This document shows positions 1-55,291 of a stretch of 55,291 nt of DNA, piece by piece; the stretch's first letter is position 1; each line of letters begins with the position of its first letter. The translations under genes and the position numbers were made by a program. The stretch spans positions 1-55,291 of the forward strand of contig JAFTKW010000022.1 of assembly GCA_017453065.1 (NCBI GenBank), in the 5' to 3' direction. The notes beneath the pieces are model-generated. The model searched no databases. It had not been told where the DNA came from and saw nothing but the letters and a program-made list of their open reading frames with translations. This DNA is from Lachnospiraceae bacterium. GTDB lineage: Bacteria; Bacillota; Clostridia; Lachnospirales; Lachnospiraceae.

Positions 1-1040
1 ACATCGATAAGGCTCCAGAAGAAAGAGAACGTGGTATTACAATCTCTACAGCTCACGTTGAGTATCAGACAGAAAAGCGTCACTATGCTCACGTTGACTG
101 CCCGGGACATGCTGACTACGTTAAGAACATGATTACCGGTGCTGCTCAGATGGACGGCGCTATCCTTATCGTAGCTGCTACAGACGGTGTTATGGCTCAG
201 ACAAAAGAGCACATCCTTCTTTCTCGTCAGGTAGGTGTTCCTTACATCGTAGTATTCATGAACAAATGTGACATGGTAGACGATGAAGAACTTCTTGAAC
301 TCGTTGAAATGGAAATCACAGAACAGCTTGAAGAGTACGGTTTCATGGATTGTCCTATCGTTAAAGGTTCTGGCCTTAGAGCTCTTGAAGATCCAAACGG
401 TCCTTGGGGCGACAAGATTATGGAACTTATGGATACTGTTGACTCTTACATCCCAGATCCAGAACGTGACACAGATAAGCCTTTCCTTATGCCTGTAGAA
501 GACGTATTCACAATCACAGGTCGTGGTACAGTTGCTACTGGTAGAGTAGAGCGTGGTACTCTTAACCTCAACGACGAAGTTGAAATCGTTGGTATCAAAG
601 AAGAAACAAAGAAGACTGTTGTAACAGGTATCGAAATGTTCCGTAAGTTGCTTGACAGCGCTCAGGCTGGTGACAACATCGGTGCTCTCCTTCGTGGTGT
701 TCAGAGAACAGAAATCGAAAGAGGACAGGTTCTTTCTAAACCAGGTTCTGTAAAATGCCATAAGAAATTTACAGCACAGGTTTACGTATTGACAAAAGAA
801 GAAGGTGGACGTCATACTCCTTTCTTCAACAACTATCGTCCACAGTTCTACTTCAGAACAACAGACGTTACAGGTGTATGTAACCTTCCAGCTGGCACAG
901 AAATGTGCATGCCTGGTGACAACGTAGAAATGACAATCGAACTTATCCACCCAATCGCTATGGAGCAGGGTCTTACATTCGCTATTCGTGAAGGCGGACG
1001 TACAGTAGGTTCAGGTCGTGTTGCTACAATCATCGAGTAA
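1..1040 (+). CDS. tuf: Elongation factor Tu, 5' end outside the window
   Basis: EF-Tu is the GTPase that brings aminoacyl-tRNA to the ribosome. The reading frame is open from base 3 and gives about 345 residues of a protein usually near 397 aa, so about 50 N-terminal residues including the P-loop lie outside the window. The effector loop ([10 protein letters not shown]), the G3 motif DCPGH, the G4 motif NKCD and the C-terminal beta-barrel domains are all present. Identity is certain. The last 46 bp, including the stop codon, are repeated at 15954-15999. The 3' end of this copy is therefore probably supplied by the element integrated there, and the encoded C-terminus is unchanged. Confidence 0.99.
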
Positions 1041-1041
1041 T
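996..1041 (+). repeat. Left attachment-site repeat in the tuf 3' end
   Basis: These 46 bp cover the last tuf codons and stop and match 15954-15999 exactly. The similarity extends left to 987 (against 15945) with only two mismatches, both at third codon positions (GAA/GAG, GGC/GGT). This is the pattern left when a tyrosine recombinase integrates at the 3' end of a conserved gene and rebuilds it. Confidence 0.93.
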
Positions 1042-1075
1042 CTTTGATGTAGTATCATAGAAACTTAAATACAAG

Positions 1076-1114
1076 CCGCAATTCCTCATTTTATGAGGAG
1101 TTGCGGTTTTCTTT
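1076..1114 (+). terminator. Rho-independent terminator after tuf, carried by the element
   Basis: CCGCAATTCCTCA pairs with TGAGGAGTTGCGG around a short T/A loop (stem 1076-1106, one mismatch region) and is followed by TTTTCTTTT. It lies inside the left attachment repeat boundary, so the element supplies a terminator for the tuf copy it rebuilds. The native tuf terminator is probably the hairpin at 16058-16088. Confidence 0.85.
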
Positions 1115-1138
1115 TGTTAACGGAAGATGGTCGAACAT

Positions 1139-1176
1139 GAAGAAAAGCCCACTTCGAGATTTCTCTCAAAATGGGC
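1139..1176 (-). terminator. Terminator of the XRE repressor gene
   Basis: Read on the minus strand, GCCCA and TGGGC enclose an inner GAGA/TCTC stem and are followed by TTTTCTT. It sits about 80 bp beyond the stop codon of the minus-strand repressor gene and faces the tuf terminator. Confidence 0.75.
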
Positions 1177-1177
1177 T

Positions 1178-1198
1178 CGTGATACGAATTTGATACAC
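1178..1198 (+). repeat. Left-end integrase arm-type site pair (candidate)
   Basis: Two copies of TGATAC start at 1180 and 1191, 11 bp apart. The 21-bp segment matches 15823-15843 near the other end at 17 of 21 positions, including the 11-bp spacing. A pair of short repeats near both att sites is typical of arm-type sites bound by the N-terminal domain of tyrosine integrases. Confidence 0.6.
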
Positions 1199-1257
1199 GG
1201 TAAAAAAACAAACAATTATCCGGTGTATCTGTGGTACGGACATTATATGTATTATTT

Positions 1258-1698
1258 CTAATCATCAGTGTGTGGCCAGTTAATCTTCCATTCAAAATAC
1301 TCTTCTTTGGTAATTTTACCGGAGGCTAAGTCCTCTTTTTTCTTTTTCCAAGTATTCAGGAAATCATCCAGTAAAGAATAATCAAAACCAACAGCGATAT
1401 GTTTCTCGGTAGGGTCCTCAGGATTCGCTACTTCGTAGAGGGGCATGTTGTAGTGCTCGTCCAGTTCAAAGAGTGCATATATCACATCTTCCGCTGCATA
1501 GAGTGAAGGTTCGTAGATGGAGCGGTAATTACAGTCTAAGGCTTTTGCCAGCTCCTGTATCATATCTTCCTTAGGGGTGCGGTTGCCGATTTCGTACTGA
1601 CGGATTCGCACGTCGGATAAGCCAACAGCTTCACCCAGCTGTGCCTGTGTCAATTTGCGGAAATTTCTAATTCGTTTTATTCGTTCACCAATAGCCAT
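1258..1698 (-). CDS. XRE-family repressor of the element's integration module
   Basis: This is a 146-aa DNA-binding protein with an N-terminal Cro/CI-type helix-turn-helix (about residues 3-60: GERIKRIRNFRKLTQAQLG) and a C-terminal acidic and aromatic domain of about 80 residues that I do not recognise. I chose the ATG at 1698 because GGAAGGAG lies 6-10 bp upstream; the longer frame to 1755 has no ribosome binding site. It is divergent from the excisionase and integrase genes, and the interval between them holds repeated AACATAAATGTTACT-like boxes. It probably represses xis-int and itself. Similar proteins are common at this position in Clostridial elements. Confidence 0.85.
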   Translation of the reverse strand: MAIGERIKRIRNFRKLTQAQLGEAVGLSDVRIRQYEIGNRTPKEDMIQELAKALDCNYRSIYEPSLYAAEDVIYALFELDEHYNMPLYEVANPEDPTEKHIAVGFDYSLLDDFLNTWKKKKEDLASGKITKEEYFEWKINWPHTDD

Positions 1699-1721
1699 CG
1701 TGTAACTCCTTCCAATTGAAT

Positions 1722-1955
1722 AGTAACAATATCGTTTCTGATAATACAATAACATAAATGTTACTGTATGGCAAACAGAAAATTCTAAAAATCGGGACAG
1801 AATCTAGAGTCGGTTGTGCAGATGAGAGATTTGTATAAAATGAAGCATTTTTTACACGTGAAAAAGTTTTTCGACAATCTCTTGACAGAAACATATATGT
1901 TACTATATAATCAAAAATACAAACAGTAACGCAAATGTTACTAAAATGCAAAAAC
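1722..1955. promoter_or_regulatory. Divergent control region with operator repeats and xis-int promoter
   Basis: A consensus promoter TTGACA (1882-1887), 18-bp spacer, TATAAT (1906-1911) reads toward xis. Boxes ending in ATGTTACT occur near 1750-1770, overlapping the promoter near 1895-1905, and near 1925-1945. A partial copy (AGTAACAATA) lies just upstream of the repressor start. Their position on both divergent starts makes them the likely operators of the adjacent XRE protein. Confidence 0.7.
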
Positions 1956-1969
1956 AGGAGGTGGGCAGT

Positions 1970-1990
1970 ATGAGCAAGGAGCGTACATAA
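1970..1990 (+). CDS. Six-codon leader ORF upstream of xis
   Basis: ATG AGC AAG GAG CGT ACA TAA encodes MSKERT behind a very strong AGGAGG. A second strong Shine-Dalgarno follows 17 bp after the stop and serves xis. It may be a translated leader or simply a remnant. No function can be assigned. Confidence 0.35.
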   Translation: MSKERT

Positions 1991-2014
1991 GATTAGCGGA
2001 AAGGAGGAAGGAGT

Positions 2015-2200
2015 ATGACGAAACGCTATTTATCTGCTAAGGAAGTTGCAGAACTTCTGGGAATTGCAGAATCAACCGTTTACGCAGTCATCCGAGAGTG
2101 GAACAAGGAGCTTAAGAGTGAAGGTTACTTCACTAAGGCGGGTTCCGTTCTCAGAGCCTACTTCGAAAAGAAGTGCTACGGATTTAGCGAAGCGCAATAG
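2015..2200 (+). CDS. xis: Excisionase-like small DNA-binding protein
   Basis: This 61-aa protein has a MerR/HTH_17-type winged helix (YLSAKEVAELLGIAESTVY) like the excisionases of Clostridial mobile elements, which bend att DNA and push the integrase toward excision. It starts at an ATG behind AAAGGAGGAAGGAG. It lies 68 bp upstream of the integrase on the same strand, downstream of the regulated promoter at 1882-1911. The C-terminal half (VLRAYFEKKCYGFSEAQ) is unremarkable. The excisionase role is inferred from family and position. Confidence 0.75.
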   Translation: MTKRYLSAKEVAELLGIAESTVYAVIREWNKELKSEGYFTKAGSVLRAYFEKKCYGFSEAQ

Positions 2201-2221
2201 ATGAACTTTGATAACTGAATA

Positions 2222-2247
2222 GGCGTACCCGGGCAACCGGGTGTGCC
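2222..2247 (+). other. GC-rich hairpin with GNRA loop between xis and int
   Basis: GGCGTACCCGG and CCGGGTGTGCC form an 11-bp stem (two G-U pairs) closed by a GCAA loop. There is no T-run, so it is not a terminator. It ends 21 bp before the integrase start and may tune int translation or mRNA stability. Confidence 0.5.
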
Positions 2248-2268
2248 GCACATGGAGAAAGAGAGGTA

Positions 2269-3402
2269 ATGATTATGCCGGTTTATAAAGATGAACAAAG
2301 AGGCACCTGGTATTTTAAATGTAACTATCGTGATTGGCAGGGTGAGACTAGGACGAAGCTGAAGCGAGGATTTGCTACCAAGAGGGAAGCTCAGCAGGGT
2401 GAGCGTGAGTTTCTTGATATGCAGAGCGGCAATATGAATATGAAGCTGTCCGCCTTTGCGGAAGTCTACTTTAATGATAAGGGTACGAGACTGAAGGAGC
2501 GTTCCATCATGACGAAGCGGACCCTGATTGAAACCAAGATAATTCCTTACTTCGGTGAGAAGTCCATGAATGAGATTACGGCGGTGGATATCATCAAGTG
2601 GCAGAATCTTCTGATGAAGCAGGAGTATTCGCCAACGTATCTGAGGATGATACAGAACCAGCTGACGGCGCTGTTTAACCACGCAGAGAGGTTTTATGAT
2701 TTGCGGGACAATCCTTGTAAGAAGGTAGATAAGATGGGCAGGTCAAATGCCAAGGAATTAAATTTCTGGACTAAGGATGAGTACGAGGTTTTCCTTGAAA
2801 CATTTGCTGAGGGAGATGAAATGTACCGACTGATTTTCCAGATGTTATTCTGGCTGGGATGCAGAATCGGAGAAGCGCTGGCGCTGACAAGCTCGGATAT
2901 CGATGTGGAGAAGGCAACCATAAGTGTCACCAAGACCTATTACCGAAGGAATAAAACCGATTATATCACTTCACCAAAAACGGAGAGTTCCAATCGTAAG
3001 ATTACCATTCCGAAGTTCCTGCAAGGGGAGATAAAAGAATATCTGGACAGGCAGTATGAGCTAGCACCGGATGAGCGAATCTTTCCGATCACGGACAGAG
3101 CGGTTCAGAAGAAGATGAAGCAAAAGACGGAAGAGGCGAAGCTAAAGCCTATCCGTGTGCATGATCTTCGTCACAGTCACATAGCCTTGTTAATTGAGAA
3201 GGGGCTGCAACCTCTAGTTATTGCACAGCGAGTGGGACACGACTCCGTAAATACTACCATGAACATTTACGGGCACCTGTATCCTAACAAGCAGAAGGAA
3301 GTGGCAGACCTGCTCAATGCCGAGGCTACCGGAGAGCTGGAAAACAATCTGGTGGATATGGCAACGGAGATGCGTTTTCGAAAGGCAGGTGGCTGGTCAT
3401 GA
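2269..3402 (+). CDS. int: Tyrosine recombinase (integrase) of the element
   Basis: This 377-aa site-specific recombinase integrates and excises the element at tuf. It has an N-terminal arm-binding domain (about 5-50: RGTWYFKCNYRDWQG), a SAM-like core-binding domain (about 60-150) and a catalytic domain with R199 (GCRIGEAL), H298 and R301 (HDLRH), H324 (VGHDSV) and the nucleophile Y334 (NIYGH), so it appears intact. The start may be ATG 2269, or ATG 2275 (MPVYKDE), which is better spaced from GAGAGG. The 46-bp tuf repeats are its likely core sites and the TGATAC repeats at both ends its likely arm sites. Confidence 0.95.
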   Translation: MIMPVYKDEQRGTWYFKCNYRDWQGETRTKLKRGFATKREAQQGEREFLDMQSGNMNMKLSAFAEVYFNDKGTRLKERSIMTKRTLIETKIIPYFGEKSMNEITAVDIIKWQNLLMKQEYSPTYLRMIQNQLTALFNHAERFYDLRDNPCKKVDKMGRSNAKELNFWTKDEYEVFLETFAEGDEMYRLIFQMLFWLGCRIGEALALTSSDIDVEKATISVTKTYYRRNKTDYITSPKTESSNRKITIPKFLQGEIKEYLDRQYELAPDERIFPITDRAVQKKMKQKTEEAKLKPIRVHDLRHSHIALLIEKGLQPLVIAQRVGHDSVNTTMNIYGHLYPNKQKEVADLLNAEATGELENNLVDMATEMRFRKAGGWS

Positions 3403-3641
3403 GAATGGTAAGAGGATTTTACAACCAGCAGAATAATACGGTGAATGTGATTCACTACGATACTAATTATGTGATTAGTCTTGATTGTGGGAAATGGGAG
3501 CAGGGTCTTCGGACCACTCCCAACTCCCAAGGAAAGATGGATGCACTGGCTATTGAGAACCCGGTGGAGTATGTGAGAATGATGCTTAACGGGGAGATGC
3601 AGGTGTGGCTGGATGCGTTGGATGACCTGAGCGTATGGTAG
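3399..3641 (+). CDS. Small conserved-looking protein coupled to int
   Basis: This 80-aa protein starts at ATG 3399, overlapping the integrase stop by four bases (ATGA), which suggests translational coupling. It is slightly acidic, with YDTNYVISLDCGKWEQGLR in the middle and an EYVRMMLNGEMQVW helix near the end. It has no signal peptide, membrane segment or motif I can name. I recall similar ORFs after integrases in Lachnospiraceae elements, possibly of the DUF6061 type, but I cannot confirm that. Confidence 0.6.
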   Translation: MRMVRGFYNQQNNTVNVIHYDTNYVISLDCGKWEQGLRTTPNSQGKMDALAIENPVEYVRMMLNGEMQVWLDALDDLSVW

Positions 3642-3645
3642 GACG

Positions 3646-3838
3646 AAAGTGGAGCCATTTCACAAAAGGTGCTCCAAAAAGTGGAGCCATAATCGAAAAG
3701 TGGCGTCAAAAAGTGGAGCACCTTTTCAGAGGAGAGGATTTTCCAATATAAATAGGTGAGTCACAAAGTGGAGCCATAATTGAAAAGTGACGCCACAAAG
3801 TGGAGCCGTTTTTCAAAAAGGGAGACGAAAGTGGCACA
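3646..3838 (+). repeat. Repeat array with 32-bp period (AAAGTGGAGCC boxes)
   Basis: The box AAAGTGGAGCC (one copy ends CA) starts at 3646, 3678, 3710, 3765 and 3797, with three exact 32-bp steps. A related AAAGTGGCAC follows about 31 bp after the last. Between boxes lie AAAAGTGGCG or AAAAGTGACGCC half-boxes. Thirty-two bp is close to three helical turns, so all boxes face one side of the helix. No ribosome binding site or plausible protein covers the stretch. It resembles an iteron array bound by a replication or mobilization protein. Confidence 0.75.
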
Positions 3839-3972
3839 CCTGTGGATAGAGGATTTCCGGTTGGTGCCAAGAATAAAAATATCCCTAAGGAATGCACCAA
3901 CATACAGCTGTGAATACCGGTGGCTGGCAGATAATTTTACCAAATGGCGGTAGGAGCAGATGTATTCGAGGT

Positions 3973-4019
3973 CAAGCGACGGAACGCTTGCCCCGTTTGT
4001 GTTTGGGGTACCCCCAAAC
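3973..4019 (+). other. Candidate origin of transfer (two inverted repeats)
   Basis: CAAGCG (3973-3978) and CGCTTG (3985-3990) are separated by six bases. Then GTTTGGGG (4001-4008) and CCCCAAAC (4012-4019) are separated by TAC. The spacer between the two hairpins is GC-rich. Tandem hairpins directly upstream of a relaxase gene are the usual form of oriT. The nick site is not identifiable by eye, and the sequence does not obviously match the classic pMV158 oriT. Confidence 0.5.
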
Positions 4020-4088
4020 CAATAAAAGGACATTACTTTAGGGGAAGAGGAGAGTATGGGGGAACCCAAAGAAAGGAGGAAGACGACC

Positions 4089-4154
4089 ATGAGCAGAGAT
4101 TTCTTAAGGAAGCTATTAATAAAACTAAATACAGATAAGAAGAGAGGGATTTGA
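4089..4154 (+). CDS. 21-aa ORF coupled to the relaxase gene
   Basis: It starts at ATG behind AAAGAAAGGAGGA and encodes a very basic peptide (MSRDFLRKLLIKLNTDKKRG plus I). Its TGA stop overlaps the relaxase ATG in the arrangement TGATG. The Shine-Dalgarno is much stronger than that of the relaxase, so ribosomes finishing here probably reinitiate on the relaxase. It may be only a coupling device or a small DNA-binding accessory peptide. Confidence 0.55.
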   Translation: MSRDFLRKLLIKLNTDKKRGI

Positions 4155-5650
4155 TGACAGGTAAGAAAGAGAAGACCATCAGTGGTGCAATGTACAGCGC
4201 ACCGAATCTGGAGCACAATCTTAGAACCCACATTCCGCCAAACTCTGTGGAGGAGCGACGGCATTTAAACATGGTATATACAGATGATTGGGGGATTACC
4301 CTGCAGCAGGTATATGAAAAGTTATTTGCCGAGCATTACCGAGTGTGGCGTGAGCGGGAAATCAAGAAAGGGCGCGGAAAAAGATTTCCACCGACCTATT
4401 ATGAGAAGATTGAGCAGGATAAGCAGAAACACCTTTGCTACGAGATTATCTGGCAGATAGGGGATATGCGGGACACGGGTTTCGTGTATAAACCGGAGGA
4501 TGCGAATCGGGCGCAGGATTTGTTGGATGAATTTGCAAAGTATCTGTTGGAACTGCCGGAGGTATGTGTGGTAACGGAGAAGGAGCTGAATGATCCGAAC
4601 TGGAAGCCAACATTTGACGCAGGACTGATTGTCCACCACATGGTTTATCACGGGGATGAAAATTCTCCCCACATTCACATGACCTATATTCCATATACAA
4701 CCAACTCCTCAAAAGGGGCACCGGTCCAGAATGCATTTGCACAGACCTTCAGGGATTTGGGGTACCCTACCACCATGAAGCAGGCGGTAACCGAGACCGG
4801 TGATTTGGTCTGGCAGAAGGATGAGGATGGCAACCTGAAGCCGCAGATGAAGCGTGACCGTTACGGTGGCGCCGATTGGGTGGAAACACAGAAGGCGGTG
4901 CTTCAGGAGAAGATGCTAAAGGAGTTTGGTTGGGAGCGTTTTTACAAAGGCTCCAATCCGAGAGGAAATCTTACCTTGTCGGACTACCGCAGGGAAAAGG
5001 CGGCAGAGATGGCGAAGGAAGAGGAACGGAAACTTGAGGATATTAAGGATAAGGTTACAGCCGGACTGGCTACCATTCAGGCACAGGCGGAGCAGATGGA
5101 GGCGATACTGGAGTCTTTGGATAAGGGAGCAGAAGCAGAGCGGCAGTTGTCAGTTAGGATTACTGATAAGAATGTGGAACTGAATGAAGTGCTACAGGAT
5201 TTGACGGATAAAAGCTATAAGCTGGATGAAGTGAAGCAGGACCTTAAGGATAAAAGTAATGAGTTGGATGAAGTTCATCAGGCTCTTACAAATAAAAAGA
5301 ATGAGGTCTGGGAGCAGGAGAAACAGCTTGAGAGCATCAAGGAGGATGCGGACGAAGCGATGCAGAAGGCAAAGCTTGCGGGAAATCTCATCGAGTATTT
5401 TAAGGGTACTAATTCCGGTGAGCGGGAGCAGGCATACTTTGATAAGATGCTGGACCTTAAATACGAGAATGAGTGTCTGAAGCGAGAGAATCAGGAGCTG
5501 AAAGCCGAGAACCGAACGCTCAAAGCGAAACTGGAAAAAGCATATGAATTCATGAGGCAGTTTACCATCAACGGAATGAATATGCTGGAACACTTCTTGC
5601 GGAGCATCGGTGAGTGGGTACAGCAGAAGGTGGCTGAAATGAGTAGGTAA
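4154..5650 (+). CDS. MobV-type relaxase (mobilization protein)
   Basis: This 498-aa relaxase should nick oriT and pilot the strand into a recipient with a borrowed secretion system. The catalytic metal-binding motif of the MobV/Pre family, HxDExxPHxH, is clear (HGDENSPHIH, H166 to H175), preceded by the N-terminal segment with conserved HN residues. Residues about 280-480 form a long coiled coil with heptads and repeated blocks (LTDKSYKLDEV, LKDKSNELDEV, LTNKKNEVWEQ). I use ATG 4154 because it overlaps the stop of the 21-codon ORF; the TTG three bases upstream is less likely. No coupling-protein gene is present. Confidence 0.9.
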   Translation: MTGKKEKTISGAMYSAPNLEHNLRTHIPPNSVEERRHLNMVYTDDWGITLQQVYEKLFAEHYRVWREREIKKGRGKRFPPTYYEKIEQDKQKHLCYEIIWQIGDMRDTGFVYKPEDANRAQDLLDEFAKYLLELPEVCVVTEKELNDPNWKPTFDAGLIVHHMVYHGDENSPHIHMTYIPYTTNSSKGAPVQNAFAQTFRDLGYPTTMKQAVTETGDLVWQKDEDGNLKPQMKRDRYGGADWVETQKAVLQEKMLKEFGWERFYKGSNPRGNLTLSDYRREKAAEMAKEEERKLEDIKDKVTAGLATIQAQAEQMEAILESLDKGAEAERQLSVRITDKNVELNEVLQDLTDKSYKLDEVKQDLKDKSNELDEVHQALTNKKNEVWEQEKQLESIKEDADEAMQKAKLAGNLIEYFKGTNSGEREQAYFDKMLDLKYENECLKRENQELKAENRTLKAKLEKAYEFMRQFTINGMNMLEHFLRSIGEWVQQKVAEMSR

Positions 5651-5710
5651 GAAGCTTAACAAATGGGGGAAGGGGTGTGAAAGCACTTCTTCTTCTTTTG
5701 TAAAATAGTA

Positions 5711-5816
5711 TGTTGGAAAAGTGCGTCGGAAAAATATGTTTTATGTTGGAAAGTCCCGCATAGATTGAGAAAGTATGTTGGAAATGTATGTGGGAAATGT
5801 GGGAGGTGTGTTGGAA
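5711..5816 (+). repeat. Second repeat array, 32-33-bp period (TGTTGGAA boxes)
   Basis: TGTTGGAA starts at 5711, 5744, 5776 and 5809, steps of 33, 32 and 33 bp. Related boxes (GTCGGAAA near 5725, TGTGGGAA at 5789) lie about 13-15 bp after some copies. The array follows the relaxase gene and mirrors, with a different box, the 32-bp-period array upstream of it. No credible protein covers it. Confidence 0.65.
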
Positions 5817-5924
5817 TGGGATGAGGTTAGCTGAAATTGGGTGATTAAAAACAAATCCGTTCAAGGGGAATTTGGATATTCAGTCTATAGTAAGATCAAT
5901 TGTTATGTTATTGGAATTAAATAT

Positions 5925-5999
5925 AATATCAAGAATGTTTTGATATATATCAAGATATTCTTGAATTTTAGAATCTGAAATTATATAATATTATATATG
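5925..5999 (+). promoter_or_regulatory. AT-rich control region with palindromic box upstream of the cargo
   Basis: TCAAGATATTCTTGA (5950-5964) is a perfect palindrome with a 3-bp centre. A half-site with the same core, ATCAAGAAT, lies at 5928-5936. They precede the small Cro/C-like gene and are likely operator sites for it, by analogy with restriction controller proteins. From about 5870 the base composition drops sharply, marking the start of the cargo. Confidence 0.5.
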
Positions 6000-6027
6000 A
6001 TATTTTATTAGCTGTTGAATCTGGAGG

Positions 6028-6255
6028 ATGAGAATGAATAATCAAGTGTTAGTTAATTATAATAAACTTTGGAAAAGACTTATAGATAAAAATATGAATA
6101 AAACAAAATTAAGAGAAAAGGCCCAGATTAGTACAAATGCAATTGCAAAGTTAGGAAAAAATGAATTTGTTTCTATGGAGACATTGGCGAAAATTTGTAT
6201 TGCTCTGGAGTGTGGAGTTGATGATATTTTAGAATTTACTATGAATGAAAAATAA
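6028..6255 (+). CDS. Cro/C-like controller of the restriction locus
   Basis: This 75-aa helix-turn-helix protein (HTH_26 type; KTKLREKAQISTNAIAKLGKNEFVSMETLAKICIAL) ends in the typical GVDDILEF segment. Two methionines at the start (MRMNN) are both possible; GGAGG lies 5-10 bp upstream. Such single-domain regulators often precede methylase or single-chain restriction genes, where they delay nuclease expression until DNA is methylated. Its own operator is probably the palindrome at 5950-5964. The gene is as AT-rich as the restriction gene 51 bp downstream. Confidence 0.8.
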   Translation: MRMNNQVLVNYNKLWKRLIDKNMNKTKLREKAQISTNAIAKLGKNEFVSMETLAKICIALECGVDDILEFTMNEK

Positions 6256-6306
6256 ATTTAAAGCGAGAAGTGACAGTATATAATAAATATAAGGAGATGC
6301 GTATAT

Positions 6307-9300
6307 ATGGCTAAAAAAAATATACAGGGGATAGATAAAGAAAATTTCAGAGAACTATTGGACAACATTGGTTTTAAACTAGAAGATGGAATTGGAGAAG
6401 TATATACCAAAATGTATCCAGAACATAACGGATATACAATAAAGATTGATTTTGAAAAGGAAACAATTAATTATAGAGGGACTTCGGGAAATGGTATTAC
6501 AGTTGTACGAGATACAACTTCTAATTTTAGTTATGATGAAAATGCAGTTGTTTTAGAATGTGTAGATAGACTGTTGACATTGGGATATAAACCTAAAGAT
6601 ATAACATTAGAGAAGTCTTTTCCAAATGGACATGATGCGACATATTTGGATATATTTGTTATGGAAGATAATAAATCTTATTTAATGATTGAATGTAAGA
6701 CTTTTGGTAAGAGTTATCAAAATGAATTAAAGAATATGGGATTGCTTAAAAGAGATGGACAGCCTAAAGGACAATTATTTGCATATTATTCAGCTGAACA
6801 AGTACATACTAAGTTGTTGTGTTTGTATGCGTCTAGATATATTGGTGGGATGATAGAAAGAGAAAACGATATTATAGAGACTAAAGAAGAGTGGGCTAAA
6901 CTAGGAAATATTAGAGAGATATTTGATAATTGGAATAAGAATTTTAACAATAAAGGAATATTTGAAAATGAATGTTTGCCATATAATTATCAAAATACAG
7001 GTCTTACTAGGGGAGAGTTAAAGCCTCTTACACAGGATTCAGCCACAACTATATTTAATCAGTTTCTTGAAATATTGCGTCATAACGCAGTATCTGATAA
7101 GCCTAATGCATTTAATAAAATGCTAAATCTTTTTGTGTGTAAGATTATGGATGAAGATAAACAAGATTCTGAAGAATTAGCTTTTCAGTGGAAGGAAAAC
7201 TCAGACTATAATACATTGATGTCGAATTTGGAAGAATTATATAAGCAAGGAATGAATCAATTTCTGGGAATAGATGTAACAGATTATTCTGAAAATGAGC
7301 TTAATGCAGCGATTGTTAAGTTGGATGACAAGGATAAATCTGTTGTAATTAGTATGTTACAAAAATTGAGATTGCAGAAAGGTTCTGAATTTGCATTTAC
7401 AGAAGTATATAACGAGGAATCATTTTTGATAAATGCTAAAATTGTTCGTGAAATTGTAGAATTATTACAGAAGTGGCAGTTTAGATATGGACATAAGCAA
7501 CAATTTCTTGGTGTATTTTTTGAGCAGTTATTAGCAACAAGTATTAAGCAAGAATCTGGACAATTTTTTACACCCTTACCAATAGCAAGATTCATTGTGA
7601 GTTCGTTGCCATTAAAAGAGTTAACGTATCAAAAGTTACATGATAATAATACGAAAGAACTGTTGCCGGTTGCAATTGATTATGCTTGCGGAAGTGGTCA
7701 TTTCCTTACAGAATATATGGATATTGAGCAAATGATAATTAATGAATATGATGTAGACGAAATTGGATTATCAAATTCAGCGAGAAAAAATTTGTTAAGA
7801 TGGCAAAAAAATTCCGAAGACAGACTTTCGGGAGAGTTCGAATGGGCATCTGAACATGTGTATGGAATAGAAAAGGATTACAGGTTGGTTAAGACAACCA
7901 AAATTAGTACATTTTTAAATGGTGACGGTGATGCAAATATAATTCATGCAGATGGACTTGATAAATTTACCTCAAATAAATATTCAGGTTTATTAAAGTT
8001 GAAGAATAGTTCCAAAGGTCAGAATGAACACTTTGATATTGTGATTGCGAATCCACCGTATAGTGTAAATGCCTTTAAACAGACATTAAATGCGGATAAT
8101 TCCGATTTTACATTATACGATTTAATATCAGATAAAAATGATGATATAGAGTGTCTTTTTGTAGAAAGAACTGCGCAACTCTTACACGCGGGGAAATACA
8201 GTGGATATGCTGCTATCATACTTCCGTCTTCCGTTTTTAGTAGTAATATTGATATATTGCACATTGAAACTAGAAATATAATTCTGAGAAATTTTCATAT
8301 TTGCGCCATGGTAAGAATGAGTGCAAAAGTATTTGCGAAAACACCTACTGAAACAATTATATTATTCATGAAAAAACGAGAGTACATTGATTACGTAAGT
8401 ATTCAAAATATGGTTGCTACGTTTTTTAAAAATGGTTCTGATTTTTCATATGCTGGGAACACATGTGTAATTCAATCTTATTTGAATGAGTGTTGTAGTG
8501 AACTTTCGATAGAAATGTATAAAAAATACTTAAATGGCATGGTTGAGGAAGAACATATTTATACAGATATGGTATTAAGAACATTTGAACGTGATGTGTT
8601 AGCAAATCTAAAGAAAAACAAGGCATATCAATCACTATCGGAAAAAGAAAAGAAGGAATTTATTGTAGCCAAGAAGAAAGAATATATTATTTCGCTAGAG
8701 AGGGAGAGAATAGAGGATTATTTACTTGTTTTTACGGATACAATTTTGATTGCAGATTCACTAGAAGGTGATGAAGGACAAGATTTTATTGGCTATAAGT
8801 TTTCAGAGAGGAGAACAAAAACTGGAATTAGAGATCGAAAAGATGGCGATGCGGTATCTACAAGCAAATTGTTTAATGAAAATGATTTATGGGAAGATTC
8901 TCAAAAACTTAATTATCATATAAATAAGGCGTGCAAAGGAGAAAAAACAGTTATTCCTGCTAGTCTTGCCGAACATGCGGAATGGCAAAAAGGTATTCAA
9001 TTATTCAATTGGAATGTACCTTTTGATAATAGAATAAATGTGAGATTATCTGACGCAAAAAAGGAAAGACCGATTATAGACGGGTATAAAACTATAGAGT
9101 TTGGCGTATTAACGGATTCATATAGCGGAGATACGGCACTTTCACAGGAATACATTGGAAATCATAGGGGAGATTATCCTGTATTGTCTGCAAAGACACA
9201 AGGAGATGCTATTAAAGGACATATTGATACATGGAAGTATGACATGGAATGTGTTCAAATTACCACCAATGGTGTTAATTCAGGGACAGTGATATTTAGA

Positions 9301-10227
9301 GAAAAGCAAAAATTTAGTATTGGTGCAGATACAAGGGTATATACGTTGAAGAAAGAGTTTATAGATACTGTTAGTCTGAAGTACCTTAGTTATGCTATGA
9401 AAGTTGAACTGGCTAGGGGGGGATACTCTTGGAAAAAGAAATCAGGAAAAAGCATTATAAATGATACTGTTATTCATATTCCTGTTAATGATAAAGGTGA
9501 ATATGATACGTTAGAGCAGAATCGAATTGTCGCTGAAATAGAGAAGAAAGAACAGGAAATAAGAGAAAAGGAGAATGAAATAAAAGAAAAAGACGAGTCT
9601 GTAATGCGTAAGTTTGATGAATTATTTGGAGACATAAGTTTAAATGATAAAGGCTGGAAAAGTGAGCGAGTATTACAGAAAAAAAACTTAAAAAATGGTT
9701 TGAATTATAGTTATGATGAAAATGGAGTTAGAATTCGAAGTTTAGGAGTAGGAGATTTTGAAAATAAATATTCTATAAATAATACGGATGATTTAGATGA
9801 AATTTCATTGAATCAAATGCCACCAGAAGAATACTTGCTGAAAGATAATGATATTGTTTTTGTTCGCTCTAATGGAAACAAAGAGTTAGTTGGAAGAAGT
9901 GTTATTATCAAGACGGGAAAAGAACCAGTTTCTTTTAGCGGATTTTGCATAAGATATAGAAATGATAATGAGGAAATAGATCCTGTTTATTTGCTATATG
10001 TTTTAAAAACAGAGTTTTTCCGCAAGTTATTGAGAGGAAATGGTTCAAATATTAAAAATTTAAATCAAGATATTTTGTCTGCGTTGTCAATTCCTGTACC
10101 ACCTATGCCTTTACAAGAAAAATTTTTAGAGTTTGTGTATAAAACTGAGCTAGACAAAAAGAGTATAGAAGAAGAAATTGAAAATATGCAAAATGAATTA
10201 AACAAAATTCAAGAGAGATATTTTTGA
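6307..10227 (+). CDS. Single-chain restriction-modification-specificity enzyme (type I-like/IIG)
   Basis: This 1306-aa protein joins nuclease, adenine methyltransferase and DNA recognition. Residues about 80-160 form an HSDR_N-like PD-(D/E)xK nuclease with D115, E129 and K131 (IECKTF). A helical region leads to an N6-adenine methyltransferase with SAM motif I DYACGSGHF (about 458-466) and catalytic NPPY (about 582-585). From about 925 follow two HsdS-like target recognition domains separated by a coiled coil (about 1070-1110, ending MRKFDELFGD) and a final coiled coil. It should methylate and cut the same asymmetric or bipartite site. All visible catalytic motifs are intact. Confidence 0.9.
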   Translation: MAKKNIQGIDKENFRELLDNIGFKLEDGIGEVYTKMYPEHNGYTIKIDFEKETINYRGTSGNGITVVRDTTSNFSYDENAVVLECVDRLLTLGYKPKDITLEKSFPNGHDATYLDIFVMEDNKSYLMIECKTFGKSYQNELKNMGLLKRDGQPKGQLFAYYSAEQVHTKLLCLYASRYIGGMIERENDIIETKEEWAKLGNIREIFDNWNKNFNNKGIFENECLPYNYQNTGLTRGELKPLTQDSATTIFNQFLEILRHNAVSDKPNAFNKMLNLFVCKIMDEDKQDSEELAFQWKENSDYNTLMSNLEELYKQGMNQFLGIDVTDYSENELNAAIVKLDDKDKSVVISMLQKLRLQKGSEFAFTEVYNEESFLINAKIVREIVELLQKWQFRYGHKQQFLGVFFEQLLATSIKQESGQFFTPLPIARFIVSSLPLKELTYQKLHDNNTKELLPVAIDYACGSGHFLTEYMDIEQMIINEYDVDEIGLSNSARKNLLRWQKNSEDRLSGEFEWASEHVYGIEKDYRLVKTTKISTFLNGDGDANIIHADGLDKFTSNKYSGLLKLKNSSKGQNEHFDIVIANPPYSVNAFKQTLNADNSDFTLYDLISDKNDDIECLFVERTAQLLHAGKYSGYAAIILPSSVFSSNIDILHIETRNIILRNFHICAMVRMSAKVFAKTPTETIILFMKKREYIDYVSIQNMVATFFKNGSDFSYAGNTCVIQSYLNECCSELSIEMYKKYLNGMVEEEHIYTDMVLRTFERDVLANLKKNKAYQSLSEKEKKEFIVAKKKEYIISLERERIEDYLLVFTDTILIADSLEGDEGQDFIGYKFSERRTKTGIRDRKDGDAVSTSKLFNENDLWEDSQKLNYHINKACKGEKTVIPASLAEHAEWQKGIQLFNWNVPFDNRINVRLSDAKKERPIIDGYKTIEFGVLTDSYSGDTALSQEYIGNHRGDYPVLSAKTQGDAIKGHIDTWKYDMECVQITTNGVNSGTVIFREKQKFSIGADTRVYTLKKEFIDTVSLKYLSYAMKVELARGGYSWKKKSGKSIINDTVIHIPVNDKGEYDTLEQNRIVAEIEKKEQEIREKENEIKEKDESVMRKFDELFGDISLNDKGWKSERVLQKKNLKNGLNYSYDENGVRIRSLGVGDFENKYSINNTDDLDEISLNQMPPEEYLLKDNDIVFVRSNGNKELVGRSVIIKTGKEPVSFSGFCIRYRNDNEEIDPVYLLYVLKTEFFRKLLRGNGSNIKNLNQDILSALSIPVPPMPLQEKFLEFVYKTELDKKSIEEEIENMQNELNKIQERYF

Positions 10228-10253
10228 AGAGGTATTAAAGAAAGGAAAGTGAG

Positions 10254-11762
10254 ATGAGCATTTTGGAAAAAACTTTTGACCTTTCACAATTTGATGAATA
10301 CAGAGAAGACAACAGAAGAGAAGTGAAAAAAGCAGATGGTGGTTTGCCTGTTTCTTTGTGGGACACCTATTCTTCCTTTGCAAACTGCTATGGTGGAGTT
10401 ATTATTCTTGGTGTCAAAGAAAACAAAGATGGTAGTTGGAGAACTACCGGTCTCCAGAATGCATCTAAGCTTCGCAAGGAATTTTGGGATAATATGAATA
10501 ATCCTAAGAAGGTAAATATTAATCTTTTGTCAGATGATGATGTACAGACCTATGAAGTTGGTGACAATAAGGATGTCATTATGGTTATTTATGTACCTAT
10601 GGCAAAGCGTGAGCAGAAGCCGGTATACATCAACAATGATATTTTTAATGGCACTTTCCGCCGTAATTATGAGGGCGATTATCATTGTACCAGATTGCAG
10701 GTAAAGACCATGCTTCGTGATCAGACCGAGCGTACTATGGATATGGAGGTGCTTGATAAGGTTCCGATGGAAGATTTGAATTATGATACTATTCACGGAT
10801 ACCGTAATAGCCATCGTTCTTTAAAAGAGGGACATCCTTTTGAGCGCCTAAGCGACCATGAGTATCTGAGAAGCATTGGTGCGGCTGCTATTTCTGATGA
10901 AGATGGAAAGTTGCATCCTACGGCAGCAGGTATGCTGATGTTTGGTGATGAGTATAACATTGTGCGTCACTTCCCGGAGTATTTCTTGGATTATAGAGAA
11001 GAGTTGGACCCCACCACTCGTTGGAGCGACCGTTTGCAGTCAAGTTCCGGTGAATGGTCCGGAAATGTGTGCGACTTCTATTTTAGGGTTTATAACAAGA
11101 TTATCAAAGACATTAAGGTGCCTTTTAAAATGGTCGGTGGCGAACGTGTTGACGATACTCCGGTACACAAGGCGCTTCGTGAGGCTTTGGCAAACTGCCT
11201 GATTAATGCAGATTATCACGGTTTGCGTGGTGTTGTTATCCGTAAGGAACCGGACAAGCTGGTTTTGGCAAATCCGGGTTATGTTAGAACGGGTAAAAAG
11301 CAGATGCGTCTTGGTGGCGAATCCGATCCTCGAAACAAGGCTCTTATGAAAATGTTTAATCTTATTAATATCGGTGAACGCGCCGGAAGCGGTGTGCCGA
11401 ATATCTTTAATGTGTGGGCAGATGAAGGCTGGGAAGAACCGGTGATTGAGGAGAGATTTGATCCGGATAGAACGGTACTGTCGCTTTCTTTTTTGAAAAA
11501 AGTGTCGGAAAAAAGTGGCGAAAAAAAAGTGGCGAAAAAAAGTGGCGAAAAAAAAGTGACGAAAAAAACACAAGAAAAGTACGATGCAATTTTGAACGCT
11601 ATGCAGCATGACAAGTGGTATAAGGCTTCTGAATTTGAAACTGTTGCCGGTGTTAAAGAGTCAAGAATTAAGGTGTTGCTTAAGGATATGTTGGAGCAAG
11701 GCTTGATTGAAAGTACTGGTAGTACTAAGGGGAAGATGTATAAGAAAATTAATGTGAATTAA
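10254..11762 (+). CDS. AlbA_2/HATPase_c_4 putative DNA-binding protein with winged helix
   Basis: This 502-aa protein has an N-terminal Schlafen AlbA_2 domain (about 10-130: EDNRREVKKADGG, NCYGGVIILGV), a middle RecG-like/HATPase_c_4 region (about 300-395: REALANCLINADYHG, INIGERAGSGVPNIF), a lysine-rich repeat linker (about 408-435: KSGEKKVAKKSGEKKV) and a C-terminal winged helix (about 440-502). The role is unproven; such proteins are often found beside restriction genes and are annotated as regulators or helicase-like. It lies 26 bp after the restriction gene with AAAGGAAAG upstream. Its codon use is clearly more GC-rich than both neighbours, so it may have joined the cluster separately. 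The linker is encoded by A-tracts of 6-8 bases. Confidence 0.82.
   Translation: MSILEKTFDLSQFDEYREDNRREVKKADGGLPVSLWDTYSSFANCYGGVIILGVKENKDGSWRTTGLQNASKLRKEFWDNMNNPKKVNINLLSDDDVQTYEVGDNKDVIMVIYVPMAKREQKPVYINNDIFNGTFRRNYEGDYHCTRLQVKTMLRDQTERTMDMEVLDKVPMEDLNYDTIHGYRNSHRSLKEGHPFERLSDHEYLRSIGAAAISDEDGKLHPTAAGMLMFGDEYNIVRHFPEYFLDYREELDPTTRWSDRLQSSSGEWSGNVCDFYFRVYNKIIKDIKVPFKMVGGERVDDTPVHKALREALANCLINADYHGLRGVVIRKEPDKLVLANPGYVRTGKKQMRLGGESDPRNKALMKMFNLINIGERAGSGVPNIFNVWADEGWEEPVIEERFDPDRTVLSLSFLKKVSEKSGEKKVAKKSGEKKVTKKTQEKYDAILNAMQHDKWYKASEFETVAGVKESRIKVLLKDMLEQGLIESTGSTKGKMYKKINVN
11497..11570 (+). repeat. A-tract tandem repeat inside the AlbA_2 gene
   Basis: Units of A(6-8)GTGGCG or GTGACG repeat about five times in this segment and encode alternating KSGEKK and KVAKK. 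Runs of eight A are prone to polymerase slippage, and a one-base change would remove the downstream winged helix. In the present sequence the frame is open. Confidence 0.8.
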
Positions 11763-11786
11763 TATAAGGTATTGGAGTGGGTACAA

Positions 11787-14408
11787 ATGAGTGAAATTGT
11801 CGGTAGAGAGGTAAAACGTTGGTCGGAAACACTAGCGGAACTGAATGAATACGATATAACATTGGTCAATATTTTGCTGAAACATTATGAAGATCTTATA
11901 GAAGCGGGTGGGACTGCTGGAGGTAAAAGAGCTAATAAAATTGCGGAGTATATTGGTGAGAAGCAAGGTGTATGTGATAAAACTATTGAGACTTTGTCAT
12001 TTGGTTCGGAAAAAAATACAAAGAAGATAAAGAAATTGAATGTCTTGGAAGTAGATTCATTTAGAGGTTTTTCGGTGAGTCGAACATTTAATCTTGATAA
12101 GCAATATGTATTTCTATATGGACCGAATGGATCTGGCAAATCAAGTTTTAGTGAAGCCTTAGAATACGGTTTGCTTGGTATTATTGAAGAAGCAGAAGCA
12201 AACAAAATCAAACTATCTACTTACATAAAGAATACTGCAACAAAAAAGGGGAAAAAGCCTATAATTACTTGTACGTATGAGGATGGATCAGAAGATGAAG
12301 CTATAATTGATTATGATGCTTATAGATTTGCATTTGTAGAAAAAAATAGAATTGCGGATTTTTCTCATATTAGTGTATTGAATTCTAAGAATCAGAATGA
12401 GAGAATAGCTGCTTTATTTGGACTATCAGCCTTTAACGAGTTTGTACAAGGGTTCACGACAAATTTTGATGAGAAATATTTAACAACAAGTTCTGTTACG
12501 GAGAAACTATTTGAAGAAAAAAAGCTATCGAGAGATTCTAAAGAAAAACAACTTCAAGAAAGCAAAGATGAATTAGATAGAATTAAAGATTTGCTTGTAG
12601 AAGAAATTGCAAAACTTAAAAAACAGGAAATAACAGAGGTTGACAGTGCATTAGATTATCTTGATAATCCTACGACAGGTGTTTTGACTGTAAAAATTGC
12701 AGAGCGAGATAAACAGTATGTTACTCCAATACCGGTAGAACATATTGAAAACTTTATAAATTACATTTTGAAATTGCAGAAAAATCTTAAAACCGTTAAT
12801 GAAAATAGAAACAAATTATCGGATATGGCTCTGCAGGTAAATTATAAAAATTTGTATGAGATTATATCTGAATTGGAAGAAACGACGAGTTGTCCTGCTT
12901 GTGGAACGAATTTGGCTATTGCTGAAAAAAATCCATATGAATATGCTAAAGAGCAGTTAAAAACATTTACTGAAATTGAACTGATACAGAAAAAAATCAA
13001 TGATGCAGCTCAAAATGCTAGGGAGAACATTCGTGAGATATTAGATTTTATTTTGGGAAATCAAGAATTTTTTAAACTATTACAAATAAAAACAGACAAC
13101 ATGGTTTCCGTAGAATTGGAAGATATTCGAATGTATGTGGATACTGTGAGTAAGTGGTTTGAATTTTGTGAAGAATTAAAGGAATTTGACAAGATAGTTG
13201 CCCGAAATAAAATAGAAGAATACAATAAGGTGGCAAACAAATCAAATTCTGAATATGATCAACAAGTTGCAGAGCTTAGTGCTGTAAGAAACGCACTTAT
13301 GACATTAAAAACTCAGATGAATGAAAAGGAGCAGATAATAAAGAGATGCCAAAAAGAGATTAAGGAGTTTGATGAACAAAGCGAGGATACAATAAAGAAA
13401 ATTCAGGAAGAAAAAAGAATTTGTGAATTCAATGTAAAAATTATAGAAGCTTATAATAAGATAATTGGTAGTTTGGTTAATTATAATAATGAGTTGCCGA
13501 GGCAGATGGCACAGGATTTAGAACAGAAAATCGTCGATTATTATAATACAATCAATCAGGATGATGCAGATTTTGAAAAGATAGAAGAATTAATTTTACC
13601 GGATGCAACTTCTGATAAAATGTATATCACATTTGCTGATGGTAGCACATCGGAGGCGTTACAAGTTTTAAGTGAAGGCCATATTAAAATATTGGGCTTG
13701 TCAATTCTTTTAGCTAAAGCGGTGCATGATAATTTAAACTTTATTATATTTGACGATATTGTAAATGCCATTGATGATGATCATAGAAATGGTGTGGCGG
13801 ATTTATTAATGAATCATGTCGATTTTGCAAACACACAGATTATATTGTCTACACACGGAGACCAATTCATTTTTAAATTGCAAGATAAGTTAGGTCAAAA
13901 GAGAGTAAAAGAAAATGCTGTTGTATATAAATTTATTCCAGCAGATTCATTGGAGGAACGAGGTGTAATAGTAGAATACTCTGATTCAAAAACACCATTG
14001 ATGGCTGCAGAGGAAAAGTACAATGAAAATGAAACAAAAGATGCTGCTTCAAAATGTCGACAAGCAATGGAGTGTGTTGCATATAATTTATGGAATTTAA
14101 TTGCTAAATCTTCAGATGCAATGATATCTGTAGGGATGAGAAGTCCTAAAAGTTTACCGGATTTAAGTTCTATAGTGGATGGTTTGATTAAGAAAACTGG
14201 TAAGATAAAGGGTATGGAAGATATAAACGCAGAGCTCAAGAGCCTTAAAGAACCTGGAAATTGGCGTGTTCTGAATAAAGGTACTCATTACGAAGATGAA
14301 CAGAAGGAATTTGAGCGAGCAGATGTAAAATGTGTTTATGATCATTTGGTTAAGTTAGATGATATGATTAGAAATACGAAGATTGCAAATATTGCTGAGA
14401 CAAAATGA
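11787..14408 (+). CDS. Rad50/RloC-like zinc-hook ATPase
   Basis: This 873-aa SMC-like ATPase has a Walker A GPNGSGKSS (about 112-120), a long coiled coil with one CPACG zinc-hook motif near its middle (about 369-373), an ABC signature LSEGH (about 627), Walker B FIIFDDIVNAID (about 650-661) and H-loop STHGD (about 687). The C-terminal 150 residues are not part of a normal SMC. They carry R758, E762 and H834, like the R-E-H triad of PrrC/RloC anticodon nucleases, though a HEPN-type Rx6H reading (RVLNKGTH) is also possible. The start at 11787 follows GGAGTGG; the TTG at 11772 is less likely. Its stop overlaps the next gene frame (ATGA). Confidence 0.85.
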   Translation: MSEIVGREVKRWSETLAELNEYDITLVNILLKHYEDLIEAGGTAGGKRANKIAEYIGEKQGVCDKTIETLSFGSEKNTKKIKKLNVLEVDSFRGFSVSRTFNLDKQYVFLYGPNGSGKSSFSEALEYGLLGIIEEAEANKIKLSTYIKNTATKKGKKPIITCTYEDGSEDEAIIDYDAYRFAFVEKNRIADFSHISVLNSKNQNERIAALFGLSAFNEFVQGFTTNFDEKYLTTSSVTEKLFEEKKLSRDSKEKQLQESKDELDRIKDLLVEEIAKLKKQEITEVDSALDYLDNPTTGVLTVKIAERDKQYVTPIPVEHIENFINYILKLQKNLKTVNENRNKLSDMALQVNYKNLYEIISELEETTSCPACGTNLAIAEKNPYEYAKEQLKTFTEIELIQKKINDAAQNARENIREILDFILGNQEFFKLLQIKTDNMVSVELEDIRMYVDTVSKWFEFCEELKEFDKIVARNKIEEYNKVANKSNSEYDQQVAELSAVRNALMTLKTQMNEKEQIIKRCQKEIKEFDEQSEDTIKKIQEEKRICEFNVKIIEAYNKIIGSLVNYNNELPRQMAQDLEQKIVDYYNTINQDDADFEKIEELILPDATSDKMYITFADGSTSEALQVLSEGHIKILGLSILLAKAVHDNLNFIIFDDIVNAIDDDHRNGVADLLMNHVDFANTQIILSTHGDQFIFKLQDKLGQKRVKENAVVYKFIPADSLEERGVIVEYSDSKTPLMAAEEKYNENETKDAASKCRQAMECVAYNLWNLIAKSSDAMISVGMRSPKSLPDLSSIVDGLIKKTGKIKGMEDINAELKSLKEPGNWRVLNKGTHYEDEQKEFERADVKCVYDHLVKLDDMIRNTKIANIAETK

Positions 14409-14437
14409 AGTTCAAGAGAGATTTGGAGGTGAGAAAA

Positions 14438-15535
14438 ATGGCGCAACAAGAAAATCCCATCGTTTTTATTAGTTATTCACAAGATTCATTATCTTTTGCA
14501 GATCAAGTACTTTCTTTTGCCAACAAATTGAGAAGTGAAGGAATTGATGCTATTCTGGATCAGTATGAAGAGGCACCTTCTGAAGGGTGGCCAAGATGGA
14601 TGGAAAATAGTATAAATAGAGCTGACTATGTTATAGTGATTGGTTCAAAAGGATATTATGATAAAATATATGGAAATGTAGAACCGGGAAAAGGTCGGGG
14701 TGTTAAATGGGAAGGGAATCTCATTTATCAGAAATTATATATGTCGGATGCAATGAATGGCAAATATATTCCGGTTGTTTTTGATGAGAGCGATTTGGAG
14801 TATATTCCAACTCCGCTTCAAGGAAGCACTTATTATAATATTAGCAACGAGGATGGATATAATAGATTATATTGGAGATTGAGAGGCATTAATACGAAAG
14901 AAAAACCGCCACTTGGAAAATTGAGACCACTGCCAGAAAAAGAAAGAAAAAATTTATTTATCACTTCGATGATAGATCTTGAGGCGTGGAATAAAGCAGT
15001 TTGGCGTGGGGCAGGTTTTGTATTAGGATATATGCCGTTACCGGCGTTGCTATTGCCTTTTGTTAACGAAAAATACGCAATTAAGATTTTTGAAGATTGG
15101 ATAAAGATAATAGGAAGAGATGATAAAAAAGAAGATATAAGGATTGCATTAGTAGAAGGAGATGTACCGGGGGAGGCATCTGGATATTACGTAGTTGTTG
15201 GAAATAATATTGATGAAGCTATGAAGCGAGCGGAAAAAGGTGGTTTTTCTGCGGACGAGACAATGATACTTAATGTGTCTCGTATAATTCGTGCAAATCC
15301 TAGAGATGATTTCCAATCATTCAATTACTTTAAAGAGGCATATCATCAATATGGAGAATACATGTTAATGCCTGCTGTATTGAATGAAATAACTGGAGAA
15401 ATCAAACCACTTCCGCAGTATGGAATACATAAGAAACAGTTGGTTTATAGGCACATTTCAGAGATAACAGAAAATGACCAAGATGCTATTTTGCTTCAGA
15501 AGAATAAGCCGTTTGCAACATATAAGCCAAAGTAG
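14438..15535 (+). CDS. SEFIR-domain (TIR-like) protein with unknown C-terminal domain
   Basis: This 365-aa protein has a SEFIR/TIR-like domain at about 6-145: VFISYSQDS, GIDAILDQYEEAPSEGWPRW, YVIVIGSKGYYDK and GVKWEGNLIYQKLY are family hallmarks. Bacterial SEFIR/TIR proteins in defence loci often hydrolyse NAD or make signal nucleotides. The remaining 220 residues (DLEAWNKAVWRGAGFVLGYMP; GEASGYYVVVGNN; IIRANPRDDFQSFNYF) match nothing I recognise. I chose ATG 14438 because GGAGGTGAG lies 8 bp upstream; an ATG at 14405 overlaps the ATPase stop. Either way the gene sits directly behind the hook ATPase, suggesting joint function. Confidence 0.85.
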   Translation: MAQQENPIVFISYSQDSLSFADQVLSFANKLRSEGIDAILDQYEEAPSEGWPRWMENSINRADYVIVIGSKGYYDKIYGNVEPGKGRGVKWEGNLIYQKLYMSDAMNGKYIPVVFDESDLEYIPTPLQGSTYYNISNEDGYNRLYWRLRGINTKEKPPLGKLRPLPEKERKNLFITSMIDLEAWNKAVWRGAGFVLGYMPLPALLLPFVNEKYAIKIFEDWIKIIGRDDKKEDIRIALVEGDVPGEASGYYVVVGNNIDEAMKRAEKGGFSADETMILNVSRIIRANPRDDFQSFNYFKEAYHQYGEYMLMPAVLNEITGEIKPLPQYGIHKKQLVYRHISEITENDQDAILLQKNKPFATYKPK

Positions 15536-15953
15536 GTTTGGCGAGTGAAAAACTCCCGGTTAAAGTATTTTGAGCAAAGATACACACAATCTCCTTTCGT
15601 GTGTACTTTTACTTGACTGTGTATCACGCCACAGCGTTATGGCACCTGTGTCACATTAAAAAACGGAACATGGTATCCTCTGATACAAAAAATCATGTAT
15701 CAAACCTTCCAAATCGTGTATCACAATCTGCAAAATATGTATCATATCTTAATTTTTGTAAAAAATGCCGATTTACATCGTTTTTCGCCCATGCTATACC
15801 ATGGCTATGGTGGACGAAAAAGCGTGATACGTTTTTGATACTTTCCCCTGGAAAAAGGCTAAATAATAGGTAAAATACCCATGATATGAGTCAAAAAACG
15901 GCAAAAACCGTAACAATTAAGTTTCTAAATAAGCAAAATCAGACCGTGAGGGT
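15536..15953. other. Non-coding right end with integrase arm-type repeats
   Basis: No convincing gene is seen. TGTATCA starts at 15696, 15717 and 15738, exactly 21 bp apart, with another at 15620 and the reverse orientation TGATACA at 15681. A pair of TGATAC 11 bp apart (15825 and 15836) lies in the segment 15823-15843, which matches the left end. These are likely integrase and excisionase sites. Confidence 0.6.
15823..15843 (+). repeat. Right-end integrase arm-type site pair (candidate)
   Basis: This segment matches 1178-1198 at 17 of 21 positions and keeps the two TGATAC boxes 11 bp apart in the same orientation. It lies about 110 bp inside the right attachment repeat. Confidence 0.6.
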
Positions 15954-15999
15954 GGACGTACAGTAGGTTCAGGTCGTGTTGCTACAATCATCGAGTAAT
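15954..15999 (+). repeat. Right attachment-site repeat (displaced tuf 3' end)
   Basis: These 46 bp are identical to the end of tuf, including the stop codon, but have no start or upstream tuf sequence beyond the two-mismatch extension to 15945. This is presumably the original chromosomal tuf end, separated from its gene by the element. Confidence 0.93.
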
Positions 16000-16057
16000 G
16001 ATAACTAGCACATGCTAGACAATTGAATTGATTCTTTTAGAATAACATTCAAATAAT

Positions 16058-16088
16058 GAACAGCCCTCTGGTTTCCAGAGGGCTGTTC
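16058..16088 (+). terminator. Probable native tuf terminator, now orphaned
   Basis: GAACAGCCCTCTGG and CCAGAGGGCTGTTC form a perfect 14-bp stem with a TTT loop, followed by an imperfect T-rich stretch. It lies 59 bp after the displaced tuf stop, so it most likely ended the tuf transcript before the element inserted. Confidence 0.8.
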
Positions 16089-16208
16089 TATTATATCTAT
16101 TTATTATTTTATTTATTTCTTTTTATTTTCTTTTATCCATTTCGGATTAGTAATCCTTTTTATTTTTATGACTTATTCATGCGGCTAAAATTAATTTTGC
16201 GAAACCAC

Positions 16209-16237
16209 TTGACTAATTGCACGCGGTGTAGTTTACT
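16209..16237 (+). promoter_or_regulatory. Candidate promoter of the degV-like gene
   Basis: TTGACT (16209-16214), 17-bp spacer, TTTACT (16232-16237), 42 bp before the start codon. Confidence 0.5.
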
Positions 16238-16279
16238 TAAATAAGTAGTAATAAAAACTATATCAAGGGGTAAAGAAAA

Positions 16280-17113
16280 ATGTTACAAATAGTTACTGAC
16301 TCATCAACACTGTACACTGTAGAAGCAGGAAAAGAAAAGGGAGTTGAATCTATTCCTCTCTGTGTGAGCATTGGAGATATGGAAGGGAGAGACCTTCAGA
16401 TTGATATGGAGGACTTTTACGGAAGGATTCAAAAAGGCGAAGTTCCAACATCTTCTCAGCCACCCATCGGTGATGTGATTGATGTGTATGAGAAATATAA
16501 GGAAGATGAGATTATCAATATTTCTATGGCAGATGGCCTTTCTGGTACATACCAGACAGCGTGCAGCGCACGTGAAATGGTTGAGCACAAAGACAACATT
16601 ACTGTTTTTAATAGTATGACCCTGTGCGGTCCTCATCGCTATATGGTGGAAAGGGCACAGCAGATGAAACAGGAGGGAAAGGGCAAGAAGGAGATTCTAG
16701 AGTGGCTTGAAGAAGCAAAGAATAAGACAGAATCCTTCTTGATTCCTCAAGATTTTGGCTTCCTTAAAAGAGGTGGACGATTGGCACCAATGACTGCAAA
16801 TATTGGTTCGGTACTGAAATTGAAACCGATTATGACTTTAACAGAAGATTGCAGACAGTTAAAGATTTATGGTATTAAACGTACCATGAATGCTGCAGTT
16901 GGAACAATTATCGAACATTGGAAGAAGAAATGTTTGGATGCACGTCATATTTTGTATGTGGTTCATGCAAACGTTCCTGAAGAAGCAAAACAAGTTGCAG
17001 AACGTATAAAAGAAGCGTTTCCATCGCTGGAGATTGAAATACATCCACTGAGTCCAGTGTTTGCGACTCAGGGTGGCCCTGGATGTATCGCAGTGCAGTA
17101 TATTGAAAAATAG
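16280..17113 (+). CDS. DegV-family fatty-acid-binding protein
   Basis: This 277-aa protein has the DegV fold: N-terminal IVTDSST, then VPTSSQPPIGDV with the lipid-contacting TSSQP segment, INISMADGLSGTYQTA, and the C-terminal VFATQGGPGCIAVQY. DegV proteins bind fatty acids, and some act as FakB partners of the fatty-acid kinase FakA, feeding exogenous fatty acids into phospholipid synthesis. No fakA lies nearby. It starts at ATG 16280 behind AAGGGGTAAAG. It stands alone between the orphaned tuf terminator and its own terminator. Confidence 0.9.
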   Translation: MLQIVTDSSTLYTVEAGKEKGVESIPLCVSIGDMEGRDLQIDMEDFYGRIQKGEVPTSSQPPIGDVIDVYEKYKEDEIINISMADGLSGTYQTACSAREMVEHKDNITVFNSMTLCGPHRYMVERAQQMKQEGKGKKEILEWLEEAKNKTESFLIPQDFGFLKRGGRLAPMTANIGSVLKLKPIMTLTEDCRQLKIYGIKRTMNAAVGTIIEHWKKKCLDARHILYVVHANVPEEAKQVAERIKEAFPSLEIEIHPLSPVFATQGGPGCIAVQYIEK

Positions 17114-17144
17114 CGTAGCATACAGAAACAGGAAATAAATTTAG

Positions 17145-17183
17145 ATTCCCTCTAGGACGATATAATATAGTCCTAGAGGGAAT
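17145..17183. terminator. Terminator after the degV-like gene
   Basis: ATTCCCTCTAGGAC and GTCCTAGAGGGAAT form a perfect 14-bp stem with an 11-base AT-rich loop. It is followed by TTGGCTTT, so it has a weak U-run but strong pairing. Confidence 0.7.
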
Positions 17184-17247
17184 TTGGCTTTACATGATTT
17201 TGGGAATATGAACGCTGTATTTTCGAGAGGTAAATGCAACATATATA

Positions 17248-17276
17248 TTGGATTAAGTGTCGCCTTTTGATATAAT
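17248..17276 (+). promoter_or_regulatory. Promoter of tldD-tldE
   Basis: TTGGAT (17248-17253), 17-bp spacer, TATAAT (17271-17276), 45 bp before the chosen tldD start. Confidence 0.65.
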
Positions 17277-17321
17277 GAAACTTGCGTGAAAAGCAATACA
17301 AAAGGGAAAGGAATGATTAGT

Positions 17322-18725
17322 ATGGGTTTTTCAAAATATTTGGATTCCAAAAGAAGTGAAATAAAACAGCTTGTGGCGGAATTGGGTAAAAACTTTATGT
17401 ACGTGAGTGTCTTAGGGGTAGACACCAAGGCCACAGATTATCGTGTGGATTTAAATACCTCTAACATCAATCCGGGTTCTGACAAGGAATGTGGATTTGT
17501 GATTAAGCTGAGCAATGGAAGAGAGTTTTATGAATATTCACTGGATGATATTACAGGGGATATTTGCGCTTTGGCAGAGGAAATTGTTTCTTCACTGACT
17601 TTAAGCGAGACGCTTAAGGGCAAAGTGATTGATGAGGTGGTTTTGGCGGATGAGCCACTTAAGAAATCTTTTTCCAGACCAGGAGACTTTGAAGATTATT
17701 CCGACAAGCAGATTTTGGGTTTCTGCAAGGGGTATGTAGAATTGCTGAAGGGCAAATCAGAGCATATTTTAAATGCACTTACCTTTGTAACTAAAATCGA
17801 AGTATCACAGCTCTTTATATCCAAAGCACGCGAGCTAGATCAGAATTATTGCTGGGCAACCGCTATGTGTGCGTTGGTTTATCATGAAAATGACAAGACC
17901 ATACAGACCATGGATTATGCTGCAGATACTACACTTAAAGTGGTTATGGAGCAGCTACCAGCTGGGGCAGATGAATTGGTACATAAAGCGCACATGCTTA
18001 CTTTGGCAAAACCAATTGAGCCAGGCGTATATGATGTCATCACTGCGCCTTCCATTACAGGCTTGATTGCTCATGAGGCATTCGGCCACGGCGTAGAAAT
18101 GGACCAGTTTGTAAAGGATAGAGCATTGGCGAAACAGTTTGTAGGAGATTATGTGGCTTCACCAATCGTAAATATGAGAGACGGTGCGGCATCTACCCTA
18201 AGCGTAGCATCTTACTTTTTTGATGGCGACGGGGTGCTGGCAGGCGATACACAGATTATCAAGGATGGTATTTTGGTTACGGGTATTTCTGATTTGGCAT
18301 CTGCTAGTCAGCTTGGAACGAAACCAACTGGAAATGGTCGTAGACAGTCTACTCGAAGAAAAGCATATGCGAGAATGACCAATACTTTCTTTGAAAAAGG
18401 TACAGACAAATTAGAGGACATGATTGCTAGTATAGATCACGGCTATATGCTGTTTGAAACCAACAACGGTATGGAGGACCCTAAGAACTGGGCGATTCAG
18501 TGTGTGGCGGAATACGGCATTGAAATCGTGGACGGAAAGCTGACAGACAACTGGGTTTCACCAGTGGTGATGAGTGGCTATGTGCCAGATTTGCTAAAGT
18601 CTATTACAATGATTTCAGACGATTTTGAGATTATTGGTTTGGGACATTGCGGAAAGGGCTACAAGGAATGGGTTCGTGTCAGTGATGGCGGCCCAGCTTT
18701 GAAGGCAAGGGTGAAATTAGGATGA
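17322..18725 (+). CDS. tldD: TldD-type metalloprotease subunit
   Basis: This 467-aa protein is the catalytic subunit of the TldD/TldE heterodimer, a zinc metalloprotease that degrades unfolded peptides and matures some modified peptides. The HExxxH zinc motif (HEAFGH) is at about residue 252, followed by the conserved glycine-rich and C-terminal regions (GHCGKGYKEWVRVSDGGP). ATG 17322 is best placed relative to AAAGGA; the in-frame ATG 17313 lies too close to it. The stop overlaps the start of tldE by four bases (ATGA). No peptide precursor gene is seen next to the pair. Confidence 0.93.
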   Translation: MGFSKYLDSKRSEIKQLVAELGKNFMYVSVLGVDTKATDYRVDLNTSNINPGSDKECGFVIKLSNGREFYEYSLDDITGDICALAEEIVSSLTLSETLKGKVIDEVVLADEPLKKSFSRPGDFEDYSDKQILGFCKGYVELLKGKSEHILNALTFVTKIEVSQLFISKARELDQNYCWATAMCALVYHENDKTIQTMDYAADTTLKVVMEQLPAGADELVHKAHMLTLAKPIEPGVYDVITAPSITGLIAHEAFGHGVEMDQFVKDRALAKQFVGDYVASPIVNMRDGAASTLSVASYFFDGDGVLAGDTQIIKDGILVTGISDLASASQLGTKPTGNGRRQSTRRKAYARMTNTFFEKGTDKLEDMIASIDHGYMLFETNNGMEDPKNWAIQCVAEYGIEIVDGKLTDNWVSPVVMSGYVPDLLKSITMISDDFEIIGLGHCGKGYKEWVRVSDGGPALKARVKLG

Positions 18726-19996
18726 TAAAAGTTATAGAATTATTGAAGAGTAATAGTCGTGTAGACGATTACAAGATTAACCTGACGGAAAAGGAAAGCT
18801 ACGAGCTCTTTTTTGTGAAGGGCAAATTGGAAACGGTAAGAAGAACACATACTGTGGACAAACAGGTAACTGTATATGTAAATCATGGGGAGTTTAAGGG
18901 ACATTCCTCTTTCGTGGTTTACCCATCTACTACTGTGGAAGAAATAGAAGCGGAAATTGAGCAGTGTGTAGAAAAAGCCCTTCTTATTGACAATCAGAAT
19001 TATGAGTTGCCAGCAGGAGAAGAAGGACAGTTTCAGGTGGAAAGCAATTTCCAGGGCCGTTCCTTAAATGAGATTGCAAGTGTGATTACAGAGGCAGTAT
19101 TCAAAGCTCAGGGAGATGCGGATACTTCTCTAAACTCCGTAGAGGTGTTCGTAAATCAAATAAAGGGAACAGTAATCAATAGCAGAGGCATCCACAAGAC
19201 ACAGGTTAGATATGCTGCTATGGTGGAAGCGATTCCTACCTACAACGGTGAAAGTGAGTCAGTAGAACTTTATCAGCAGTACAATTTCAATGATTTAAAT
19301 GCAGAAACTATTACTGCTGAAATCGCTGGTAAACTTGTGGAAGTAAAGGCTAGATTTAAAGCAAAGAAGCCAGAGGAAGAACTTTCTGGAAAGGTTATTT
19401 TTAACAAGCAGGAACTTCGTGAACTGTTCTCCAGATTGACAGATGAATTGCACTATCAGACAGTGTATGGAAAGTCCAATGTGTTTAAGAAGGGCGATAT
19501 GATGCAGAAGGATAGAACAGGAGATCCTTTGTGCATTACTATGGCGGGAGAAGTGCCAAACAATATCGGCAGTGCCAAGTTTGATGGCGACGGTATGTCG
19601 CTTACAGATATTCAGATTGTAAAGGATGGTCAGGCGGTTGCTTACTATGGTGACAATCGTTTTGGACAGTATTTAGGGGAAACACCAACAGGTAATCTCG
19701 GCTGCACCATCGTGGAGGCTGGAAGTGCCTGCGCGAAGTGTCTCAGCCAAGCACCATATTTGGAGGTGGTTTCTATGTCTGGTTTGCAGGTAGACACCTT
19801 CAATGATTACATCGGAGGCGAGGTGCGTCTTGCATATTATAATGATGGTAAGGCCATTACTCCAGTAACAGGGATTTCGATCACTGGAAAACTCTCCGAA
19901 GTGCTTAGTGGCATGAGACTTTCTACAGAAACAGCAACGGACAATAGCTATGTGGGCCCGAAAAAGGCTATCTTGGAAGGAATGAAGATTTTCTAA
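18722..19996 (+). CDS. tldE: TldE/PmbA-like partner subunit
   Basis: This 424-aa protein is the non-catalytic partner of TldD and lacks the HExxxH motif, as expected for TldE/PmbA. Typical regions are GSAKFDGDGMSLTDIQIVKDG and GQYLGETPTGN. It is translationally coupled to tldD through the ATGA overlap and shares its promoter. It ends about 30 bp before the thrS promoter. Confidence 0.9.
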   Translation: MIKVIELLKSNSRVDDYKINLTEKESYELFFVKGKLETVRRTHTVDKQVTVYVNHGEFKGHSSFVVYPSTTVEEIEAEIEQCVEKALLIDNQNYELPAGEEGQFQVESNFQGRSLNEIASVITEAVFKAQGDADTSLNSVEVFVNQIKGTVINSRGIHKTQVRYAAMVEAIPTYNGESESVELYQQYNFNDLNAETITAEIAGKLVEVKARFKAKKPEEELSGKVIFNKQELRELFSRLTDELHYQTVYGKSNVFKKGDMMQKDRTGDPLCITMAGEVPNNIGSAKFDGDGMSLTDIQIVKDGQAVAYYGDNRFGQYLGETPTGNLGCTIVEAGSACAKCLSQAPYLEVVSMSGLQVDTFNDYIGGEVRLAYYNDGKAITPVTGISITGKLSEVLSGMRLSTETATDNSYVGPKKAILEGMKIF

Positions 19997-20028
19997 AGCG
20001 CGAGATACCCACATGGGAAATAAATACC

Positions 20029-20057
20029 TTGACAATTGACAATATGATAAATATAAT
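20029..20057 (+). promoter_or_regulatory. Promoter of the thrS T-box transcript
   Basis: A consensus promoter: TTGACA (20029-20034), 17-bp spacer, TATAAT (20052-20057). The T-box leader begins a few bases downstream. Confidence 0.85.
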
Positions 20058-20074
20058 CATCTCAATAACATAAG

Positions 20075-20321
20075 AAAAGCGACGACGGAAAAAAGTAGTT
20101 TAGTTGGAAGCATCCAGAGAGAATAGCATTTGGTGGAAGCTATTTATGTGGAAGGTAGACGAAAACCATTCCAGAGCTGTAACGCCGAAATTATGTAAGT
20201 GTTACCGTAAACCTGCGTTAAAGGGAAGGATTTGATGGAATCTGAAGTGAAAAGTTAAGGTGGAACCGTGCAAAATGCACCCTTAAGACTATATTAATAT
20301 GGTCTTATGGGTGCTTTTCTT
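20075..20321 (+). promoter_or_regulatory. Threonine T-box riboswitch controlling thrS
   Basis: This is a T-box leader that senses uncharged tRNA-Thr. The Stem I apical motif GGTGGAAGC, the specifier region GAAAACCATT with ACC (Thr) at 20165-20167 followed by CCAGAGCTG, and the T-box AGGTGGAACCGTGC (20258-20271) are all present. The terminator stem GCACCCTTAAGAC pairs with GGTCTTATGGGTGC, followed by TTTTCTT. Uncharged tRNA-Thr pairing to the specifier and T-box should favour the antiterminator and switch thrS on. Confidence 0.93.
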
Positions 20322-20335
20322 GTGTTATGTGTTAT

Positions 20336-20503
20336 GGCGACGAGGCGAGCGGTCCAACCGAAGGTTGGAAACGGATGAAGCATAAAGCCTTCTGGATGCT
20401 TGCATACGAAGAAGGCTTTGTGCGAAAAACGTGACAGGCGCTCGGCAAGGAGCATTCGCCGACCGCTAATCATCTCGATGTTTGCTACGCAAATATCGAG
20501 ATG
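20336..20503 (+). repeat. Intergenic repeat, copy A (diverged), in the thrS leader
   Basis: It begins GGCGACGAGGCGAGC, has ATTCGCCGACCGCT near the end, and closes with a terminal hairpin (ATCTCGAT ... ATCGAGAT). The same framework occurs at 38265-38390 and 39925-40050, but the middle is different and longer here. AGCGGTC and GACCGCT can pair over the whole repeat. It lies between the T-box terminator and thrS, so it is part of the thrS mRNA when readthrough occurs. Confidence 0.7.
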
Positions 20504-20544
20504 GACGTAACAGTTAGTTATGCATAAGAAAGGAGAAACAAATT

Positions 20545-22308
20545 ATGAAGGTTCTACGCAAAAATGGAGAAATTGTAGAAGTGAGTTTTGACGAGCAGGA
20601 GGGTAAGAAGGCATTCTGGCATACAAGCGCACACGTGCTGGCGCAGGCGGTAAAACGTTTGTACCCAGAGGTAAAATGTGCCATTGGGCCAGCCATTGAA
20701 AATGGTTTTTATTATGATTTTGAATTTCCATTCCAGTTTTCAGAAGACAACTTAAAAGAAGTGGAAGAGGAAATGAGAAAAATCGTGAAGGAATCTCTTT
20801 CTCTGCAGGTTTATGAGAAATCCAAAGAGGAAGCCATTGCCTATATGGAAAAGGCCGGAGAGGATTACAAACTTGAGTTGATTAGGGAATTGGATGAAGG
20901 ACAGCAAATCAGTTTTTACAGACAGGGAGATTACGAGGAATTTTGTGCTGGTCCACATATTTCTAATTCCTGCCAGATTAAAGCAATTAAACTGCTGTCA
21001 GTAGCAGGCGCTTATTGGCGAGGTGATGAAAAGAATCCGATGCTGACAAGAATCTATGGTATTTCATTTCCAAAGGTATCACAGCTTGAAGAGTATTTAA
21101 AGATGCTGGAAGAAGCCAAAGCAAGAGATCATAGAAAACTTGGTAAAGAATTGGGGTTGTTTATGCTGGTGCCAGAGGGCCCAGGTTTTCCTTTTTTTCT
21201 ACCTAAGGGACTAGTTCTTAAAAATATTCTGATTGATTATTGGAGACAGATTCACAAAAAGAATGGTTATAAGGAAATTGCAACACCAATCATGCTAGAC
21301 AAGACACTGTGGAAACAGTCTGGGCATTGGGACCACTATAGAGAGAACATGTATTTATCAGAAGTGGACGATGTGGAATATGCAATCAAACCTATGAACT
21401 GTCCAGGAGGAATGTTGGTTTACAAATCAGAAGCACATTCTTACAGAGACCTTCCACTTAGAGTGGGAGAACTTGGCATTGTACACAGAGCGGAAAAATC
21501 TGGAACGCTCCACGGACTGATGAGAGCAAGAGCATTTACACAGGATGATGCGCATATCTTCATGAGAGAAGATCAAGTGATGGATGAAATACAGGGTGTT
21601 ATGCGTCTGATTGATGAAGTCTATCACAAATTCGGATTTTCTTACGAGATTGAACTTTCTACAAGACCAGAGAATTCCATTGGCAGTGATGAAGATTGGG
21701 AACTGGCTACACAGGCACTTGAAAAAGCAGTACAAGGCATGGGCAAATCCTATGTAATCAATGAAGGAGATGGAGCTTTCTATGGCCCTAAACTAGATTT
21801 TCATCTGAAAGATTCTATAGGAAGAACATGGCAGTGTGGAACAATTCAGCTTGATTTCCAACTTCCACAGAGGTTTGACATCGATTACATCGGTGCAGAT
21901 GGTGAGAAGCATAGACCAATCATGCTTCATAGAGTGGTATTTGGATCTATTGAACGTTTCATTGGTATTTTGATCGAGCACTATGCGGGCAAGTTTCCGG
22001 CTTGGCTTGCTCCAGTACAGGTGAAAATCCTTGCCGTTTCCGATAAATATGTTGCGTATGCACAGGAAGTGGCAGCCAGATTGGAAGAGCGCGGAGTGCG
22101 TATTGAATTGGATGACAGAGATGAAAAGTTGGGATACAAGATTCGAGAGGCCAGAATGGATAAGGTTCCCTACATGATTGTTGTCGGAGAAAAGGAACAA
22201 AACAACAAATCTGTATCTGTAAGACAGAGAGATGCCAAGGAGGGCAACCAGGACTTGGGAGAGATGTGTATTGAACAACTGATAGAACTAGTAAAGAGTC
22301 ACGGGTAA
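20545..22308 (+). CDS. thrS: Threonyl-tRNA synthetase lacking most of the TGS domain
   Basis: This 587-aa enzyme charges tRNA-Thr. It starts about 20 residues before the editing domain (HTSAHVLAQAVKRLYP), so the usual 60-residue N-terminal TGS domain is nearly absent; typical bacterial ThrRS is near 640 aa. The catalytic core shows MNCPGGM, LHGLMRARAFTQDDAHIF and the motif 3 region MLHRVVFGSIERFIGILIEHY, followed by the anticodon-binding domain. AAAGGAGA precedes ATG 20545. It is controlled by the T-box leader upstream and ends inside its own terminator hairpin. Confidence 0.95.
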   Translation: MKVLRKNGEIVEVSFDEQEGKKAFWHTSAHVLAQAVKRLYPEVKCAIGPAIENGFYYDFEFPFQFSEDNLKEVEEEMRKIVKESLSLQVYEKSKEEAIAYMEKAGEDYKLELIRELDEGQQISFYRQGDYEEFCAGPHISNSCQIKAIKLLSVAGAYWRGDEKNPMLTRIYGISFPKVSQLEEYLKMLEEAKARDHRKLGKELGLFMLVPEGPGFPFFLPKGLVLKNILIDYWRQIHKKNGYKEIATPIMLDKTLWKQSGHWDHYRENMYLSEVDDVEYAIKPMNCPGGMLVYKSEAHSYRDLPLRVGELGIVHRAEKSGTLHGLMRARAFTQDDAHIFMREDQVMDEIQGVMRLIDEVYHKFGFSYEIELSTRPENSIGSDEDWELATQALEKAVQGMGKSYVINEGDGAFYGPKLDFHLKDSIGRTWQCGTIQLDFQLPQRFDIDYIGADGEKHRPIMLHRVVFGSIERFIGILIEHYAGKFPAWLAPVQVKILAVSDKYVAYAQEVAARLEERGVRIELDDRDEKLGYKIREARMDKVPYMIVVGEKEQNNKSVSVRQRDAKEGNQDLGEMCIEQLIELVKSHG

Positions 22309-22322
22309 CCGTGGCTCTTTTT
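22293..22322 (+). terminator. Terminator overlapping the thrS stop codon
   Basis: AAAGAGTCACGG and CCGTGGCTCTTT form a 12-bp stem (one G-U) around a GTAA loop, followed by T residues. The TAA stop of thrS lies in the loop, so the last codons of the gene double as the 5' arm. Confidence 0.85.
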
Positions 22323-22391
22323 CATGCATAATTCTATTGGCTTTATCCGCTTGAAATGGCGAATTTTGTATGCTTTTGGGACATCTGATGG

Positions 22392-22420
22392 TTTACACTA
22401 TGTTTTTGCCATGATACAAT
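22392..22420 (+). promoter_or_regulatory. Candidate promoter of the exopolysaccharide locus
   Basis: TTTACA (22392-22397), 17-bp spacer, TACAAT (22415-22420), 70 bp before the lipoprotein start and after the thrS terminator. Confidence 0.6.
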
Positions 22421-22490
22421 GAAAGGTGGATATTTGTGTATAAAACTATTGTTTTGTTCAAAATGTGTTGAACTTTGCTGAGGAAGAAAC

Positions 22491-24983
22491 ATGAAAATCA
22501 AGGGAAAAGTACTTGTTTTTGTGGTGGTCATGCTTTCAACAATAGTTGTTTCGTGTCAAGGGAAAATAGATGAAAAATCTGCCGGGTCAGACCAAATTTC
22601 CAGCGAGACAACAGATTTTATTGAGATAGAAGAAGTCACGACTAAAACAGAGGAAGAAATAGAATACAGTACCACAGAAGAAGTGTCGTCACAACCTCAA
22701 GAGGAAGAGCATTATTTGTATTCCTATGAAGGTGACAGTTATCGATATGCGATTACCATGGACTTCGAGGAATTGTTGAGTTTTCATGATGAAAAGGGAA
22801 GTGTAGAGGTGCTCACTGGTGGGGGCACGTATCAGATACAGGATGACTTGGGTCAAATGCAAGTGGAAGCAATTGGATTACAGGACTATCTGGTATCAGA
22901 TGAGGACGGTAACACAGTTGTATGGGCGATATACGAGATGTCAGATGGGTCCAAGGCAGCAAACAAATACACGATGTATGAAGATCATATCAACGTGGTT
23001 GCAGTGCTGCAAAGTGTAGATAGTCCATACCAGACTTACGAAGCGATATTAGATAGAAACTTTCTATGCCAAGCAGATTCTTGCGAGAAGAAAGTTTCAT
23101 CGCAATGGGTATATCCAGACAATGGAGACTTCCCATATAAAGTTGCAGATGGAATAGTTACTATTCAGACTTTCGAAGAAACACGCAGATTGTATACCTT
23201 TTTGCGAGGTTCCAGTATTAGGCCTTTGATTCTGTTTGAAGACTATCCCGAGGAAGACATTCCAGTATATATTGAGGATGCAAATCTGGAGGAATATCAA
23301 ATCGAGTATGATCTGGTATTTGAAAATCACGAAGATAAAAAAGATGCGGATTTGCTTGCTTTATTTAAAGGTCGAAACAGTAGCTTTGCAGTGAAAATCG
23401 ATTGTGTGACGGAAGAGACTTCTAAATCCACACTATATTATGCAGATGAAGTGGAGTTTGATATAAATATTACAAATCTGGCGAAAGACAGTAATAACTT
23501 GGCCGTAGATTATGTGTTGTATGATTACAACGGAACGCCACTCCTAACGGAATCGATCACCTTGGTGGTGGAAAGTGATGAGCAGATAGATATACCGATT
23601 TTTTTACAAACAACACAAAAAGGTATATTTTACATAGATCTGAAGATAGATACCCTAACAGAGGAATATCGTGAATTGTACTCCTTTGCATTGCTCTCAG
23701 AGCATGAACATGAATACGCGGACACAAATCCTTTTGGAGTCAGCGGAGTGCGATTCGGTGAATATGAACCAAATGACACTACGGTAGAGCTGTTAGAGGC
23801 CTTAGGGGCCTTTAATGTGAGAGTTTGTATATCCTGCCCGGATTATTTGGCGGAAGACAAAACCATATTGGACAAGTACCTTAAACGGTTGGTCAACGCC
23901 AACATCAGGGTAAATGGACAGTTTTTGTTAATGGATGACTGGGTGATGCCAACTCAGGACAATGCCCAGGAATACATGACTCAAATAGATGAGACCCTAA
24001 ACGTAGTTGGCAAATATTTAAGCAGTTGTGAAATTGGAAATGAGTACAACCTCAACCATGATAAGGCAACGACAAAGGCAGCAATGCAACAGTACATCAA
24101 AGAGTACTTTGAACCAGGATATAAGGTCATAAAGGAACAATACAGCTTGCCATTTATCAATGCCGCTGTAGGGCTAAGTGATGTGGATTGGATGAAAGCA
24201 ATGGTTTCTGCTGGGATATATGACAAACAGCAGATTTTGGCTACTCATGCCTATGGATTTCCATGGGCCCCAGATCGCTACACTAGTTCCAGCTTTGAAT
24301 TAAGTATTGAAGGTTCCTTGAAACGAACGAAGAAATTCTTAAGTCAATATGGCAATATGACTTGGTTCGTCAATGAGATAGGATACCCAACCGCGGCAAT
24401 GGATGATGAGGGGAAAACCCAGAGCGTTGATTTGCGAACCCAGGCAGATTATTTGGTTAGAGCAAATATCTTAGCATTATCCTATGGAGCGGATGAGGTA
24501 GAAGTATATAGTTTATACGATCAACCAAACGTGTTTAAGGGCTTAGATCCTACCAACAATGAATTTCATTTTGGGCTGTTTTACTATGAGGATTATTTCG
24601 GGAGAGTAATGCCAAAGCCATCTGCGGTGGCATATCAGAATATGACATCGTGTTTAGATGGAGTACAGGCTTGCAATGAGATAGAGACAAACTCAGCTAC
24701 TGCAAGGGTTTTTCGCTTGGAACTTGCAGATGGAGAGTTGGTTTATGCAGGGTGGAGCAATTGCAGTAGACTTATCAATGACAAAAAGGGTGCCACGAAA
24801 CGCACCCCAGTTATGCCATGGGAGAATCAGTGGAAGGAATCGGAGTCGGTGCTCATCCCGGTGGATGGAAATTATGTGGAAGTTGTAAATACTATGGGAA
24901 ATAAATCTGTTGTTCCGGTAATAAACGGATATGTCAATGTGGCATTGGATGGTTCCCCAAAGTTTATTAAAATAATCAATTAA
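22491..24983 (+). CDS. Lipoprotein with clan GH-A-like glycosidase domain, EPS locus
   Basis: This 830-aa protein has a lipoprotein signal (VLVFVVVMLSTIVVSC), an acidic Ser/Thr/Glu-rich linker (about 25-80), a beta-rich middle, and from about 415 a TIM-barrel-like domain starting FGVSGVRFGEYEPND. E518 in EIGNEYN and E629 in VNEIGYP, 111 residues apart, fit the acid/base and nucleophile pair of clan GH-A. The exact family is not clear to me, perhaps near GH39/GH5. It is the first gene of the exopolysaccharide locus, so it may trim or release the polymer at the cell surface. Confidence 0.75.
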   Translation: MKIKGKVLVFVVVMLSTIVVSCQGKIDEKSAGSDQISSETTDFIEIEEVTTKTEEEIEYSTTEEVSSQPQEEEHYLYSYEGDSYRYAITMDFEELLSFHDEKGSVEVLTGGGTYQIQDDLGQMQVEAIGLQDYLVSDEDGNTVVWAIYEMSDGSKAANKYTMYEDHINVVAVLQSVDSPYQTYEAILDRNFLCQADSCEKKVSSQWVYPDNGDFPYKVADGIVTIQTFEETRRLYTFLRGSSIRPLILFEDYPEEDIPVYIEDANLEEYQIEYDLVFENHEDKKDADLLALFKGRNSSFAVKIDCVTEETSKSTLYYADEVEFDINITNLAKDSNNLAVDYVLYDYNGTPLLTESITLVVESDEQIDIPIFLQTTQKGIFYIDLKIDTLTEEYRELYSFALLSEHEHEYADTNPFGVSGVRFGEYEPNDTTVELLEALGAFNVRVCISCPDYLAEDKTILDKYLKRLVNANIRVNGQFLLMDDWVMPTQDNAQEYMTQIDETLNVVGKYLSSCEIGNEYNLNHDKATTKAAMQQYIKEYFEPGYKVIKEQYSLPFINAAVGLSDVDWMKAMVSAGIYDKQQILATHAYGFPWAPDRYTSSSFELSIEGSLKRTKKFLSQYGNMTWFVNEIGYPTAAMDDEGKTQSVDLRTQADYLVRANILALSYGADEVEVYSLYDQPNVFKGLDPTNNEFHFGLFYYEDYFGRVMPKPSAVAYQNMTSCLDGVQACNEIETNSATARVFRLELADGELVYAGWSNCSRLINDKKGATKRTPVMPWENQWKESESVLIPVDGNYVEVVNTMGNKSVVPVINGYVNVALDGSPKFIKIIN

Positions 24984-24994
24984 GTGAGGTAGTT

Positions 24995-25690
24995 ATGAAA
25001 AGTAAGATTAATCTGTATCGCTGTAAAGATCAGGTTGTTAACGATGCCTTCGACAGGGCGATTGTTAACATCTATGTAAAAAAGGAAAAAAACGGATATA
25101 AATCCTATGTGCTTTGCGGAAGCGAAGCAGGTGTAGGTTCCACATCTGTTGCTGTAGAGATGGCGATAGCACTCTCTGTAGCAGGCTGGAAAACCATTCT
25201 TGTGGATGGCGACTTGAGAAAGAGCAAAGACTACAAGAGATTGAACCAAAGTGCGAAATATGGTTTGTCAGAATATGTAAGAGAAATGGCAAAGCAGGAA
25301 GATATTATTTACGAAACAAACTGGAGCTCTCTGGATTATATTCCATGTGGTCTGGATGATTCGGAAAGTCCTGTACGTACACTTTGCTCAGTGAGAATGG
25401 AAAAATTGATGACTGACTTAAGAGAACAGTATGATTATATAATCATTGATGTTCCATCCATTAACTCATCCGTTGATGGACAAATTTTGGCTTCAAAAGC
25501 GGATGCTACAATTTTGGTGGCAGCAGTTGGAACTTCTAAAAAGAAGAATTTGGAAGATGCAAAGAAGAAATTTGAAGAGGCTGGTGCCAATGTAATCGGT
25601 GTTATAGAGAATAAAGTACCTATTGAAGAATACAAGAAATACATCAAAGACTTTGATTACTTCAAAACCAAAAAATATGTGAAGAAATAA
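24995..25690 (+). CDS. BY-kinase (CpsD/EpsD-like) homologue with altered P-loop
   Basis: This 231-aa protein resembles the cytoplasmic tyrosine kinases that control capsule chain length. It has VDGDLRKSKD (Walker A'), YDYIIIDVPS (Walker B) and a C-terminal tyrosine cluster (EEYKKYIKDFDYFKTKKYVKK). The P-loop reads GSEAGVGSTS (42-51), so the usual lysine of GK(S/T) is replaced by serine. ParA-like CpaE proteins show similar GVGTT loops. Kinase activity is therefore doubtful. Its partner is probably the Wzz-like protein two genes downstream. It starts 11 bp after the lipoprotein gene. Confidence 0.8.
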   Translation: MKSKINLYRCKDQVVNDAFDRAIVNIYVKKEKNGYKSYVLCGSEAGVGSTSVAVEMAIALSVAGWKTILVDGDLRKSKDYKRLNQSAKYGLSEYVREMAKQEDIIYETNWSSLDYIPCGLDDSESPVRTLCSVRMEKLMTDLREQYDYIIIDVPSINSSVDGQILASKADATILVAAVGTSKKKNLEDAKKKFEEAGANVIGVIENKVPIEEYKKYIKDFDYFKTKKYVKK

Positions 25691-25701
25691 GAGGGACAGT
25701 C

Positions 25702-26691
25702 ATGAAAAAGAAGTTATTAGCTTTTAGTTTATTATTTACAATGCTGGGTTCTTTGCTCTGCGAGGTACCTGTATATGCAACAACAGGTGGAACTCTTGCA
25801 ACAAATGGAACAGAGCAGTCAGAGGCAGGCTACGGATTTTACAATCCAAAGGTTTTGGTGACATCTTACGAGATTACAGAAGGAATCGTGGCGAAGGATG
25901 AGGAGTTCACAATCAAGGTAGAACTTACCAATATGAATAGCCATGCAGACGCTTACAATGTTGTTACAACGTTTACTTCCTATTCTAACAATGTTTATAT
26001 TACAGAAGGAAATAGCAACGTTACATATTTTGAACAGATTAAAGCGGGTGAATCCGTATCCTTTACTATGGAACTGGGCGTTATGGACGTAAGCCTTTCC
26101 GATTCCGTTTCGCTGGGCTTTACCTCTGTTTACAGCAATGATGAAGGTGTGGAGTATGGTATCGAATCCATCGTTACCCCTTTGATTGAAGAAAAAGCAG
26201 AGATGGAAGTTCCTGCAGTTTCCGTAGCAACAAAAGCAGTGGTGGGTGCGAAAGCGCTTGTGAGTGTTCGTTATTCAAATGTGGGCGACAACAGAATCGA
26301 AAATGTTGTAATGAAAGTTGAAGGCAACATTGAAGAAAGCCAGAAGACAGTGAAACTGGATGAGCTGAATGTAGGAGAACAGAAATACCTGGATTACTAT
26401 GTTACATTTGCACAAGAGGGAGAACAGAAGCTGACCATCTCTTTTGAATATCAGGATTCCAACGGAAACAACTATACCATTGATGCAAAAGAATATACGG
26501 TGGATGTTTATTCTTACACTAATGTAGACGACGAAGCGGGAGTAATTAACACAGAGAGATTCACCATTGGATCTAAAGAAATTTATATGCTTATTGCTGC
26601 CAGCGTTTTAGTTGGCGCAGCTTTGATAGTTGCTGTTGTGACACTTGTGAGAAAAAGAAGCAAGGATGCGAAGAAGAAGGAGCAGAAATAA
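25702..26691 (+). CDS. Secreted membrane-anchored beta-rich protein, EPS locus
   Basis: This 329-aa protein has a signal peptide (KKLLAFSLLFTMLGSLLCEVPVYA), two beta-rich repeats that look like CARDB/COG1361-type Ig-like domains (FTIKVELTNMNSHADAYNV; VSVRYSNVGDNRIENVVMKV), and a C-terminal membrane helix followed by KKKEQK. The orientation should place the domains outside the cell. It sits between the kinase-like and Wzz-like genes, overlaps the Wzz-like start (TAATG), and is probably an export or surface-assembly partner. No specific family is assigned. Confidence 0.7.
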   Translation: MKKKLLAFSLLFTMLGSLLCEVPVYATTGGTLATNGTEQSEAGYGFYNPKVLVTSYEITEGIVAKDEEFTIKVELTNMNSHADAYNVVTTFTSYSNNVYITEGNSNVTYFEQIKAGESVSFTMELGVMDVSLSDSVSLGFTSVYSNDEGVEYGIESIVTPLIEEKAEMEVPAVSVATKAVVGAKALVSVRYSNVGDNRIENVVMKVEGNIEESQKTVKLDELNVGEQKYLDYYVTFAQEGEQKLTISFEYQDSNGNNYTIDAKEYTVDVYSYTNVDDEAGVINTERFTIGSKEIYMLIAASVLVGAALIVAVVTLVRKRSKDAKKKEQK

Positions 26692-27410
26692 TGATTTTTG
26701 ATAAGATTGTTGAGATAGATATTGTCAGATGCTTAAAAGCAATCTGGAAAAGAAAAGAAAGAGTAATGATTGCTGGCTTAGTGGGCTTGGTTCTTGGCGT
26801 TTTGTTGGCTGTCTTTTATGTGGATACAGTGGACGAATACAAGGCAACCGCAAGTGTATATAGTATTTCTTACGGTTCTTACGACGCTTCTGCAGAAGGC
26901 CTGCAGACACTGCGTGCTTACGAAGATGTTGTAAAGAGTTTGAGAGTGGCAGAGAGAGCTGCTCTGCTTTTGGGAGATGGAAGTGTAGACAAATTTGCAA
27001 TCTATGACATGATTGAGTTGGAAGAGGATTCCGACAGTCAGTCTGCCAACTCCAGCATACTGAATATCAGCGCAAAGACTACAAATCCAGACACGGCTGT
27101 TGCAGTTGCAAACGCAGTGGCACACGCATTTGTGCTGGAGATTAACAGCGTGAGCCCAAATGAGAGTGTACAGGTACTTGATGAGGCTTATTCTGCAGAT
27201 TGTGTTTACAATGCAATAAAAAAACAGGTAATCTTCTGCGCATTGGGCTTGATAGGCGGATTGGCCGTAGCTTGCGTAGTGATTGCCTGTGTGGTGATTT
27301 TTTCAGATAAGGTTTCCACAGTACAGGATGCATCTCTGTACGGAGAGTTGGAAATCATTGGAGCTATTCCTGTGATTAGTCTAGAGGAACCTAAAAAATC
27401 AAAGGAATAG
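26691..27410 (+). CDS. Wzz/CapA-like chain-length determinant
   Basis: This 239-aa protein has two membrane segments (RVMIAGLVGLVLGVLLAVFYV near 25-45; VIFCALGLIGGLAVACVVIAC near 182-205) flanking an extracellular domain, the layout of polysaccharide co-polymerases. A short cytoplasmic tail follows. In Gram-positive capsule systems such proteins activate the BY-kinase, which here is the altered ATPase upstream. Its ATG overlaps the previous stop codon. The gene ends one base before the convergent phosphoesterase gene. Confidence 0.82.
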   Translation: MIFDKIVEIDIVRCLKAIWKRKERVMIAGLVGLVLGVLLAVFYVDTVDEYKATASVYSISYGSYDASAEGLQTLRAYEDVVKSLRVAERAALLLGDGSVDKFAIYDMIELEEDSDSQSANSSILNISAKTTNPDTAVAVANAVAHAFVLEINSVSPNESVQVLDEAYSADCVYNAIKKQVIFCALGLIGGLAVACVVIACVVIFSDKVSTVQDASLYGELEIIGAIPVISLEEPKKSKE

Positions 27411-27411
27411 A

Positions 27412-28224
27412 CTACTGATTTACCAAAGTAATGACTACTAATTCTGGACGGTTATAGAAACGTGGAAGTGCAGCATCGCCTAGGCCTCTGCTCGAAATGA
27501 GAGTAGAAACTCCTTGGGTGTATGCGCCTCCAGCGTATTTCGGAAGGATAGTTCCGGTGTTGGTAATTAGGCCACCTACAAAGGGAAGTCTAATCAATCC
27601 ACCATGTGTATGACCTGACAGAACCAAGTCATAACCGAAAGGTGAAATCAAATCAAAACAATCGCTTCCGTGATAAAGAAGGATGTTGAAGTAGGAAGGA
27701 TCAGCAGGTTCTAGATAATCTGCAACATATATGGAACGCCATTCCTGGCCAGTGAGCAGTATTTCATCATCATCTTTTTGTAAAACTATCTGGGAATCGT
27801 CAATGTCGTATACTCCATATTTCTCAAACAAAGTTTGAAGGGCGGAGTACTGTACAACTGTAGTGCTACTGACATCATGATTTCCACTGATATAGTAGAC
27901 TGGGCATAGGTCAGAGATTCCCTTGAGCAAATCCTCGATGGGCTTCATATCGGTGTGATCCTCATCCACGATATCGCCTGTCATAACAACGATGTCAGGC
28001 GATTGTTCTTTGACAGCGCTGACAAGGGTAGACTGGTTGCCGCCAAAGTTTTTGTGGTGCAAGTCGGAGATTAAAACTATTTTATAGTCTTGAAATGCAT
28101 CTGGAATTTTGGAGTTTTTGTATGTATAAGATGTGATTTCAAGCATTGGATTGAAGCCTAATAGGACATACACAACAATTAGGATAGCGATAATAGATAA
28201 AACTAATCTTTTTTTAGATTTCAT
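27412..28224 (-). CDS. Membrane-anchored metallophosphoesterase (YkuE/YaeI-like)
   Basis: This 270-aa protein has an N-terminal membrane helix (LVLSIIAILIVVYVLLGF) and all metallophosphoesterase motifs: SDLHH, GDIVDED, GNHD and SGHTHGG. Relatives hydrolyse phospholipid- or nucleotide-linked phosphoesters at the membrane. It lies on the opposite strand inside the exopolysaccharide region, convergent with the Wzz-like gene and divergent from the glycosyltransferase at 28293, so it splits the locus into two transcription units. Whether it serves polymer synthesis is unknown. Confidence 0.88.
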   Translation of the reverse strand: MKSKKRLVLSIIAILIVVYVLLGFNPMLEITSYTYKNSKIPDAFQDYKIVLISDLHHKNFGGNQSTLVSAVKEQSPDIVVMTGDIVDEDHTDMKPIEDLLKGISDLCPVYYISGNHDVSSTTVVQYSALQTLFEKYGVYDIDDSQIVLQKDDDEILLTGQEWRSIYVADYLEPADPSYFNILLYHGSDCFDLISPFGYDLVLSGHTHGGLIRLPFVGGLITNTGTILPKYAGGAYTQGVSTLISSRGLGDAALPRFYNRPELVVITLVNQ

Positions 28225-28292
28225 ATTGTATACCTCTCAAATTTGTGTTAATCATAACATCTTTGGGAATGGATAGCAATATTTGGAGGATT

Positions 28293-29372
28293 ATGGAAAA
28301 GAAGAAAGTACTGCATATAGTAGAGGCCTTTGGTGGCGGAGTATATACTTTTATGGAAGCCTTGGTGAATGGTATGGCAAAGGATTTTGACGTGACTGTG
28401 GCATATGCACTTCGAAGCCAGACACCGGAGGATTTCAAGGAACGTTTTGATGATAGTGTGAAGTTTATTCTGGTGGAAAACTTTACAAGGAGTATTAGCC
28501 TGGTAAAGGATTTGCGTGCCTTGTCGGAGATCCGTCAAATCATCAAACAGGTTCAGCCAGATGTGATTCATCTTCATTCTTCGAAGGCAGGGGTGCTGGG
28601 AAGACTGGGAGTAAATTGTAAGAAATACAAGGTTTACTATACCCCTCATGGATATGCTTTTTTGAAGCAAGATGATTCGGGACTAAAAAGAAAAATATAT
28701 GAATGGATAGAGTGGATTTGCGCAAGAACCCGTTCTACAGTAGTTGCAGTATCAAAAGGTGAGTATGAAGCAACTCTGAAGTTAACTTCCAGGGCAACAT
28801 ATATCAACAATGGTATAGATATGAAACATCTTTCTGCTATGGCAGGAGAGAGCAGTAATGCAGAGAAGTCTGCTAAAGACAAACTGAAGATAGGAACCAT
28901 TGGCAGAGTGTGTTATCAAAAGAATCCATCCTTTTTCAACGCTGTAGCGGAGAAATTCCCAGAGCATGAGTTTGTTTGGGTGGGAGAAGGTGAACTGTTA
29001 GGTGAACTCACCAGCTTAAATATTTCTGTCACAGGTTGGATGGATAGAAGCAAGACGATGCAGTTACTGCAAGAGATGGATGTATTTTTGCTTCCTTCCC
29101 TGTGGGAGGGGCTTCCAATATCCTTGTTAGAGGCAATGTTTTTAAAGAAGATATGCATTGTTTCAAATGTGATAGGAAACAGAGACGTCATTAAAAGTGG
29201 TGTCAATGGCTTTGTGGGCGATAGTGTGGAAGACTTTGTATCTGTGATTCAAGATATCTTGGATGGAAAGATAGACACAGTGCAAATTGCGAATAACGCC
29301 TACGAAGATGTACTCAGAGAATATAATACCGAAGTGATGGTTCAGAAATATAAGGAATTGTATCGAGCATGA
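28293..29372 (+). CDS. GT4-family glycosyltransferase
   Basis: This 359-aa enzyme has a GT-B fold: N-terminal VLHIVEAFGGGVYTF, middle VIHLHSSKAGVLGRL, and the C-terminal donor site IGTIGRVCYQKNP and LPSLWEGLPISLLEAM with the E(x7)E motif. It probably adds one sugar to the undecaprenyl-linked repeat unit. I chose ATG 28293 because TTGGAGGA precedes it; the longer frame from 28245 lacks a ribosome binding site. It overlaps the next gene by four bases. Confidence 0.9.
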   Translation: MEKKKVLHIVEAFGGGVYTFMEALVNGMAKDFDVTVAYALRSQTPEDFKERFDDSVKFILVENFTRSISLVKDLRALSEIRQIIKQVQPDVIHLHSSKAGVLGRLGVNCKKYKVYYTPHGYAFLKQDDSGLKRKIYEWIEWICARTRSTVVAVSKGEYEATLKLTSRATYINNGIDMKHLSAMAGESSNAEKSAKDKLKIGTIGRVCYQKNPSFFNAVAEKFPEHEFVWVGEGELLGELTSLNISVTGWMDRSKTMQLLQEMDVFLLPSLWEGLPISLLEAMFLKKICIVSNVIGNRDVIKSGVNGFVGDSVEDFVSVIQDILDGKIDTVQIANNAYEDVLREYNTEVMVQKYKELYRA

Positions 29373-30346
29373 ACGAGAGTAAAAAAGTAGTAAGTATTGT
29401 TATACCAATCTATAACGTCGAGGAATATTTGCGTACCTGTCTGGATTCTATCTTAAAGCAGACCTATGATGCATTGGAAGTGCTGATGGTGGATGATGGC
29501 TCAAAGGATGCAAGTGGCCAAATCTGTGATGAGTATCAGAGCAAGGATTCCAGGTTTGTTGCCATACACAAAGAAAATGGTGGAGCGGCGGATGCAAGAA
29601 ATGTGGCGCTGGATAGATGCACAGGAGAGTATGTCACTTTTATCGATGGTGACGACTACGTGGCACCGGATTTTGTGGAAAGATTGGTGGCGCTTACAGA
29701 AAAATGTGATAGCGATATTGCAATTTGTGGTTGGAACAATGTGTCTGAGACGAAGGTGGAGCCTTTCTGCAAAAATAGCGGAGCCATAAAAGAATATGAG
29801 ACAGAGCAGGCATTGGAAGCACTGCTATATCAGGAAGATTTTGATACAGCAATGTGGCCTAAACTTTATAAGACTTCACTGTTTGAGGGGATTCGTTTTC
29901 CAAAGGGAAACCTCTATGAAGATATAGCAATCATTTATGAGGTGTTTTTAAAAGCTGCGAAAGTGGCATTCGAAGATTATGCCGGATACTATTACCTGCT
30001 TAGAGAAAGTGGAACCACTTTGATGAAGTTTCGCAAAGACAAGATGGACCTGATCGATGTGGTGGAAACCATGGAGAAGGTATTGTGCGATAAATATCCT
30101 GATTTGAAAAAAGCAGCGGCATCCAGGGTGGTGAGAGCCAATTTCCATATTTATATGCAGATTCCTCAGACCCAGGAGTATGTCGAGGAACGCAGAAGGA
30201 TAGAACACAATATCAAGAGCCGCCGCAGTGTTGTTCTGAAAGACGCGCGGACAAAAAGAGGTACGAAGGTAGCCCTTGTTTTAACTCTGTTTGGATTTCG
30301 CTTTTTCTTGAAGTTTAAAGCCCTTAAGAATATGGGGAAAAAGTAA
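29369..30346 (+). CDS. GT2-family glycosyltransferase
   Basis: This 325-aa enzyme has a GT-A fold with VSIVIPIYNVEEYLRTCLDSIL, the nucleotide-binding MVDDGSKD, and the metal-binding DxD in TFIDGDDYV; ENGGAADARN is typical. No large membrane segment is present, so it is cytoplasmic or peripheral. Its ATG overlaps the preceding stop (ATGA). It is likely to extend the repeat unit; the sugar cannot be deduced. Confidence 0.92.
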   Translation: MNESKKVVSIVIPIYNVEEYLRTCLDSILKQTYDALEVLMVDDGSKDASGQICDEYQSKDSRFVAIHKENGGAADARNVALDRCTGEYVTFIDGDDYVAPDFVERLVALTEKCDSDIAICGWNNVSETKVEPFCKNSGAIKEYETEQALEALLYQEDFDTAMWPKLYKTSLFEGIRFPKGNLYEDIAIIYEVFLKAAKVAFEDYAGYYYLLRESGTTLMKFRKDKMDLIDVVETMEKVLCDKYPDLKKAAASRVVRANFHIYMQIPQTQEYVEERRRIEHNIKSRRSVVLKDARTKRGTKVALVLTLFGFRFFLKFKALKNMGKK

Positions 30347-30373
30347 AATAGAAAGTTTTATCGGAGAAAATAA

Positions 30374-31438
30374 ATGCTTATTTATGTGATTGGTACCGCA
30401 TTAGCCATGCTTTTTGCAAAATATGCGATGAATGCAAAAACATATCCTGCTTTAAAGAATAGCTACCGTATTTTGGCCTTTTTGTCCTTTGTGCCATTAA
30501 CGGTCATTGCTGCCTTGAGATACAATGTAGGGACGGACTATGACTATGTTTATACGCCCTTTTTCTACAGCATCAACTCAGGCGGAGAGAAATTCAATGA
30601 AGTAGGTTTCAACATAATAAATCAGATTACATATCTCATATCAGAGAAACCATTTCTGATGTTTGCAGTGGTGGCTGTTCTGACCCTACTGTTTATGTTT
30701 TTGGCTTTCTATGAGCAGTCAGTCAATGTATGTGTATCTATTTATATATTTGTTGTAGGTTTGTTTTATTTTAACTCTCTAAACCAGATTAGACAGGCAC
30801 TGGCTATGGCAATTGCTGTGTATGCCATGAAATATTTGTGGAAGAGAGAGCCAATAAAATATTTCCTGCTTATTTTGCTAGCTATTTCAATGCATACAAG
30901 TGCAGTGATTTATATCCCGATTTATTTTATATATGGCATTAGAGCAAATGTGAAGGCACATATAATCTTCATCTTGTGTGCAATTGTGGCACAGCCGGTG
31001 TTGAAAGGTGCAATTCAGTTTGTAATTTCTAAGACGAAGTATGCGTGGTATCTGGATTCTATTTTTGGACAACAGGGATTTAGTATCATTACGTTTGCAT
31101 TTATCTTAGTGACGCTTCTTTTGCTTTACTACTGTCAGTTGGCTGGCAAAGATACGGAAGATAAGCAATTTGACTTGATGCTTAATATGTTCCTGTTCGG
31201 TGTTTGCTTTATGCTATATTCTGCCATTATTCCACAGGCAGATCGTTTGACAAACAGTATGACAATTATTACTCCGTTTATCGTTCCAAAGGCATTGCTG
31301 CGAATAAAGGAGAAAAACAGAAGGTTAGTGATGTTCTTTATCTTCTCATTTTTCTTTATCTTGAAGCTACTGCACGATATTTATTGGCAGGGATGGTACG
31401 ATGTTATACCTTACGAAACCTTCTTTTCACAGATATAA
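30374..31438 (+). CDS. EpsG/Wzy-type polysaccharide polymerase
   Basis: This 354-aa protein has about ten hydrophobic segments and the EpsG signature near the N-terminus (ALRYNVGTDYDYVYTPFF), with LNQIRQALAMAIAVYAMKYL later. EpsG-like polymerases join lipid-linked repeat units on the outer face of the membrane. It follows the GT2 gene by 27 bp and is the only polymerase candidate in the locus. Confidence 0.85.
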   Translation: MLIYVIGTALAMLFAKYAMNAKTYPALKNSYRILAFLSFVPLTVIAALRYNVGTDYDYVYTPFFYSINSGGEKFNEVGFNIINQITYLISEKPFLMFAVVAVLTLLFMFLAFYEQSVNVCVSIYIFVVGLFYFNSLNQIRQALAMAIAVYAMKYLWKREPIKYFLLILLAISMHTSAVIYIPIYFIYGIRANVKAHIIFILCAIVAQPVLKGAIQFVISKTKYAWYLDSIFGQQGFSIITFAFILVTLLLLYYCQLAGKDTEDKQFDLMLNMFLFGVCFMLYSAIIPQADRLTNSMTIITPFIVPKALLRIKEKNRRLVMFFIFSFFFILKLLHDIYWQGWYDVIPYETFFSQI

Positions 31439-31450
31439 AGGAGCCTTTTG

Positions 31451-32482
31451 ATGAAAGAACGAAATTGTTCTCTTGATATGTTTAGAATGTTTGCAGCGCT
31501 TGGAGTGGTGCTTTGCCACTGCCAGGTGTTCATAGACGTAGATACAAACCTATATATGGCGATAGCGGAATTTCTTCCGAGATTTACAGTGCCCTTCTTT
31601 TTTGGAGTGGCAGGGTATTATTACATCGGTAGTTTGCTTCATGGGAAAAAGGTATTTGGAAAGCAAATGAAGGGTTTGCTGACAGTCTATATTGCATGGA
31701 CACTGATTTACTATTTGGCAAGTTTTGCAATCAATGTGGTATTGGGTGATGCTGATATTTGGGATTTTCTGGTAGAACGAGTGGTAAATTTCTTCACTAT
31801 CGGTAGTTATACTCATATGTGGTACATGATATCTTTGATATATGCAGTAATCCTTGTGACATTGGCGCACAAATTGGGTGGAGAAAAAGGAATTAAGCTG
31901 ATGACGATTTTAGGAATCGTGATGACAGTGATTTGTGCATTGGGTTGCATGTATTATCCATTGGGAAGCCAGATTCCAGTGCTGAAAGAGTTCCTTGACT
32001 ATGAGCACTTTATGGTGGTGACCTATTGGTTTGGAATGGGAGTGCCTTACTTTACTCTCGGTTATTTCGTGATAAAGGAAGAGAATTCTCCAAAGCCATG
32101 GTCTGACAAAATAGTGTGGATAATGTGGGCAATTTCGCTGGTAGCATATCTGGCAGAGATTTGGACGGTTCCATTTGCGACCGATTATTTTGAAAGAAAT
32201 CAAGTGGGGGTAACGGTATATTTCTTCACAATTATGAATCTAATTGTTTTGCTGAGGAATCCGTTGCCAAAGTATCAGAAACAGGCGAAGGTATGTAAAT
32301 ACTTGTCTAGTTTTGTTTATTTCTTACATCCCCTTGTTATTTTAGTATTAAAAACAATGTGTAATATGGTTTCAATATCATTACATTCGGCAGTTCTCTA
32401 TGTTTTGGTGCTTGTGATATGTTGTCTGAGTGGATATGTATTGATGAAAAGCAACTGGAAGATAAAAAATTATTTGATGTAG
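31451..32482 (+). CDS. Acyltransferase-3 family membrane protein (first of two)
   Basis: This 343-aa protein has about ten membrane segments and the family start RNCSLDMFRMFAALGVVLCHCQ, with the histidine of the active site in the first helix. Such proteins transfer acetyl, succinyl or similar groups to sugars of extracellular polymers. ATG 31451 is preferred over the TTG three bases upstream; GGAG lies about 10 bp before. A second homologue lies at 36094-37059. Confidence 0.88.
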   Translation: MKERNCSLDMFRMFAALGVVLCHCQVFIDVDTNLYMAIAEFLPRFTVPFFFGVAGYYYIGSLLHGKKVFGKQMKGLLTVYIAWTLIYYLASFAINVVLGDADIWDFLVERVVNFFTIGSYTHMWYMISLIYAVILVTLAHKLGGEKGIKLMTILGIVMTVICALGCMYYPLGSQIPVLKEFLDYEHFMVVTYWFGMGVPYFTLGYFVIKEENSPKPWSDKIVWIMWAISLVAYLAEIWTVPFATDYFERNQVGVTVYFFTIMNLIVLLRNPLPKYQKQAKVCKYLSSFVYFLHPLVILVLKTMCNMVSISLHSAVLYVLVLVICCLSGYVLMKSNWKIKNYLM

Positions 32483-32492
32483 AGGTACTGCT

Positions 32493-33452
32493 TTGAAGAA
32501 AGAAAATAGTGTGATCAAGTTAATAGCGCTGATTTTAAGCCTGTTGTTGGTATTGCTCCTGATTCTTGTTTTGGTGTGTAGTCTGTTTAAGAAGGACGAT
32601 GCAGATCAAGAGAAAACCCCTTTGAAAGAGAATGGAGTAGGGCAAAGTCAAACTCAAATCCTGGAGGTGGATGTAACAGGAACATTGGGGGAGATTAAGG
32701 ATGGCTTGAACATCAACAAGGGTACCATTGAGGGAGTTCCAGTGATTGAGTATTTTGATACGACTACAGGGACTGAAGATAAACCAGTTATTTTGTTGTT
32801 GCACGGCTTAAATAATAGTAAAGAAACTTATGAATTCATGGGGAAAACATTGGCGCAGGAAGGTTATTTGGTGATTACCCCGGATGCTAGACTGCACGGA
32901 GAGAGAGCAGAAGGCGATAGCATGTGGATTGCACAAATCGTCACTGAATCCAGCAAGGATTTAGATTCTGTGCTGGAGTGCTATGCGCAGCAAGAATTGG
33001 CGGATATGGATAAGCTCTGTTTGGTGGGATTTTCACTTGGTGGGTTGATGACTTATGACTATTTGGTAAATGGCGCCTTTGCAGTAGATGCAGCGGTAGT
33101 TGCCTATGCGACACCAAACTGGCATGAACTGAAGGAAGATTCTACTTTGTACTATGCGTATGGCAATGGAAGGGTAAGTGAGATTTCATCAAAAGAAAAA
33201 GAAGATGTGAAGCAATTCCTTGTTGAGAATTCTCCTTACGACGAAGTGGTTAAAATGACGGATATTTCCCTAGGCCTTGTGAATGGTGGCAAGGACGAAG
33301 TATTTACCTGTGAAGGAACAGAGAAACTGTATCAGGAACTGCTTCAGGTAGGTGGAGATGTGTCTTACTGTTTTAGAGAAGAAGGAAAACATGAATTTAC
33401 AGATGATGATGTATGGCTGACATTCTTCTTTATTGTGGAGAAACTTAAGTAA
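32493..33452 (+). CDS. Membrane-anchored alpha/beta hydrolase with TTG start
   Basis: This 319-aa protein has an N-terminal membrane anchor (LIALILSLLLVLLLILVLVCSLF) and an alpha/beta hydrolase domain with LLLHGLNNSKETY (oxyanion region), nucleophile serine in GFSLGG, and a C-terminal KHEFTD with the likely catalytic histidine. No ATG is available before the anchor; TTG 32493 follows AGAGG at suitable spacing. Set between the acyltransferase and a glycosyltransferase, it may remove acyl groups from the polymer outside the membrane, but this is inference. Confidence 0.82.
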   Translation: MKKENSVIKLIALILSLLLVLLLILVLVCSLFKKDDADQEKTPLKENGVGQSQTQILEVDVTGTLGEIKDGLNINKGTIEGVPVIEYFDTTTGTEDKPVILLLHGLNNSKETYEFMGKTLAQEGYLVITPDARLHGERAEGDSMWIAQIVTESSKDLDSVLECYAQQELADMDKLCLVGFSLGGLMTYDYLVNGAFAVDAAVVAYATPNWHELKEDSTLYYAYGNGRVSEISSKEKEDVKQFLVENSPYDEVVKMTDISLGLVNGGKDEVFTCEGTEKLYQELLQVGGDVSYCFREEGKHEFTDDDVWLTFFFIVEKLK

Positions 33453-33476
33453 ACCCATATGAGATGGAGATAAATT

Positions 33477-34583
33477 ATGAAAAGAAATGTCCTGATGTGC
33501 ATACCAGATTTGGGTATATGCAATGGAGTTACCTCTTTTATGCTGTCCTTTTATGACTACCTGATAGAGCAGGAGTATTCCGTTGATTTTTTGGTGGTTG
33601 AGGACCAGCATATGGAGAAGGAATCCTATGTGACCGAAAAGGGCAGCAGGGTTTTCAGAGTACCAATTGCAGCGAAATATGACAAATCCAGAATTGAGTT
33701 TATCGATAAAGTATTTAGAGAGAATGCGTACGATATCGTTCATGTGAACTTCCCAGGGCCAAATGGTGCCATGGTGTTGAAGGCAGCAAAGAAGTGGGGT
33801 GTGAAGCACAGAATATATCACTGCCACAATCCGCTCAATCTGCTCAGTTTGAAGTCTACGCTTTCAGAAAGAGTGTTTACTCCTATATGTAGAAGTAGGG
33901 CAAACAAGTTTTTGGCGTGTTCAAAGTCTGCGGGGATATCTATTTTTGGAAATCGCGATTTCCAAGTGATTAATAACGCTATTGAACCTAGGGACTTTGT
34001 GTTTGATGCAAAGGCCCGTGAAAGAGTGCGAAAGAGTCTTCAGCTAGAAAGCCAGATGGTGGTCGGCGTGGCAGCCCGAATGGAGGCGCAAAAAAATCCG
34101 AGTTTTATAGTAGAAGTATTTGCAGAGATGAAAAAGAAATGCAAAGACGCTGTCCTTGTGTGGGTTGGAGATGGCGGTATGCAGAAGCAGATAGAGGAGG
34201 CATGCGTAGCAAAAAATATCAGGGATGCAGTTTTCCTTGTGGGAAGACAGCCGGATGTTACAGAGTGGTATAGTGCCATGGATCTGTTTTTGCTTCCTTC
34301 CAGATATGAGGGCCTTGGGATTGTATTCTTAGAGGCTCAGGCAAACGGCTTGCCAACCTTTGGTTCAGATTGTGTTCCTGAGGAAACACAGATTACCCAT
34401 TTGATGCATAGAATTTCCCTAGAAAAGAGTGCTGCTCAGTGGGCAGATGAAATATGGAATATCTATGACAGACAGCAGGGAGAGCGAATGGTAGATATAG
34501 ATTTGTTCCGAAAACATGGATTTGATGTGAACTATTCTAAGGACAAGCTGTATGTGGTATATGAGTCACTTTATCAGGAGTGA
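33477..34583 (+). CDS. GT4-family glycosyltransferase (second)
   Basis: This 368-aa GT-B enzyme has VLMCIPDLGICNGVTSFMLSFYDYL at the N-terminus and the donor-site region VGVAARMEAQKNPSFI, LPSRYEGLGIVFLEAQANGLP with E(x7)E. It is like EpsF-type transferases of capsule loci. The next gene starts 38 bp later. The substrate cannot be predicted. Confidence 0.9.
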   Translation: MKRNVLMCIPDLGICNGVTSFMLSFYDYLIEQEYSVDFLVVEDQHMEKESYVTEKGSRVFRVPIAAKYDKSRIEFIDKVFRENAYDIVHVNFPGPNGAMVLKAAKKWGVKHRIYHCHNPLNLLSLKSTLSERVFTPICRSRANKFLACSKSAGISIFGNRDFQVINNAIEPRDFVFDAKARERVRKSLQLESQMVVGVAARMEAQKNPSFIVEVFAEMKKKCKDAVLVWVGDGGMQKQIEEACVAKNIRDAVFLVGRQPDVTEWYSAMDLFLLPSRYEGLGIVFLEAQANGLPTFGSDCVPEETQITHLMHRISLEKSAAQWADEIWNIYDRQQGERMVDIDLFRKHGFDVNYSKDKLYVVYESLYQE

Positions 34584-34620
34584 CCGCTTTTTATTTCAGT
34601 AATCAGAGATAGGAAAAACG

Positions 34621-36042
34621 ATGAAAAAAGATGCAATTGAGTTCATTAAGAACTTTTTCAGAGCTTTGTCGGCAAATGTGACAAGGATTCTTTTTACGCT
34701 TATATTGACACTTCTGCTACCTAAGATTCTAGGGGAGCAGGAGTATGGCATGTGGCAGCTGTATTTGTTTTATGTGACATACGCTTGCTATAACTCCTTT
34801 GGCTGGTCTGAAGGAATCTATTTGAAATATGGCGGACAGGATTACTACAAACTGGACAAAAAAGTCATTGCAGGACAGGTATGGGGACTTGGAATATACG
34901 AGGTTTTGCTGACCTTTACTGTAGGATTTTTTGCAATGACATTTGCGCCAGATTCCATGAAGTCGTATGTGCTGATGCTGGCCTTTTTGTCCGCAGGTTT
35001 GGATAATGTCAGATACATGTTGCAGTTTTTACTGCAGTGTACGAACAGAATAAAAGAATACGCTCGAATCGTAATGGTGGAAAGAGTTTTGTTTTTTTCG
35101 CTGGCGATTTTGTTTGTGCTGATAGGAAGTAGAGACTATGCGGCGTTTATTTACAGCGAAATTGTAGCGAGAATCCTTTCCCTGATTTATGCAGTGTATA
35201 TTTGCAGAGATGTCATCTTTGTGAAAATGAGTTCTTTCAAGGAGTTGACGAAGGAAGCAAAATATCTCATCAGTTGTGGATTTAAATTGTCCTTTGCTAA
35301 TTTGGCCAGTCAGTTGATTATTGGAATAGTCCGCTTTGCAGTGGAGTGGGAATGGGGCACTGTTGTTTTTGGCAAAATTTCACTTACACTTAGTATGTCA
35401 AACATGCTGATTACCTGCTTGGCAGCAGTCAGTGTGGTGCTGTTCCCGGTGCTGAGAAGAATGGACAGTGAGAAACTAAAAAGTATGTATCCGGTAATGC
35501 GAATGGTATTGACGGTGCCTTTGTATGCACTGTTGTTAATCTATATACCATTCCGAGATATTTTGGTGCTTTGGTTGCCACAATATGAGGCTAGTTTGAG
35601 ATATTTGGCAATCCTTTTCCCAATTTTTATTTATGAAGTAAGGACAACCATCTTAAACAATACTTATTTAAATACATACCGAAAAGAAAAATATATTTTG
35701 TATGTGAATGTGGTCACTGTTTTGATTAGCTTGTGTATTACTGTAGTTACGGTAGGTTTGTTCAAGAGTCTGGATTTGGCGGTTGCAAGTATTGTTTTAT
35801 TGGTAATGTTAAAATGTCTTTTGACCGAGATATGGCTCAGAAAGATTGTGGGCGGAGGCGTTTTAAAGGAAACCTTGCAGGAACTTGTTTTGACAGTAGT
35901 ATTTATCGTCAGTGGATGGTATATAGGAGATTATAGAGGGACTGCTATATATGCAGTATTGTATGTAGGGTATCTGCTTCTGAACAAAAAAGAGATTGTA
36001 GAGAAGTTCTCGCATTTAAAGAGTATCATTGGTGCCAAATAG
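34621..36042 (+). CDS. Wzx-like polysaccharide flippase
   Basis: This 473-aa protein has about 12-14 membrane segments and the layout of the MVF/PST family that flips undecaprenyl-linked repeat units. The N-terminus (FIKNFFRALSANVTRILFTLILTLLLPKILGEQEYGMWQLYLFY) is typical. AGATAGGA precedes the ATG. With the EpsG-like polymerase and Wzz-like protein it completes a Wzy-dependent export set, except for the initiating transferase. Confidence 0.88.
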   Translation: MKKDAIEFIKNFFRALSANVTRILFTLILTLLLPKILGEQEYGMWQLYLFYVTYACYNSFGWSEGIYLKYGGQDYYKLDKKVIAGQVWGLGIYEVLLTFTVGFFAMTFAPDSMKSYVLMLAFLSAGLDNVRYMLQFLLQCTNRIKEYARIVMVERVLFFSLAILFVLIGSRDYAAFIYSEIVARILSLIYAVYICRDVIFVKMSSFKELTKEAKYLISCGFKLSFANLASQLIIGIVRFAVEWEWGTVVFGKISLTLSMSNMLITCLAAVSVVLFPVLRRMDSEKLKSMYPVMRMVLTVPLYALLLIYIPFRDILVLWLPQYEASLRYLAILFPIFIYEVRTTILNNTYLNTYRKEKYILYVNVVTVLISLCITVVTVGLFKSLDLAVASIVLLVMLKCLLTEIWLRKIVGGGVLKETLQELVLTVVFIVSGWYIGDYRGTAIYAVLYVGYLLLNKKEIVEKFSHLKSIIGAK

Positions 36043-36093
36043 ATTTTGAAGTCATGAAGGAGAGCAGCATGTGAAAGCTGCAGAGAAATTACG

Positions 36094-37059
36094 ATGAGCG
36101 GTAAGAAATTTTACGAGGAAATCAATACACTGAAGGGTATGGCGATTGTGTGTGTACTTTTTTGTCATGCAATCATATTGTATCCTATCAATTTACTAGA
36201 AAATGATGTGTGGAGAGAGATATTCAAATTTTTTGGAAGTGTTCCAATGCCATTGTTCTTTTTGATATCTGGCTATTGTTTTTCCTATAAAGGAAACTAT
36301 GGGGAGTTTATCGGAAAGAAGTTTTTGAGATTGATGCTTCCTTATGTTGTGTTTGGACTGGTGGATGTGATCCCAAGACAGGTATTGTCTGCGTTTGTAA
36401 ACAGACCAAGCAGTATCGGGGAATCCCTGAAATCAATGCTTTTGTATGGTGGACAGTATTGGTTTTTGTATACATTGTTTGCGGTGTTTGCGATTTACCC
36501 ATTCATTTATCTGTTCCAAAAAAATAGTATAGTAAGAATGATTATCGTAGAGGCTGTGCTGTTGGCAGTAACATTGATTGAAACAGACGTAACGGTGCTT
36601 TGCCTGAATTCTGTTATGCAGTATCTCTTTTTCTTTAATACGGGTGTGATGCTGAAATTATGTAACATAGATATTTTCGCAGTGGACAAAATAAAGCCTA
36701 TACCACGTGCGATTGTGATAGTGGTGTTGATAGTGCTTTGGGGATGCCTTTCTTTGTTTGTGCCTTACACGACAGTTACCAGAACGGTGATGGGCATCAT
36801 TGGAAGCCTCAGTTTCTTCCTTCTTACAAAATTTAGAGTTACAAACTGGACCTTTTCTAGATTGGGAGATTATTCCCTACAGTTGTATTTGCTGAACGGA
36901 TTCTTGTTAGTTATCTCAAGAACCATCATTTGCAGCATAACGCAGATACCGATTATTATTGTAGCCTTTAATATGTTGATTACACTTGTATGCTCCTACT
37001 TATTTATTAAATATTTCTGCAAAAGAGTTAAATTTATTAGAGTTTTGATGGGCATGTAA
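36094..37059 (+). CDS. Acyltransferase-3 family membrane protein (second)
   Basis: This 321-aa protein has about ten membrane helices and the signature NTLKGMAIVCVLFCHAIILY, then VPMPLFFLISGYCFSYKG. It is shorter than but related in family to the protein at 31451-32482, so the polymer may carry two kinds of acyl decoration. It is the last exopolysaccharide gene, and rsmH follows 46 bp downstream. Confidence 0.88.
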   Translation: MSGKKFYEEINTLKGMAIVCVLFCHAIILYPINLLENDVWREIFKFFGSVPMPLFFLISGYCFSYKGNYGEFIGKKFLRLMLPYVVFGLVDVIPRQVLSAFVNRPSSIGESLKSMLLYGGQYWFLYTLFAVFAIYPFIYLFQKNSIVRMIIVEAVLLAVTLIETDVTVLCLNSVMQYLFFFNTGVMLKLCNIDIFAVDKIKPIPRAIVIVVLIVLWGCLSLFVPYTTVTRTVMGIIGSLSFFLLTKFRVTNWTFSRLGDYSLQLYLLNGFLLVISRTIICSITQIPIIIVAFNMLITLVCSYLFIKYFCKRVKFIRVLMGM

Positions 37060-37105
37060 TTAGCTTTATTTTATGGCAAGCAGCCAAAAAGGAGTCACAA
37101 CGAAC

Positions 37106-38200
37106 ATGGAAAATCAGCAGAAGAACTTAAGCGGCAATCAACAAAGTGGTGACCAGCAGGGACAGCCACACAAGCGCCGTGTGCGTTACTCTGGCACACA
37201 TCCAAAGAGCTTTAAAGAAAAATACAAAGAGCACAATCCGGAAAAATATGCGGATACCATAGCAAAGGTAATACAAAAGGGTAGTACTCCTGCGGGAATG
37301 CATATCTCCATTATGGTGCAAGAGATTTTGGATTTTTTGCAGATTAAACCTGGACAGATTGGACTAGATGCCACTCTAGGCTACGGGGGACATACCAAAG
37401 CGATGCTTCAGAAGTTGGAAGGGCAGGGTCATATTTATGGCTTGGATGTGGATCCCATTGAATCTGCCAAGACCAAGGAGCGCCTTTTGGGTCAAGGGTT
37501 TGGCGAAGATATACTGACAGTGCGCTTACAGAATTTTGCAGATATCGATTTGGTGTCCAAAGAGACGGGAAAGAAGTTTGATTTTGTGTTAGCAGATCTG
37601 GGTGTGTCTTCTATGCAGATTGACAATCCAGAGAGAGGCTTTTCTTACAAAGTGGATGGACCTCTTGACCTAAGATTGAATCCTTTGAAAGGAGTGAGTG
37701 CTGCAGAGCGTTTAAAGGAAGTGACCGAGGAAGAACTGGTGGGAATGTTGGTGGAGAATTCCGATGAGCCTTACGCAAAGGAGATTGCCGCTACGGTAAG
37801 TAAGTGGCGTAAGAAGGGCAAATCAATCGAAACCACTACCGATTTAAAAAATGTGATTGAGCAGGCACTTTGCTATGTCCCGAAGGAGGATAAAGCAGAG
37901 GCGGTGAAAAAGTCCTGCCAGCGTTGTTTCCAGGCACTTAGAATCGATGTAAACAGTGAGTTTGAAGTGCTGTATGCTTTTTTGGAAAAACTTCCAGAAG
38001 TGCTTAACCCAGGAGCAAGAGTGGCTATATTAACCTTCCATTCGGGGGAAGACCGTCTGGTAAAGAAATCCTTTAAAGAGTTGCAGAGAGCAGGAGTATA
38101 CAGTGATGTGTCTAAGGACGTGATTCGTCCTTCAGCAGAAGAATGTGTTAGAAACCCGAGAGCAAAATCCACGAAGATGCGCTGGGCTGTAAAAGCATAA
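37106..38200 (+). CDS. rsmH: RsmH 16S rRNA m4C1402 methyltransferase, with N-terminal extension
   Basis: This 364-aa SAM-dependent methyltransferase modifies C1402 of 16S rRNA. LDATLGYGGHTKAML (SAM motif), DFVLADLGVSSMQIDNPERGFSY, PLDLRLNP and the C-terminal LTFHSGEDRLVKKSF are diagnostic. Before the core lies a basic, Gln-rich extension of about 60 residues. I chose ATG 37106, behind AAAAAGGAG; ATG 37073 has no ribosome binding site. The gene lies outside a cell-division cluster, unlike the usual mraZ-rsmH-ftsL order, so a second rsmH may exist elsewhere. Confidence 0.9.
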   Translation: MENQQKNLSGNQQSGDQQGQPHKRRVRYSGTHPKSFKEKYKEHNPEKYADTIAKVIQKGSTPAGMHISIMVQEILDFLQIKPGQIGLDATLGYGGHTKAMLQKLEGQGHIYGLDVDPIESAKTKERLLGQGFGEDILTVRLQNFADIDLVSKETGKKFDFVLADLGVSSMQIDNPERGFSYKVDGPLDLRLNPLKGVSAAERLKEVTEEELVGMLVENSDEPYAKEIAATVSKWRKKGKSIETTTDLKNVIEQALCYVPKEDKAEAVKKSCQRCFQALRIDVNSEFEVLYAFLEKLPEVLNPGARVAILTFHSGEDRLVKKSFKELQRAGVYSDVSKDVIRPSAEECVRNPRAKSTKMRWAVKA

Positions 38201-38230
38201 GTTATTAACTTACTAAATAAAGTTGTGAAA

Positions 38231-38258
38231 AGAAGCAATGTAGATTGCTTCTTTTTTT
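38231..38258 (+). terminator. Terminator after rsmH
   Basis: AGAAGCAAT and ATTGCTTCT form a perfect 9-bp stem with a GTAG loop, followed by seven T. Copy B of the intergenic repeat begins six bases later. Confidence 0.92.
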
Positions 38259-38264
38259 GTGATA

Positions 38265-38390
38265 GCGACGAGGCGAGCACCAGAAGACAAAAGCGCAGAC
38301 TTGTGCTTGCACAAAAGGGTGAGCATTTGGCTGATGGCATTCGCCGACCGCTCATCAGAGCGAGATTCGCAGAGCGTATCTCGTCTCTGT
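38265..38390 (+). repeat. Intergenic repeat, copy B
   Basis: These 126 bp match 39925-40050 along the full length with about nine substitutions and no gaps by eye. It begins GCGACGAGGCGAGC, contains ACTTGTGCTTGCACAA, and ends with GCCGACCGCTCATCAGAG and a GAGATTCGC/GCGTATCTC hairpin. It directly follows the rsmH terminator. The 74-codon frame over it has no ribosome binding site and is not a gene. Confidence 0.9.
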
Positions 38391-38548
38391 ATAACAATGA
38401 ATTTCTACGCAATATAGTACAAAATAATACGATTACATCTTCCATTTGACTAAATATTGTGATAAAATTACCTCAAATGTGCGAAATAACCTTGTTGGGG
38501 CGAGGAGAGTACAGAAAAGTTGGTATTTTTATTGAATGGAGGATTCTT

Positions 38549-39868
38549 ATGAGCAAGAAACAATTGAGCATTAAAGGCAACACCAAATTGATGAACGCAA
38601 AGATCGACAAGAAATTAAAAACCTCTTTTACAACCATTATCATCTTTTGTATTTTATTCGCAGTACTTGCTATCGCAAATATTATGATATATGCAAGCAT
38701 TGCAGGGGTTGGCATTTTTTCATCTTCCGCTCGTATTTTTGGCTTTGGAATCATGATGGCAATGTTGTTAGTGGCAATCTACATGTTTAGAGTGGTTCGC
38801 TTAACCCTTACAGATGCGCTGGTGACGCCAATTGAGGAGTTGCGCGCGGCAGTGCAGAAGTTAAGAAAGGGAGAACTGGATATTGAGATTAAATATGAAA
38901 GTTGCGATGAATTAGGCGATTTGGCAAATGATTTGCGTGAAGCCTGCGGACACATGAATGTGGTAGTAAATGATGCGGGACGCATCTTGGAAGAAATGGC
39001 AGAAGGCAATTTCAATGTCACAACCAATGTAAGAGATCATTATGTGGGTGATTTTGCGACTATTCTGCAGGGAATGAGCGAGTTGAAGCGCAAGATGAGC
39101 GACACATTGACCCAGATTCAGGCAGCATCTGAGCAGGTGAACGTTGGCGCAGAGCAGTTGGCAAGCAGTGCACAGGATTTGGCAGAGGGCGCAACCAACC
39201 AGGCAAGTGCAGTGGAGGAACTAGCTGCTACAGTTGAAAATGTAACTAACATTTCAGAGGAAAGTGCAGACAATGCAGTTAAGGCATCTGAAAGCGCATC
39301 TGCTGCAGCAGTAGCGGCTAAGAAGAGCCGAGAGGAAGTTAATCAGCTTACAGAGGCGATGGAGCGTATCATAGCTACATCTCAGGAAATTGAAAATATT
39401 ATCGGAGCAATTGAAGATATTGCTTCTCAGACCAATCTTTTGTCTCTCAATGCTTCTATCGAAGCCGCGAGAGCAGGCGAAGCAGGAAGAGGCTTTGCAG
39501 TAGTTGCAGATCAGATTGGTAAATTGGCAGCAGATAGTGCTCAGTCCGCAGTGACGACCAAGGAATTGATTGGTAAGAGCCTTGTGGAAATCGAGGCTGG
39601 AAATAGTATCGTTGAAAATACTATGGAGGCAATCAACAAGGTGCTTGCTGATATGGAGGCATTTGCTGGCATGGCTGCAGGAGCAGCAGAGGCATCTAAA
39701 GTTCAGGTGGATATGCTCAAAGAGATTGAGGGAGGAATGGAGCAGATCACGGCGGTTGTTCAGAACAACTCAGCAACAGCACAGGAGACTTCCGCAGTAA
39801 GTCAGGAGCTTTCTGCACAGGCAACTAACCTTGAGGAAATGATTGAACAGTTTGAATTAGCAGAATAA
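38549..39868 (+). CDS. Methyl-accepting chemotaxis protein without a large sensor domain
   Basis: This 439-aa chemoreceptor has two membrane helices (about 22-44 and 51-73) joined by only a few residues, then a HAMP domain, a second HAMP-like stretch and a signalling hairpin with the conserved tip (IASQTNLLSLNASIEAARAGEAGRGFAVVADQI). With almost no extracellular loop it cannot bind ligands in the usual way and may sense membrane or internal signals. ATG 38549 follows AATGGAGGA; the frame continues upstream without one. No other chemotaxis genes are nearby. Confidence 0.92.
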   Translation: MSKKQLSIKGNTKLMNAKIDKKLKTSFTTIIIFCILFAVLAIANIMIYASIAGVGIFSSSARIFGFGIMMAMLLVAIYMFRVVRLTLTDALVTPIEELRAAVQKLRKGELDIEIKYESCDELGDLANDLREACGHMNVVVNDAGRILEEMAEGNFNVTTNVRDHYVGDFATILQGMSELKRKMSDTLTQIQAASEQVNVGAEQLASSAQDLAEGATNQASAVEELAATVENVTNISEESADNAVKASESASAAAVAAKKSREEVNQLTEAMERIIATSQEIENIIGAIEDIASQTNLLSLNASIEAARAGEAGRGFAVVADQIGKLAADSAQSAVTTKELIGKSLVEIEAGNSIVENTMEAINKVLADMEAFAGMAAGAAEASKVQVDMLKEIEGGMEQITAVVQNNSATAQETSAVSQELSAQATNLEEMIEQFELAE

Positions 39869-39887
39869 TGGAATAATGTAAAATGTA

Positions 39888-39918
39888 AAGGACTTCCGTG
39901 TAAACGGAAGTCCTTTTT
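39888..39918 (+). terminator. Terminator after the chemoreceptor gene
   Basis: AAGGACTTCCG and CGGAAGTCCTT form an 11-bp perfect stem with a six-base loop, followed by a T-run. Copy C of the intergenic repeat begins seven bases later. Confidence 0.92.
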
Positions 39919-39924
39919 GTGATG

Positions 39925-40050
39925 GCGACGAGGCAAGCGCCAGAAGACAAGAGCACAGACTTGTGCTTGCACAAAAGGATGTGCATTTGGCTGATGGCAT
40001 TTGCCGACCGCTCATCAGAGTGAGATTCGCAGAGCGAATCTCGTCTCTGA
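39925..40050 (+). repeat. Intergenic repeat, copy C
   Basis: This copy is about 93 percent identical to 38265-38390 by visual alignment and in the same orientation, again directly after a terminator. Substitutions include a compensatory-looking change in the terminal hairpin (GCGTATCTC to GCGAATCTC, improving pairing to GAGATTCGC). It lies between convergent genes, eight bases before the stop of the lacI-type gene. Confidence 0.9.
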
Positions 40051-40058
40051 TTGGTGAA

Positions 40059-40940
40059 TTAGATATCTAGGATATGTTTGTGATTTACCTCAAATTTGCG
40101 GTCCAATGCATTCAGCAGTAGATTGATACTCATATTTGCTTTTTGGGTAATATCCACTTCAATAATATCTGTAGAGGAAGGAAGCAGATGGACATAGTTT
40201 TGGGAAGCAATAACCGCCAAACTATCTTCTGCAACATAAGGTCTGAGCATCAAGGCCAGATAAGAGCCGATGGCAATAACCTGTCTTCCAGAAAGTTGTT
40301 TAAGTGCATCCACATCTGTGTGAGTTAAAACCTGAAGCTTTGAACTTGGCACATTTGCAGTGATAAAGTCCATATACGCTTCGTTGGAAAAACGCTCAGT
40401 AACTAAAACAGCATTGGGATATTTCGCAAATGCTCTTTCAATGGCAGTTGGAATATTGGAGCATACCTGATAAAACAAATCGTCATTGACCAACATATCC
40501 ACCGCTATAATAGGAACCATGTAACTGTCAGCCAACTCGCGAAAGTCTGAGGTGGATAAGTCGATAGCAATGATTCCATCAATATTTCGATTGATGGGAA
40601 TATTGTCCTCCGAGGATTTGATGGGCATATATAAAACATTGTATTTCAGACGATTCAATTGCTCTATCAAGAGATTGACAAAGCCAGTCACTTCCAAGTT
40701 CCTAGAGGGAGAGTGATCGGAAAGCCGATAGGAAACGCCTATGATGTTGTTGCGACCTGTAGCAAGGCTTTTGGCAGCAGAACTAGGGCTGTAATCTAAG
40801 AGATTGGCGATTTGCAGAACCTTTTTGCGGGTCTGTTCGCTAATCTTCACATCCTGTCTATTGTTCATGATATAAGAAACAGTAGCGACAGATACGCCTG
40901 CTTCACGCGCAACGTCTCTTACGGTGACTTTCTTGTTCAT
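40059..40940 (-). CDS. LacI-family regulator of the alpha-glucan operon
   Basis: This 293-aa regulator has the LacI helix-turn-helix (VTVRDVAREAGVSVATVSYIMN), the hinge (DYSPSSAAKSLATGR) and a periplasmic-binding-protein-like effector domain that is somewhat short (members are usually about 330 aa). ATG 40940 lies behind AGAGG; the frame extends upstream without a ribosome binding site. It is divergent from the alpha-glucan operon, and two palindromes with central CG lie between them, so it most likely represses that operon and is released by a maltodextrin-type ligand. Confidence 0.9.
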   Translation of the reverse strand: MNKKVTVRDVAREAGVSVATVSYIMNNRQDVKISEQTRKKVLQIANLLDYSPSSAAKSLATGRNNIIGVSYRLSDHSPSRNLEVTGFVNLLIEQLNRLKYNVLYMPIKSSEDNIPINRNIDGIIAIDLSTSDFRELADSYMVPIIAVDMLVNDDLFYQVCSNIPTAIERAFAKYPNAVLVTERFSNEAYMDFITANVPSSKLQVLTHTDVDALKQLSGRQVIAIGSYLALMLRPYVAEDSLAVIASQNYVHLLPSSTDIIEVDITQKANMSINLLLNALDRKFEVNHKHILDI

Positions 40941-41007
40941 AAATAACCTCTCATTAGTGTTTATATAGCAAGTATAATCATCTGAAAAACAAAATGTCAA
41001 CTGCATA

Positions 41008-41066
41008 TTGACAAAAAAATAGAGTGGTGCTAATATTTATTTAACCGGTTAAGTTAAACGGTTAAA
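41008..41066 (+). promoter_or_regulatory. Promoter and two LacI-type operators of the alpha-glucan operon
   Basis: TTGACA (41008-41013), 17-bp spacer, TAATAT (41031-41036). Just downstream lies the perfect palindrome TTAACCGGTTAA (41041-41052), and 1 bp later the imperfect TTAAACGGTTAA (41054-41065). Both have the central CG of LacI/GalR operators and overlap the expected transcription start, where a bound repressor blocks initiation. Confidence 0.88.
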
Positions 41067-41104
41067 TAAACTGTATCTTTAATGAAAAAGTGGAGGTAGT
41101 ATTA

Positions 41105-42184
41105 ATGATGAAAAAGGTAAAGAAAGTTCTTGTTCTGCTGACCTGCTTAGCAATGACTTTGGCTATGATGACAGGCTGTGGAAATGGCAATGCAAATCAG
41201 GATGAAGTAACCAAGGTAAAGGTTACTTTCATGCGCGGAGACGTTAATCTTGGAACGGTAGAGACAGAGGCAGGTAAGACCTTGGAGGCTTCCTCTTATG
41301 CTGCTTATGAGACAGCAGAGGATGCAACATTTCTTGGTTGGTTTGGAACTCCTACATATTTAGAAGCTTCAAAACAGGATTTGGCAACTGCAACATTTAG
41401 TGAAGATACAACACTTTATGGATGTTTCCAGTCCACTCAGGTTACTGAGGATACTAGAGTTTGGTATATCGTAGGTGCATCCAGTAAAGGAGCACTTGCA
41501 GAGAGTGCATGGGCAGGATCTGTTGACGATACTGTGAAGGCGAAGTTCCAGTTGACAGCAACAGGAAATGCTACAAACGAATTCTCCATAACTTTGGATT
41601 TGTATGCTGGTGATCAGTTCCAGGTGATTCATGATTGGCAGTGGAATGAGCAGCACGGTTTTGGTTACTTGGAAGAATACGATGCTTCACAGTTTGAAAA
41701 TGGCGGAGGCCTTTCTGGCAGTGACAATGGAAGCAACGTAAATGTAGTGGCAGATGGAAATTATACAATTACTCTTACAACCAACCCTGATGATGCAGCA
41801 ATGGACAAAATTGTCATTGTCAGAAATGGGGATGCAGCAGCTGCTGAAGAAATCGTAGTAGAAGAGCCTAAGTTCGAATTAAAAGAGAACACAGGCGTAA
41901 AAGTAAAAGGTAGCTGGGTAGCTGATTGGTCCGAACTCAAGGATTTGACAAAGGTTTCTGAAGGCGTGTACGAGATCACTATGGATCTTGCAGCAGGAAC
42001 AGAATTGTATTTCTCTGTATTTGAGGGTGATGCAGATACAGGTTTTGGCCTTAAGGCTGAAAATGTAGTGGATGATGCATCTAAGGCTCTGCTAAAAGAG
42101 GCTTACAATGTAACTGTGGCAGAAGATGGAACATACACATTTACAGTGGATTTGAATGCTTATACTATTTCTGTAGCAAAATAA
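41105..42184 (+). CDS. Lipoprotein with starch-binding-like domains
   Basis: This 359-aa surface lipoprotein has the signal VLVLLTCLAMTLAMMTGC and three beta-rich parts: a short N-terminal repeat (TFMRGDVNLGTVETEAGKTL, InlB-like), then WYIVGASSKGALAESAWAG and VKGSWVADWSELKDLTKV domains that resemble SusE/SusF-type starch-binding modules. It probably holds alpha-glucan at the cell surface for the GH13 enzyme and transporter encoded downstream. ATG 41105 follows GGAGG; the GTG at 41090 overlaps that site. As the first gene of the operon, it is separated from the rest by a strong hairpin. Confidence 0.78.
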   Translation: MMKKVKKVLVLLTCLAMTLAMMTGCGNGNANQDEVTKVKVTFMRGDVNLGTVETEAGKTLEASSYAAYETAEDATFLGWFGTPTYLEASKQDLATATFSEDTTLYGCFQSTQVTEDTRVWYIVGASSKGALAESAWAGSVDDTVKAKFQLTATGNATNEFSITLDLYAGDQFQVIHDWQWNEQHGFGYLEEYDASQFENGGGLSGSDNGSNVNVVADGNYTITLTTNPDDAAMDKIVIVRNGDAAAAEEIVVEEPKFELKENTGVKVKGSWVADWSELKDLTKVSEGVYEITMDLAAGTELYFSVFEGDADTGFGLKAENVVDDASKALLKEAYNVTVAEDGTYTFTVDLNAYTISVAK

Positions 42185-42214
42185 GCAGTTAAAAGGAAAT
42201 ATGGAATGGAATAT

Positions 42215-42244
42215 GGGTAGATTGTCGCAAACGGCAATCTACCC
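42215..42244 (+). other. Strong intercistronic hairpin in the alpha-glucan operon
   Basis: GGGTAGATTG and CAATCTACCC form a perfect 10-bp stem with a 10-base loop, followed by AATTTATAAAGG instead of a T-run. It may protect the upstream lipoprotein mRNA from 3' decay or partly terminate, giving more lipoprotein than downstream products. Confidence 0.6.
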
Positions 42245-42264
42245 AATTTATAAAGGACAGAAAT

Positions 42265-43938
42265 ATGAACAAACATGCTGTGCAACACATAATAGATTCT
42301 GCATATTGTTTTCCTGTCAGTGAAAATCGGATTACCATCCGTCTTCGAACAGCAAAAAATGATGTGGAAAAGGTATGGATTATTTACGAAAGTAAATATG
42401 TAATAGGGCAGACACAGGAAAAACTTCCTATGGAAAAAAAGTTGTCTGGAGAACTCTTTGACTATTATTCCATTACACTAGACTTGAAGGATACTAGATT
42501 GGCCTATGTATTTTATCTGTTTGATGGAAAGGATTACTTCTATTTTTCGGAAGATGGCTTGACTGCAAACTATGATTTCAAGGTTGGGTTTTACAATTTT
42601 TTCCAATATCCATATATCAATACGGCGGATATCCTAGATCAAATCAAGTGGACAGAGCAAGGAGTGTTCTATCAGATATTTGTAGATAGATTTTGTATTG
42701 GTGATAACGAAAAAGACAAGTCATACATAAACTGTTCCTGGGGTGATATCCCTACACCAAAGAGTTTTGCGGGTGGAGACTTAAGAGGAATTGTTAGTAA
42801 ATTGGATTATCTTAAAGGACTAGGCGTAAATACGATTTATCTAACACCTATCTTTAGGTCTAAGTCCAACCACAAGTATGATATCAGCGATTATTATGAA
42901 GTGGATTCACACTTTGGAAGCAATGAAGATTTGAGATTGCTTGTGCAAGAAGCACACGGCAGAGGAATCAAGCTTGTTTTGGATGCAGTGTTTAATCATT
43001 GTAGCGAAGACATGGCCCAGTTTCAGGATGTTGTGGCAAATGGGAAAGCATCAAAATACTATGATTGGTTTGTAATCTATGGTGACAAACCGGACAAAGC
43101 GCTTGGAAATTATGAGATGTTTGCATCCTGTGCCTATATGCCTAAATTCAACACCTCAAATGAAGAAACACAGAAATATTTGATTGATATTGCCTGCCAC
43201 TATATAGAGGAATATGATATTGATGGCTGGAGATTGGACGTATCTGACGAGGTGAGCCACGACTTTTGGAGGAACTTCCGCAAAGCAGTAAAGGCCTGCA
43301 AAGAGGACTGTATCATTTTAGGGGAAAACTGGCATGATGCTAGCAATTATTTAAGAGGCGATCAATATGACAGCATCATGAACTATGCTTTTACAAAGGC
43401 CTGTCTGGACTTCTTTGCTTGGAACAAATTTAATGGGGAGCAGATGGCAAACAAACTCAGCGATATTCTGGCGCGCAACACGGACACGGTAAATGCCATG
43501 ATGCTGAACCTTTTGGATAGCCATGACACGCATCGATTTTTTAGCGAAATCAACCTCGATGAAGAAAAAATGAATGCGGCATTACACTTATTGTACCTGT
43601 TTCCGGGTATTCCCTGTATCTTCTATGGAACAGAAACATTGACGCAAGGTGGTTATGACCCTGACTGTCGTAGATGTATGGATTGGGACGGTATAGAAAG
43701 TGGCAAGTATGCGAAGACCATAAGTCTAGTCAAAAGACTTGCAGACCTAAGGCGGGATTATGAATTGGCATCTGCCCAGACGATGCTGGAAGCTCAGGAG
43801 GGAGTTTTCATATTGCGCCGCTTGACAAAGGGAAAAGAGATTGTGTTATATATTAATGTTCAAGACAAAGAGGGCATTGCAGATGGAAGGGTGATTCCAG
43901 CCCATAGTCATGAATTGGTTTTGAAGGGAGACGTATAG
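42265..43938 (+). CDS. GH13 alpha-glucan hydrolase (neopullulanase/cyclomaltodextrinase-like)
   Basis: This 557-aa enzyme has an N-terminal CBM34-like beta domain (about 1-125) and a GH13 (alpha/beta)8 barrel. VFYQIFVDRF, the region I DAVFNH, the nucleophile Asp in DGWRLDVSDE, the acid Glu in ILGENWHDA and the third Asp in LLDSHDT are intact. No signal peptide is present, so it acts in the cytoplasm on imported maltodextrins. Subfamily GH13_20 is likely from the CBM34-type start. It ends 1 bp before the solute-binding protein gene. Confidence 0.9.
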   Translation: MNKHAVQHIIDSAYCFPVSENRITIRLRTAKNDVEKVWIIYESKYVIGQTQEKLPMEKKLSGELFDYYSITLDLKDTRLAYVFYLFDGKDYFYFSEDGLTANYDFKVGFYNFFQYPYINTADILDQIKWTEQGVFYQIFVDRFCIGDNEKDKSYINCSWGDIPTPKSFAGGDLRGIVSKLDYLKGLGVNTIYLTPIFRSKSNHKYDISDYYEVDSHFGSNEDLRLLVQEAHGRGIKLVLDAVFNHCSEDMAQFQDVVANGKASKYYDWFVIYGDKPDKALGNYEMFASCAYMPKFNTSNEETQKYLIDIACHYIEEYDIDGWRLDVSDEVSHDFWRNFRKAVKACKEDCIILGENWHDASNYLRGDQYDSIMNYAFTKACLDFFAWNKFNGEQMANKLSDILARNTDTVNAMMLNLLDSHDTHRFFSEINLDEEKMNAALHLLYLFPGIPCIFYGTETLTQGGYDPDCRRCMDWDGIESGKYAKTISLVKRLADLRRDYELASAQTMLEAQEGVFILRRLTKGKEIVLYINVQDKEGIADGRVIPAHSHELVLKGDV

Positions 43939-43939
43939 T

Positions 43940-45403
43940 ATGAGTAAGATGAAAAAGGGTTTGGCAGTACTATTGGCGCTGGCTATGTCTTTGACAATCG
44001 TAGGTTGCGGGGGAAAAACCGAAGATGACAAGCCTGCAGAAGTGATTACGCTTCGTATATTGGAAAATGATACTGCCAAGGAAAAAGGATATTTAGATGA
44101 ACTTTTAAAAGCATTCAACGAAGCCTACAAGGACAAAGGGATTCAGGCTGTGGATGCAAATATGGACGAATATAGCAACCTGGCAGAAAATGGACCTTAT
44201 GGATATGGCCCAGATGTATTGTATCAGGCAAATGATAAGTTGATGACCTATGCAGAGGACAAACATTTGTTGGCAATCAATCCGGAAGATTTTGACTGCT
44301 ATGAGACTACGGCACAGGAAGGCTGGGAAGCTTTTCGTATTGCAGTAGATGGAAAAACATATACTTGTGGTATCCCTGTAAATGTACAAGAGCCGATGCT
44401 TTTTTATCGTCAGGACAAATTGCCACAGGATTGGGAAACCAACTGGGATGATGACAAAAATGGAGTGGCAGATTTCTTTGAAAATTGGAATGATTTGTAC
44501 GCATATTCAAAGTATCTGAGGGAAACAGATACTAGTGCCAATCAGAATAGCCAGTATGGATTTATGTCCTCCTTAAACAATTTGTATCTAAATGCAAATT
44601 TCCTTTTTTCTTATGATGCGTATGTTTTCGGAAGAGATGAACTGGGAACTTACGACAGCAAAGACATTGGATTTGCATCAGGTGATGCTGTGAATGGCAT
44701 GACTGGAATGATTCAATTTGCCGCCCTCATGAATGAAGGTTGCATTGATGATACCATCATATCCAACAGATATGCCAAGATAGCATCTGGCGAATATTTC
44801 TGTAGTGTCTCTACACCAGATACATACACACTTTTTGTGGAGAAATTACAGCTTCAGTACGAGAGCGAGGGGCTTTCTACAGAAGAGGCGCAAGCAAAAG
44901 CTGTTGAAAACCTGAAAATGATTGAACTGCCAGCTTTGATGCCAGCAGATGGCGATTTTTCCAAAGACAGTAGTACCATGAAGGATAGCGATTGGGTAGA
45001 GACTGTGGTAATGGGCGGAATCAATGGATATGGCATTAGCTCATACACCAAGCATAGAGAAGCCTGTATTGAATTCGTAAACTTTGCTACTAGCTATGAG
45101 ATGATAGACAAAAGAGCTCAAATGCTTGGCATCGCACCAACACGAGCAGATGTTGCAGCGAAGCATGGTGGAACAACAGATATGATATTTGAAAGCCTTG
45201 AGGAAGGTAATATTGAGTTGATGCCTTCTATCAAAGCAGTAGATCAGATTTGGACACCAGTGCAGACTCTGATGGGAGATATGGCGAAGGATGCCTTTAG
45301 ACCTATGGTAGAAAAGAAATACCAAACTTCTGCGCAGATAGAGGCAGCACTTGAGAAAGCCTGCAAGGATATTTATGATGCTATCTATACATTGGCAGAT
45401 TAA
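43940..45403 (+). CDS. Maltodextrin-type ABC transporter solute-binding lipoprotein
   Basis: This 487-aa protein has a lipoprotein signal (GLAVLLALAMSLTIVGC) and the family-1 extracellular binding-protein layout (YGPDVLYQANDKLMTYAED; GINGYGISSYTKHREACIEFVNFATS). It should capture maltodextrins for the permeases encoded downstream. It is longer than MalE of enterics (about 370 residues mature). It is part of the same operon, with ACGTATAGT before its ATG suggesting translational coupling to the GH13 gene. Confidence 0.87.
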   Translation: MSKMKKGLAVLLALAMSLTIVGCGGKTEDDKPAEVITLRILENDTAKEKGYLDELLKAFNEAYKDKGIQAVDANMDEYSNLAENGPYGYGPDVLYQANDKLMTYAEDKHLLAINPEDFDCYETTAQEGWEAFRIAVDGKTYTCGIPVNVQEPMLFYRQDKLPQDWETNWDDDKNGVADFFENWNDLYAYSKYLRETDTSANQNSQYGFMSSLNNLYLNANFLFSYDAYVFGRDELGTYDSKDIGFASGDAVNGMTGMIQFAALMNEGCIDDTIISNRYAKIASGEYFCSVSTPDTYTLFVEKLQLQYESEGLSTEEAQAKAVENLKMIELPALMPADGDFSKDSSTMKDSDWVETVVMGGINGYGISSYTKHREACIEFVNFATSYEMIDKRAQMLGIAPTRADVAAKHGGTTDMIFESLEEGNIELMPSIKAVDQIWTPVQTLMGDMAKDAFRPMVEKKYQTSAQIEAALEKACKDIYDAIYTLAD

Positions 45404-45438
45404 TAGAAAGATATTGAGGTTTTGAACGGAGTACGAAG

Positions 45439-46752
45439 ATGAAGCAAAATAGAATATGGAAAAAATTGCTCCACGGTTCTATACAAACGAAAGCCTCATT
45501 GCTGGTCATGGGTTTGGGACAGCTCATGTATGGTCAATACACGAAAGGGCTGTTATATCTGTCAGCGTTGGTGGCAATCGTTACATACATGGTTTTGTAC
45601 GGAGCAAATGATATTTTTGGATTCTTTACATTGGGAACAGTAGAGGGAGATCCTTGGCTGGGGATTCAGGGCGATGACTCAGTTATGATGATGCTCAAGG
45701 GAATATTTGCAGTGATTGTATTGCTGATTTGGGGTTTCCTTCATTCGTCTAATGTTCACGATGTCATGGAAATACAGCGCAAAAAGGAAAGAGGGATTGA
45801 GGTGCCTTCTTTTTGGAAAGCTGTACCGATTTACATGGACAAAAAGTTTTACAAGCTGGCACTTGTTTTCCCAATCCTGGGAGTTGCGGTGTTCAACATT
45901 CTACCAATTGTTTTCATGATTTTGATTGCATTTACCAACTATGGTGGAGATATTGTGCCACCTAAATTGGTAGATTGGATTGGGCTTGGGAACTTTGAAA
46001 AGATACTGGCGTTGGGTGAATTGCGAGATACCTTTTTCAAGATATTAGGTTGGAATCTGATATGGGCTTTTTTGGCTACTGCCATCAACTATTTTGGAGG
46101 CCTCGGCCTGGCGCTTTTGATGAACAAAAAATGTATTAAAGGGAAAGCCTTTTGGAGGTCATTTCCAATCTTGGCTTATGCACTGCCAGGCTTTATCACT
46201 TTGCTTGCCTTTAAATTCATGTTTTCCTATGGTGGGCCTATCAACTATTACATAACACTATATGGTGGAAGTGCCATTGGATTTTTGGATATTGATGCAG
46301 GTATCAAGGCCAAATTGATTGGCTTGTTGGTCAATGCATGGATTTCTATTCCTTCCTCCATGCTGCTGGCAACGGGAATCCTTTCCAACATGAATACCGA
46401 TTTGTACGAGGCTGCTAGCATTGATGGGGCTTCAAAATGGAAGCAGTTTGTAAAGATTACATTACCCTTTGTAATCTTTTCCACTACGCCAGTTTTGATT
46501 ACCAGTTTTGTGGGAAACTTCAATAATTTTGGTATATTTTATTTCTTGCGTGGGGGCTTGTATTGTGATGGCTATTTCTTGGCCAGTGATACGGATTTAT
46601 TGATTAACTGGCTCTACAATCTTTCCATAGACAATAGTTACTACGGAATCGGTGCGGCCATCAGTTTGGTGATTTTTGTGATTACATCTATTTTCTCACT
46701 GTCTGTATATGTGAGAAGCTCAGCATACAAAAAGGAGGATACATTCCGATGA
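45439..46752 (+). CDS. malF: MalF-type ABC transporter permease
   Basis: This 437-aa permease has two or three extra N-terminal membrane segments, then the MetI-like domain with the ATPase-contact EAA loop (EAASIDGASKWKQFVKITLPF). The extra N-terminal segments fit MalF/MdxF proteins of maltodextrin importers. Its stop overlaps the start of the next permease (ATGA). No ATPase subunit is encoded in the window, so a shared MsmK-like ATPase elsewhere is expected. Confidence 0.88.
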   Translation: MKQNRIWKKLLHGSIQTKASLLVMGLGQLMYGQYTKGLLYLSALVAIVTYMVLYGANDIFGFFTLGTVEGDPWLGIQGDDSVMMMLKGIFAVIVLLIWGFLHSSNVHDVMEIQRKKERGIEVPSFWKAVPIYMDKKFYKLALVFPILGVAVFNILPIVFMILIAFTNYGGDIVPPKLVDWIGLGNFEKILALGELRDTFFKILGWNLIWAFLATAINYFGGLGLALLMNKKCIKGKAFWRSFPILAYALPGFITLLAFKFMFSYGGPINYYITLYGGSAIGFLDIDAGIKAKLIGLLVNAWISIPSSMLLATGILSNMNTDLYEAASIDGASKWKQFVKITLPFVIFSTTPVLITSFVGNFNNFGIFYFLRGGLYCDGYFLASDTDLLINWLYNLSIDNSYYGIGAAISLVIFVITSIFSLSVYVRSSAYKKEDTFR

Positions 46753-47588
46753 AGAAAAAATTGAAATTATCCTCATGTGTGGACACGATTGTTACACACA
46801 TTGTTTTGATAGCAGTTTGCTTTGTATTTTTCTTCCCAGTATTGTGGTTGATTCTGTCATCTTTTTCTAAAAGTGGCTCTATCTATGATTTGGAAGGATT
46901 CTTCCCTAAAGCATACAGTTTGCAGGGGTATATAGATTTGTTTACAGATACAACCATGTATGATTACCCCAATTGGTTGAAGAATACCTTGTTCGTAGCA
47001 ACCGCATCCGCTCTGATAGGAACTACGCTGGTGATACTCACAGCCTATGTGATGAGCAAGTTCCAGTTTAAGAGCAGGAAAACCCTCATGAAGGGTACGC
47101 TGATTCTGAGTTTGTTTCCTAGTTTCATGGGAATGACAGCGGTGTATCTATTGATGGTTAACTTTGGACTGATCAATCAATTGTGGAGTTTGGTGCTAAT
47201 ATACTCTGCAGGGGCACCTATGGGATATTTGGTGCAGAAAGGGTACTTTGACACCATCAGTAATTCGATTTATGAGGCTGCCAGGATTGATGGTGCCAGC
47301 AATGGACGTATTTTCACACAAGTGGTGTTGCCACTGTCAAAGCCAATGCTGGTATATACTATGCTGACACAATTTGCATGGCCATGGAGTGACTTTATCC
47401 TGCCAAACCTTCTTTTGAAAAACAAAGATTTGTGGACTGTGGCAGTAGGATTGATGCATCTGGATGAGACAAAGTTTACCAGATTTGCAGCAGGATCTAT
47501 CTTTATAGGTATACCAATCATAGTACTGTATTTTTGCCTATCGAAATTCCTGGTACAGGGATTGTCTTCGGGAGCAGTCAAAGAATAA
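46749..47588 (+). CDS. malG: MalG-type ABC transporter permease
   Basis: This 279-aa permease has six membrane segments and the EAA loop EAARIDGASNGRIFTQVVLPL. It pairs with the MalF-type protein encoded four bases upstream by overlap. The C-terminus ends QGLSSGAVKE, typical of MalG. The operon ends at the hairpin about 25 bp downstream. Confidence 0.9.
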   Translation: MKKKLKLSSCVDTIVTHIVLIAVCFVFFFPVLWLILSSFSKSGSIYDLEGFFPKAYSLQGYIDLFTDTTMYDYPNWLKNTLFVATASALIGTTLVILTAYVMSKFQFKSRKTLMKGTLILSLFPSFMGMTAVYLLMVNFGLINQLWSLVLIYSAGAPMGYLVQKGYFDTISNSIYEAARIDGASNGRIFTQVVLPLSKPMLVYTMLTQFAWPWSDFILPNLLLKNKDLWTVAVGLMHLDETKFTRFAAGSIFIGIPIIVLYFCLSKFLVQGLSSGAVKE

Positions 47589-47608
47589 TATTTCTCTTTT
47601 TTTAAAAA

Positions 47609-47646
47609 TAACTCCGCCTAGAGGTAATCTCAGCGGAGTTATTTTT
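47609..47646. terminator. Bidirectional terminator between malG and the minus-strand hydrolase
   Basis: AACTCCGC and GCGGAGTT enclose a loop of about 15 bases and are followed on the plus strand by ATTTTTA; a T-rich stretch also lies on the other side. It lies between convergent genes. Confidence 0.85.
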
Positions 47647-47679
47647 ATGGTTAGGAAGCACTGGTAGTTCTCTTTAGTA

Positions 47680-48606
47680 TCATGCCAGGGCTTCCTTTAT
47701 AAATTGTAGCACTTCTTTTTCATACAAATCGAAATCGGATAAGGCATTGTTGGCGTGAGTGGCATGCTCAAAGGTAACCATTTTTTTCTTGGAGGAGCAG
47801 CACTCATATAGTTCCTTGCACATTGGTGGCGGAACAACGTGATCTTTGTCACCGTGAATTAACATAAGAGGAATCTGCAATTTAGAGACTGCTTCAAGTG
47901 CAGAGGTTTCCTCTAAGTCGATTCCACCAAAGATTTTAGCGGAGAGTTTCACAATCCCATAGAAGGGATTTAGAGGAAGATGCATTTCCAAGATGGTCTT
48001 TTTGATGATTGCTGCAGGCTCAGAATAGCCACAGTCTTCAACTAGGCCCTTTACGTTGGCTGGAAGATTTAAAGTGGTGGACATCATCATGGAGGCAGCC
48101 CCCATGGAAACGCCAGCAAGAATGATTTTGACATCAGGTCCAAAGTGGTTGATGGAATAGTCAACCCAAGTCTTGAAGTCATGGCGTTCACGGATGCCGA
48201 AGGTAATGTCTCCTGTACTTTGTCCATGAGCCCTGGCATCCATCATAAGGATGTTGTAGCCATGTTTTTTGCAGACGCGATACATGCCGTAACCATCACG
48301 GCAATAGATTCCATGATAACCATGGGAAAATATTACCAGCGGTGCATCAGGTGAAAAGACATATAGATGAGCAAACAACTTTTTGCCGTCAAAGGCTTTG
48401 GTTTGAACCAATTCATTTGGGGTTGTTTCCATATCCTCAATCCAGGTAAGTAAGTGTTCTCTGTAAGGATTGTAGATACTATCCGGCGGAATTTCCTTTG
48501 GCTTAGGCCTTGCGTGCTTAGGATGGCAGAATGCGAAAAAGTAAAAGCCAAATAAGGTTGCAAAAAACAATATAAAAAGAGCGATTAAAAGAATTGGTAT
48601 AATCAT
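47680..48606 (-). CDS. Membrane-anchored alpha/beta hydrolase (S33-like)
   Basis: This 308-aa protein has an N-terminal membrane helix (IPILLIALFILFFATLFGFYFF) and a hydrolase domain with FSHGYHGIYCRDGYG, MMDARAHGQSTG, the nucleophile serine in GVSMGAAS, the acid in LIHGDKDHVVP and the histidine in HATHANN. Relatives are cytoplasmic-side or membrane-linked esterases of unknown substrate. It is convergent with the alpha-glucan operon and transcribed alone. Confidence 0.87.
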   Translation of the reverse strand: MIIPILLIALFILFFATLFGFYFFAFCHPKHARPKPKEIPPDSIYNPYREHLLTWIEDMETTPNELVQTKAFDGKKLFAHLYVFSPDAPLVIFSHGYHGIYCRDGYGMYRVCKKHGYNILMMDARAHGQSTGDITFGIRERHDFKTWVDYSINHFGPDVKIILAGVSMGAASMMMSTTLNLPANVKGLVEDCGYSEPAAIIKKTILEMHLPLNPFYGIVKLSAKIFGGIDLEETSALEAVSKLQIPLMLIHGDKDHVVPPPMCKELYECCSSKKKMVTFEHATHANNALSDFDLYEKEVLQFIKEALA

Positions 48607-48832
48607 AAGTTCTGCCTTTCCTCTATGAACGGATTATTAACATGTTGTGCACCAATTTTATCTTATTGTGTGCAATTTGGCAATCTATGATAAGTGATGT
48701 GAACAACTGGTTAGGTATCTTAATGTACAAGAAAATTTGGCTATGTTAGAATTGGGATAGAAGCCGACATGTCCTGCGAATGGGTAAATGCTGGTTTCAA
48801 GGGGAAAGAGCAAAGAAAGTGGAGAGGGAAAT

Positions 48833-51763
48833 ATGATTAGAATTGCACAGACAGAAAATGGCCTCGTAAGAGGTATTGAAGCAGCAGACCCAAGAATTAC
48901 ATCTTTTAAAGGGATACCTTTTGCAGCACCGCCAGTGGGAGAAAACAGGTGGAGAGCGCCACAGCCTTGTGAGAATTGGGAAGGCGTGCGTGACTGCTTC
49001 AGGTTTGCACCTATTTCGGTGCAGGATACACCAGGAATCGGTGAGGGCCTTTACAATCGCGAATGGCACGTGGATTCAGAGATAGAGATGGATGAAGACT
49101 GCCTGTATTTGAATGTTTGGACCAGCGCAAAAGAAGTAGATGAAAAACAGCCGGTAGTGGTTTGGTTTTTTGGTGGTGGACTTCAGTGGGGATATCCTGC
49201 AGAGATGGAGTTTGATGGAGAAAGATTGGCTCGAAGAGGCGTGGTTGTGGTTTCTGTAAACTACAGAATCAATGTATTTGGATTTATGGCGCATCCACAG
49301 CTTACGGCTCAGCAGGCAGATGCACCCACCAACTTTGGTAGCTTGGATCAGCAGGCGGCGCTTCGCTGGGTGGCGAAGAATATCGCAGCATTTGGTGGAG
49401 ATCCGGCCAATGTGACTATTGCTGGACAGTCAGCCGGTGGCGGAAGTGTAATGAGCCAGACGACTTGTATGGACAACGAAGGTTTGTTCCATAGAGCGGT
49501 AGTAATGAGTGCTATGATTCGAAGTCCCTATCAAAAAGAAGCACTGGTGGGACCAAAGCCTCTAAGTGAAGCAGAAAAAATGGGAGAGGATTTCTTTCAT
49601 GTGCTGGGCGTGTCTACCTTGGAAGAAGCAAGGGCATTGGATGCATGGACCATTCGCGCTAAATATGCAGAATATGCACAGAGATATCCACGAATGGCAA
49701 CGGTAGCGGATGATGTTTTTTGCGTGGGCGATCCAATTGAGTTGTTCATGGCGGGCAAACATGTGGATGTATCTTTGATGGCAGGAAGTACCAAGGATGA
49801 ATTCTTGAGCTTTATTCCTGCAAAAGATGAAGAAGAATTGGCTGCTAAGGCCGAAGAACTCTTTGCAGAGGAAGCCAAAGAATTCTTAGCATTGCCAGAG
49901 GCACATAGAAGAGGAGCAGATGGAAACTATGCGTATGTCAATGGCATAGCATGCACTGCAAAGAGTTTGGTGTTGAACAAGAGAATGGATGGCAAAAAGA
50001 CCAAGCACTATATTTATTCTTTCGAAGCCGATATACCAGGATGGGACAATCCAGGATGCTTCCATTCTGTGGATTTGTGGTTCTTCTTTGAGACATTGGC
50101 GAAATGCTGGAGACCTTTTGTGGGAAGACATTATGATCTTTCTAGACAGATGTGTAATTACTGGGCCAATTTCATCAAGACAGGAAATCCCAATGGCAAG
50201 GATGTAGATGGCAGTGATATGCCTTTGTGGCAGCCATATACAGCACAGAACCCATGCAGGATGCAGTTTCTTCCACAAGGAGCGGTACCAACCTGTGAGA
50301 AAGAATCTGATTTCGATGCATTTATGATAGAGCATATTCGTAAGGATTTAAAGAAAACCCCAGAGAGTAAAAAACAGGGGTTGAACCCATACCTCCCTTC
50401 TTGGGAATATATTCCTGATGGAGAACCTTATGTCTTTGGCGACAGAGTTTATGTGTATGGTTCACATGACTTTTACAATGGTCATGTATTCTGTATGGGA
50501 GACTATGTCTGCTGGTCTGCCCCTGTGGATGAACTGGGGAATTGGAGATATGAGGGTGTGATTTATCCGAAGACCGCAGATCCTCTGAACAAGGATGGTT
50601 CTATGTGTCTCTATGCGCCAGATGTGACAGTGGGACCCGATGGAAGATACTATTTGTATTATGTGCTAGACCATGTATCTGTGGTTTCTGTTGCAGTTAG
50701 CGATAGTCCTGCAGGAAAGTATGAATTCTATGGATATGTACATTATGAAGATGGAACTCGTCTTGGAGAAAAAGAAGGAGACGAACCACAGTTTGATCCG
50801 GGCGTGCTGACAGAAGGAGATGTGACTTATCTTTACACAGGTTTCTGCGGTAGAGGGGACAAATCTAGAACAGGAGCTATGGCCACAGTTCTTGGGGCAG
50901 ATATGCTGACCATCAAAGAAGCGCCAGTGTTTATTGTGCCTGGTTGTGAGTATGGAAAAGGTAGTAGCTTTGAAGGGCATGAATTCTTTGAGGCTCCTTC
51001 CATTCGCAAGGTTGGAGATACATATTATTTCGTGTATTCCTCTGTGGTGATGCATGAACTCTGTTATGCTACGTCTAAGAATCCTACGAAGGATTTTGTC
51101 TATGGTGGAGTGCTGGTAAGTAACAGCGATATGCACATTGACACTTACAAGCCAGCAGATAGACCTATGGCCTATGGAGCGAACAATCATGGCGGTATGG
51201 TACAGATTGGGCAGCAGTGGTATATCTTTTATCATCGCCAGACCAATGGAACCTGGTATAGCAGACAGGGCTGTGCAGAGCTGATAGAGATTGCAGCAGA
51301 TGGTTCTATAGCGCAAGTGGAGCTGACTTCCTGTGGCCTCAATGGAGGACCATTGGAAGGTAAGGGGGAATATCCAGGATATCTGGCTTGCAACCTGTTT
51401 ACCGATACTCCAGTCATGTACGTTGGTGATGTACATGCGCCTAGAGTGATGCAGGATGGAAGAGATGGAGATGAACTCCCCGGTTATGTAGGAAACATGA
51501 CAGACGGAGCTACAGCAGGCTTTAAATACTTTGATTGCAGGGGTGTAAAAGAGATTCGAATCAAAGCAAGAGGCTATGGAGATGGCGTGTTTGAAGTTAG
51601 AACTGCTTGGGATGGAGAAGTGCTGGGACAGATGAAACTGCACTATACCAATATCTGGGAGGAGTATGCTACACCTGTATCCATTCCAGATGGAGTACAG
51701 GCAATCTATCTGACCTACCGCGGAGGAGGCAACGTAAGCCTAAAGTCATTTACATTAATTTAA
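48833..51763 (+). CDS. Carboxylesterase-GH43 fusion enzyme
   Basis: This 976-aa bifunctional enzyme has an N-terminal type-B carboxylesterase (about 1-505) with FKGIPFAAPPVGENRW, SEDCLYLN-like DEDCLYLNVW, nucleophile S200 in GQSAGGGS and the histidine in GCFHSVDLWFFFE. From about 515 comes a GH43 beta-propeller: EYIPDGEPYVFGDRVYVYGSHD, LYAPDVTVGPDGRYYLYY (pKa-modulating Asp) and HEFFEAPSI (general acid). The last 130 residues look like a CBM6-type jelly roll. There is no signal peptide, so it acts inside the cell, perhaps removing acyl and arabinosyl or xylosyl groups from the same oligosaccharide. ATG 48833 follows GGAGAGGG. Confidence 0.88.
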   Translation: MIRIAQTENGLVRGIEAADPRITSFKGIPFAAPPVGENRWRAPQPCENWEGVRDCFRFAPISVQDTPGIGEGLYNREWHVDSEIEMDEDCLYLNVWTSAKEVDEKQPVVVWFFGGGLQWGYPAEMEFDGERLARRGVVVVSVNYRINVFGFMAHPQLTAQQADAPTNFGSLDQQAALRWVAKNIAAFGGDPANVTIAGQSAGGGSVMSQTTCMDNEGLFHRAVVMSAMIRSPYQKEALVGPKPLSEAEKMGEDFFHVLGVSTLEEARALDAWTIRAKYAEYAQRYPRMATVADDVFCVGDPIELFMAGKHVDVSLMAGSTKDEFLSFIPAKDEEELAAKAEELFAEEAKEFLALPEAHRRGADGNYAYVNGIACTAKSLVLNKRMDGKKTKHYIYSFEADIPGWDNPGCFHSVDLWFFFETLAKCWRPFVGRHYDLSRQMCNYWANFIKTGNPNGKDVDGSDMPLWQPYTAQNPCRMQFLPQGAVPTCEKESDFDAFMIEHIRKDLKKTPESKKQGLNPYLPSWEYIPDGEPYVFGDRVYVYGSHDFYNGHVFCMGDYVCWSAPVDELGNWRYEGVIYPKTADPLNKDGSMCLYAPDVTVGPDGRYYLYYVLDHVSVVSVAVSDSPAGKYEFYGYVHYEDGTRLGEKEGDEPQFDPGVLTEGDVTYLYTGFCGRGDKSRTGAMATVLGADMLTIKEAPVFIVPGCEYGKGSSFEGHEFFEAPSIRKVGDTYYFVYSSVVMHELCYATSKNPTKDFVYGGVLVSNSDMHIDTYKPADRPMAYGANNHGGMVQIGQQWYIFYHRQTNGTWYSRQGCAELIEIAADGSIAQVELTSCGLNGGPLEGKGEYPGYLACNLFTDTPVMYVGDVHAPRVMQDGRDGDELPGYVGNMTDGATAGFKYFDCRGVKEIRIKARGYGDGVFEVRTAWDGEVLGQMKLHYTNIWEEYATPVSIPDGVQAIYLTYRGGGNVSLKSFTLI

Positions 51764-51771
51764 ATAAAAAA

Positions 51772-51800
51772 CAGCGCCACTTTGCGTGGTGCTGTTTTGC
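51772..51800 (+). terminator. Terminator after the esterase-GH43 gene
   Basis: AACAGCGCCAC and GTGGTGCTGTT form an 11-bp stem with a TTTGC loop (one G-U), followed by TTGCGTTT. Confidence 0.8.
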
Positions 51801-51833
51801 GTTTATAGAGAATCGAAGGTTGATTTGCTATAG

Positions 51834-51885
51834 ATTCAGGCATCCCAAATTGGAACACTTGAGTTCCAATTTGGGATGCCTGAAT
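51834..51885. repeat. 22-bp perfect inverted repeat between convergent genes
   Basis: Bases 51834-51855 are the exact reverse complement of 51864-51885, with an 8-base loop (CACTTGAG). The stem contains TCCCAAATTGGAA. Neither strand continues with a good T-run. It lies between the esterase-GH43 terminator and the 3' end of the SGNH hydrolase gene. Confidence 0.9.
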
Positions 51886-51907
51886 ATAAAAATCAAACTT
51901 CTGCAGT

Positions 51908-52552
51908 TTACTCAAGCACATATTTCATCACATCTGCAAAGATGGCGCGATAGCCTTCGGGATTGATGTGCATGCCCTCCAGGGTATACTCCGATTTGAG
52001 GCGACCTTGGGAGTCCATCAGGGGAGCATTTACATTGATGAATCTATGACCACGTTTGGCAGCCAGTTTTTCAACCTGCTTATTGGCTTCGTTAATTTTG
52101 GCATTGGTGCGAATGCGAAGGCAAGGCTTTAATTCCTCGCTGGCGGCATCGTAGTTTACAGGATAGTAGGCCATCATATAAATTTTTGCTTGGGGAAGGC
52201 GCTTTTCTATCTGCATTAGTATCTGCTCGTAACGATCCATTACTGCTTCGATAGGCTCGGATGCATCACTCAAATCATTGGTACCGATGTTGATAAATAT
52301 TTTGCGTGGCTCAAGTTCAAATATGCAGGCATCTAAAATAGGAAGCATATCGTTGGTGCGATAGCCACCTACGCCACGATTGTAGATAGGAGGAATATCC
52401 GGCCCCAATTCCTTTGCCCATAGGTGAATAGGGAACATTTCCATCAGAGAAGAGCCAGCAAAGACAATCTGTCCTTTTTCCGCTTCCAGATTCCAAAGGT
52501 GGAAATCCTTTACCATTTGTTCTTTTTCAATGCGCCAAGGTTCTTTTTCCAT
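51908..52552 (-). CDS. SGNH/GDSL-type hydrolase (acetylesterase-like)
   Basis: This 214-aa cytoplasmic hydrolase has the four SGNH blocks: FAGSSLME (catalytic Ser), NRGVGGYR (Gly), NIGTNDLSD (Asn) and EGMHINPEGY (catalytic Asp/His). There is no signal peptide. AGGAGG precedes the start at 52552. Next to the esterase-GH43 enzyme and the GH43 remnant, a role in deacetylating imported oligosaccharides is plausible but unproven. Confidence 0.9.
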   Translation of the reverse strand: MEKEPWRIEKEQMVKDFHLWNLEAEKGQIVFAGSSLMEMFPIHLWAKELGPDIPPIYNRGVGGYRTNDMLPILDACIFELEPRKIFINIGTNDLSDASEPIEAVMDRYEQILMQIEKRLPQAKIYMMAYYPVNYDAASEELKPCLRIRTNAKINEANKQVEKLAAKRGHRFINVNAPLMDSQGRLKSEYTLEGMHINPEGYRAIFADVMKYVLE

Positions 52553-52639
52553 AAATACACCTCCTATATTTGTTTAAAAGTATAGCATAGTGGTCAGTTT
52601 TTGCATAGTTATGGAAGTACTATAGATGCATCTGCTTTA

Positions 52640-52925
52640 TTACAGTGCATCTTCTACCTGGAGACGTTCCTGCATTGGAATGGCAGTCTCCAAGAATAAA
52701 GAAGGACCTTATGAATATGTGGATACTATTATATGTATGAGACATACGGTGGTCTAACCAGAGAGGCTATTGCACAGCAGGACACAATTCTGCTATGATT
52801 GATGAAGGTGGCAATCGATATTTGACTTCTGCCAGAGATTCAACGAAGGCACGGAGTATCATGGAGTGCGAGTTTGCCGACGGGGTTTGAATGGTAACAA
52901 TGAGCCTATTACAGCCACCGAATAA
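52640..52925 (+). pseudogene. Decayed 3' end of a GH43 glycosidase gene
   Basis: Pieces of one GH43 protein are readable in different frames: IGMAVSKNKEGPYEYVDTII near 52675-52735, then GHNSAMIDEGGNRYL near 52772-52820, then GTEYHGVRVCRRGLNGNNEPITATE ending in TAA at 52923-52925 (shown here only as its key segment EYHGVRV). Frameshifts and a deletion separate them, and no start is present. It is therefore a degraded and truncated gene, and is the only content of the gap between the SGNH hydrolase and the DUF2752 gene. Confidence 0.75.
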
Positions 52926-52955
52926 GTAGGAGCCGAAAGTGGGACACAGACAAAG

Positions 52956-53411
52956 ATGAAGTGTTTTTTTGAGCGCATAGGAAAAGACATAAAGGCATAT
53001 GGTGTTATCATAGGAATATTGGTGGTGCTGTGGGTTGTGCTCAACCTTTGCATTGGAACTGCATGCATCACCGTGTTTGTGACAGGGCTTCCATGTCCTG
53101 GCTGTGGTATGGGGCACGCTTTTTTTTCACTACTAACTGGTGATATTGCCCAAGCCCATTTGTACAATCCATCTGTATGGGGGTGGTTGGCATTCGGATT
53201 GTGTTTCTTCTTATATAGATATGTACTCGGAAAAAGAAATAAATACATAGGATGGATTTTGACTTTTGTGGCACTACTTTCAGTTGCTATTTACCTATAT
53301 CGTATGATAAACTTATTTCCAACGGAGCCACCACTTACATATTACGAGGGGAACCTTTTTCAGAGAATCTTCCCAAAGTATGGGGAATGGATTCAAAGTT
53401 TGTTTGACTAG
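52956..53411 (+). CDS. DUF2752 membrane protein
   Basis: This 151-aa protein has three or four membrane segments and the DUF2752 hallmark GLPCPGCGMGHAFFSLLTGD with the CPGCG motif, followed by AHLYNPSVWG. The function of the family is unknown; the paired cysteines suggest metal or thiol chemistry. It starts 30 bp after the GH43 remnant. The ribosome binding site is weak (TAGGAG lies far upstream). Confidence 0.85.
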   Translation: MKCFFERIGKDIKAYGVIIGILVVLWVVLNLCIGTACITVFVTGLPCPGCGMGHAFFSLLTGDIAQAHLYNPSVWGWLAFGLCFFLYRYVLGKRNKYIGWILTFVALLSVAIYLYRMINLFPTEPPLTYYEGNLFQRIFPKYGEWIQSLFD

Positions 53412-53460
53412 AAGGTTTGAATGGTGACTTGCGATATTTATACCATGAGGGAGGATAAAA

Positions 53461-53853
53461 ATGGATAACAACAATTTCAACAATGATTTGAATGTTACTA
53501 ACAATGTAGCGCAGACTACAGACAATGCAGGACAGTTTTCACAGGGCGTACAGTATCAGCAGACAGTAGCGTATACTCCAGTACAGAACTATGCACCATA
53601 TCAGCCACAGGGCGAAGAACCAGTTTCCTTGGGTGATTGGATTGGAACATTACTTCTGTTTAACTTAGTACCTTGCGTAGGCTTGATTGTTTGTATCGTA
53701 TGGGCATTCAGCAAAGATACAAAGACTAGCAAGAAGAATTTCTGCAGAGCATACCTGATTATTTACTTGGTAACTATCGTACTTGTAGTTCTGCTTTATG
53801 CACTATTGTTTGGTGCAATGTTTGCATCCGGCACATTTGACAGTTTGATGTAA
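53461..53853 (+). CDS. Small membrane protein with Asn/Gln-rich N-terminus
   Basis: This 130-aa protein has about 55 polar residues rich in N, Q, T and Y, then the segment SLGDWIGTLLLFNLVPCVGLIV and two membrane helices. Similar small proteins are common beside DUF2752 genes in Firmicutes, but no function is known. GAGGGAGG precedes the ATG. It probably shares a transcript with the DUF2752 gene 49 bp upstream. Confidence 0.75.
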   Translation: MDNNNFNNDLNVTNNVAQTTDNAGQFSQGVQYQQTVAYTPVQNYAPYQPQGEEPVSLGDWIGTLLLFNLVPCVGLIVCIVWAFSKDTKTSKKNFCRAYLIIYLVTIVLVVLLYALLFGAMFASGTFDSLM

Positions 53854-53875
53854 TATAAGAAAAATGAAAAAGAAA

Positions 53876-53902
53876 AGGAACCGTTTTGACGGTTCCTTTT
53901 GC
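53876..53902. terminator. Terminator between convergent genes
   Basis: GGAACCGT and ACGGTTCC form an 8-bp stem with a TTTG loop, followed by TTTTGC on the plus strand and by a T-rich stretch on the minus strand (complement of GAAAAAGAAAA). Confidence 0.85.
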
Positions 53903-53916
53903 TTTGCGAATATTAT

Positions 53917-54780
53917 TTATTTGCGACTCCATCTTCCAGAAGCACCACATGGGAGTACCAGTCCATTGGAAGAGACTGGCAAACCAATCTCTGCAGCCTC
54001 AACCTGTCCACCGTGCTTTGGAACGATGGCGGTATTCATCATATAAGAGAGTACTGCAGGCTGGAGACCTGTTGTATAGGAGTTGATTAAGAAAAAGAGA
54101 GGGTCATCCGACAGAAGCTGAGAAGTCAGCTGTACAAATGGCCAGATGCTTTCTTCGATTTTCCAAATTTCACCTTTTGGTCCACGTCCATAAGATGGTG
54201 GGTCCATGATAATGCCGTCGTATTTGTTACCACGGCGAATTTCTCGTTCCACAAATTTAGTACAGTCGTCTACCAGCCATCTGATAGGTGCATCTCCTAG
54301 TCCAGAGGATAAGGCGTTTTCTTTGGCCCAACCAACCATGCCTTTGGAAGCATCCACATGAGTGACGCTTGCTCCAGCTGCAGCAGCAGACAATGTAGCA
54401 CCGCCAGTGTAAGCGAAGAGGTTCAAGACCTTGATAGGTCTGCCTGCTCCTTTGATAAGTCCAGAGAACCAGTCCCAGTTGGTGGCCTGCTCAGGGAACA
54501 GTCCTGTATGCTTGAAACTGAATGGTTTTAAATTAAAGGTAAGGTCGTGGTAGTTTATGGACCACTCGTTTGGCAAATTGAAGAATTCCCATTCGCCGCC
54601 ACCCTTGGCACTGCGGTGATAGTGGCCGTTCTTTTTCTTCCAACCTTTGTGATCGTGCGGTGTGCTCCAGATAACCTGTGGGTCTGGGCGTATCAGGATA
54701 TAGTCGCCCCAACGCTCAAGCTTTTCCCCAGAAGAGGTATCCAGCACTTCATAATCTTTCCATTGATCTGCAATCCACAT
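53917..54780 (-). CDS. Class I SAM-dependent methyltransferase, RlmI/RlmK-like
   Basis: This 287-aa enzyme has the SAM motif VLNLFAYTGGATLSAAAAGA, the acidic residue in THVDASKGM, and the catalytic-type MDPPSYGRGPKGEIW of the RlmI/RlmK family, which methylate 23S rRNA. It lacks the N-terminal PUA domain of RlmI, and the conserved cysteine is not obvious, so the target base is uncertain. ATG 54780 follows AAGGAA; the upstream extension lacks a site. It is divergent from rpsJ. Confidence 0.85.
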   Translation of the reverse strand: MWIADQWKDYEVLDTSSGEKLERWGDYILIRPDPQVIWSTPHDHKGWKKKNGHYHRSAKGGGEWEFFNLPNEWSINYHDLTFNLKPFSFKHTGLFPEQATNWDWFSGLIKGAGRPIKVLNLFAYTGGATLSAAAAGASVTHVDASKGMVGWAKENALSSGLGDAPIRWLVDDCTKFVEREIRRGNKYDGIIMDPPSYGRGPKGEIWKIEESIWPFVQLTSQLLSDDPLFFLINSYTTGLQPAVLSYMMNTAIVPKHGGQVEAAEIGLPVSSNGLVLPCGASGRWSRK

Positions 54781-54969
54781 ATTGTAAATTCCTTTTCTTC
54801 CTATTATAATAAAGAACATCTTGTGACTTAGAAGTATCCCTTTGACGAGAATCTTCTATATAATAAGGTAAATATACATCATCTTGGACAGAAAAACAAT
54901 GTTCAAAAGTGGCTTGCAAGAGGGCAAAAAGATTGTACTAAAAAAAATACAATTTTTGAAAAAAAAGTG

Positions 54970-54998
54970 TTGCATTATTTTGGGAAAACATTTATACT
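54970..54998 (+). promoter_or_regulatory. Promoter of the rpsJ (S10) operon
   Basis: TTGCAT (54970-54975), 17-bp spacer, TATACT (54993-54998), preceded by A/T tracts that may act as an UP element. It lies about 270 bp upstream of rpsJ, leaving a leader of roughly 260 nt. Confidence 0.75.
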
Positions 54999-55089
54999 TA
55001 CTCTTGCTGTGGCATGATAGCTGTGAAGCGCGAGGTTGCTGCTAAGGCAAAGTCCAATAGCAGGTTTTCCGTGGAGCGAATGTCAAGTT

Positions 55090-55232
55090 AGGAAACTGAC
55101 GACAAGTCACTGTACAAACAAAGAACGTCTGTCGAGAACAGAAACGACGTGTGAAAGATTTAGACCAGCACAATGTGCAAAGGTTTAGGACACACACGGG
55201 AGAGTGTACAGTCACCGCTTGTCGTACTTAAG
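55090..55232 (+). promoter_or_regulatory. Structured 5' leader of rpsJ (possible ribosomal-protein leader)
   Basis: ACGACAAG (55099-55106) pairs with CTTGTCGT (55218-55225) and ACTGTACA (55109-55116) with TGTACAGT (55205-55212), giving a 16-bp long-range helix with a small internal loop. Inside, GTGTG/CACAC, ACC/GGT and GCAC/GTGC stack toward a hairpin near 55165-55180, and a second arm has GTCG/CGAC near 55131-55147. I cannot match it to a named r-protein leader. Autoregulation by a ribosomal protein such as L4 is the natural guess. Confidence 0.55.
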
Positions 55233-55266
55233 AATTAGAAAGTGCGAAAAGGAGGCGACTTTTTTT

Positions 55267-55291
55267 ATGGCAACAAATCAAGTTATGAGAA
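55267..55291 (+). CDS. rpsJ: Ribosomal protein S10, first codons only
   Basis: ATG GCA ACA AAT CAA GTT ATG AGA reads MATNQVMR, matching the start of Clostridial S10 proteins (NQVMRI...). AAAAGGAGG precedes it by about 11 bases. The long leader and strong promoter support the start of the S10 ribosomal operon. The gene continues beyond the window, so the call rests on eight residues and context. Confidence 0.75.

Follow-up and report, generated by a model that had tools for sequence, protein, structure and literature searches.

A probable layered anti-phage gene row, with a type IIG restriction enzyme and three putative backup effectors, on an integrative element at the 3' end of tuf

Results

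Features of the locus and the surrounding integrative element

The window, that is the whole stretch of 55,291 nucleotides from a Lachnospiraceae bacterium, was used for the analysis. An integrative element of ~15 kb lies at the 3' end of tuf and bears five genes as cargo. Gene content, element borders, the zinc-hook position and the HEPN-like fold with its triad were computed and are listed below by position in the window.

987..1041, no strand: attL, direct repeat of 55 bp formed by the 3' terminus of tuf (53/55 identical to 15945-15999)
1258..1755, - strand: gene for an HTH protein, probably the element's repressor (HTH_3, E 7e-11)
2269..3402, + strand: tyrosine integrase (Phage_integrase, E 2e-20; Phage_int_SAM_3; Arm-DNA-bind_4)
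4151..5650, + strand: MobV-like relaxase candidate, 499 aa, with a long C-terminal coiled coil (HGDENSPHIH motif)
6028..6255, + strand: HTH controller-like gene, start maybe ATG 6034 (HTH_26, E 2e-17)
6307..10227, + strand: single-chain type IIG restriction-modification-specificity (R-M-S) protein, 1306 aa (PADLOC REase_MTase_IIG, Pfam)
10254..11762, + strand: Schlafen AlbA_2, minimal HATPase and wHTH protein, 502 aa (SLFN_AlbA_2, E 2e-7; HATPase_c_4, E 3e-10)
11787..14408, + strand: ABC (SMC/Rad50-like) ATPase, zinc hook and HEPN protein, 873 aa (ORF listed from TTG 11772)
12891..12902, + strand: CPAC motif of the zinc hook; in the AF2 model it falls in the loop that joins long helices 318-362 and 383-424
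13995..14375, + strand: HEPN-like domain, C-terminal (fold and conserved triad)
14058-14060 (R), 14070-14072 (E) and 14286-14288 (H), + strand: HEPN triad (85/85 rows covering the site)
14438..15535, + strand: protein of the bSEFIR type, 365 aa counted from the likely start (listed ORF: ATG 14405)
14711-14713, + strand: conserved Glu of the SEFIR protein (W-E invariant in 4/4 aligned proteins)
15945..15999, no strand: attR, the 55-bp repeat again, as a displaced copy of the tuf terminus
16058..16088, + strand: strong 14-bp, GC-rich hairpin just beyond attR

The ORF at 129-1040 matches GTP_EFTU together with its domains 2 and 3 (Pfam). The two 55-bp repeats differ by two mismatches and their last 46 positions are perfect. 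The earlier note had recognised the genes of the island but overlooked the mobile element bounded by these repeats (987-1041 and 15945-15999). The hairpin beyond attR is probably the original tuf terminator. The element is probably mobilisable. The translation of 4151-5650 contains HGDENSPHIH, an instance of HxDExxPHxH, which we take to be a MobV-like relaxase motif; the NCBIfam MobV match of this product is weak and below its cut-off (E 0.006), and no relaxase family was found among its Pfam matches searched to E 5. The flanking DegV-like gene has relatives of merely 30-33% identity (best rows, 31 genus genomes).

Two further observations were made within the element. After the DUF6061 gene, positions 3646-3828 hold AAAGTGGAGCC-type repeat units (four copies of 32 nt and two of 65 nt). 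An ORF of 90 aa at 15601-15873, just 5' of attR, is without a Pfam family and may be non-coding.

Layout of the five-gene row

Five consecutive same-strand ORFs occupy 6028-15535, as the earlier note had reported. Given the short likely gaps between the genes (51, 26, 24 and 29 nt), we read the row as operon-like. The Pfam and PADLOC assignments of the five proteins bear out its description as a composite defence island, and no single PADLOC system spans all five.

The ATPase and SEFIR genes had been described as overlapping or nearly so. Their proximity holds, with a likely gap of 29 nt, but the overlap of 4 nt probably arises from a wrongly placed start codon. The overlap depends on an 11-residue N-terminal extension of the SEFIR ORF (ATG 14405). 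ATG 14438 is the likely start because GGAGGTGAG precedes it at 14425-14433 and because two relatives (L134 and L037) begin at the equivalent position, without the extension. In a third relative (L133) the ORF is open further upstream and hence is not decisive; it was trimmed at the position matching 14438 for the four-protein alignment. The ATPase start is probably ATG 11787 and not TTG 11772, because relative L038 has a 1-nt deletion between these two positions. GC3 along the five genes is, in order, 0.21, 0.23, 0.41, 0.25 and 0.28, which suggests mosaic assembly of the row.

Restriction enzyme and Schlafen-type protein

Analysis of the first two products agreed with their earlier description as a controller, by the HTH_26 match, and a complete single-chain restriction enzyme. 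The latter matches the PADLOC type IIG model along its whole length (622 bits, 4e-187, residues 9-1305) and contains the Pfam domains N6_Mtase, Eco57I and Methylase_S; the match to the nuclease family HSDR_N_2, taken by itself, falls short of its cut-off. The product of 6307-10227 thus combines nuclease, methyltransferase and specificity parts in one chain, the arrangement by which type IIG enzymes are recognised. Relatives of the R-M-S protein at E 1e-60 were found in six other genomes of 200, and the ATPase and the bSEFIR-type gene are absent from the fetched flanks of the relatives in these six genomes. In G022, of the same genus, a different SEFIR-domain protein and a type IIG R-M-S relative stand ~1.1 kb apart (L194:6910-8400 and 9478-13245, respectively).

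The third product, previously assigned as an AlbA_2/HATPase protein, indeed matches SLFN_AlbA_2 and HATPase_c_4 (Pfam). The order SLFN_AlbA_2, minimal histidine-kinase ATPase and wHTH is present, with the wHTH recognised by an MCM_C match below its cut-off. PMC12839542 counts this architecture among the BREX/BR backup effectors and gives at least 1017 taxa for it. The protein is probably an RNase or a regulator. Eight relatives in the genus (58-78% identity) have varied neighbours; one of them (L125) stands after a type I R-M operon and none of the eight adjoins the ATPase. The 13-14-nt AAAAAAGTGGCGA-like repeats at 11496-11576 encode a Lys-rich linker of the protein, and slippage could alter its length.

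Anatomy of the ABC-zinc hook-HEPN ATPase

The fourth product matches SMC_N and AAA_21 (Pfam) and carries the CPAC hook, consistent with its earlier designation as an SMC/RloC-like zinc-hook ATPase. That description was correct as to the hook but overlooked the C-terminal HEPN domain. The AF2 model (pLDDT 85.5) has an N-terminal helical domain at residues 2-59, and its best Foldseek matches are Rad50 and SMC proteins, with LmuACB structures also listed; no RloC or PrrC is named among the best 50 matches of the full model. Alignment of 88 ATPase rows revealed SEGH in 86, DD in 86 and the Walker A lysine in 83; overall, the Walker A (G/N/G/G/K), SEGH, DD and H-loop residues are present in 83-86 of the 88. 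The cysteine pair of the hook is kept in 87 rows and the remaining row is gapped.

The HEPN-like fold was recognised by Foldseek of the C-terminal domain with modest E-values (best 0.065), and the triad count covers 85 of the 88 rows, as gapped L069, L112 and L114 were left out. The C-terminus therefore shows the helical fold and conserved catalytic polar residues by which the HEPN superfamily is defined. A PDB sequence search with the same domain gave a sole match at chance level (E 0.73). In PADLOC the protein tested gave only LmuB-like (3.8e-26) and mad3-like matches.

Distribution and neighbours of ATPase relatives

A total of 98 ATPase loci formed the linkage set: at least 78 from a scan of genome contigs, which is a sample, 8 plasmid, 8 viral, 3 E. 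coli and G203. Regions were read for 8 of 32 matching plasmid records and for 3 of 20 E. coli genomes, and the set includes near-duplicates (L043/L045 and probably L063/L154). In viral contigs the single sequence P0004 gave no matches and the alignment A1 gave the eight loci. The ATPase occurs in 20 of 5426 E. coli genomes, with most of the gene in 17, and the three loci read either adjoin prophage tail genes close to ssrA or lie in islands, consistent with a self-sufficient gene. Within the class of the window, 3 of 391 genomes were matched by the ATPase profile (E 1e-20), namely its own and two with partial matches. The closest relative, L038, shares DNA homology from 11730 (the Schlafen gene end) to 14409 (the ATPase stop), where it stops, at 81.7 and 84.3% in two pieces; its ATPase ORF is frameshifted and the Schlafen-ATPase order is retained.

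Computed over the loci examined, the ATPase recurs in R-M and BREX loci and away from them. The order hsdM-hsdS-ATPase was found in L043, L045 and L099, and in L057 the ATPase is placed between hsdS and hsdR (hsdM-hsdS-ATPase-hsdR). Other R-M genes are hsdS in L047, hsdM-S-R in L041 and HsdM 2.5 kb off in L102; type II restriction genes occur by annotation at L029, L032 and L034, and in L039 the ATPase lies within a BREX gene row (PglX-like, PglZ). Of 30 loci, taken from the at least 78, 4 are flanked by PF02384 genes against 0.24 predicted from genome density, after exclusion of coordinate coincidences without a fitting ORF (L040, L050, L051, L058, L066 and one in L043). Overall the neighbours are diverse, with 152 Pfam families among 150 ORFs and no family in more than five (150 of 155 ORFs were used, five long ones being dropped, and locus L109 was skipped), and most neighbours at the loci examined are non-R-M genes. 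The results point to a widespread ABC-hook-HEPN family in plasmids, prophages, R-M and BREX loci and E. coli.

At two loci (L060:10652-11248 and L061:10568-11797) the BREX gene BrxL is followed by the ATPase and this directly by an SbcD-like gene (Metallophos; SbcD_C also in L061), as if a Rad50-like ATPase had gained a nuclease partner. In G203 (L132:3182-7529) a 55% ATPase relative stands between carbamoyltransferase-like and small nucleoside-deoxyribosyltransferase-like genes, both named by a look at the sequence.

The SEFIR protein and its linkage to the ATPase

SEFIR defence is a single-gene system. The last product, earlier called a TIR-like SEFIR protein, matches Pfam SEFIR (E 3e-15) and TIR_2, the solved SEFIR domain 5y8e (E 1e-10) and PADLOC bSEFIR (197 bits, 2e-58, residues 11-358, profile 31-380 of 412), so that the product of 14438-15535 fits bSEFIR along its length. 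In the 299 family genomes SEFIR matches at E 0.001 occur in 21, and matches over most of the length only in its own genome, G127 and G152, with G028 matching the C-terminal half. In the class the SEFIR profile at E 1e-20 found 8 of 391 genomes, seven via the N-terminal domain only. The relative in G152 (L134:9199-10308) lies in a BREX row between BrxC and a PglX-like gene, with PglZ and BrxL around; that in G127 (L133) lies in an apparent conjugative region, by a look at the sequence; and that of L037 is on a Lactiplantibacillus plasmid after an AbiEii-annotated gene. SEFIR is described as NAD+-depleting defence of narrow phage range in Streptococcus thermophilus (PMC12322248) and is named among NAD+-depleting systems (PMC11559045). 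By analogy with this family, the protein of the island probably depletes NAD+.

The earlier note had proposed the ATPase and the SEFIR protein as a sensor/effector pair without a described match. Sequence of at least 1.3 kb lies downstream of the ATPase in 85 of the 98 loci, and by a SEFIR profile none of these 85 ATPases has a SEFIR gene after it; the window's own ATPase is the only one with a SEFIR neighbour. The three full-length SEFIR relatives examined (L133, L134 and L037) are without the ATPase alongside, and L038 has no SEFIR gene after the ATPase stop in the 232 bases of contig beyond. In L063 and L154 a SEFIR-like ORF lies ~3.7 kb upstream of the ATPase on the opposite strand and is non-adjacent; the two have identical coordinates relative to the ATPase and so are probably the same DNA. 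Co-occurrence of the last two genes, set beforehand as the test that could refute the pair, thus failed in the loci examined, and the SEFIR gene alone fits the bSEFIR already modelled in PADLOC. The two genes look like independent weapons side by side, and the pair should not enter catalogues as a new two-gene system.

Discussion

Overall, our analysis favours, with good though incomplete confidence, a layered anti-phage cassette on the ~15 kb tuf element, with restriction first and three separate backup effectors behind it. Restriction as a first layer, already suggested for the island, is supported. The type IIG R-M-S protein would modify self DNA and cleave unmodified DNA. Layers 2-4 would be separate backup effectors in the same row, each on its own trigger. 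The Schlafen-HATPase-wHTH protein would be an RNA-targeting backup, a probable RNase or regulator. The Rad50-like head and coiled coil of the ATPase may sense DNA damage or failed restriction, upon which the HEPN RNase would be released and translation stopped, as in RloC and PrrC. The stand-alone bSEFIR protein would sense infection and probably deplete NAD+. DNA cleavage would thus come first, with the RNA-targeting (Schlafen, HEPN) and NAD+-depleting (SEFIR) proteins as last resorts. The RNase and NADase activities, the triggers and the abortive outcome are attributed here by analogy with the respective families; the row joins a restriction enzyme to three probable suicide effectors.

Among the alternatives, coincidence in a defence island is the strongest, though unlikely: the modules would have gathered in an integration hotspot, unlayered and each acting alone, with the Schlafen protein as a regulator only. 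The same strand, the short gaps and the Schlafen-ATPase order preserved in L038 argue against it, whereas the mosaic GC3 and the varied neighbours of the eight genus Schlafen relatives fit it.

It is considerably less probable that the type IIG protein keeps the ABC-HEPN protein, and perhaps the other effectors, silent by physical contact, as a PrrC-like tripwire, until phage anti-restriction sets them free. PrrC-EcoprrI, an ABC-HEPN protein silenced by a restriction enzyme, is a precedent (PMC3710099), both genes share one row here, and the ATPase has hsdS before it and hsdR after it in L057 and immediately follows hsdS in L043, L045 and L099; however, R-M-S relatives in the six other genomes lack the ATPase in their fetched flanks, and most ATPase neighbours are non-R-M genes. 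Slightly more doubtful is a type IIG protein that would be the shared guard over the ABC-hook-HEPN RNase, the Schlafen RNase and the SEFIR NADase, such that anti-restriction fires all three; if true, this would be a PrrC-style tripwire on a single-chain restriction enzyme, carried by a tuf-integrating element.

Least probable, and rejected on linkage, is a dedicated two-gene system in which the hook ATPase senses DNA and activates the SEFIR NADase: the genes are adjacent on the same strand (4-nt ORF overlap or 29-nt gap) and Lamassu hook/SMC-like ATPases act with separate effectors (LmuACB structures), but against it stand the 0/85 count, the closest ATPase relative without SEFIR, the ATPase's own HEPN effector domain and a SEFIR protein that fits bSEFIR along most of the chain and is present at other loci in the absence of the ATPase.

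The layered cassette is therefore the preferred reading. If the HEPN activity is real, the ABC-hook-HEPN family would stand with RloC and PrrC as a second layer that recurs behind restriction, and the cassette would offer a compact natural setting in which independent stacked backups can be set against a tripwire.

Comparison with known systems

PMC2610378 describes RloC by an ABC ATPase/zinc hook/ACNase architecture and an R-x3-E-x36-52-H motif; in the Geobacillus protein this motif was mutagenised. Shared by RloC and the ATPase are a Rad50-like head (Walker A, signature, Walker B and H-loop) interrupted by a coiled coil that carries CxxC at its tip, a C-terminal HEPN-like domain with R-x3-E...H, and occasional restriction linkage. 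The ATPase differs in the E-to-H spacing: the residues are present in 85/85 covering rows, but the spacing is x71 here (x71-84 in the family) against x36-52 in RloC. No ATPase match to Pfam AAA_13, the RloC family, was found at E 0.05. One RloC-type protein found by AAA_13 (L159, with a CPFC hook and an RloC-type motif of 44 residues) served as a yardstick; the profile of 88 ATPase relatives gave no match to this one protein at E 10, and the sole blastp match with an E-value under 1 falls around Walker A (E 0.004). L159 is also without the extra N-terminal helical domain (residues 2-59). Canonical RloC is ruled out by triad spacing and the sequence-family tests; as far as these sequences tell, the ATPase resembles RloC in anatomy but falls outside the family in sequence and spacing.

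Other ABC-HEPN families, e.g. APECO1_4465, were reported in 2013 (PMC3710099); in one guessed region of APEC O1 no ABC-HEPN gene was recognisable by annotation for comparison. With PrrC-EcoprrI the locus shares an ABC-HEPN protein beside a restriction enzyme, placed between hsdS and hsdR in relative L057, but the ATPase here has a hook and restriction comes from a single-chain type IIG protein. With Lamassu and ABC-3C it shares an SMC-like ATPase with LmuB profile similarity (3.8e-26), whereas the ATPase here carries a fused effector-like domain. Lamassu was rejected, as neither LmuA nor LmuC is among the PADLOC matches listed for the five proteins (for the R-M protein, the best 25 of 56).

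The SEFIR protein fits the PADLOC bSEFIR model over residues 11-358 and is otherwise ordinary, except that its gene stands in a stacked cassette. The BREX/BR auxiliary or backup effectors described in PMC12839542 likewise comprise Schlafen-HATPase-wHTH and HEPN backups beside a core, and a bSEFIR relative (L134) and an ATPase relative (L039) lie inside BREX gene rows; here, in contrast, a type IIG enzyme takes the place of the core, with a stack of three backups. The parts and the strategy are thus known, while the combination, the tuf-borne element and the triad spacing of the hook-HEPN family are new within the searches made.
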